Part shown: positions 1 to 33,378 of the stretch, piece by piece | Position numbering within the stretch: the first letter of the stretch is position 1 | Layout: every line of letters begins with the position of its first letter | NCBI GenBank assembly: GCA_017542055.1 | Contig: JAFXXW010000018.1 | Location: 1-33,378, forward strand | DNA from: Kiritimatiellia bacterium | GTDB lineage: Bacteria; Verrucomicrobiota; Kiritimatiellia; RFP12; UBA1067 | Direction of reading: 5' to 3' | Length of the DNA: 33,378 bases | The notes under the pieces: generated by a model | What the model was told of the DNA's origin: nothing | What the model saw: the letters and a program-made list of their open reading frames with translations, nothing else | The model's database searches: none | Program-made: the position numbers and the translations under genes

Positions 1-31
1 ACTCCTTGGTTGCTCCGAATGACATGTTCAT
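1..31 (-). CDS. 5' end of an unidentified gene leaving the window
   Basis: Only the first eight to ten codons are visible, running off the left edge. Read on the minus strand they give MNMSFGATKE if the ATG at 31-29 is used, or MSFGATKE from the ATG at 25-23. A GGAGG lies at 37-33, one nucleotide before the first ATG and seven before the second, so the second ATG fits Shine-Dalgarno spacing. The promoter at 66-38 puts the predicted transcript start near base 31, so the first ATG could instead serve as a leaderless start. The product cannot be identified from so few residues. Confidence 0.5.
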   Translation of the reverse strand, partial: MNMSFGATKE

Positions 32-37
32 TCCTCC

Positions 38-66
38 ATTATACTCTTTTTTCTCGTTGGTGTCCA
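38..66 (-). promoter_or_regulatory. Promoter of the left-edge minus-strand gene
   Basis: On the minus strand a TGGACA -35 box (66-61) is followed by a 17-bp spacer and a perfect TATAAT (43-38). It lacks the TG extension found in the other promoters here. The predicted start, about seven bases beyond the -10, falls at base 31, on the A of the first possible ATG. It is divergent from the rpmI promoter. Confidence 0.6.
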
Positions 67-164
67 TTCATTTGACGAACAAACTTGCTCCCCCCTTGCC
101 AGTTTTCGCCAATGGTGTCTTCTATTATAACGAACTGCGGAGAGAAGATTTTTGCTTTTGGGTA

Positions 165-194
165 TTGACTTTTGGGGCGTGAATATGATATAAT
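165..194 (+). promoter_or_regulatory. Promoter of rpmI-rplT
   Basis: TTGACT (165-170), an 18-bp spacer and TATAAT (189-194), with TG at 186-187 forming an extended -10 (TGATATAAT). The wider sequence TATGATATAATA recurs at other promoters in the window. The predicted start near base 201 leaves a leader of about 63 nt before rpmI. Confidence 0.85.
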
Positions 195-214
195 ACTCAC
201 TCAATCCATCTGGA

Positions 215-238
215 TCGGGCTAACAACCGACTGCCCGA
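215..238 (+). promoter_or_regulatory. Leader hairpin upstream of rpmI
   Basis: TCGGGC (215-220) pairs with GCCCGA (233-238) around a 12-nt loop in the rpmI 5' untranslated region, just before AAGGAG (244-249) and AAGG (251-254). Ribosomal protein L20 represses its own operon through leader RNA in E. coli and B. subtilis. Whether this hairpin has that role is inference; no pseudoknot resembling the known sites was recognised. Confidence 0.35.
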
Positions 239-263
239 CCGGCAAGGAGAAAGGAAAAACACA

Positions 264-461
264 ATGCCTAAGATGAAAACCAAGAAGTGCGCGGTGAAGC
301 GCATGAAAACGTCGGCTACAGGGAAAGTGATGCGTTCGCAGGCTGGCAAGAAGCACTTGAACAGCTGCAAGACGCGGGCGCGCAAGCGCAATCTCCGTGG
401 CTTGGCGGTCACCGACGATGGAGTAACCAAGACCATGCAGCGCATGCTGCAGGGCCGCTAA
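264..461 (+). CDS. rpmI: Ribosomal protein bL35
   Basis: A 65-residue, very basic protein of the usual bL35 length, beginning MPKMKTKKCAVKRMK. It contains the family pattern of Lys/Arg-rich segments around a T-A-T-G-K motif and ends in a short helix (TKTMQRMLQGR). It is a structural protein of the large ribosomal subunit. The start follows an AAGGAG/AAGG purine-rich site at 244-254. rplT follows 19 bp downstream, giving the conserved L35-L20 pair. The usual upstream partner infC (IF3) is absent; instead the pair has its own strong promoter and a divergent gene lies upstream. Confidence 0.95.
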   Translation: MPKMKTKKCAVKRMKTSATGKVMRSQAGKKHLNSCKTRARKRNLRGLAVTDDGVTKTMQRMLQGR

Positions 462-480
462 GCGATAGGAGGAAAAAGAA

Positions 481-828
481 ATGCGTGTTACCAATGCTCC
501 CGCTTCCCGCGAACGTCGCCGTCGCCGCCTCGAGCTGGCGAAAGGCTTCCGGGGTGCCCGTTCCAAACTGTTCCGTCAGGCTACCGAGGCCGTCGATCGC
601 GCGATGCGTTTGGCGACCGAGCACCGCAAGCTGAAGAAGCGCGATTTCCGTCAGCTCTGGATCGCCCGCGTCAACGCGGCCGCCCGGGCGGAAGGCATCA
701 GCTACTCCAAGCTCATCGCGGGTCTCACCAAGGCCGGCGTGGAACTCAACCGCAAGATGCTTTCCGAGATCGCCATCCAGGATCCCCAGGGCTTCAAGAC
801 GATCGTCGAGATCGCGAAGAACGCCTGA
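481..828 (+). CDS. rplT: Ribosomal protein bL20
   Basis: A 115-residue bL20, the normal length is about 117. It has the basic N-terminal extension rich in Arg (for example ERRRRRLELAKGF) that threads into 23S rRNA and guides early large-subunit assembly, followed by the globular C-terminal domain (ISYSKLIAGLTKAGVELNRK). A strong AGGAGG site (467-472) precedes the ATG. It is co-transcribed with rpmI. In model bacteria L20 is the autoregulator of this operon. Downstream lie an octamer repeat and an intrinsic terminator. Confidence 0.96.
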   Translation: MRVTNAPASRERRRRRLELAKGFRGARSKLFRQATEAVDRAMRLATEHRKLKKRDFRQLWIARVNAAARAEGISYSKLIAGLTKAGVELNRKMLSEIAIQDPQGFKTIVEIAKNA

Positions 829-840
829 GGCGTTTTCGCA

Positions 841-888
841 TTTACCGATTTACCGATTGATCGATTTACCGATTGACCGATGGACGGA
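841..888 (+). repeat. Six-unit imperfect octamer tandem repeat
   Basis: Six consecutive 8-bp units starting at 841: TTTACCGA, TTTACCGA, TTGATCGA, TTTACCGA, TTGACCGA and TGGACGGA. Three units are identical and the others differ by two or more bases, decaying toward the right. It lies between the rplT stop codon and the terminator, in non-coding DNA. It may be slippage-derived; no function can be assigned. Confidence 0.8.
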
Positions 889-897
889 AACCAAAGG

Positions 898-931
898 TGG
901 ACGCGCTTGAAGGGCGCGTCCATTTTCGCTT
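898..931 (+). terminator. Intrinsic terminator after rplT
   Basis: TGGACGCGC (898-906) and GCGCGTCCA (914-922) form a perfect 9-bp GC-rich stem with a 7-nt loop, followed by TTTTCGCTTT. It is the only clear intrinsic terminator in the window. It sits directly against the ATG at 933, so read-through could feed the next gene. Confidence 0.8.
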
Positions 932-932
932 T

Positions 933-1409
933 ATGAAACTCAAACTCAACAAAGAATTCGCCGTGCGCCATTTGGGCGTGGCGGTCTTGATGGCGGCGCT
1001 AGGCGGTTGGTTCGCCTACGACGGCTACGTGGCATACCCCGCCACGCCCGCGCAGGAACTGTACGCGAACGCGCATGGCGGGGAGTCGGCGGCGAGCCCG
1101 GAGCAGGCGGAAAAGTACAAGGCGTCGGCCATTCCCCGGCAGAAGCAGTTCATGGCCATCTGTTGGCTGTTTGCGCTGTATTTGGCGGCAAATGTGGGGT
1201 TTTTGGCGCGAAAATCGTTTTATCTCGACGGAAAAATCACCGACGTGGACGATCGCGACTGGGCCAAAAAGGGAATTTTGCGCTTCAAGGTGGACGGCAA
1301 AAAGACGGTGCTGGACGCCTGGCATCACGCGGGCGTGAAGGATCTGGCCGAAAAAATCCTGGCGCAAAATGAATTTTGCCCTTGCAATAGTCGCCAAATT
1401 ATGATATAA
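933..1409 (+). CDS. Small two-pass membrane protein, unknown function
   Basis: A 158-residue protein. It has a hydrophobic segment near residues 12-34 (around VAVLMAALGGWFAYDGY) and a second near 70-90 (around ICWLFALYLAANVGFLA), separated by a polar, probably extracytoplasmic loop. A soluble C-terminal part of about 65 residues follows, rich in short beta-like stretches (SFYLDGKITDVDDRD). I do not recognise the family. The ATG at 933 is chosen because it comes directly after the terminator stem; the alternative in-frame TTG at 873 would place the octamer repeat and the terminator inside the gene. Neither start has a Shine-Dalgarno site. The stop codon (1407-1409) lies inside the -10 box of the next gene's promoter. 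Confidence 0.65.
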   Translation: MKLKLNKEFAVRHLGVAVLMAALGGWFAYDGYVAYPATPAQELYANAHGGESAASPEQAEKYKASAIPRQKQFMAICWLFALYLAANVGFLARKSFYLDGKITDVDDRDWAKKGILRFKVDGKKTVLDAWHHAGVKDLAEKILAQNEFCPCNSRQIMI

Positions 1410-1410
1410 T
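1382..1410 (+). promoter_or_regulatory. Promoter of the 1422-12887 operon, overlapping the upstream stop codon
   Basis: TTGCAA (1382-1387), a 17-bp spacer and TATAAT (1405-1410), with TG at 1402-1403 (TGATATAAT). The TAA stop of the upstream gene is bases 1407-1409 of the -10 box. Only 11 bp separate the -10 from the ATG at 1422, so the predicted leader is about 4-6 nt. Confidence 0.8.
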
Positions 1411-1421
1411 ATAAGGTAACA

Positions 1422-3119
1422 ATGAAGACTAAAGTACGCATTACCGACACCACCCTGCGCGATGCCCACCAGTCTCTGTGGGCAACGAGAATGCGCACGG
1501 ATGACATTCTGAAAATCGCCGAGACCATCGACAACGCCGGCTACTATTCGCTGGAATGTTGGGGCGGCGCCACGTTCGACGTGTGCATGCGGTTCCTGCG
1601 GGAGAACCCGTGGGAGCGCTTGCGGCAGATCAAGGCGGTCTGCAAGAAGACGCCGCTGCAGATGCTGCTCCGGGGCCAGAACGTCCTCGGCTACAAGCAT
1701 TATCCGGACGACATGGTGGACCGTTTCGTGGCGCTGGCGTGCGAAAACGGCATGGACATCTTCCGGATTTTCGACGCGCTCAACGATCCGCGCAACCTGG
1801 AGCAGGCCATCAAGAGCGTGAAGAAGTACGGCGGCCACGCGCAGGGTACGATCAGCTACACGACTTCGCCGGTCCATACGGTGGAAGCGTACGTGAAGCT
1901 GGCCAAGGAGCAGGAGGCGATGGGCATCGACAGCCTCTGCATCAAGGACATGGCCGGCATTCTCACGCCGGGCGCGGCCCGCGAGCTGGTGGGGGCGATC
2001 AAGAGGAATCTGCCCGACATGCCCATCCAGATCCACTCGCACATGACGAGCGGCATGGCTACGGCCATGTATCTGGCGGCGGTGGAGGCCGGGGCCGGAT
2101 GCGTCGATTGCGCGATTTCCACGATGTCGAGCTTTTCCAGCCAGCCGCCTTGCGAAAGCGTCAAGACGATTTTGGAGTCGGAAGGTTTCGATACGGGGCT
2201 GGACCAGTCGGCCTTGCAGAAGATCAACGCGTATTTCAAGGAGCTCAAGTCCGTCCGTCAGCCGGCTTCGTCGGCGCGGGTGGAGGCGGTGGACGCGGGA
2301 GTCTTGGTGCATGCGATTCCGGGCGGCATGATCAGCAACCTCCGGAGCCAGCTGGCGCAGCAGGACGCGCTGGACCGGCTCCCCGAAGTGCTGGAGGAGC
2401 TGCCCAAGACGCGCGCCGACATGGGATATCCCCCGCTCGTCACGCCCACTTCGCAGATCGTGGGGGTGCAGTCGGTTCTCAACGTGTTGAGCGGCAAGCG
2501 CTACAGCATGGTGACGGACGAGACCAAGCGCTACGCGGCCGGCTACTACGGACGCACCCTGGCGCCCATCGAGCCCAAACTGCGCAAGAAACTGATGGGC
2601 GGCCTAAAACCCATCTCCTGCCGTCCGGCCGACCTTTTGAAGCCGGGCCTCGTGGAGGCGGCCAAGGCGCTCCCGCCCAATACGATCAAGGCGGAAGAGG
2701 ATATTTTGAGCTACGCCATGTTCCCGGAAGTGGCTTTGGGCTACTTCAAGTGGCGCAATACCGATCCCGCCAAGCGCGAGCCGATTCCGGCCGATCTGGA
2801 ACAGGCCAAGGCCGCAAGCGCGGCTCCGTCGGCTCCGGCGGCCAAGAGCGAGGCCAAGGCGGAAGCGTCCGGCGCGGCGCTCCCGCCCGGAACTCCGGTG
2901 CTGGCGCCGTTGAACGGCACGTTCTATCGCAGCGACGCTCCGGGCAAGCCGCCGATGGCGGCGGACGGCGCGCAAGTGAAAGCGGGAGCCGCGATTTGCG
3001 TGGTGGAGGCGATGAAACTTTTCAATCCCATCAAAGCTCCGTCGAACGGCAAGGTGACGTTCGTGGTGGAGCACGGCAAGCCGGTCTCCAAGGGCCAGGC
3101 GATCGCGGTAATCGGGTAA
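1422..3119 (+). CDS. oadA: Biotin-dependent carboxyltransferase (oxaloacetate decarboxylase alpha / PycB type) with a BCCP-like C-terminus
   Basis: A 565-residue protein. The N-terminal TIM-barrel carboxyltransferase domain (about 1-300) opens with ITDTTLRDAHQSLWATRM, the signature of the oxaloacetate decarboxylase alpha / pyruvate carboxylase B family. A conserved helical domain follows (about 300-455), then an Ala/Pro/Lys-rich linker (about 458-490), then a biotinyl domain (about 492-565) with EAMKLFN; Lys532 is the predicted biotin site. The biotinyl domain has the GTFYR and thumb-like segment of the acetyl-CoA carboxylase carrier AccB, which is unusual (see findings). It would transfer a carboxyl group between biotin and oxaloacetate/pyruvate. 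No beta or gamma subunit of a sodium pump is in the window, so decarboxylase versus carboxylase subunit is undecided. First gene of the operon. Confidence 0.85.
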   Translation: MKTKVRITDTTLRDAHQSLWATRMRTDDILKIAETIDNAGYYSLECWGGATFDVCMRFLRENPWERLRQIKAVCKKTPLQMLLRGQNVLGYKHYPDDMVDRFVALACENGMDIFRIFDALNDPRNLEQAIKSVKKYGGHAQGTISYTTSPVHTVEAYVKLAKEQEAMGIDSLCIKDMAGILTPGAARELVGAIKRNLPDMPIQIHSHMTSGMATAMYLAAVEAGAGCVDCAISTMSSFSSQPPCESVKTILESEGFDTGLDQSALQKINAYFKELKSVRQPASSARVEAVDAGVLVHAIPGGMISNLRSQLAQQDALDRLPEVLEELPKTRADMGYPPLVTPTSQIVGVQSVLNVLSGKRYSMVTDETKRYAAGYYGRTLAPIEPKLRKKLMGGLKPISCRPADLLKPGLVEAAKALPPNTIKAEEDILSYAMFPEVALGYFKWRNTDPAKREPIPADLEQAKAASAAPSAPAAKSEAKAEASGAALPPGTPVLAPLNGTFYRSDAPGKPPMAADGAQVKAGAAICVVEAMKLFNPIKAPSNGKVTFVVEHGKPVSKGQAIAVIG

Positions 3120-3141
3120 ATTTCAAGAGGAGGGCACTCGT

Positions 3142-4653
3142 ATGGCGACTAAGGGCAAGCGCAATCCGCGCATTTTGATCGTCACGCCGGAGATCACGTA
3201 TCTGCCGGAGGGCATGGGCAACCTGGCGGGCAAGATGAGCGCCAAGGCGGGCGGCATGGCGGACGTCAGCGCGTCGCTGGTGTCGGCGTTGCACCGGTTG
3301 GGGGCGGACGTGCACGTGGCGCTGCCGCACTATCGCCGGATGTTCCACGTCGAAACGGCCCAGCTCGTCAGCGAGGAGCTCCGCAAGTACAAGAGCCACC
3401 TGCCGGACGAGCGCATCCATTTGGCGGAGGACCGGTGCTTCTACTATCGCGACACGGTGTACGATCGCGGCGACGGCAACGTCAAGCTGGCGCTCGCCTT
3501 CCAGCGCGAGGTGATCAACAACTGCATCCCCTACATCCAGCCCGACCTCGTGCACTGCAACGACTGGATGACGGGTCTGGTGCCGGCGGCGGCGCGGCGC
3601 ATGGGCATTCCCAGCCTCTTCACCGTGCACAACATCCACACCCAGAAGCTCAACCTAGCGCAGATTGAGGATGCGGGCATCGACGCGGCCGAGTTCTGGC
3701 AGCACCTCTACTTCAGCTATCCGCCCTACAACTACGAGGAAAGCCGCAACAACAACCAGATCGATTTGCAGGCTTCCGGCATTTTCGGGGCGCACTTCAT
3801 CAACACGGTGTCGCCCACGTTCCTGCAGGAAATCGTGAACGGCTGGCATAGTTTCGTGCCGGACTCGATCCGCAACGAAATCCGGAACAAGTTCAACGCG
3901 GGTTGCGCCTCGGGCATCCTGAACGCGCCAGACAGCGCCGACAATCCCGCGATCGACGACAAGATTCCTTTCAAGTACGGTCCCGAGAACCATCGCGAGA
4001 TGAAGCGCAAGAACAAGCTGTCGCTGCAGCACGCGTTGGGGCTGGAGGAAAATCCGGACGCGCCGCTCTTCTTCTGGCCGAGCCGGCTCGATCCCGTCCA
4101 GAAGGGCCCGCAGCTGCTGACCGACATCGCCTATCGCTTCCTCTCCAAGTACTGGGATCAGGGCGCGCAGATCGCGGTGATCGCCAACGGACCCTATCAG
4201 CAGCCGTTCTGGGACATCCGCGAATTTCACGGCATCCAGGGTCGTCTCGGGGTGCACAACTTCGACGGACGCCTTTCGCAGCTCGGTTTCGCCGGCAGCG
4301 ACTTCACTTTCATGCCTTCGCTCTTCGAGCCGTGCGGACTGCCGCAGATGCAGGCGCCGATCTACGGTTCGCTTACGGTGGCGCACAACACGGGCGGTCT
4401 GCACGATACGGTGAACCCCCTCGATTGGCGCGCGCACACGGGCAACGGTTTCGTGTTCGACACGTACGATTCGGGCGGGCTCTTCTGGGCGATGGACCAG
4501 GCGATGGAGTTTTACATGCAGCCGGCGGACGTGCGCGAGGCCGAAATCCGGCGCATCATGGAAGAGTCGCTCAAGCGGTTCAACCACGAGGAATGCGCCA
4601 AGGAATACATCAAGATATACGAACAGATGCTTGATCGCCCGTTGGTGGCGTAA
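3142..4653 (+). CDS. glgA: Glycogen synthase, GT5 family
   Basis: A 503-residue GT-B glycosyltransferase. The N-terminal domain has a K-x-G-G-type motif (KAGGMADVSASL, Lys35) for binding the nucleotide sugar, and HCNDWMTGLVPA and FTVHNIHTQ typical of bacterial and plant starch/glycogen synthases. The C-terminal domain carries FFWPSRLDPVQKG and the conserved FMPSLFEPCGLPQMQA with a family glutamate. It elongates alpha-1,4-glucan from ADP-glucose or UDP-glucose. It follows oadA after 22 bp with a GAGGAGG ribosome site and precedes glgB by 12 bp, so the two form a glycogen synthesis pair. No glucose-1-phosphate adenylyltransferase is present here. Confidence 0.93.
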   Translation: MATKGKRNPRILIVTPEITYLPEGMGNLAGKMSAKAGGMADVSASLVSALHRLGADVHVALPHYRRMFHVETAQLVSEELRKYKSHLPDERIHLAEDRCFYYRDTVYDRGDGNVKLALAFQREVINNCIPYIQPDLVHCNDWMTGLVPAAARRMGIPSLFTVHNIHTQKLNLAQIEDAGIDAAEFWQHLYFSYPPYNYEESRNNNQIDLQASGIFGAHFINTVSPTFLQEIVNGWHSFVPDSIRNEIRNKFNAGCASGILNAPDSADNPAIDDKIPFKYGPENHREMKRKNKLSLQHALGLEENPDAPLFFWPSRLDPVQKGPQLLTDIAYRFLSKYWDQGAQIAVIANGPYQQPFWDIREFHGIQGRLGVHNFDGRLSQLGFAGSDFTFMPSLFEPCGLPQMQAPIYGSLTVAHNTGGLHDTVNPLDWRAHTGNGFVFDTYDSGGLFWAMDQAMEFYMQPADVREAEIRRIMEESLKRFNHEECAKEYIKIYEQMLDRPLVA

Positions 4654-4665
4654 GGGAGCGTCCGC

Positions 4666-6657
4666 ATGGCACATCTCCTGGACGACGGCATGCTCGCGCC
4701 TTACGAGGCGGCGATTCGCGGACGGGCGCAACATGCGTTCGATCGCGCCAACGAGCTTACGGGCGGCACGCAGAGCCTGGCGGACTGGGCTAGCGCGCAC
4801 GAGTATTTCGGGCTGCATTTGCGGGACGGCAAGTGGAAGTTCCGGGAGTGGGCGCCCAACGCCACCTCCATGTGGCTGGTGGGCGATTTTTCCAAGTGGA
4901 AACTCGATCCCAGGTTCCGTTGTCGCCGGAAACCCAAAAGCGACGTGTGGGAACTGACGGTAGACGCCAAGCGCATCAAGGACGGCGACAACTACCGGCT
5001 AGAGGTCCGCTGGAACGGGGGCGGGGGCGAGCGAATCCCCGCCTACGCCCGGTATGTGGTGCAGGACAAGGATACGGATCTCTTTTGCGCCAAGGTGTGG
5101 GCGCCCAAAAAGCCTTACGAGTGGAAGCACAAGGCGCCCGCGCGGCCCCAGACCACGCTCATCTACGAAGCGCACGTGGGGATGGCGTCGGAAGAGGAGA
5201 AGGTGGCGAGCTACCGGGAGTTCCGGGACAACATTCTCCCGCGCATCAAGAAGGCCGGCTACAACACCGTGCAGCTGATGGCAATCATGGAGCATCCGTA
5301 CTACGGGAGCTTCGGCTATCACGTGTCCAGCTTTTTCGCGGCGTCGTCGCGTTTCGGCACGCCCGATGACCTCAAGTCGCTCATCGACACCGCGCACGGG
5401 ATGGGGCTCCGAGTGATCATGGACCTCGTCCACTCCCATGCGGTCAAGAACGAGCGAGATGGTCTCGGGATGTTCGACGGCACCGACTACCAGTATTTTC
5501 ATGGCGGGGCCAAGGGGTGGCACCGGGCGTGGGACAGCCGCTGTTTCGACTACGGCAAGACGCAGGTGCTACACTTCCTCCTGTCCAACTGCCGCTTCTG
5601 GCTGGACGAGTATCGTTTCGACGGGTATCGTTTCGACGGGGTGACGTCCATGCTCTACTGGGATCACGGTCTCGGGACGGGCTTTTCCAACTACGGGATG
5701 TACTTCGACGGTTCGATGGACGACGACGCCTGGGCGTATCTGCAGATGGCCAACCGGGTGATCCACGAGTCGCATCCGGACGCCATCACCATCGCCGAGG
5801 ACGTTTCCGGCATGCCGGGTTGCGCGGCGCCGGCGTTGGATTGCGGCATCGGTTTCGATTTCCGGATGGCGATGGGGGAACCGGATTTCTGGTTCAAGCT
5901 GGCGGAGAAGGTGAAGGACGACGATTGGCCGATGGGCGGGATATTCTACGAACTCACCAACAAGCGGATGGAAGAGAAGGTGGTGAGCTACGTGGAGAGC
6001 CACGACCAGGCGCTGGTGGGCGGCAAGACTTTCTTCTTCCAGCTGGCGGACAGCGCCATCTACTACGGCATGGCGCAGGGCCAGAACGGGCTGGAGGTGG
6101 AGCGGGCGATCGCGCTACACAAGATGGCGCGGCTGGCCACGAGTTCGCTCAACGGCGGCGCGTACCTCAACTTCATGGGCAACGAATTCGGCCATCCGGA
6201 GTGGATCGACTTCCCTCGCGAGGGCAACGGCAACAGCTACGCCCACGCGAGGAGGCAGTGGTCGCTCCGGGACGATCCGGGACTCCGGTTCAAGGGGCTC
6301 GGGGACTTCGACGAAACGATGATCAACGCCATCAACCGTCCGTTCGCGCTCAACGCCACGCCGGTCAAGCTGGCGGCCAACGAGCCGGACAAGGTGCTGG
6401 CCTACGTGCGCGGCGACATGATGTTCGTGTTCAATTTCCATCCGACGCAGAGCTATACGGACTACGGGATCATCGTGCCGCCGGCCACCAGCTGGAAACA
6501 TTTCTTCGATACGGACGAAAAGCGTTTCGGCGGGCAGGGCAGGATCGAAAAGGGCGGCGACTATCTGCCGGAGCTCGTCGACAACGGCAAGGAGCTCGTC
6601 CAGCAGATAAAGCTTTACCTGCCGGCGCGCACTGCCATCGTGCTGAAGCGCAAATAG
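4666..6657 (+). CDS. glgB: 1,4-alpha-glucan branching enzyme, eukaryote-like GH13_8 type
   Basis: A 663-residue branching enzyme that makes alpha-1,6 branches in glycogen. A CBM48-like N-terminal domain (about 45-150, with FREWAPNATSMWLVGDF) precedes the GH13 barrel. The catalytic triad is visible: Asp324 in FRFDG-like YRFDGVTSM, Glu378 in TIAEDVSGMPG and Asp447 in VESHDQALVGGKT. The sequence follows the animal/plant/fungal enzyme rather than the E. coli type, for example IYEAHVGM, TVQLMAIMEH and NFMGNEFGHPEWIDFPREGN. The ATG at 4666 follows a GGGAG site. It is coupled to glgA. Residues 316-325 are encoded by a perfect 15-bp duplication, which matches the family's normal doubled xFDGxxFDG pattern. 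Confidence 0.95.
   Translation: MAHLLDDGMLAPYEAAIRGRAQHAFDRANELTGGTQSLADWASAHEYFGLHLRDGKWKFREWAPNATSMWLVGDFSKWKLDPRFRCRRKPKSDVWELTVDAKRIKDGDNYRLEVRWNGGGGERIPAYARYVVQDKDTDLFCAKVWAPKKPYEWKHKAPARPQTTLIYEAHVGMASEEEKVASYREFRDNILPRIKKAGYNTVQLMAIMEHPYYGSFGYHVSSFFAASSRFGTPDDLKSLIDTAHGMGLRVIMDLVHSHAVKNERDGLGMFDGTDYQYFHGGAKGWHRAWDSRCFDYGKTQVLHFLLSNCRFWLDEYRFDGYRFDGVTSMLYWDHGLGTGFSNYGMYFDGSMDDDAWAYLQMANRVIHESHPDAITIAEDVSGMPGCAAPALDCGIGFDFRMAMGEPDFWFKLAEKVKDDDWPMGGIFYELTNKRMEEKVVSYVESHDQALVGGKTFFFQLADSAIYYGMAQGQNGLEVERAIALHKMARLATSSLNGGAYLNFMGNEFGHPEWIDFPREGNGNSYAHARRQWSLRDDPGLRFKGLGDFDETMINAINRPFALNATPVKLAANEPDKVLAYVRGDMMFVFNFHPTQSYTDYGIIVPPATSWKHFFDTDEKRFGGQGRIEKGGDYLPELVDNGKELVQQIKLYLPARTAIVLKRK
5611..5640 (+). 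repeat. 15-bp perfect tandem duplication within glgB
   Basis: TATCGTTTCGACGGG occurs twice in tandem (5611-5625, 5626-5640), encoding YRFDG twice. Eukaryotic branching enzymes have a related doublet at this place (roughly KFDGFRFDG), so the protein is normal and only the identical codon choice is notable. Confidence 0.9.
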
Positions 6658-6670
6658 GGTGGGGGTCGCC

Positions 6671-7690
6671 ATGATGATTGCCAAGAGCGTGCGGAAACTG
6701 GAAGGCTACGTTCCGGGGGAACAACCCAAGAACCGGAACGTGATCAAGCTCAACACCAACGAAAATCCGTATCCGCCCAGCCCCAAGTGCGCGGAGGTGC
6801 TGAAGAATTTCGATCTGGACGATCTGCGGAGATATCCGGATCCGGACTGCACGGAACTCAAGGCGGCTTTGGCCAAACTGAACGGCACCACGCCGGACCG
6901 GATTTTCGTGGGGAACGGGTCGGACGAGATTCTGGCGTTGGCGGCCCGGGCGTTCGTGGAGAACGACGAGGCGATCGGGTCGCTTGATCCGTCCTATTCG
7001 CTGTACAAGACGCTGGCGGCCATTCGCGACGTGAAGTGGGTGGGCAACCGGACGGACGGCAAGGTGGCGCTGTTCCTCTGGACCAATCCCAACGCCCCCA
7101 CCGGCACTTTGGCGGCGCGGGATTTCGTGGCCAAGACGGCCAAGTCGTTCAAGGGCGTCATGCTGGTGGACGAGGCCTATGCCGATTTTTCGCGGGACAA
7201 CTGCATGGCGCTCGCGACCGCGCCGGGCAACCGCAACGTGATCGTGATGCGGACTTTTTCCAAGTCGTTTTCGCTGGCGGGGTTGCGCGTGGGCTACTGC
7301 GTGGGGCCCAAGCCGCTCATCGAGGCGCTCGTCAAGGTCAAGGACTCCTACAACGTGGACGCGATCGCCCAGAAGGTGGCTTTGGCGGCGGTGAAAGACG
7401 TCAAATGGATGCGCGCGAACGTCAAAAAGGTGGTGGCCACGCGCACGAAAGTGGCGGAGGCGATGCGCCTGCGAGGCTGGACGGTGAACGAAAGCGAGTC
7501 CAACTTCCTGTTCGCCCGGCCGCCGGCGGGCATCGAGGCGGAATCGGTGTTCCGGGAGCTCCGGCGCCGGAACATCTTCGTGCGTTGGTGGGGCATCAAG
7601 AACGTCCGCGACTTCATCCGCGTAACCATCGGTACGGACGGACAGATGCAGGCGTTCCTGCGCGAACTGGAAAGAATCCGCAGGCGGTGA
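6671..7690 (+). CDS. hisC: Histidinol-phosphate aminotransferase-like class I/II aminotransferase
   Basis: A 339-residue fold-type I PLP enzyme. It shows LNTNENPYPPSP near the N-terminus, FVGNGSDEIL around residue 79, TNPNAPTG around 138, DEAYADF around 167 and RTFSKSFSLAGLRVGY with the predicted PLP lysine Lys198. These are characteristic of HisC, which converts imidazole-acetol phosphate and glutamate to histidinol phosphate; related members act on aromatic amino acids. The start ATG at 6671 (followed by another ATG) is preferred over an in-frame GTG at 6659 because a GGTGGGGG purine run precedes it. No other histidine genes are nearby, so a side role is possible. Its stop overlaps the following kinase's GTG start. 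Confidence 0.88.
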   Translation: MMIAKSVRKLEGYVPGEQPKNRNVIKLNTNENPYPPSPKCAEVLKNFDLDDLRRYPDPDCTELKAALAKLNGTTPDRIFVGNGSDEILALAARAFVENDEAIGSLDPSYSLYKTLAAIRDVKWVGNRTDGKVALFLWTNPNAPTGTLAARDFVAKTAKSFKGVMLVDEAYADFSRDNCMALATAPGNRNVIVMRTFSKSFSLAGLRVGYCVGPKPLIEALVKVKDSYNVDAIAQKVALAAVKDVKWMRANVKKVVATRTKVAEAMRLRGWTVNESESNFLFARPPAGIEAESVFRELRRRNIFVRWWGIKNVRDFIRVTIGTDGQMQAFLRELERIRRR

Positions 7691-8736
7691 AGAACTTTTT
7701 CAAAGGCGTCCGCAAGCATATCGGCAAACTCGACGCCGCCACGCTGCGCGAACAGTACCGGTTGGTGTCGGACGAATTCGATTTCTTCGAGACGGTGTTT
7801 CGCGCCATCAAGGAAGGCATCGTGGTGCTGGACGAGAACGGTTCGGTGGTGTACCAGAATCCTTTCGCGGAAGAAGTGCTGGGCAAGGGCGGGGTGGAGC
7901 GGCTGGGAATCGCGCTAGGGACGAGTTCCAAGCGGGAATTGACCGTGACCTATCCGGAAGAGCGCTGTTTGGAGCTGCAGACGATGCCGCTCGAGCGCAA
8001 GTCCACGCTCTTGATCGTCCGCGACGTGACGGGAGAGCGTCGCCACACGGAAGAGGCGTTGATGGCGGCCGGGCAGAGCGCGGTGCGGGATCTGGCGGCC
8101 GGAGTGGCGCACGAAATCGGCAATCCGCTCAACGCCTTGAGTCTCAATCTGCAGTTGATGGCGCGGGAGAATCCGGGCGACGAACTGATCGAGACGTGCA
8201 AACACCAGGTGAAGCGGCTGGACGGCATCATCCGCGATTTCCTGCAGGCTTTGCGGCCCAGCCGGCCGTGTCTGGTTCCGGGCAACGTGGCCGAGCCGCT
8301 GGCGGAATGTCTGAAGGCGCTCAAGATCCGTTTCGAGGAAAAGCACATCCGGGTGGTGTTGAACATTCCGCGCGCGCTGCCGATGGTGGCGATGGACAAG
8401 AACCAGTTGGAGCAGGTGTTCTTCAATCTCTTTAAGAACGCGTTGGAGGCGATGGGCGACGGAGGCGAAATCGAAGTGGCTGTGCGCGCCAACGACGCGG
8501 ACGTGGAGGTGCGCATCCAGGATTCTGGCACGGGGATGGACGCGGAGCAGCTGAAGCATCTCTTCGAGCCGTACCGCACCTCCAAGGCGGAAGGGACGGG
8601 ACTGGGGCTGATGATCACGGCGCGCATCGTGCACGAACATGGCGGCACGATCGGCGCGGAAAGCGAGGTGGGCAAGGGTACGGCGTTTACCGTGCGGCTG
8701 CCGAGAATCGAAAGACGCATTCGGGCTTTGAAGTAA
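7687..8736 (+). CDS. NtrB-type PAS sensor histidine kinase
   Basis: A 349-residue soluble kinase with no membrane segment. A PAS-like domain (about 30-115, GIVVLDENGSVVYQNPFAEE) is followed by a HisKA dimerisation domain with the phosphoacceptor His142 in VAHEIGNPLNAL, then an HATPase domain with the N box FFNLFKNALEAM, a DSGTGM G1 box and GTGLGLMI. The GTG start at 7687 overlaps the hisC stop (GTGA), and there is no separate ribosome site, so translation is coupled. The sigma-54 response regulator follows two bases downstream, so the pair resembles NtrB/NtrC. The cytoplasmic signal is unknown. Confidence 0.9.
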   Translation: MKNFFKGVRKHIGKLDAATLREQYRLVSDEFDFFETVFRAIKEGIVVLDENGSVVYQNPFAEEVLGKGGVERLGIALGTSSKRELTVTYPEERCLELQTMPLERKSTLLIVRDVTGERRHTEEALMAAGQSAVRDLAAGVAHEIGNPLNALSLNLQLMARENPGDELIETCKHQVKRLDGIIRDFLQALRPSRPCLVPGNVAEPLAECLKALKIRFEEKHIRVVLNIPRALPMVAMDKNQLEQVFFNLFKNALEAMGDGGEIEVAVRANDADVEVRIQDSGTGMDAEQLKHLFEPYRTSKAEGTGLGLMITARIVHEHGGTIGAESEVGKGTAFTVRLPRIERRIRALK

Positions 8737-8738
8737 TC

Positions 8739-10100
8739 ATGGGCAAGGTTAAAATACTGATCGTGGACGACGAAGCCGCCATCCGGGCCGTAATGGCGCG
8801 GGCGCTGGGCGGCAAGTACGAATGTCTGACCGCTTCGGGCGGGGAGGAAGCGCTGAAGTTGCTCCGGGAAGAGCCGGGAATCAGGCTGATGCTTTCCGAC
8901 ATCCGCATGCCGGGCATGGACGGCGTGGAACTGCTCAAACGGGCCAAGGCGATCGACAAGTCGCTGGTGTGCATTCTCCTCACGGCCTACGGCACGGTGG
9001 AATTGGCGGTGGCGGCGATGAAGGACGGCGCGGACGATTTTCTGACCAAGCCCATCACCGATCTCGACCAGCTGGAACTCAGGGTGGAGCGCGCGCTCAA
9101 AACCGTCAAGCTGGAGGAGGAGGTAAAGGCGCTGAAGACCCGGTTGGCGGAGAAATATTCGCTTGAAAACTTCACCGGCAGTTCGGAAGCGATGCAAAAG
9201 GTGTACGCGCGCATCCGTCAGGCGGCGAAAAGCAACGCCAACGTGCTCATCGAGGGGCCGAGCGGCACCGGCAAGGAGCTGGTGGCGCAGGCGTTGCACA
9301 ACTTGAGCGCCCGGTCCAAGGGTCCGTTCGTGGCGGTGGAATGCGCGGCTTTGAGCTCCACGTTGCTGGAAAGCGAACTTTTCGGGCATGAAAAGGGGGC
9401 GTTCACCGATGCCATCAAGGAGCGGCAGGGTCGTTTCGAATTGGCGGACGGAGGCACGCTTTTTCTGGACGAAATCAGCGAAATCGACGCGTCCACCCAG
9501 GTGAAGCTGCTGAGGGTACTGGAGACGCGCACCTTCCAGCGCGTGGGCGGGTCCAAGGACATCAAGACCGACATCCGCATCGTGGCGGCGACGAATCGCG
9601 ATTTGCGCCAATACGTGGCGGAGGGGAAGTTCCGCGAAGATCTGTACTACCGGCTGAACGTGATTGACATCCATTTGCCGGCTTTGAAGGACCGGCCGGG
9701 CGATATCGCGCTCTTGGTGAACCGGTTCCTCAAGGAATTCTGCCGCGAAAACGGCGTCAAGGCGAAGGTAGTGGAGCCGGAGGCCATGCGCGCGCTCGAG
9801 AATTACGATTGGCCGGGCAACGTGCGGGAACTGAGGAACGCGGTTGAGAAGATGGTGGTGCTGTCGGAAGGCGAACGGCTGGGGATGGACGATCTGCCGT
9901 ACGAAATCGCCCATGCGCGGACGCTGGAAGCGTCGGTTCCGGCGGTGATGGCCGGGAGCGGCGTGAACATCAAAGAAATGGAAAAGGCGAAGATCCTGTC
10001 CACGCTGGAGCGTTTCCATTACAACAAGACGCGGGCGGCGGAAGAGTTGGGCATAAGTCGCCGGACCTTGCACCGGAAGCTGAACGAATGGAAAAGCTGA
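8739..10100 (+). CDS. Sigma-54-dependent NtrC-family response regulator
   Basis: A 453-residue protein with three domains. The receiver (1-120) has acidic Asp10/Asp11, phosphoacceptor Asp54 in LSDIRMPGMDG and the K of FLTKPI. The AAA+ domain (about 145-385) has Walker A GPSGTGKE, the intact sigma-54 contact loop GAFTDA and Walker B GGTLFLDEI. The C-terminus is a Fis-type helix-turn-helix, RAAEELGISRRTLHRKLNEW. It activates transcription from sigma-54 promoters on phosphorylation by the kinase just upstream. Its last 13 bases overlap the Ser/Thr kinase gene. No clear -24/-12 promoter was recognised in the window. Confidence 0.95.
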   Translation: MGKVKILIVDDEAAIRAVMARALGGKYECLTASGGEEALKLLREEPGIRLMLSDIRMPGMDGVELLKRAKAIDKSLVCILLTAYGTVELAVAAMKDGADDFLTKPITDLDQLELRVERALKTVKLEEEVKALKTRLAEKYSLENFTGSSEAMQKVYARIRQAAKSNANVLIEGPSGTGKELVAQALHNLSARSKGPFVAVECAALSSTLLESELFGHEKGAFTDAIKERQGRFELADGGTLFLDEISEIDASTQVKLLRVLETRTFQRVGGSKDIKTDIRIVAATNRDLRQYVAEGKFREDLYYRLNVIDIHLPALKDRPGDIALLVNRFLKEFCRENGVKAKVVEPEAMRALENYDWPGNVRELRNAVEKMVVLSEGERLGMDDLPYEIAHARTLEASVPAVMAGSGVNIKEMEKAKILSTLERFHYNKTRAAEELGISRRTLHRKLNEWKS

Positions 10101-10966
10101 GACTTTTGCAGAAAATAGGCGAAGGCGGCATGTCCACGGTGTGGAAGGCGTGGGACAAGGTGAACGAACGCACGGTGGCCGTGAAGGTGCTCAAGCCGGA
10201 ATACGCCAAGCGGGCCGAGGAGGTGCGGAACTTCCGCAAGGAAGAGCGCATCATGGAGGAGATGAAGCATCCGGGCATCGTGCAGGCGTACGAATTCGCC
10301 AAAGACCACGAAGAGTGGTATTATGTGATGGAATACGTCGACGGCTATTCTTTCGGCGAGTTTTTGCGCCGGAAATTGCACGTGCGCGAGGTGGATTGCC
10401 TGCTTCTTTGCGAATCGGTGGCGTCGGCTTTGGACTACGCGTGGAACAATCACGGACTGGTCCATTGCGACCTCAAGCCGGAGAATCTGATGGTCAACCA
10501 GGACGGCATTATCAAGGTCATGGACCTGGGGATCGCGCATCAGTTCGAACCGCGCGCCAACGGCGAGCGGGAAATTCCAGACCATGTCACCGGCACGCCC
10601 GCCTATATCAGTCCCGAACTCGTCTATGGCGATCTGGAGCCCGATTGCCGCTCCGACATCTATTCGATGGGCGCCACGCTCTACCATCTGGCCACCGGGC
10701 GGATGCTGTTCAACAATCTCGATCCGGTGGACACCATGCGCGCGCACTGCGACGAGCACATGCAGTCGCCCGATCCGCGCAACTACCGCATCGAGCTGTC
10801 GGAGGGATTCGCCCAGCTGCTGGAGGCGATGCTGGTCAAGAATCGCGACTGGCGCATCCAGAACTGGCAGGACGTGATCGAGATGTGCCGCGAAGTGGAG
10901 CGGGGCACCTGGTTCAAGCCGCGTCGCACTCCCGGGGCAAGTTCCATCAAACTCGATTTTTGCTGA
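10088..10966 (+). CDS. Soluble Hanks-type Ser/Thr protein kinase (non-RD)
   Basis: A 292-residue kinase that is almost only a catalytic domain, with no membrane anchor or sensor domain. The glycine loop is GEGGMSTVWKA, the ATP lysine is Lys33 (VAVKVLK), the catalytic loop is HCDLKPENLM (Asp128, Lys130), and the magnesium motif is DLG (Asp146) rather than DFG. The activation segment ends in TGTPAYISPE. Cys127 in place of Arg makes it a non-RD kinase, a class often regulated without activation-loop phosphorylation. The gene starts inside the response regulator's 3' end (13-bp overlap), implying linked expression with the two-component pair. ispH follows after 6 bp. Confidence 0.9.
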   Translation: MEKLRLLQKIGEGGMSTVWKAWDKVNERTVAVKVLKPEYAKRAEEVRNFRKEERIMEEMKHPGIVQAYEFAKDHEEWYYVMEYVDGYSFGEFLRRKLHVREVDCLLLCESVASALDYAWNNHGLVHCDLKPENLMVNQDGIIKVMDLGIAHQFEPRANGEREIPDHVTGTPAYISPELVYGDLEPDCRSDIYSMGATLYHLATGRMLFNNLDPVDTMRAHCDEHMQSPDPRNYRIELSEGFAQLLEAMLVKNRDWRIQNWQDVIEMCREVERGTWFKPRRTPGASSIKLDFC

Positions 10967-10972
10967 AGAGAG

Positions 10973-11749
10973 ATGGAGATAGTCAAGATAGTCCCGCATG
11001 GTTTCTGCGCCGGGGTGATCGGGGCGCTGAAGAAGGCGCTCAGTCTCGAGGGTACGGTGTATTGCCTGCACGAACTCGTCCACAACGAAATCGTGGTGGC
11101 GGATCTGAAGGCGCGCGGATTTGTGTTCGTGGAGCGGGTGGAGGAAGTGCCGGAGGGATCTACCGTCCTTTTCTCGGCGCACGGGGTTTCGCCGGCGGTG
11201 CGGCAGGCGGCTCGGGCGCGCAACCTGAAGGTGGTGGACGCCACTTGTCCGTTTGTCCAGCGGGTGCACGACGAGGCCAGACGATATACCGAGCAAGGCA
11301 AGTTCGTGTATGTGATAGGCAAGCGCGACCACGTGGAAGTGCAGGGGATATTGGGCGAGATCAAGAATCGCCAGGAGCCGCTGCCGTACCGGATAGCGGT
11401 AGTGTCGCAGACCACGATGAATTCGGACGAGGTGGCGGCCCGGATCGAGGAATTGAGGCGGACGCACGAGGTGGAAACGTCGGCGCAGGTGTGCAACGCC
11501 ACCAAACTTCGCCAGGATGCGGTACGGAATTTCACGGGCGACGCCTTGCTGGTGCTGGGATCGGCCAACAGCTCCAACACCCGCGAACTGGGCGAGGTGG
11601 CGCGGTGCGCCAAGGTTTTTCGCGCGGGCACCATCGAAGAAGTGAAAGCGTTGGATTTGAGCGGAGTAAAAGTATTGGGCGTGACGTCGGGGGCGTCCAC
11701 GCCGGAAAGTTTCTACGAGGAGGCGATAAATGTTCTTGCTGATCGCTAG
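10973..11749 (+). CDS. ispH: 4-hydroxy-3-methylbut-2-enyl diphosphate reductase
   Basis: The last enzyme of the MEP isoprenoid pathway, reducing HMBPP to IPP and DMAPP with an iron-sulfur cluster. The three cluster cysteines are Cys12 (HGFCAGV), Cys92 (DATCPFV) and Cys174 (QVCNATK). Active-site residues His37, His70 and Glu122 (DHVEVQG) and TTMN (147-150) are present. At 258 residues it is about 50 shorter than the E. coli enzyme (about 316), and several motifs deviate: QVCNATKLRQ for the usual ICYATTNRQ, and GSANSSNT for GSKNSSNS. It starts with an AGAGAG ribosome site 6 bp after the kinase gene and overlaps the next gene by 20 bp. Confidence 0.9.
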   Translation: MEIVKIVPHGFCAGVIGALKKALSLEGTVYCLHELVHNEIVVADLKARGFVFVERVEEVPEGSTVLFSAHGVSPAVRQAARARNLKVVDATCPFVQRVHDEARRYTEQGKFVYVIGKRDHVEVQGILGEIKNRQEPLPYRIAVVSQTTMNSDEVAARIEELRRTHEVETSAQVCNATKLRQDAVRNFTGDALLVLGSANSSNTRELGEVARCAKVFRAGTIEEVKALDLSGVKVLGVTSGASTPESFYEEAINVLADR

Positions 11750-12887
11750 TTTGATGCTGGCCGACATCCAGATAGTGAATGGAGTGGCCTACGAGTGCAA
11801 AGACGGAATCTGCATGCCGGTGGAAATGCCGGGCGAGGAGGAGCTGCAGGACGGGCCGTTCGCGTTTCCGATGTTCGGGGCCGGGAACGAGGAAGCGCCG
11901 CTGGAGATGTTGCCGGAGGAGTTGTCGCCGCGGCTCAAGATGGGCTATATGGACAAGGCGGAATTCCTTGCGTTCCTGCGCGGCGAGGAGGCGGAAGACG
12001 ACGGTTTCGCGGACAAGTCCATCTTGGCAATTTTGGTGCTGGCGCTTTTGGGCGGGCTATTGATGAATCTCACGCCGTGCGTGCTGCCGATGATACCCAT
12101 CAACCTGATGATCATCGGCAAGTCGTTCCGCAAGGGGCTGGCGTACGGGCTGGGCATCGCCTTCAGTTACGGGGCGCTGGGACTGGCGGCGTCGTTGGGC
12201 GGAATGGCGTTCGGGGAGATCCAGGGGTCGCCTTGGTTCAATCTGGCGGTTTCGGGGGTGTTTTTCGCGTTGGCGCTGTCGATGTTCGGCGTATTCTTCA
12301 TCGATTTTTCCAAGTACCGGTTCAATTCTTCCAGCGCGTTCGTGATGGGCATGCTGTCGGCCGTTTTGGCGGGGGCGTGCGTGGCGCCGGTGCTGATTTC
12401 GGTCTTGTTCCTGACCGCCAAATTCGTGGCGCAGGGCAACTATCTGGCGTTGGGGCTGCCGTTCGTGCTGGGTCTCGGCATGGCGCTACCTTGGCCGCTG
12501 TTGGGGGCCGGAATGGGGGTGCTGCCCAAGCCGGGCGCCTGGATGGGCAGGGTCAACAAGTTTTTCGGCGTGGTGGTGTTGCTGTTCGCCGGTTATTACG
12601 GCTATCTCGGGGTGAACGGGCTGATTGGCGCGGAAGCGTCGGGCGAGGGCATGACGGTAGACGATTTCCGATTGCCGGAATCGCGGCCAGTGCTGGTGGA
12701 TTGTTGGGCCACCTGGTGCAAGAACTGCGCGGCGATGGAGCGCACCACGCTGAAGGACCCGGAAGTCAAAGCCGCGCTCGAGAACTTTACGGTAATCCGT
12801 CTCCAGGCCGAGGATATTGCCAAACTGAAGGCGATTCCCGGTTTCGAATCCGTTCAGGGGCTGCCGGCCTTTGCGGTGTTCGAATGA
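11730..12887 (+). CDS. Reduced DsbD-type thiol:disulfide interchange protein
   Basis: A 385-residue membrane protein that would carry electrons from cytoplasmic thioredoxin to the periplasm. The DsbD/CcdA transmembrane domain (about 95-300) has its paired cysteines in LTPCVLPM (Cys117) and GACVAPV (Cys217). The C-terminal thioredoxin domain has WATWCKNC (Cys330, Cys333). The usual N-terminal nDsbD immunoglobulin-like domain is missing; only a leader-like hydrophobic start and a short peptide, AYECKDGICMPVE (Cys23, Cys28), remain, resembling the active-site end of nDsbD. The ATG at 11730 lies inside ispH. It ends 7 bp from the convergent metallophosphoesterase, with only a 5-bp inverted repeat there and no convincing terminator. 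Confidence 0.87.
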   Translation: MFLLIASLMLADIQIVNGVAYECKDGICMPVEMPGEEELQDGPFAFPMFGAGNEEAPLEMLPEELSPRLKMGYMDKAEFLAFLRGEEAEDDGFADKSILAILVLALLGGLLMNLTPCVLPMIPINLMIIGKSFRKGLAYGLGIAFSYGALGLAASLGGMAFGEIQGSPWFNLAVSGVFFALALSMFGVFFIDFSKYRFNSSSAFVMGMLSAVLAGACVAPVLISVLFLTAKFVAQGNYLALGLPFVLGLGMALPWPLLGAGMGVLPKPGAWMGRVNKFFGVVVLLFAGYYGYLGVNGLIGAEASGEGMTVDDFRLPESRPVLVDCWATWCKNCAAMERTTLKDPEVKAALENFTVIRLQAEDIAKLKAIPGFESVQGLPAFAVFE

Positions 12888-12894
12888 CCGGATT

Positions 12895-13635
12895 TTAGTA
12901 TTCCGGCGAATCGGTATCGCCCGAAAGCAGCCAGGCTGGCGGCTGGAAGGGCAGACCGGCGAACGAGTCGAGATAATGCCGGAAATCGAAGGGCAGACGA
13001 CGGATTTCGATCGTTTCGGCCACATCGTCGTAGATCGCGTAGGAAGAGAATGGGTCTCGCCGGGGGTAGCCCACCGAGCCTACGTTTACGATATACCGGA
13101 GTCCCGGCTGGAGGCAGAGAAAGGCGGCTTCCGTACGCAGAATGCGACCTGAACCGGTGAGGCACCAGGTCTCCTGCTTGTGGGTGTGGCCGATGAAAAC
13201 CAACCGGGCGGAACTGTAAGAAAAATCGATCATGGCATCGCGCTCGCACGCGATGTAGGCGAAGGAGTAGGGGGCGGAAAACGCGCCGTGCGCGCAGACG
13301 AAGGACGATTCTTCGTGGGTATAGGGGAGCGCGGCGATGTGTTCGAGCCGGTCCATGCCCAGTTCGTCGCGGGCGATGCAGTCAACTTTGTAGTTGGGGT
13401 TGCAGATCACTTCCTGGACGGGCAGGATTCCCGCGCAGGCGGCGTCGTGGTTGCCCATCAGCCATACATCGCACTTGCCGACGGCCAATTCGTAGCTGGC
13501 GAGCGCCCCGTAGCCGTAGCCGGTGATGTCGCCGAGACAGATGATCTTGTCCGCGCCCTGCTCGCGCGCGTCGTAGAGGGCGTTTTTGAAGGCCAGCGGA
13601 TTGGCGTGGATGTCACTTAGAATGGCGTATTTCAT
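12895..13635 (-). CDS. Calcineurin-like metallophosphoesterase
   Basis: A 246-residue phosphoesterase with the complete dinuclear metal motif set: DIHAN (Asp8, His10), GDITGYG (Asp36), GNHDA (Asn62, His63), AHGA (His116) and GHTH (His150, His152). It belongs to the group with YfcE and MJ0936-like phosphodiesterases. The substrate cannot be told from sequence. It is the last gene of the ddl-to-here minus-strand run, and its 5' end overlaps the flippase gene by 23 bp. There is no evident Shine-Dalgarno site, so translational coupling is likely. It is convergent with the DsbD-like gene. Confidence 0.88.
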   Translation of the reverse strand: MKYAILSDIHANPLAFKNALYDAREQGADKIICLGDITGYGYGALASYELAVGKCDVWLMGNHDAACAGILPVQEVICNPNYKVDCIARDELGMDRLEHIAALPYTHEESSFVCAHGAFSAPYSFAYIACERDAMIDFSYSSARLVFIGHTHKQETWCLTGSGRILRTEAAFLCLQPGLRYIVNVGSVGYPRRDPFSSYAIYDDVAETIEIRRLPFDFRHYLDSFAGLPFQPPAWLLSGDTDSPEY

Positions 13636-14881
13636 TGATCGCGAATCCGGCTTTGGCCAAGCTGGCCAAGGTGAAGTACGTCAGCATGGCCCGGAGGCTG
13701 TGGATGGGCAACGCCATCAGCACCGGCGGCAGGCCCAGATTGAGCGGCAGCCACCACTTGAGGAACGAGAAGCGCGCGGCGCTGACTTCGGTTTGGGTGT
13801 GGATAGTCTGGATGGCGGTGATGACGTTGATGCCGATCAGCCAGGGAATGGCCCAGCTGTAGGGGGCGTAGGAGTCGCCGTGCGGCAGGAATTCCAGAAT
13901 GGGCCGGCCGAACAGGGCGAAGAAGACGGCCAACGCGCCGCCTCCCAGGACGATGGCGACGGAAGCTTTGACGACGAGCGGACGCGTCGGTCGGCCGGTT
14001 TCGGCGGCTTCGGCGGTGAAGGGGAAGAGAACGGTCAGCAGGGTGGTGGAGAACATGACCGTTATTTCGGAAAAGCGCGTGACCATGTAGTAGGCGGCCG
14101 ATTCCACGTCGGGCAGATTGTGCCGGACCAGCGTCTGCTCGGTCAGCCCCAGGATCTTGGCGGAGAGCTGGTAGCCGGCCATGCCGAGGAAGAGCAAGGC
14201 AAAGCGACGCACGACGGGGCGCGACCAGTAACTTTCGGCGCGGACGGCGAGTTCTTTGCGGAGCAACCAGATGGAGGCGAGGATGTTGACCGAAGGGGTG
14301 GAGGCCTGGCCTACGAAATAGCCGGAAAGCGGACGGAAAGGCATGGCGATCAGCATGGATACGAGTCGCACCGGGGAACAAATCAAAGTCATTATGGAAA
14401 TGGCCTTGAATTTTTTGAGCGCCTGGAGGGCGTTGGCGTAGATGGGCGCCACGCAACCGACAAAGGCGGAAGCGATGACGAGAATGCCGAGCGAACCCTT
14501 GACGATGCGGATTTTGTCCAGGAAAAACGGCATGGTCAGGGCGCAAACGACGATGGCCAGAACCATAAAACCGCCTACCGCCAAGAATACGCTGCGCATC
14601 AGCGTTTTCATTTTGCCGAATTCGCCCCGGGTGGCGAGGGTGTTGAGTTCTTTGGTGAAGGTGACCGCGAAAATCGAAGCCGGCAACGCCAGGAATTCGG
14701 CAAAGGAGGCGAGCGGCAGCACGGCGCCCAGTTCGGACGGGTCGATGTATTTGGGCACCAGCCACAGCCCCACGAAAACGTTAAGTACGTCCGCCACGCG
14801 GAAAGCGCAGAACATCATGAGCGAATACCACCAGAAGTCGCCCAGTTTGAGATGGATGCGATTTAGCAGGCGGGCGATCAT
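13613..14881 (-). CDS. Multi-pass polysaccharide flippase-like protein (MOP superfamily)
   Basis: A 422-residue protein with roughly 10-12 hydrophobic segments, such as FMVLAIVVCALTMPFFL and ASVAIVLGGGALAVFFALF. The pattern matches Wzx-like oligosaccharide or lipid-linked flippases of the MATE/MOP superfamily; the N-terminus (FWWYSLMMFCAFRVADVLNV) fits the first helix. The transported molecule is unknown. MurJ is another member of the superfamily, and the operon is rich in cell-wall genes, but I see no decisive MurJ signature. The ATG at 14881 overlaps the mutL stop (ATGA). An in-frame extension to 15214 is read-through of mutL in another frame and is rejected. Confidence 0.75.
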   Translation of the reverse strand: MIARLLNRIHLKLGDFWWYSLMMFCAFRVADVLNVFVGLWLVPKYIDPSELGAVLPLASFAEFLALPASIFAVTFTKELNTLATRGEFGKMKTLMRSVFLAVGGFMVLAIVVCALTMPFFLDKIRIVKGSLGILVIASAFVGCVAPIYANALQALKKFKAISIMTLICSPVRLVSMLIAMPFRPLSGYFVGQASTPSVNILASIWLLRKELAVRAESYWSRPVVRRFALLFLGMAGYQLSAKILGLTEQTLVRHNLPDVESAAYYMVTRFSEITVMFSTTLLTVLFPFTAEAAETGRPTRPLVVKASVAIVLGGGALAVFFALFGRPILEFLPHGDSYAPYSWAIPWLIGINVITAIQTIHTQTEVSAARFSFLKWWLPLNLGLPPVLMALPIHSLRAMLTYFTLASLAKAGFAINEIRHSK

Positions 14882-16623
14882 TCGAGGGAGAATTTGCGGT
14901 TGAGTTCGCGATTGGAGGTGAAAACCATGATCGGCTTGCCGGCCGGCGAAACGTAAGGCATGCGGCACGCGGCCAGTTCCTCCACCAGTTTCACCGCCAG
15001 TTTTTCGTCTAGTTTGGATGGCGCCATGGCGCAGGAACGGGCGATGGATTTGGCGATCAGCCCTAGACGCCATTTTTCGCCGTCGCGCTTGGCGGAACTG
15101 TTGCCCAGATCTTGCGCTATCGTCGCGAGGACGGCGGCGGAAGGCAACTGCCCGACGGACGCCGGGACGGCTTCGATTTTGAAAGTGTCGCGGCCGAACT
15201 CTTCCAGACTCCATCCCATATCCGAAAGTTCTTTCAGCGAGGCGCTGATGCGGGCGAACTCCGGCGGCGAGAAACGAACGGTTTCGGGGATGAGCAACGG
15301 CTGGGAAACGCGCTGTTCCGTGTCGGTCATCCGCTCGAAGATTATGCGTTCGCGCGCGGCTTTGGGATTGACGGTGACGATGCCGGAATCGGTTTCGATC
15401 AGAAGAAATCCCGATTCGGTCAGCGCGAGAAAGCGGAACCGGCGCCAGGGCGCGGTGTTGGGCGTGTCGGGCTCGAGCGGCAGTTCGATCTGGACCGGAG
15501 CTGCCGGAGGGGGCGCGGAAAATTCGAAGTTGTCCTGCTCCGGAGCGGTTGGCGCGGGAGCGTTGTCCGGCGCGGGCGACGGTCCGGCTGCCGGTGTTTC
15601 AGTCGTCGGCCGCGCGATGGCTTTGGGCGGCAGGAGCGCTCCGGCCACCGCATCGATCAGCGCATGCTTGACGACGGCGCTTTTACGGAATCGAACTTCG
15701 CGCTTGGCGGGGTGCACGTTCACGTCGACGTCCTTGGGGGAAACGTCGATAAAGATGATCGCGGCCGGTTTGGCGTCGCCTTGCCGGTGGGGATAGGCCT
15801 CGCGCAAGGCATAGGCGATGGAGGGCGAGGTGGCCGGACGGTTGTTGACGAAGATATATTGGTCGCGCCGGGTAGGCAGGTTGAGGTTGGGCTTTTCGAT
15901 GAAACCGTTGATTTTCACGCCGTCTTGCTCGAGCGAAAGGGGCCGGAGCGACTCGAGGAAATCGGCGGAGAAAATTTCCAATACGCGATCTTTGAGTTCG
16001 TCGCAGGGAGGAAGCCGGCATACTTCGCGGCCGTCGGCGACAAGCGTGAACCCGATTTGCGGATGCGCCAAGGCGTGCGTGGTGAAAACCTGGCGGACGT
16101 GACTTTCCTCGGTGGCGTAGGCGCGCAGGAATTTCTGTCTGGCCGGCACGTTGCAGAAAAGGTCGCGCACTTCGATGAGCGTACCGGGAGGCGCGCCGGC
16201 GGAGCGGATTTCCGCGATGGCGCCGGCATTGACTTGGATGAACGTTCCCTCGTCCTCGTCGTGCGGGCGGGTGGTGAGCGAAAACCGCGAAACGGACGCG
16301 ATGGACGGGATGGCCTCGCCGCGAAATCCGAGGGTGTCGATGTTTTCGATGTCTTCCACGTCCAGGATTTTGCTGGTGGCTTGGCGCTCCAGACAGAGGA
16401 GCGCGTCGTCCCGGTTCATGCCGCAACCGTCGTCCTGCACGGATATCAGTTTGCGTCCGCCCTGCATCACCGAAAGCCGTATGTGCCTTGCGCCGGCGTC
16501 GATGGCGTTTTCGATCAGCTCTTTGGCCACCGAGGAAGGGCGTTCCACCACTTCGCCGGCGGCAATTTTGTTGGCGACGTGGACGGGCAGCACCCGGATG
16601 TGGCCATCGCGTTTACAAATCAA
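14878..16623 (-). CDS. mutL: DNA mismatch repair protein MutL
   Basis: A 581-residue MutL. The GHKL ATPase domain shows IAAGEVVERP (20-29), KELIENAIDAGA with the catalytic glutamate, DDGCGM (64-69) and TLGFRGEAIPSI (97-108). DVDVNVHPAKREVRF (298-312) closes the N-terminal module. A Pro/Ala linker (about 333-376) precedes the C-terminal dimerisation domain. QIELP (378-382) resembles a beta-clamp-binding motif. The endonuclease motif DQHAAHER is replaced by NPKAARER (419-426). The start is chosen as TTG at 16623 because family members begin a few residues before I-x-x-L-P; it overlaps the ftsZ stop by 11 bp. ATT at 16620 is possible. Confidence 0.92.
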   Translation of the reverse strand: MICKRDGHIRVLPVHVANKIAAGEVVERPSSVAKELIENAIDAGARHIRLSVMQGGRKLISVQDDGCGMNRDDALLCLERQATSKILDVEDIENIDTLGFRGEAIPSIASVSRFSLTTRPHDEDEGTFIQVNAGAIAEIRSAGAPPGTLIEVRDLFCNVPARQKFLRAYATEESHVRQVFTTHALAHPQIGFTLVADGREVCRLPPCDELKDRVLEIFSADFLESLRPLSLEQDGVKINGFIEKPNLNLPTRRDQYIFVNNRPATSPSIAYALREAYPHRQGDAKPAAIIFIDVSPKDVDVNVHPAKREVRFRKSAVVKHALIDAVAGALLPPKAIARPTTETPAAGPSPAPDNAPAPTAPEQDNFEFSAPPPAAPVQIELPLEPDTPNTAPWRRFRFLALTESGFLLIETDSGIVTVNPKAARERIIFERMTDTEQRVSQPLLIPETVRFSPPEFARISASLKELSDMGWSLEEFGRDTFKIEAVPASVGQLPSAAVLATIAQDLGNSSAKRDGEKWRLGLIAKSIARSCAMAPSKLDEKLAVKLVEELAACRMPYVSPAGKPIMVFTSNRELNRKFSLE

Positions 16624-17689
16624 GGGAAATGCTCTTTCTGAGATAGGTGGGCTCGTCCATGTTTTCGCCGTGCCACAAAGTGCTTTCGCTGTTCTGGAAG
16701 CGTCCGCGCGATTTGGCGCCGGGCGACAGCACCGACTGGATCTTGCGCGCTTTGGTGGCGGACTCGTCGACCTTGGAGAACTCGAACAGCATGACCACCG
16801 CCGAAATCCGACCGGAGAAGGTGGCTTCGTCGTTGACGGTAGCGAGCTCGAATTGCGCGGTTTCGCCAAAGGCCTTGCGGATGCCGTTGGCCAGCGTGCT
16901 GATTTCCGTGAGCCGCAAATCGTCGCCGGCCAATACGCCGCAGAGGATGGCGCGGATGGTGGTGGTGCCGGACGACAGCGATTCGTTGGTCAAAAGCGCG
17001 TCCAGCGCCCGGGCGGCGCGGTCGGGACCGGAAGCTTCCACTGCGGCGAACCTGCCGCGTCCCGCCCGCGACAGCACGTGGCGCAGACGTTCGGCGTCGA
17101 GGCGGATGTAGCCGGGGGTTTTGAGCAACCGCCAGAACAGCGTGATGCCTTGCGCAAGGGTGGAAACCGCCTGGTCGAACGCCTGTTTCATGTTGTCCGA
17201 GGCCACCGTAAGCCGGTCGAGCGGCAGGAAGAAACTGGTGCTGGCGGCGTCTTCGATCATTCCCATCACGCTACGGGCCTTGCGCTGCCGGTCGTCGCCC
17301 TCGAACGCGAACGGCGTGGTGGCGAAGACGATGGACGGAATGTTGCGTTGCGACAGGCGCTTGAGGATTTCCAGCGTGGCGCCGCCGCCCGTGCCGCCGC
17401 CCAGCGAGGTGACGATCACGGCGATGCGGACGCCTTCCAGTTCCGGGTCGAGCGCGGCGATGGATTCTTCCACCGCCATCCGGGCCGCCACGATGTCGCC
17501 CCCGGAGCCGCGCCCCGAAAGCCGGTTGCCTCCGAGCAGCACGAAATCGCCGTCGAGCTGTCCGGTGGTGGCGTCGGTGTCGCACAGGAGATTGCGGATG
17601 GAACCGTCGAAATCGTCGGCGATGCGAGAGGCGATCCGGCAACCCGAAGTGCCTACGCCGATCATCAACATGGAGTTTGCAGCGTTCAC
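16613..17689 (-). CDS. ftsZ: Divergent cell division GTPase FtsZ
   Basis: A 358-residue tubulin-family GTPase, the scaffold of the division ring. It has the glycine loop GVGTSGCRIA (11-20) and the signature GGGTGGGA (97-104). A conserved C-terminal peptide DEPTYLRK resembles the FtsA/ZipA-binding tail of FtsZ (canonical DIPAFLRK). The T7 catalytic loop is altered: IRLDAER (195-201) aligns with the usual INLDFAD, so Asn and the second Asp are Arg. The GTG start at 17689 overlaps the ftsA stop (GTGA). Context ddl-ftsQ-ftsA supports FtsZ rather than another tubulin homologue. Activity may be slow or cooperative (inference). Confidence 0.88.
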   Translation of the reverse strand: MNAANSMLMIGVGTSGCRIASRIADDFDGSIRNLLCDTDATTGQLDGDFVLLGGNRLSGRGSGGDIVAARMAVEESIAALDPELEGVRIAVIVTSLGGGTGGGATLEILKRLSQRNIPSIVFATTPFAFEGDDRQRKARSVMGMIEDAASTSFFLPLDRLTVASDNMKQAFDQAVSTLAQGITLFWRLLKTPGYIRLDAERLRHVLSRAGRGRFAAVEASGPDRAARALDALLTNESLSSGTTTIRAILCGVLAGDDLRLTEISTLANGIRKAFGETAQFELATVNDEATFSGRISAVVMLFEFSKVDESATKARKIQSVLSPGAKSRGRFQNSESTLWHGENMDEPTYLRKSISLDL

Positions 17690-18888
17690 CGGAAGATACC
17701 TTTCAGAGTGTCGAAGAGCGAGCGTTCTTCGTAGTTTTTGTGGGCGTAGAGGAGGGCGCCGGCGATGGCGGCGAATTCGGCGGGGAACTCCTCCTGGTCC
17801 AATCCGTCGATATAGAGCGGCTTGCCGATCCGGACGGTCGTGCCGATTTCGCGTTGCAGCAGTAGATCGATTTCCTTCAGTTTGGCGCCGCCGCCGGTGA
17901 TGACGATGCCGGAGTGGAGCCGGTTGATGAGGTCTTGCTCTTCCAGCTTTTCCCGGATCATGGCGATTATCTCTTTCACGCGTGCGTTGGTGACGATGTT
18001 CACCGCGCGGCAGGGCACTGAGCGGGAATCCATGCCGGGCGTGGAGGGATCGATGGTGATCCGGTCGTCTTCGTCCAGACTCGAAACCACCGCCGAAGCA
18101 TGCTCGCGCTTGAGCATTTCCGCCCGCGCGTTCGACAGCTGGAAGGCCTGCGCCAAATCGTTGGTGATGTGGTCGCCGCCTACTCCGATGGCGCCGGTCG
18201 CCACCAGATAGCCGTCGGAATAGACGGCGTAACCGGTCGAGCCGCCGCCCAGATCCAGCACCAGGACGCCGTTTTTCTTTTCGTGGTCTTGCAACACCGC
18301 TTCGGCCGCGCACGTGCAGGCGAAGAGCGGATCGCGCAATTCGAGATGCGCGGCATCGGCGGCGGTACGGGCGTCCTCGATGCGGTTTTTGTCGGCCGAA
18401 ATGCTCAGCACGTTCAGTTTCAGCACATGGCCGGCGATATTCTTGGGGCTCAAGATTCCGCCGCGCTGGTCCACGCAGAAGTCCTGTTCGATGATGTCCA
18501 GGCCTACGCGTTCGCCGCCGCCGGGGGTGAGCTGATGGGCGTTGGCCACGACGTTTTCGATGTCTTCGTCGGAAACGGTCTTGTTGTTAACCGCAATGGT
18601 GCTGGAAAGCTGATCGGCGGACACGTGTTGCCCGTTGACCACCAGAAAGGCGTTGGCGATATCGATGGAACCGCCTTCCTTCTTGGCTTTGCGTTCGATT
18701 TCGCCGATTACTCCGCGAATGGATTGCTTGGCCTGTTCGATATCGGTGATTTGCGACTTTCTCACGCCCACCGAGGGGATTGATGCCAGCGAAGTGACGG
18801 TAAGTTTTTTGCCGGTTTCGCATTCGGCGACCGCCAGCACCGTGCGGGTGGTGCCCAGTTCCAATGCGGCGTAGATGTTGTAGCTCAT
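17686..18888 (-). CDS. ftsA: Cell division protein FtsA
   Basis: A 400-residue actin-like ATPase that anchors FtsZ to the membrane. Phosphate-1 motif ALELGTTRT (8-16), phosphate-2 LDLGGGSTGYAVY and the adenosine motif IVITGGGAKL are present. The SHS2-like 1C region lies between them (about 85-165). The C-terminus LFDTLKGIFR is the amphipathic membrane-targeting helix typical of FtsA. Its ATG at 18888 overlaps the ftsQ stop (ATGA), and its own stop overlaps ftsZ. The length is close to the usual 420. Operon position between ftsQ and ftsZ is the canonical dcw order. Confidence 0.95.
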   Translation of the reverse strand: MSYNIYAALELGTTRTVLAVAECETGKKLTVTSLASIPSVGVRKSQITDIEQAKQSIRGVIGEIERKAKKEGGSIDIANAFLVVNGQHVSADQLSSTIAVNNKTVSDEDIENVVANAHQLTPGGGERVGLDIIEQDFCVDQRGGILSPKNIAGHVLKLNVLSISADKNRIEDARTAADAAHLELRDPLFACTCAAEAVLQDHEKKNGVLVLDLGGGSTGYAVYSDGYLVATGAIGVGGDHITNDLAQAFQLSNARAEMLKREHASAVVSSLDEDDRITIDPSTPGMDSRSVPCRAVNIVTNARVKEIIAMIREKLEEQDLINRLHSGIVITGGGAKLKEIDLLLQREIGTTVRIGKPLYIDGLDQEEFPAEFAAIAGALLYAHKNYEERSLFDTLKGIFR

Positions 18889-19724
18889 TGTATGATTTCC
18901 TTGGTGTCGGCGTAGACGCGATCGGGTTCGGTGGCGTTCCAGACCGTTCCGTTGCCGGTCAGCCGGGCGTTGATGGCGTCGCGCAGATTGCGCATTACCT
19001 TAAGCATCTTGTCTTGGGTCCGGGGAGAGGGGTTGTCCATGCCTTCCCATGCCACTTTGGCCCGCTGATAGTTGCCGAGCGTGACCGTAAGGAAGTCGGG
19101 CTTGGCCACGTCGACCTGCTGGATGCCCAGTTCCTGGAACTCCACGTCCTGCGCCGCCTCCAACAACCGGAGCGCCGCCAGCGCATGGCCGGACAGCCTT
19201 TGTCCGATGGACGTGCCGGGAGCGGAAGCTTCGCGCACCATCGGCAACATGTCCACGCCGCGCCGGCACAGGAAAACCACGCCTTCGGTGTCGGCCACCT
19301 TGCCGCCCCATTGCTTGGAGTCGTGGATCCCCACCTTGACGATCGGTTCGCGTTCGGTGATGCGGATGACGACTTTGTCCGGCAACTGCTTGGCGACGGC
19401 GATCGACCGGATGGTGGCGTACGTGGCCAGCACTTCCTTGCGGCGCTCTTCGAAGTCGATCTCCCACAGATTGGCGCCTTTGCGGATGCCGAAAGCTTCG
19501 CGGATGGCGTCCGGATGAACCATCTTGCCGGTGGTGGTCACCTCCACCTGCAAGGAAGGATCGTGCACCTCGCACTGCTGGATCCAGATTTCGCGCAACT
19601 TGCCGTACGCCACCATCAGCCCGAGCGCGGCGGCGGCCAGCAACAGCAATCCCAAAGCGAACAGAATGCTTTTGACGTTGCGGGGTTTGTTGATCTTGTT
19701 CTTGGAATATTGTCGCTTACTCAT
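18885..19724 (-). CDS. ftsQ: Cell division protein FtsQ/DivIB
   Basis: A 279-residue bitopic membrane protein of the divisome. The basic N-terminus (MSKRQYSKNKINKPRN) is followed by one membrane helix (about 20-40, ALGLLLLAAAALGLMVAYG), then a POTRA domain (about 48-125, ending ITEREPIVKVG) and the beta domain typical of FtsQ. In model bacteria it recruits FtsB/FtsL. The ATG at 19724 lies in the last codons of ddl (8-bp overlap); an upstream in-frame ATG at 19769 would lie deep in ddl and is less likely. No Shine-Dalgarno site is seen, so coupling to ddl is likely. Confidence 0.85.
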   Translation of the reverse strand: MSKRQYSKNKINKPRNVKSILFALGLLLLAAAALGLMVAYGKLREIWIQQCEVHDPSLQVEVTTTGKMVHPDAIREAFGIRKGANLWEIDFEERRKEVLATYATIRSIAVAKQLPDKVVIRITEREPIVKVGIHDSKQWGGKVADTEGVVFLCRRGVDMLPMVREASAPGTSIGQRLSGHALAALRLLEAAQDVEFQELGIQQVDVAKPDFLTVTLGNYQRAKVAWEGMDNPSPRTQDKMLKVMRNLRDAINARLTGNGTVWNATEPDRVYADTKEIIQ

Positions 19725-20616
19725 GGTCGTAATCGGCTTTCTGGAGAATCTTTTCGCAGACTTCGGCAAAGGTGAGACCGGTTTGCATGCCGGCCTTGGG
19801 CACCAGCGAGTGCGAGGTGAAGCCGGGCGAGGTGTTGAGTTCCAACACGTAGCATTCGCCTGCCGGAGTAACCCGGAAGTCCACCCGGGTCACTCCCCGG
19901 CAACCGATGGCTTCGCAAGCGGCCAACGCGAGCTGCTGGAGTTTGGCGCAAAGGGTGGCATCTTCCAGGAAAGGATAGCGGGTTTCGTCGCTCAGATATT
20001 TCTCTTCGTAGCCGTACCATCCGTGTTTGGTGACGATTTCGATGACCGGCAACGTCTGGCCGCCGATCACCCCTACGGTGGTCTCGATACCGGGAATGAA
20101 CGACTCGACGAGAATGTCTTCGCCCGACTGCGCCGCCCGGGCCGATTCGAGCGCACGCGCCCATTCGGACGCTTGCGAGACTTTCGAGATTCCGACCGAA
20201 CTTCCGTCGGCCGGGGGCTTCACGACCACCGGCAGCGGCAGGGGACAAGTCTCGCAATCGGTCCGGACGACCGTCCAGGGAGCGGTGGGAATGCCGCGCG
20301 CGTCCAGCAGTTTTTTGGTGGCGATCTTGTCCATCGCGATCCGCGAAGCTTCTGCCCCGGGGCCGGTGTAGGGAATGCGCAATTTGTTCAATTCCGCCTG
20401 TATTCCGCCGGATTCTCCCCATCCTCCATGCAACGCGATATACACCTTGTCCGCTCCGGAAAGATCCACGCCTTCCAGTGAGTCCGATTTAAGGTCGACT
20501 CCGGTCACGTCGTACTTGCCGAGACTCTTCAGCGCCTCGACCACGTTCCGTCCGCTCGAGAGCGAAACTTCGCGCTCGTTCGAGCATCCTCCCATCAAAA
20601 CAAAAATTTTCTCCAT
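19717..20616 (-). CDS. ddl: D-alanine--D-alanine ligase
   Basis: A 299-residue ATP-grasp ligase joining two D-alanines for peptidoglycan precursors. Evident motifs are LMGGCSNEREVSLSSG (7-22), ALHGGWGESGGIQ, TGPGAEASRIAMDK, VVKPPADGSSVGI and VDFR...VLELNTSPGFTSHSL. Length is normal for the family (about 300). It heads the seven-gene minus-strand run (ddl, ftsQ, ftsA, ftsZ, mutL, flippase, phosphoesterase). Its ATG at 20616 lies only 9 bp beyond the -10 box, so its mRNA is predicted to be nearly leaderless. Divergent from murC-murB. Confidence 0.95.
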   Translation of the reverse strand: MEKIFVLMGGCSNEREVSLSSGRNVVEALKSLGKYDVTGVDLKSDSLEGVDLSGADKVYIALHGGWGESGGIQAELNKLRIPYTGPGAEASRIAMDKIATKKLLDARGIPTAPWTVVRTDCETCPLPLPVVVKPPADGSSVGISKVSQASEWARALESARAAQSGEDILVESFIPGIETTVGVIGGQTLPVIEIVTKHGWYGYEEKYLSDETRYPFLEDATLCAKLQQLALAACEAIGCRGVTRVDFRVTPAGECYVLELNTSPGFTSHSLVPKAGMQTGLTFAEVCEKILQKADYDHE

Positions 20617-20621
20617 AATGC

Positions 20622-20650
20622 TTATATTATATCATAAATTATGGTATAAT
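20622..20650 (+). promoter_or_regulatory. Promoter of the murC-murB fusion
   Basis: TATAAT at 20645-20650 with TG at 20642-20643 (TGGTATAAT). The -35 region, TTATAT at 20622-20627, is weak. The -10 ends 7 bp before the ATG at 20658, so the predicted start coincides with the start codon, i.e. a leaderless mRNA. It overlaps the divergent ddl promoter. Confidence 0.75.
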
Positions 20651-20654
20651 AGTA
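20626..20654 (-). promoter_or_regulatory. Divergent promoter of the ddl-ftsQ-ftsA-ftsZ operon
   Basis: On the minus strand TGATATAAT (20634-20626) forms an extended -10; a weak -35 (TACTAT, 20654-20649) lies 17 bp upstream. The 5' end is predicted near 20619, about 3 nt from the ATG at 20616. It shares almost all its bases with the murC-murB promoter, so the two may compete. Confidence 0.75.
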
Positions 20655-20657
20655 GAC

Positions 20658-22448
20658 ATGAAAGTGCATTTTTTGGGAATCGGCGGAGTGGGCATGGCGG
20701 GGCTGGCCGTGCTGATGCGCCATCGGGGACATTCGGTAAGCGGATGCGATATCGCACTTTCCCCGCGCACGGAGTGGCTGCAACGCAATGGAATAACGGT
20801 GTTTTGCGGCCATGATGCGGCGCACGTGGCGGATGCGGATCTGGTGGTGGCCACGCCGGCGGTAGATCGCGATTGCCCGGAATTTCGCGCGGCGAAACGC
20901 GTCGAGTTTCGCGGAGAGGTGCTGGCGCGGGAAATGGTCGCGGGGCCTTCGATCGCGGTGTGCGGCACTCACGGCAAGACCACCACCTCCACCTTCACCG
21001 CCAAGTTGTTGCGGGCTTTGGGGGCGGATCCGTCCTGGGTGATCGGCGGCGAGACGGGCGATTTCCCGGTGGCCGGAACCGGCAAAGGTCCGCTGGTGGT
21101 GGAGGCGGACGAATCGGACGGCACGCTCATGCGGTACCGTCCCGACATTCTGGTGGTGACCAATTGCGAATACGACCATCCCGACTTTTTCAAGACGCCG
21201 GCCGATTATTTCCGTTGTTTCGAGGTGGCCAAGGCCAACGCCAAGACGGTGATCGAGAGCGAGCTGCTGGAACTGGACGGGTGGGATATCCCCACCGACG
21301 CCTTGCACAACCGCAAGAACGCGCGCGCGGCCATCGAGGTGGCGCTGAAGCTGGGCTATTCGCGCGCGGCCATCGAACGCGTCTTGCCGGAAGTGGTGGG
21401 CGAATTGCCGGACCGGCGCTTCCAGCGGCTCGGCCCCGGCGTCTACACCGACTACGCCCACCATCCCACCGAAATGGCCAACGCCGTGGCGATGGCGCGA
21501 GGAGTCTGCCGGGGCGTGTTGCGCGTACTCTTCCAGCCGCATCGCTATTCGCGCACCCGGGCGCTGATCGACGATTTCCCCAAGGCGTTCGTCCAAGCCG
21601 ACGAAGTGGTGCTTTGCCCCACCTACGCGGCGTTCGAGCGTCCCGTCCCCGGAGGCGACATCGCGGACCTTTACAAAAAGTTGCGCGAAACTCCGCACGG
21701 GTACCGGCTGTATCTCGCGCGCAGTTGCGACGAGGCCTGGACCCACGCCCGTTTGAGCGCCCAGCCGGACGACCTTACGCTTGTGCTGGGGGCTGGCGAC
21801 ATCATCAAGGTGATAGGACACGATCCATTGCCGGTGCGGCGCATTCCGGTAGGCATGGGGTCCAATACCTGGCGGAGCGATCTGAAGACGAACGAGGAAT
21901 ATTTCCGCGTCGAGGGTCCGGCCGATCTCCCCGGCGCCAGTCTGCATATTCCCTGGATGGCCGGCATTCCCGGAACGATCGGCGGCTGGATCAAGATGAA
22001 CGCGGGCGCGCACGGACACAGCATCGGCGAATTGGTGGAGCGGGTGAAGGTGGATGGAACGTGGCTGAAACCGGAATTTTCCTATCGCCATAGCAACATT
22101 TCCGGCACGATCGAAGATTTCCGGCTCTTGCCCTACGTGCGCGACGAGGCGGCAGAGCGCGAGTTTCTCGAGAAGCGCAAGCGTTTTCCCGCCGGCACCA
22201 AAGGATCGGTGTTCAAGAATCCGCCCGGAGACTTCGCGGGGCGGCTACTGGAGGACGCCGGCGCCAAAACTTTGCGCGTGGGCGGAGCGTACGTGTGGCC
22301 GGAACATGCCAATGTGATCGTGGCGGGACCGGACGCGCTTCCGGGCGATTTCCTGGCGCTGGCCCGACTGATGCAACTGGCGGTGCTGTTCAAGTCCGGC
22401 GTCCGGCTGGAGCCGGAAGTCTGCGGGCTCGAGTTTCCTCTCCGGTAA
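20658..22448 (+). CDS. murCB: Condensed MurC-MurB fusion (UDP-MurNAc-L-alanine ligase and UDP-MurNAc dehydrogenase)
   Basis: A 596-residue fusion of two consecutive peptidoglycan enzymes. MurC (about 1-390) has LGIGGVGMAG (6-15), P-loop GTHGKTTTS (103-111), EADESDGT (149-156), YTDYAHHPTE (263-272) and LFQPHRYSRTR (291-301). It would ligate L-Ala to UDP-MurNAc. MurB (about 392-596) has GMGSNTW (399-405), GIPGTIGGW (436-444), SYRHSNI (475-481), KGSVFKNP (515-522, catalytic Ser) and LEPEV (584-588, catalytic Glu); it reduces enolpyruvyl-UDP-GlcNAc. Both halves are short: MurC lacks about 50 residues between DHPD and HN, and MurB is about 205 residues instead of about 300-340. No frame break is seen. 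Confidence 0.9.
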   Translation: MKVHFLGIGGVGMAGLAVLMRHRGHSVSGCDIALSPRTEWLQRNGITVFCGHDAAHVADADLVVATPAVDRDCPEFRAAKRVEFRGEVLAREMVAGPSIAVCGTHGKTTTSTFTAKLLRALGADPSWVIGGETGDFPVAGTGKGPLVVEADESDGTLMRYRPDILVVTNCEYDHPDFFKTPADYFRCFEVAKANAKTVIESELLELDGWDIPTDALHNRKNARAAIEVALKLGYSRAAIERVLPEVVGELPDRRFQRLGPGVYTDYAHHPTEMANAVAMARGVCRGVLRVLFQPHRYSRTRALIDDFPKAFVQADEVVLCPTYAAFERPVPGGDIADLYKKLRETPHGYRLYLARSCDEAWTHARLSAQPDDLTLVLGAGDIIKVIGHDPLPVRRIPVGMGSNTWRSDLKTNEEYFRVEGPADLPGASLHIPWMAGIPGTIGGWIKMNAGAHGHSIGELVERVKVDGTWLKPEFSYRHSNISGTIEDFRLLPYVRDEAAEREFLEKRKRFPAGTKGSVFKNPPGDFAGRLLEDAGAKTLRVGGAYVWPEHANVIVAGPDALPGDFLALARLMQLAVLFKSGVRLEPEVCGLEFPLR

Positions 22449-22465
22449 ATTTTTCCAATTATTGG

Positions 22466-22494
22466 TTGAAAATCCGGCGAAAATATGATATACT
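22466..22494 (+). promoter_or_regulatory. Promoter of the lipoprotein cassette
   Basis: TTGAAA (22466-22471), a 17-bp spacer and TATACT (22489-22494), with TG at 22486-22487; the wider TATGATATACTA is one base from the window's recurring motif. The predicted start is near 22501. Confidence 0.8.
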
Positions 22495-22505
22495 ATCTAT
22501 TAACG

Positions 22506-22519
22506 CCCCGTAAAAGGGG
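22506..22519 (+). promoter_or_regulatory. 5'-terminal hairpin of the lipoprotein mRNA
   Basis: CCCC (22506-22509) and GGGG (22516-22519) around GTAAAA, about 5 nt from the predicted transcript start and just before the ribosome site. Such a 5' stem-loop could protect the mRNA; this role is inference. Confidence 0.45.
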
Positions 22520-22535
22520 AGGAAAGGAGCACCGA

Positions 22536-23645
22536 ATGAAAAGAATAGTATGGCTGGCGGCGGGATTGATGGCGTTCGCAGGATGCGTATCGCCGGACGT
22601 TACGACCACCACGAGAATCGACGTTGACGACGACAAGCTGGAAGGCGGAATCACCTCCGCCGATATCCGCACCATCGCCTCGCGCATGTGTCCGGAGATA
22701 CTTTCGGTTCCGGAAGTGGCGCAGGGCGTGCCGCCGGTGAGAATCAAGATTGCGGATGTGAAGAACAGTTCGCAATTCTTCATTGACAAGGAGATATTCA
22801 CCAAAAAGCTCCGCATGGAACTCAACAAGTTCGGTCGCGGGCAGGTGCGGTTCCTGGACAAGAACGAAAACAACCAAGCGGCGCGCGCGCAGGTGCTCAA
22901 GGATCGCGAGGAGGAAACGGTGCGGGCCGAGCTGAAGGCTTTGGCGCAGTCGATCGCGGCGAGTCCGCTGGTGCAGCAGGCCCAGGAACCCGTGAAGATG
23001 GCGGTAATCCCCGTCCTCAACACAAACCTCGTGAACATGAACGCGGACAGCTTCTCGGCGATGCTCCGCAGCGAGATCGTGGAGGCGGCTGGCGGCAAGG
23101 TGCAGTTCCTGATGCCCGGCCACACGGAAGGCGCGGACTATCTGCTAACCGGCCAGTTCTATCCCGAGAGCCTCAAGCAGGAAGGCGTCATCAACATGGC
23201 CGATTACATCGAGGTGGTGGAGGAGCGGCTGCGGGACGGGAAGTCGCTTTATATCGGCGAGACCCAGACGGTGGTGATGCCTTCTACGGTGTCCACGACG
23301 AAGGGCGCCACCAAGGAGAGCGCGATTCTCAAGATGCTCAACGATCCGGAGATGAGGGTTTCCAACACGAACAAGCGGCTCAACGTGATGATCGTGAAGC
23401 CGGAGAGCAAACTCAGCGTATACGAGAAGACGGTGATGCTCGAAAAGCGCATCAGCGACAATTCGGGCAAGGCGGCGCTAATTCTGTCGTGCGAAATTTC
23501 GTCGCTCACGCAGCAGGTGAACGGCAAGAGTTCCGACTACGTGCTGGTGGGTCTGACGTTGGTCGATCCCGACTCCAACGATGTGATCTGGGAGGATTCC
23601 TACGAGGTCAAGCGTGTCAGCCAGGCTGGCGTGGTGTACCGGTAA
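22536..23645 (+). CDS. LpoB-like lipoprotein with internal duplication
   Basis: A 369-residue lipoprotein. The signal peptide ends in a lipobox AFAGC (Cys17). An LpoB/PBP-activator-like region lies at about 40-115 (VRIKIADVKNSSQFFIDKEI then RGQVRFLDK), and a second copy-like region at about 155-235 (VKMAVIPVLNTNLVNMN then GKVQFLMPG, GADYLLTGQFYP). The C-terminus (LVGLTLVDPDSNDVIWEDS) matches the last LpoB strand and W-x-D end. E. coli LpoB activates PBP1b from the outer membrane; here the partner is unknown. The ATG at 22536 follows GGAAAGGAGC. It is first of four lipoprotein genes with its own promoter. Function by fold similarity only. Confidence 0.72.
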   Translation: MKRIVWLAAGLMAFAGCVSPDVTTTTRIDVDDDKLEGGITSADIRTIASRMCPEILSVPEVAQGVPPVRIKIADVKNSSQFFIDKEIFTKKLRMELNKFGRGQVRFLDKNENNQAARAQVLKDREEETVRAELKALAQSIAASPLVQQAQEPVKMAVIPVLNTNLVNMNADSFSAMLRSEIVEAAGGKVQFLMPGHTEGADYLLTGQFYPESLKQEGVINMADYIEVVEERLRDGKSLYIGETQTVVMPSTVSTTKGATKESAILKMLNDPEMRVSNTNKRLNVMIVKPESKLSVYEKTVMLEKRISDNSGKAALILSCEISSLTQQVNGKSSDYVLVGLTLVDPDSNDVIWEDSYEVKRVSQAGVVYR

Positions 23646-23666
23646 AAGCGCAAAAGGAGGACAACC

Positions 23667-24134
23667 ATGAAGAAGCTTTTCTGGATGGCGATGGGCGCGG
23701 CGATGCTGTGCGGGTGCTATGCGGTGAAACCGATGGCAGGCGCGGACATGGACGATCTGCGGCTGGAGGGTAACGTGGTGTTCCAGCGCCCGGCCAAGTA
23801 TACTTTCTGGTTCGGGTCCAATTCGCCTAGAGACTACTTCGAGATCACGTATTCGCGCTTCTCGCGCAACGAGGCGGGAATGCCGGTGGTGGAAGTTGGA
23901 ATCCGTTTCCGCGGAGGCACCGGCTGGACTAATTGGTCGGACAAGATTCCGGACACGATCACGCTGAGCGCGCAGTGCAACTTCTATCCCACGATGGCGG
24001 CGCAGGCCGAAGGGCCGGTAGTGTATTCCACCAACAACGAGCGGATCACGATCAATCGCGGCGCCACGTATGCGTACCGGGCGGTTTGTCCGGTGAAGGA
24101 GGCCGAGAACTTCCAGCTGGTGCTGGGGGAGTGA
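23667..24134 (+). CDS. Small lipoprotein, possibly YcfL-like
   Basis: A 155-residue protein with a lipoprotein signal ending LCGC (Cys17). The mature part is likely a beta-sandwich, including EVGIRFRGGTGWTNW and TITLSAQCNFYP. The layout, position after an LpoB-like gene and strand pattern resemble YcfL (DUF1425), which neighbours lpoB in E. coli; similarity is weak and this is tentative. A strong AAGGAGG ribosome site precedes the ATG. It starts 21 bp after the LpoB-like gene. Confidence 0.6.
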   Translation: MKKLFWMAMGAAMLCGCYAVKPMAGADMDDLRLEGNVVFQRPAKYTFWFGSNSPRDYFEITYSRFSRNEAGMPVVEVGIRFRGGTGWTNWSDKIPDTITLSAQCNFYPTMAAQAEGPVVYSTNNERITINRGATYAYRAVCPVKEAENFQLVLGE

Positions 24135-24138
24135 ACCC

Positions 24139-25551
24139 ATGCGCATGAGGTTTGCGCGTTGGCTGTTGGCGGCGTCGATGATGTCGATGGTCGGTTGCGC
24201 CACGTATACGAGTCCCTTCGTGCACAAGAGCGGGGCGGAACTCGATGCGATGGAGCGGCAGGACGAGGTGGCGTCGGCCAAGTTCGCGTCCGGCGACTAC
24301 GACGGCGCCGAGGCGATCGTGACCAAGCTGGCGGAGGGTCCTACGGTCAGCACTCCCTTGTACGAGTTGGAGCGGGTGAGCGTGCTCTTGCTGAAGGGCG
24401 AGCGCGACCAGGCGCACGAGCTCATGAACAAGGTGCGGCGAGACATGGACCTCGTGAACGACGTGAAGGCGGAGGAAGAGGCCGCGTCGCTCTGGCACGG
24501 CGAAAACGCCAAGGTGTTCAAGGGCGATGCGCACGAGAAGGCCACGCTGTTCGCGCTTCTGGCGATGTCATACATGGAGCGCGACGAGTGGGAGGACGCG
24601 GAAAGGTGCGTGAAGCGCGGGCTTTTGGCGGACTCGGCCAACACCGAGGAGGCCAAATACAACTCGGATTATGCGCTTTTGCAGTATCTGGGGTATGTGA
24701 TTTCGAAGCATTCCGGCAACGAGGACGGAGCTTCGGAGTACATGCGCGAGCTTTCACAGGTGCTGGGCGAAGAGCGGGGAATCACGAAGGCGTTTCTGGA
24801 AAACATGGAAACGCCGAATGCGTTTCTGGTGGTGTGGGCCGGGAAACCCCCGTCCTACGTACGGGGTGGCGAGTACAACGAAATCAGGTATGTGATACCG
24901 GGATACGGCAGTCCCTTTTCCTTCGTCTCCGCCACTTGCCTAGGGCAGGAATATCTGGTGCAGCAGGGATTGGCTAACGTCAATTTCCAGGCCACCACGC
25001 GGGGCGGTCGCGAGATGGATACGGTGCTGCAGAACAAGGCGAGCGTGAAGAGCGGACTGGAGGCTTCCGGGAACATCCTCATCATCGTGGGGTACGGCTG
25101 CCTCGCGGCGGCGAACGGAGGCTCGGAAGGGGATACGATTCTCATGTGCGTGGGGGCCGGATGCATGGCGGCCGGAATTACGTTCCATATCGTGGGTGCG
25201 TGCATCAATCCGGATGCGGACGTCAGGTACTGGAAGAATCTGCCGGGCGAGTTTCTGATCGTCCCGCTCCATCTGCCGGAAGGCGAGCACGAGGTGGCGG
25301 TGAACGGATACAAGCTTTGGGACAATCTGGCGAGCCGGAAGGCGAGGATCGAGACGCGGGAAGGCGGCATGGCGGTGCGGCATGTTTCGCTCATGAACTA
25401 CGGTCCCAAGATGTATAATCCGGTGGACGATCTGATCAAGGAGAGCTGCGCGGCGGCCGAGGCGTCGGACCTGCCGTTCGCCAAGGATCTGCCGGCTGAG
25501 ATCACGCCGAAAGAGCCGGAGAAGGCGACGGAGGAGGGAGCGGCGCAATGA
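24139..25551 (+). CDS. Lipoprotein resembling the COG3014 family
   Basis: A 470-residue lipoprotein with lipobox MVGC (Cys20). The N-terminal half (about 45-230) is helical and TPR-like, for example AKFASGDYDGAEAIV and SYMERDEWEDAERCVKRGL. A middle module begins FLVVWAGKPPSYVRGGEYN, which resembles the V-x-x-x-G-x-x-P segment of proteins catalogued as COG3014. A glycine-rich hydrophobic stretch (about 315-360, around IIVGYGCLAAANGGSEG) may insert in a membrane. The C-terminus is charged (PKEPEKATEEG). The ATG at 24139 comes 4 bp after the previous stop, behind GGGGGAG; an ATG two codons later is possible. COG3014, YcfL and LpoB are co-located in several Gammaproteobacteria, as I recall. Role unknown. 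Confidence 0.65.
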   Translation: MRMRFARWLLAASMMSMVGCATYTSPFVHKSGAELDAMERQDEVASAKFASGDYDGAEAIVTKLAEGPTVSTPLYELERVSVLLLKGERDQAHELMNKVRRDMDLVNDVKAEEEAASLWHGENAKVFKGDAHEKATLFALLAMSYMERDEWEDAERCVKRGLLADSANTEEAKYNSDYALLQYLGYVISKHSGNEDGASEYMRELSQVLGEERGITKAFLENMETPNAFLVVWAGKPPSYVRGGEYNEIRYVIPGYGSPFSFVSATCLGQEYLVQQGLANVNFQATTRGGREMDTVLQNKASVKSGLEASGNILIIVGYGCLAAANGGSEGDTILMCVGAGCMAAGITFHIVGACINPDADVRYWKNLPGEFLIVPLHLPEGEHEVAVNGYKLWDNLASRKARIETREGGMAVRHVSLMNYGPKMYNPVDDLIKESCAAAEASDLPFAKDLPAEITPKEPEKATEEGAAQ

Positions 25552-26117
25552 AGAGCGGACTTTCGATCAAGGTGGCGGCTGCGATGCTGGCGATCATGGT
25601 GGCCGGGTGCGCCACGGACGACTCCATGTACGATGCGCGGCCGAAAACGGCGCCGCAGGAACCGCCTTTGCCGGAGATCCCGGACTACCCGGCGATCGGG
25701 GAAGTGGCGATCCCGACGGAAGGCATCGCGGTCTACAGCACTTTGTGGTACCATGAATTCGTGCGGGAGGCGCTGGTCGCGGCCGGGTACCGGGTCATGG
25801 ACGGGCAGTCGACGAACGGAGCGATGGTGGAGCGGCCGGGGATCATCGTGGAGCCGATTTCTTTTCGCCATGCCAAGGAGGTGCGCGGGGGCGAGTTGTG
25901 GCTCTACACGCGGGTCGTGGTGCAGACGCGTCGTCCGGTCAAGGCGGATGGCGAAACAGGGACTTGCGCGGCGGACGGGAAGCCGAGACTTTTCCAGGCG
26001 TATGCGCGCACCAACCTAGGAAAAACGGCTACGGCAAGCGAGGACGACTACCGGGAAAACGTGCGCCGGGCGGTGGAGAATTTGATGCAGGTGAGGGCGT
26101 TCCGGGAGTCGCTGTAG
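25548..26117 (+). CDS. Lipoprotein of unknown function, fourth in the cassette
   Basis: A 189-residue lipoprotein with lipobox VAGC (Cys21) and a Pro-rich linker (about 33-50). The mature domain is mixed alpha/beta: a helix FVREALVAAGYRVMDG, two beta-like stretches around PGIIVEPISF and ELWLYTRVVVQTR, and a C-terminal helix ENVRRAVENLMQVRAF. This order recalls small outer-membrane-associated lipoproteins such as YajG, but I cannot name a family. Its ATG overlaps the previous stop (ATGA), so it is translationally coupled to the COG3014-like gene. Confidence 0.7.
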   Translation: MKSGLSIKVAAAMLAIMVAGCATDDSMYDARPKTAPQEPPLPEIPDYPAIGEVAIPTEGIAVYSTLWYHEFVREALVAAGYRVMDGQSTNGAMVERPGIIVEPISFRHAKEVRGGELWLYTRVVVQTRRPVKADGETGTCAADGKPRLFQAYARTNLGKTATASEDDYRENVRRAVENLMQVRAFRESL

Positions 26118-26138
26118 ACAAGTTTTGGCTTTTTCCCG

Positions 26139-26168
26139 TTGACTTCCAAGGCTGGAATATGATATAAT
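26139..26168 (+). promoter_or_regulatory. Promoter of secG operon
   Basis: TTGACT (26139-26144), an 18-bp spacer and TATAAT (26163-26168) with TG at 26160-26161. It has the same -35 and spacing as the rpmI promoter. Predicted start near 26175. Confidence 0.85.
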
Positions 26169-26178
26169 ATACCAAACA

Positions 26179-26194
26179 AGCCGGATTGTCGGCT
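26179..26194 (+). promoter_or_regulatory. 5' leader hairpin of secG
   Basis: AGCCG (26179-26183) pairs with CGGCT (26190-26194) around a six-base loop, about 4 nt from the predicted transcript start and before the AAAGGA ribosome site. Role not known. Confidence 0.4.
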
Positions 26195-26214
26195 AAGACG
26201 AAAGGAAAGAAGTC

Positions 26215-26538
26215 ATGTCTATCGTTATCGGATGCCTTTACGTGGTCGAAGTGCTCGTGTGCCTCATGCTGGCTTTGGTGGTAATGCTGCAGAAGCCGAA
26301 AGAAGGGGGCCTGGGCGGCGCTATCGGCGGCGGCATGAGCGAGGCGGTGTTCGGCGCGGACGCCGGCAACGTGCTCATCCGTACCACCGCCATTCTGGGC
26401 GCGGTGTTTCTTTTGAACACGCTCGTCCTCGCGCGGCTTACTTCCACCGTGCATTCGAAGTCTTTGATGGCGAACGAGAGCGAGGCGGCCCCGGTGGCGG
26501 AAACGGTTCCCGAACTGCCCGCTCCGCCCATGCCCTGA
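26215..26538 (+). CDS. secG: Preprotein translocase subunit SecG
   Basis: A 107-residue membrane protein, two helices (about 3-23 and 58-76), the usual SecG topology. Between them is the conserved cytoplasmic loop VVMLQKPKEGGLGGAIGGG. A Pro/Glu-rich tail follows. It is an auxiliary part of the SecYEG channel that assists protein export. Its ATG follows AAAGGAAAG. It is first in a run with an epimerase, valS, ruvA and plsC and has its own promoter. Confidence 0.9.
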   Translation: MSIVIGCLYVVEVLVCLMLALVVMLQKPKEGGLGGAIGGGMSEAVFGADAGNVLIRTTAILGAVFLLNTLVLARLTSTVHSKSLMANESEAAPVAETVPELPAPPMP

Positions 26539-26542
26539 TCGG

Positions 26543-27586
26543 ATGAAGATTCTGGTCACTGGCGGTTCCGGGTTTCTCGGAATCAATCTCATCCGGCTGT
26601 TGCGCCGGAAGGGCGTGGAAGAAATCCGCGTATTGGACATCGCGGATTTCGACTATCCCGAAAAGAACGAACCCTGGCTCAAGTTTTTCAAGGGCGACGT
26701 GCGCGACGTGCCGATGGTGGAGCGCGTCACCGAGGGGTGCGACGCGGTAGTACATTGCGCGGCCGCGCTTCCGCTCTATTCGGAAGAGGATATTTTCACC
26801 ACCGAAGTCGACGGTTGCCGCAACGTGCTGGCGGCCGCGCGCAAATTCAAGCTGGATCGCATGATCCAGATCAGTTCCACTGCGGTTTACGGCGTGCCCA
26901 AGAAGCATCCCATCTACGAAACCGATCCGCTGGTGGGGGTGGGACCGTACGGCCAGGCCAAGATCGAGGCGGAGGATATCTGCCGCGAGGCCATCAAGGA
27001 CGGCTATCCGGTCTGCATCATCCGGCCCAAATCTTTCGTGGGACCGGAGCGGCTCGGGGTGTTCGCGCTCTTTTACGACTGGGCCTACACGGGGCACAAT
27101 TTCCCCATGATCGGCAGCGGACGCAACCGCTACCAGTTGATGGACGTGGACGACATCGACGAAGGCATCTGGAACGCGCTCACGTTGCCCCGGGAGACGA
27201 TTTCCGGCGAATTCAATTTCGGCGCGCGGGAGTTCGCCACCATGAAGGAGGACTACCAGGCGGTGCTGGACCGGGCGGGACACGGCAAGCGGATCATCGG
27301 CATGCCGGCCGGACTTTTGGTGGCCATATTGAAAGTGCTGGAGAAGTTGCATCTTTCTCCGCTTTATCCTTGGGTGTACGCTACCGCCAGCACCGACAGT
27401 TTCGTTTCCATCGAAAAGGCGGAGCGCGTATTGAAGTTCGATCCCAAGTATTCCAACCGGGAGGCGTTGGTGCGCAATTACGATTGGTACGTGGCGCACT
27501 TGGACGAATTCAAAGGCAAGAGCGGCGTGTCGCATCGCGTGCCCTGGAAGCAGGGTTTGCTGGCGGTGGCCAAGTGGTTTTTCTGA
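26543..27586 (+). CDS. NAD-dependent epimerase/dehydratase (extended SDR)
   Basis: A 347-residue extended short-chain dehydrogenase. The Rossmann motif is GGSGFLG (7-13), NAD-contacting Asp lies in LDIADF, and the catalytic YxxxK is YGQAK; ISSTAVYG supplies the upstream Ser. Similar proteins act on nucleotide-sugars or on sterol-like and hopanoid-related substrates; the substrate cannot be chosen from sequence. It follows the secG stop by 4 bp without a clear ribosome site. valS begins 14 bp after its stop. Confidence 0.88.
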   Translation: MKILVTGGSGFLGINLIRLLRRKGVEEIRVLDIADFDYPEKNEPWLKFFKGDVRDVPMVERVTEGCDAVVHCAAALPLYSEEDIFTTEVDGCRNVLAAARKFKLDRMIQISSTAVYGVPKKHPIYETDPLVGVGPYGQAKIEAEDICREAIKDGYPVCIIRPKSFVGPERLGVFALFYDWAYTGHNFPMIGSGRNRYQLMDVDDIDEGIWNALTLPRETISGEFNFGAREFATMKEDYQAVLDRAGHGKRIIGMPAGLLVAILKVLEKLHLSPLYPWVYATASTDSFVSIEKAERVLKFDPKYSNREALVRNYDWYVAHLDEFKGKSGVSHRVPWKQGLLAVAKWFF

Positions 27587-27600
27587 AGGGTGGCAAAAGT

Positions 27601-30212
<2,612 letters not shown>

Positions 30213-30216
<4 letters not shown>

Positions 30217-30809
30217 TCGCCTACATTCGCGGCATTCTGGCGGAAAAAGAACCGGCCCGCGTGGTGCTGGAGGCGGGCGGCGTGGGGTACGATATTTTCA
30301 TCTCGCTTTCCACCTACGAAAAGCTGGGCGCGACGGGCCGGGAGCAGAAACTCCTCGTCTGCCATCACGTGCGGGAAGACGACGAGGCGCTCTTCGGCTT
30401 CGCCACCGAGGGCGAAAAAGCCATGTTCCAGAAGCTCACCCTCGTGAGCGGAGTGGGACCCAAAATCGCGTTGGCGATTCTTTCGGGGTCGAGTCTCGGG
30501 GAACTCATGCTCGCCATTTCCACCGGCAACGCCAAGCGGTTGGCGTCCATCAAGGGCGTGGGCAAGAAGACGGCCGAAAAGATTTGCGTGGAACTGCGCG
30601 ACAAGGTTAACGCCATCGAAGCGTTGGCGGGCACCCGGGGCGAAGGCGGCAAGGCTACCAATCCCTGCATCCACGATGCGGTTCTGGCCTTGAGCGCGCT
30701 CGGTTTCAACGACGAAACGGCCAACAAGATGGTGGCGCAGGCGATCGCGCAGCATCCGGAATTGGCCGATACCGAACAGATCATCCGCCTGGCGCTCAAG
30801 AGCAAATGA
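30213..30809 (+). CDS. ruvA: Holliday junction DNA helicase subunit RuvA
   Basis: A 198-residue RuvA, the tetrameric junction-binding subunit. It shows the OB-fold N-terminus (MIAYIRGILAEKEP), two helix-hairpin-helix motifs (LVSGVGPKIALAILS and SIKGVGKKTAEKI) and a C-terminal three-helix domain that contacts RuvB (ALSALGFNDETANKMVAQA). Full length for the family. It overlaps valS and plsC by 4 bp each. ruvB and ruvC are not in the window. Confidence 0.95.
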
Positions 30810-31501
30810 CGGTCCGGTTGCGTTACGTTCTGGCGGCGCTCTTTTTCTTCCTGTACGGGGCGTTCGCGTTGCCGTTCGCGCCGGTCGTTCTCGTCATGCC
30901 GGTAAGCTGGGTGCGGGCCGTCATCCGCGCTTTCTACCGGAGTTTCCGCCTGTTGGCGCGCTGGACCGGTCTCTACCGGGTGGAGGCCGACCGGGAGACC
31001 TTGCAAACGCTCGAAAACTGCCGGGGGCGGATAGTGGTCATGAACCACGTTTCGCTCATCGACATCTGCATCATCCTTTCGCTCCTGCCCGACTCCACCG
31101 CCATCGCCAAGGCGGCAGTGCTCAAGAATCCGGCTCTGGCGGCAGTGGCGCGCAAGATGTTCATCGTGAACGACGAATCGCCCGAGCGCATCCTCGCCGC
31201 GTGCGGCCAACTGCTGGCTCAAGGAGTCAATATCGTCATTTTCCCCCAGGGCACGCGGGGCGGCGACAAGTTCCATCGCGGGGCGGCGCGGTTGGCGCTC
31301 GCGACAGGAGCGGAGGTCCTCCCCGTACGCATCGCCTACGACCCTGTCATTCTCGACAAGCGCCATCCCTGGTACTACGTGGGCGACCGCACCATCCGCA
31401 TTTCGCTTGCGGCCTTGCCAATCGTCCGGCCCGAGGGCGAGGCCGATTTCCGTCATGCCAAGGAACTCACAAAAAAGCTAAGTTCGCTCTTGCATTTTTG
31501 A
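30806..31501 (+). CDS. plsC: 1-acyl-sn-glycerol-3-phosphate acyltransferase
   Basis: A 231-residue membrane acyltransferase of phospholipid synthesis that acylates lysophosphatidic acid. An N-terminal hydrophobic segment (about 8-33) is followed by the catalytic HX4D motif NHVSLID (His81, Asp86) and FPQGTR (146-151), where Gln replaces the usual Glu. It starts inside ruvA (ATGA). Its last bases overlap the -35 box of the rubredoxin promoter. Confidence 0.88.
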   Translation: MTVRLRYVLAALFFFLYGAFALPFAPVVLVMPVSWVRAVIRAFYRSFRLLARWTGLYRVEADRETLQTLENCRGRIVVMNHVSLIDICIILSLLPDSTAIAKAAVLKNPALAAVARKMFIVNDESPERILAACGQLLAQGVNIVIFPQGTRGGDKFHRGAARLALATGAEVLPVRIAYDPVILDKRHPWYYVGDRTIRISLAALPIVRPEGEADFRHAKELTKKLSSLLHF

Positions 31502-31518
31502 CGGAAATATGATATAAT
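31490..31518 (+). promoter_or_regulatory. Promoter of rubredoxin operon, overlapping plsC
   Basis: TTGCAT (31490-31495), a 17-bp spacer and TATAAT (31513-31518) with TG at 31510-31511. The -35 box lies in the last codons of plsC. Predicted start near 31525, leader about 32 nt. Confidence 0.85.
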
Positions 31519-31556
31519 ATTTCCCGAACAACCAAAATCAAGGAAGGTGGAAGAAC

Positions 31557-31697
31557 ATGACCAAGTACATCTGCAACGTTTGCGGACACGTTTACGACCC
31601 GGCGGAAAACGGCGGAACGGCTTTCGAGGCGCTCCCCGACGATTGGGTTTGCCCGCTCTGCGGCGTAGGCAAAGATCAGTTCTCGCCGATGCCTTGA
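31557..31697 (+). CDS. Short-form rubredoxin
   Basis: A 46-residue one-iron electron carrier: [15 protein letters not shown] at the N-terminus and [13 protein letters not shown] near the end. The four iron ligands are Cys6, Cys9, Cys32 and Cys35. The 22-residue gap between pairs is 7 shorter than in clostridial rubredoxin, as in the 45-residue Desulfovibrio desulfuricans protein, with which it shares KDQFSP and LPDDW. A purine-rich AAGGAAGG precedes the ATG. Rubredoxins serve oxygen and superoxide detoxification and anaerobic redox chains; the partner is not identified here. tRNA-Thr starts 10 bp after the stop. Confidence 0.94.
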
Positions 31698-31707
31698 CGC
31701 TTTCCCT

Positions 31708-31785
31708 GCCGGGTTGGCACAGTGGCGACTGCGCCTCATTTGTAATGAGGAATTACCAGGGGTTCGAGTCCCTTACCCGGCTCCA
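31708..31785 (+). tRNA. tRNA-Thr (anticodon UGU)
   Basis: The acceptor stem GCCGGGT (31708-31714) pairs with ACCCGGC (31775-31781). The D-arm stem is GCA/TGC. The anticodon stem CCTCA/TGAGG encloses loop TTTGTAA, with anticodon TGT at 31741-31743. The T arm is AGGGG/CCCTT around TTCGAGT. CCA is encoded (31783-31785). The discriminator base is U (31782). The variable region is 7 nt, slightly long. It follows the rubredoxin stop by 10 nt and precedes ridA by 22 nt with no promoter visible, so it is probably processed from the same transcript. Confidence 0.92.
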
Positions 31786-31807
31786 TTATCTCCATAAGAC
31801 CTAAACC

Positions 31808-32185
31808 ATGAACGAAACGGTTGCTACCGAGCTGGCGCCCCAGGCGCTGGGTCCCTATTCCCAAGCCATCAAGACGGGTGGCATGGTCTACACCTCCGGC
31901 CAGATTCCCATCAATCCGGCCACCAACACCATCGAAGCCGTCACCATCGAAGACCAGACGCGCCAGGTGATCGCCAATCTGGCCGAGGTGCTCAAGGCGG
32001 CCGGCACGGGTCTCGACCGGGTGGTCAAGACTACGGTGTTCATCAAGGACATGAACGATTTCGCCGCGCTCAACGCCGTCTACGCGGCAGAGTTCGGCGC
32101 CAACAAGCCCGCGCGCAGCTGCGTGGAGGTGGCCCGGCTCCCCAAGGACGTCAAGGTGGAAATCGAGTGCGTCGCCACGCTATGA
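31808..32185 (+). CDS. ridA: RidA family enamine/imine deaminase
   Basis: A 125-residue RidA (YjgF/UK114) protein, full length. It hydrolyses reactive enamine/imine intermediates left by PLP enzymes. Family motifs are [35 protein letters not shown] and the C-terminal [12 protein letters not shown], with the substrate-binding Arg. The ATG at 31808 lacks a Shine-Dalgarno site; after tRNA processing the leader would be about 22 nt. Its stop overlaps the metK start (ATGA). Confidence 0.93.
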
Positions 32186-33366
32186 AAGAGCTTCACGAAC
32201 ACCAGCACGTATTCAGTTCCGAGTCGGTTTCGGAAGGCCACCCCGACAAGGTGGCGGACGCCATTTCCGACGCGATCCTGGACGCCTGTCTCGAGCGCGA
32301 CCCCTCCGCCCACGTGGCATGCGAGACGATGGTCGGCCCGGACGTGGTGGTCAACATGGGCGAAATCACCTGTCGGGGCTTCGAGGAGATCGATACCGAA
32401 GCCATCGCCCGCCGGGTGGTGAAGGAAATCGGCTATACCGTGCCGGACGAACATTTCAGCTACGACACTTTCAAATACGTTTCGCATCTGCACGGCCAGA
32501 GCCCCGACATCAACCAGGGCGTCAGCCGCGAACGCGCCGAAGATCAAGGCGCGGGCGATCAGGGCATGATGTTCGGCTATGCCACCAACGAGACGCCGGA
32601 ACTGATGCCGGTAGCCATCATGTGGTCGCACAAGCTCTTGAAGCACTTTGCGAGTCTGCGCCACGAAGGCAAGTGGACGTGGCTTAGGCCCGACGCCAAA
32701 GCGCAGCTTTCGGTAGTGTATCGCAACGGCGCGCCTTGCGCCATCGATACGGTTGTCGTGTCGCACCAGACCACTGAAGATGGTGCCGACGCGGAGCACT
32801 ACAAGCTCATCGAGGAAGAAGCCAAGTCGTTCCTGTCCGCCTCGGGACTCGTGACGCCCCAGACGCGCTTTCTCGTCAATCCCACCGGCAAGTTCGTGAT
32901 CGGCGGACCTTGCGGCGACTCGGGGCTCACCGGACGCAAGATCATCGTCGACACCTATGGCGGCATGGCCGCGCATGGTGGCGGGGCGTTTTCCGGCAAG
33001 GATCCCAGCAAGGTGGACCGCAGCGCCGCCTACTATGCGCGTTACGCGGCCAAGAACATCGTGGCGGCCGGACTCGCCTCGCGTTGCCAGATTCAGGTGG
33101 CGTACGCGATCGGCGTGGCCTCGCCCGTCAGTTTCTCGGTGCAGACTTTCGGCAGCGCGGCCGATGGCGTCACCAACGAATCGCTCGAGACCATGCTGAA
33201 GAGCGGCGAGATTTTCGACTTTAGGCCCTATCGCATTCAACGGGACCTCGGTCTCTTGCGGCCCATCTATTCCGCCACTGCGGCGTACGGGCATTTCGGC
33301 CGCGAAGACTTCCCTTGGGAGCGGACGGACAAGGTTGACGCGCTTAAATCGCGGTTCTTTGGATAA
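32182..33366 (+). CDS. metK: S-adenosylmethionine synthetase
   Basis: A 394-residue enzyme making S-adenosylmethionine from methionine and ATP. Motifs: [19 protein letters not shown] near the N-terminus, [33 protein letters not shown] and a [19 protein letters not shown] signature. The ATG at 32182 overlaps the ridA stop; an in-frame GTG at 32167 would add five residues and is less likely. No SAM riboswitch is seen; regulation probably comes through the upstream operon. The gene is complete, ending 12 bp before the window edge. Confidence 0.97.
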
Positions 33367-33378
33367 CCTTTATCTCCA

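Follow-up and report, generated by a model that had tools for sequence, protein, structure and literature searches.

Fusion of MurC to MurB in one polypeptide has been characterised in Verrucomicrobium spinosum, whose 770-residue protein complements both murB and murC mutants of E. coli. In vitro, MurC activity could be demonstrated for it but MurB activity could not; the MurC domain functions without the MurB domain, and the MurB domain by itself failed to complement (PMC4803751). The fusion gene is essential in V. spinosum (PMC12283558). Also pertinent are the type IIa MurBs (S. aureus 1HSK and similar), of some 300 residues, the three-domain MurC ligases of H. influenzae (1P31) and E. coli (2F00), and, for what a Mur-type ligase can dispense with, MurT of the MurT/GatD complex, which has no N-terminal domain (PMC6113224).

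The stretch of DNA analysed here, 33,378 nucleotides from a Kiritimatiellia bacterium and referred to below as the window, carries on its forward strand a 596-residue frame (20658..22448, +; ATG start, no internal stop) that frame and domain searches identify as a MurC-MurB fusion. Its Pfam domains come in the order Mur_ligase (residues 2-82), Mur_ligase_M (101-187), Mur_ligase_C (253-380) and MurB_C (502-588), as expected from the initial annotation's reading of a single uninterrupted frame with MurC motifs ahead of MurB motifs. Like the V. spinosum protein, with which it is homologous by domain order and sequence, it is one polypeptide with MurC N-terminal and MurB C-terminal, and shared ancestry makes it a fusion of that type. 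The fusion itself is therefore not new: it is an established Verrucomicrobiota-type enzyme, with forms of 740-790 residues in the same Kiritimatiellia order. What is new is its shortening, and that of the accompanying set of Mur ligases. Whereas the V. spinosum fusion retains a complete Mur_ligase_M, FAD_binding_4 and a linker of about 100 residues, the window protein has lost some 47 MurC residues and most of the linker, along with the start of MurB domain I and a portion of domain II. In the open-access literature searched, no account was found of a MurB shortened in this way, or of any genus in which every Mur ligase is trimmed; on condensed Mur enzymes or Kiritimatiellota fusions, the only papers to come up were those on V. 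spinosum. Probably this is a genuine bifunctional enzyme with a trimmed scaffold, descended from a full-length fusion.

The MurC half (residues 1-390; 20658..21827, +; TIGR01082 310 bits) shares with 1P31 and 2F00 the three-domain ligase fold and the signature motifs, namely the P-loop CGTHGKTTT in invariant alignment columns (residues 102-110; 20961..20987, +), DHPD (173-176; 21174..21185, +), DYAHHPTE (265-272; 21450..21473, +) and FQPHRYSRT (292-300; 21531..21557, +), and it keeps 60 of 76 MurC-conserved columns, most of the others being substituted likewise in sister families. It differs from them in a central-domain subregion beginning at DHPD. Alignment places the absence of E. coli MurC residues of about 238-284 (approximately 47 residues) at or near residues 199-217 (21252..21308, +), and a 13-residue loop (332-344) is missing as well. 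The segment from DHPD to the HN motif is 43 residues as against 88-98 in sister families, and Mur_ligase_M is matched over positions 1-105 of 200, compared with 1-200 in those families. Both halves miss the NCBIfam equivalog cut-offs (MurC 310 vs 335.1 bits; MurB 80 vs 144.5), with the MurC shortfall to be expected from the central-domain deletion. Automated annotation is at risk, with both halves falling under the NCBI MurC and MurB cut-offs.

The MurB half (residues 391-596; 21828..22445, +, delimited by VIA-align to MurB 9dtk and E. coli 1uxy) has about 206 residues. It is a MurB by MurB_C (PF02873, 69 bits, cut-off 27) and shares with the type IIa enzymes a Ser proton donor and the active-site residues, both being devoid of the Tyr loop and the beta-alpha-beta-beta fold; in comparison with their roughly 300 residues, the N-terminal 38-60 or so are absent. 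The structural alignment begins at E. coli MurB residue 38, leaving no equivalent of residues 1-37, and two shorter stretches are also gone, one of about 16 residues following the GSN loop and one of about 10 preceding the IPG loop, such that GSN and IPGT are 35 residues apart rather than the 60-65 of sister families. FAD_binding_4 (PF01565) is present only in part (positions 92-126 of 139; 15.4 bits, cut-off 26.4). In these respects the initial annotation was close to the measured values: it had put the loss from the MurC central domain at about 50 residues and the MurB half at about 205, and had noted that the early FAD-binding segment and part of the GSN-IPGT stretch were lacking. The catalytic motifs it had listed (P-loop, DYAHHPTE, SYRHSN, KGSVFKNP and LEPEV) are all found in the fusion.

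Against such losses, the retention of MurB active-site features is extensive. Among positions conserved across diverse MurBs and lying outside the deletions, the equivalents of E. coli G47, N51, P111, G112, G115, G116, N121, G123, Y158, R159, R214, G228, F231, N233 and E325 are kept in 29 of 29 members of the genus, and G49 in 27. In the window protein these include the GMGSN FAD loop (residues 399-403, with E. coli G47, G49 and N51; 21852..21866, +), the GIPGTIGGWIKMNAGA FAD/active-site loop (436-451 by alignment; 21963..22010, +), Y476-R477 (E. coli Y158-R159; 22083..22088, +), KGSVFKNP with Ser517 corresponding to the proton donor Ser229 (22200..22223, +), and Glu587 (E. coli Glu325; 22416..22418, +). 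The equivalents of Ser229, Glu325 and Arg159 are accordingly present together with the IPG-NAGA loop. Domain I of P. aeruginosa MurB contributes its GXG loop and C-terminal strand to the FAD pocket, which is completed by loops of domain II (PMC3689657), and both of the domain I elements are present in the condensed MurB. The missing parts, as judged from the alignments, are mostly outer scaffold, and because the domain I parts lining the pocket survive, FAD would probably bind, perhaps less tightly. The initial annotation had offered a MurB that binds FAD differently as an option, which this retention renders unnecessary. A related possibility, that the half is an active reductase holding FMN or weakly bound FAD, with the adenosine-side scaffold partly gone, draws on two losses, that of the beta-alpha-beta start of domain I and that of a portion of domain II, as well as on the sub-threshold FAD_binding_4 score; it is nevertheless unlikely given the preserved GXG loop and C-terminal strand, the P111-G123 loop, Y158, R159 and R214.

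Structure prediction gives a confident fold for both halves. An AlphaFold2 run on the full-length fusion with a checked 61-row alignment gave a mean pLDDT of 93.8 and a pTM of 0.92 (the predictions contain no FAD), and the model suggests that the relative placement of the two halves is well defined. By VIA-align, residues 1-390 match MurC 1p31_A (Z 32.1, rmsd 3.1, 387 aligned) and residues 391-596 of the same model match MurB 9dtk (Z 17.3). The MurB half folded alone (pLDDT 91.8, pTM 0.83) aligns over 195-206 residues to 13 MurB structures at Z 18.4-20.2, with 9dtk at Z 20.2 (206 aligned) and E. coli 1uxy at Z 19.6, where the match starts at residue 38; no other family exceeds Z 7.0, which places the half within the MurB fold. 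Matches to VAO-type flavoproteins (Z about 6-7) were set aside as reflecting the shared FAD fold only. From sequence and model we infer both activities, and FAD as cofactor, for the window fusion. Residues 1-390 would add L-alanine to UDP-MurNAc with ATP, and residues 391-596, as a Ser-type (type IIa-like) MurB, would reduce UDP-GlcNAc-enolpyruvate with NADPH via bound FAD. The two halves might also channel substrate, as the initial annotation had suggested.

Fifty-eight relatives, largely uncultured draft genomes, were searched for the same gaps, a survey that the initial annotation had called for. The named ones are Kiritimatiellia MAGs, one of them from horse faeces, and the host bacterium is uncultured and probably gut-dwelling. 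Every one of the 29 complete frames from the genus is condensed (583-666 residues from the first conserved strand), whereas 18 frames representing five further families in the order have 736-792 residues with the segments intact and match full Mur_ligase_M and FAD_binding_4. The DHPD-to-HN distance is 29-51 residues across the genus, apart from one member with 69, vs 88-98 in sister families; from the end of MurC to GSN there are 16-57 vs 51-95, and from GSN to IPG 35-51 vs 60-65. Three congeners (L009, L019 and L020) have a MurC half that is without the HN-motif region also, with 29-33 residues after DHPD. In a tree that also contains fusions from Prosthecobacter and Spartobacteria, the condensed forms group as a single clade (support 100/100), the first branch of which, L056, is an intermediate with MurB domain I already cut and a MurC segment of 75 residues. 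The opening strand of domain I (SFFRTGG) is kept in nine members of the genus and lost in twenty, a split that is weakly supported. The probable course is that the known full-length Verrucomicrobiota/Kiritimatiellota fusion lost scaffold stepwise. MurC would have shed the antiparallel-beta part of its central domain, and MurB the first beta-alpha-beta of FAD domain I together with a helical segment from domain II.

Three usable pairs gave dN/dS values of 0.07-0.14 for the MurC half and 0.115-0.165 for the MurB half, the latter range holding in two close pairs (in the most distant pair, G000-G017, synonymous change is nearly saturated and the value only indicative). Both halves, on these sequence comparisons, are under purifying selection. 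This bears on whether the MurB half could be decaying into a pseudo-enzyme, with another enzyme reducing UDP-GlcNAc-enolpyruvate, which the large FAD-domain loss and the score below the equivalog cut-off might be taken to indicate; such decay is very improbable with dN/dS at these values, with 29 species conserving the catalytic Ser/Glu/Arg region and with no further MurB_C protein encoded in the genome to which the window belongs (G000). That genome (1.35 Mb, 31 contigs, 88.7% complete) has one MurB_C protein, the fusion, the profile search revealing no second MurB in the part assembled and no protein above the PF01565 cut-off. Across the genus one MurB_C copy is the rule, with two in G008 and none in four incomplete genomes. 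The proposal of a minimised bifunctional enzyme, made initially from the window alone, is supported by genus-wide conservation, purifying selection, intact catalytic residues and a confidently predicted fold.

A second full-length murB or murC was to have told against that proposal. There is no second MurB, but a MurC-like paralogue does exist (G000:C25), for which the top NCBIfam model is murC at 264 bits (cut-off 335). It is short, has a GTCGKST P-loop, is without FQPHRYSRT and has YAHNP instead of YAHHP; it is a caveat for MurC and not for MurB. That it supplies the UDP-MurNAc:L-Ala ligase activity, with the fusion's MurC half having another role, is suggested by its best model and yet is highly improbable, considering that it co-occurs with full-length fusions in sister families, that its motifs deviate and that the fusion itself keeps those of MurC. 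L054 639-2117 (+) encodes a MurC-like ligase with a GTCGKST P-loop and YAHNP/RPHGY motifs that accompanies the fusion throughout the order, and is possibly a recycling or modified-stem ligase.

The trimming is not confined to the fusion. All PF08245 proteins found in G000 are matched only over positions 1-105 to 1-115 of 200. Counted from the catalytic His motif to the HN-type motif, MurF has 56-68 residues in the genus vs 89-95 in sisters (the G000 gene is L137 967-2001, -), MurE 75-87 (one 99) vs 87-109, and the MurC-like paralogue 40 vs 58; MurD, sampled in only five congeners and one sister (congener loci L270-L275), has 50-52 vs 89, with 85 in E. coli. By sequence, then, the central-domain loss falls in the same segment in all four ligases of the genus, MurC, MurD, MurE and MurF, the MurD and MurE statements resting on congeners of G000. 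In G000 itself no murD, murE or murG was detected, though murA, murB-C, murF, mraY and two PBPs are present, which may be due to assembly incompleteness, with true loss as the alternative. The shortening of the fusion is part of a genus-wide shortening of MurC, D, E, F and MurB that spares MurA, MurG and Ddl. Trimming of MurA and MurG was considered and rejected, with MurA matched over 1-416 of 416 and MurG over 5-352 of 353 in genus members, and Ddl is of normal length (ratio 0.993). Chance or an assembly artefact is ruled out as the source of the gaps by their recurrence in 29 species. A general shrinkage of proteins in a small genome, or assembly error, to which a 1.35 Mb genome in 31 contigs lends some colour, has negligible likelihood as the cause of the shortness: the same deletions are found in those 29 species, some with genomes of 2-4 Mb, and the median orthologue span ratio to sisters is 0.996 (43 pairs, G052) and 0.985 (31 pairs, G047). 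The sampled proteome is not shortened overall, and the fusion is the most shortened orthologue in both sets (0.763 and 0.780), with MurF third and second.

An extreme is reached with MurE. In 11 of 12 species of the genus, 10-72 residues precede the P-loop GKT, an upper limit as measured from stop-to-stop frames, in contrast to 118 in E. coli and at least 93 in sisters (the minimum from complete frames); a UDP-binding domain of about 90 residues therefore cannot fit in those 11 proteins, which begin almost at the P-loop. The MurE loci of the genus are L237 841-1962 (G033), L232, L236, L239 and L262-L269. The signature (DNPR, GKGHE) is kept despite the missing N-terminal domain, and one MurE starting at the P-loop domain scores 370.6 bits with TIGR01085 (cut-off 257.3). 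Provision of the domain as a separate protein was considered, and no extra PF01225 match was found in the genus genomes searched. MurT, too, is a protein of Mur-ligase fold that lacks the UDP-binding N-terminal domain, but it amidates lipid II with GatD, whereas the short protein of the genus is a true MurE by that score and its DNPR. The N-terminal domains of MurF and MurD are also cut. Since MurE is without the UDP-binding domain and those of MurD and MurF are cut down, it can tentatively be proposed, more as a possibility than an expectation, that the cytoplasmic Mur pathway of the genus has been rebuilt around minimal ligases, with UDP-MurNAc-peptide either recognised mainly by its peptide end or passed within a stable complex including MurC-MurB. 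If MurE works without its UDP domain, textbook Mur-ligase substrate recognition is not universal, and inhibitors directed against the UDP pocket would miss the MurE of this genus. From a practical perspective, the genus offers a natural example of the extent to which MurB and the Mur ligases can be reduced without losing what catalysis needs, and small targets for structure work.

The fusion and the ddl-ftsQ-ftsA-ftsZ genes are arranged head-to-head in the window (20616-20658), in L003 and in the closest relatives, and in L056, L057 and L059 the order is murCB-ddl-ftsQ-ftsA-ftsZ, all on one strand. The window genes are the full-length ddl, divergent from the fusion (19717..20616, -), ftsQ (18885..19769, -), ftsA (17686..18888, -) and ftsZ (16616..17680, -). 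This FtsZ is very divergent (97.1 bits with TIGR00065, below the cut-off of 295), and its signature is GGGTGGGA in place of GGGTGTGA. Elsewhere in the window, an IspH/LytB-like protein (10973-11749, +) is rather short at 258 residues, with a span ratio of 0.902 to a sister family.
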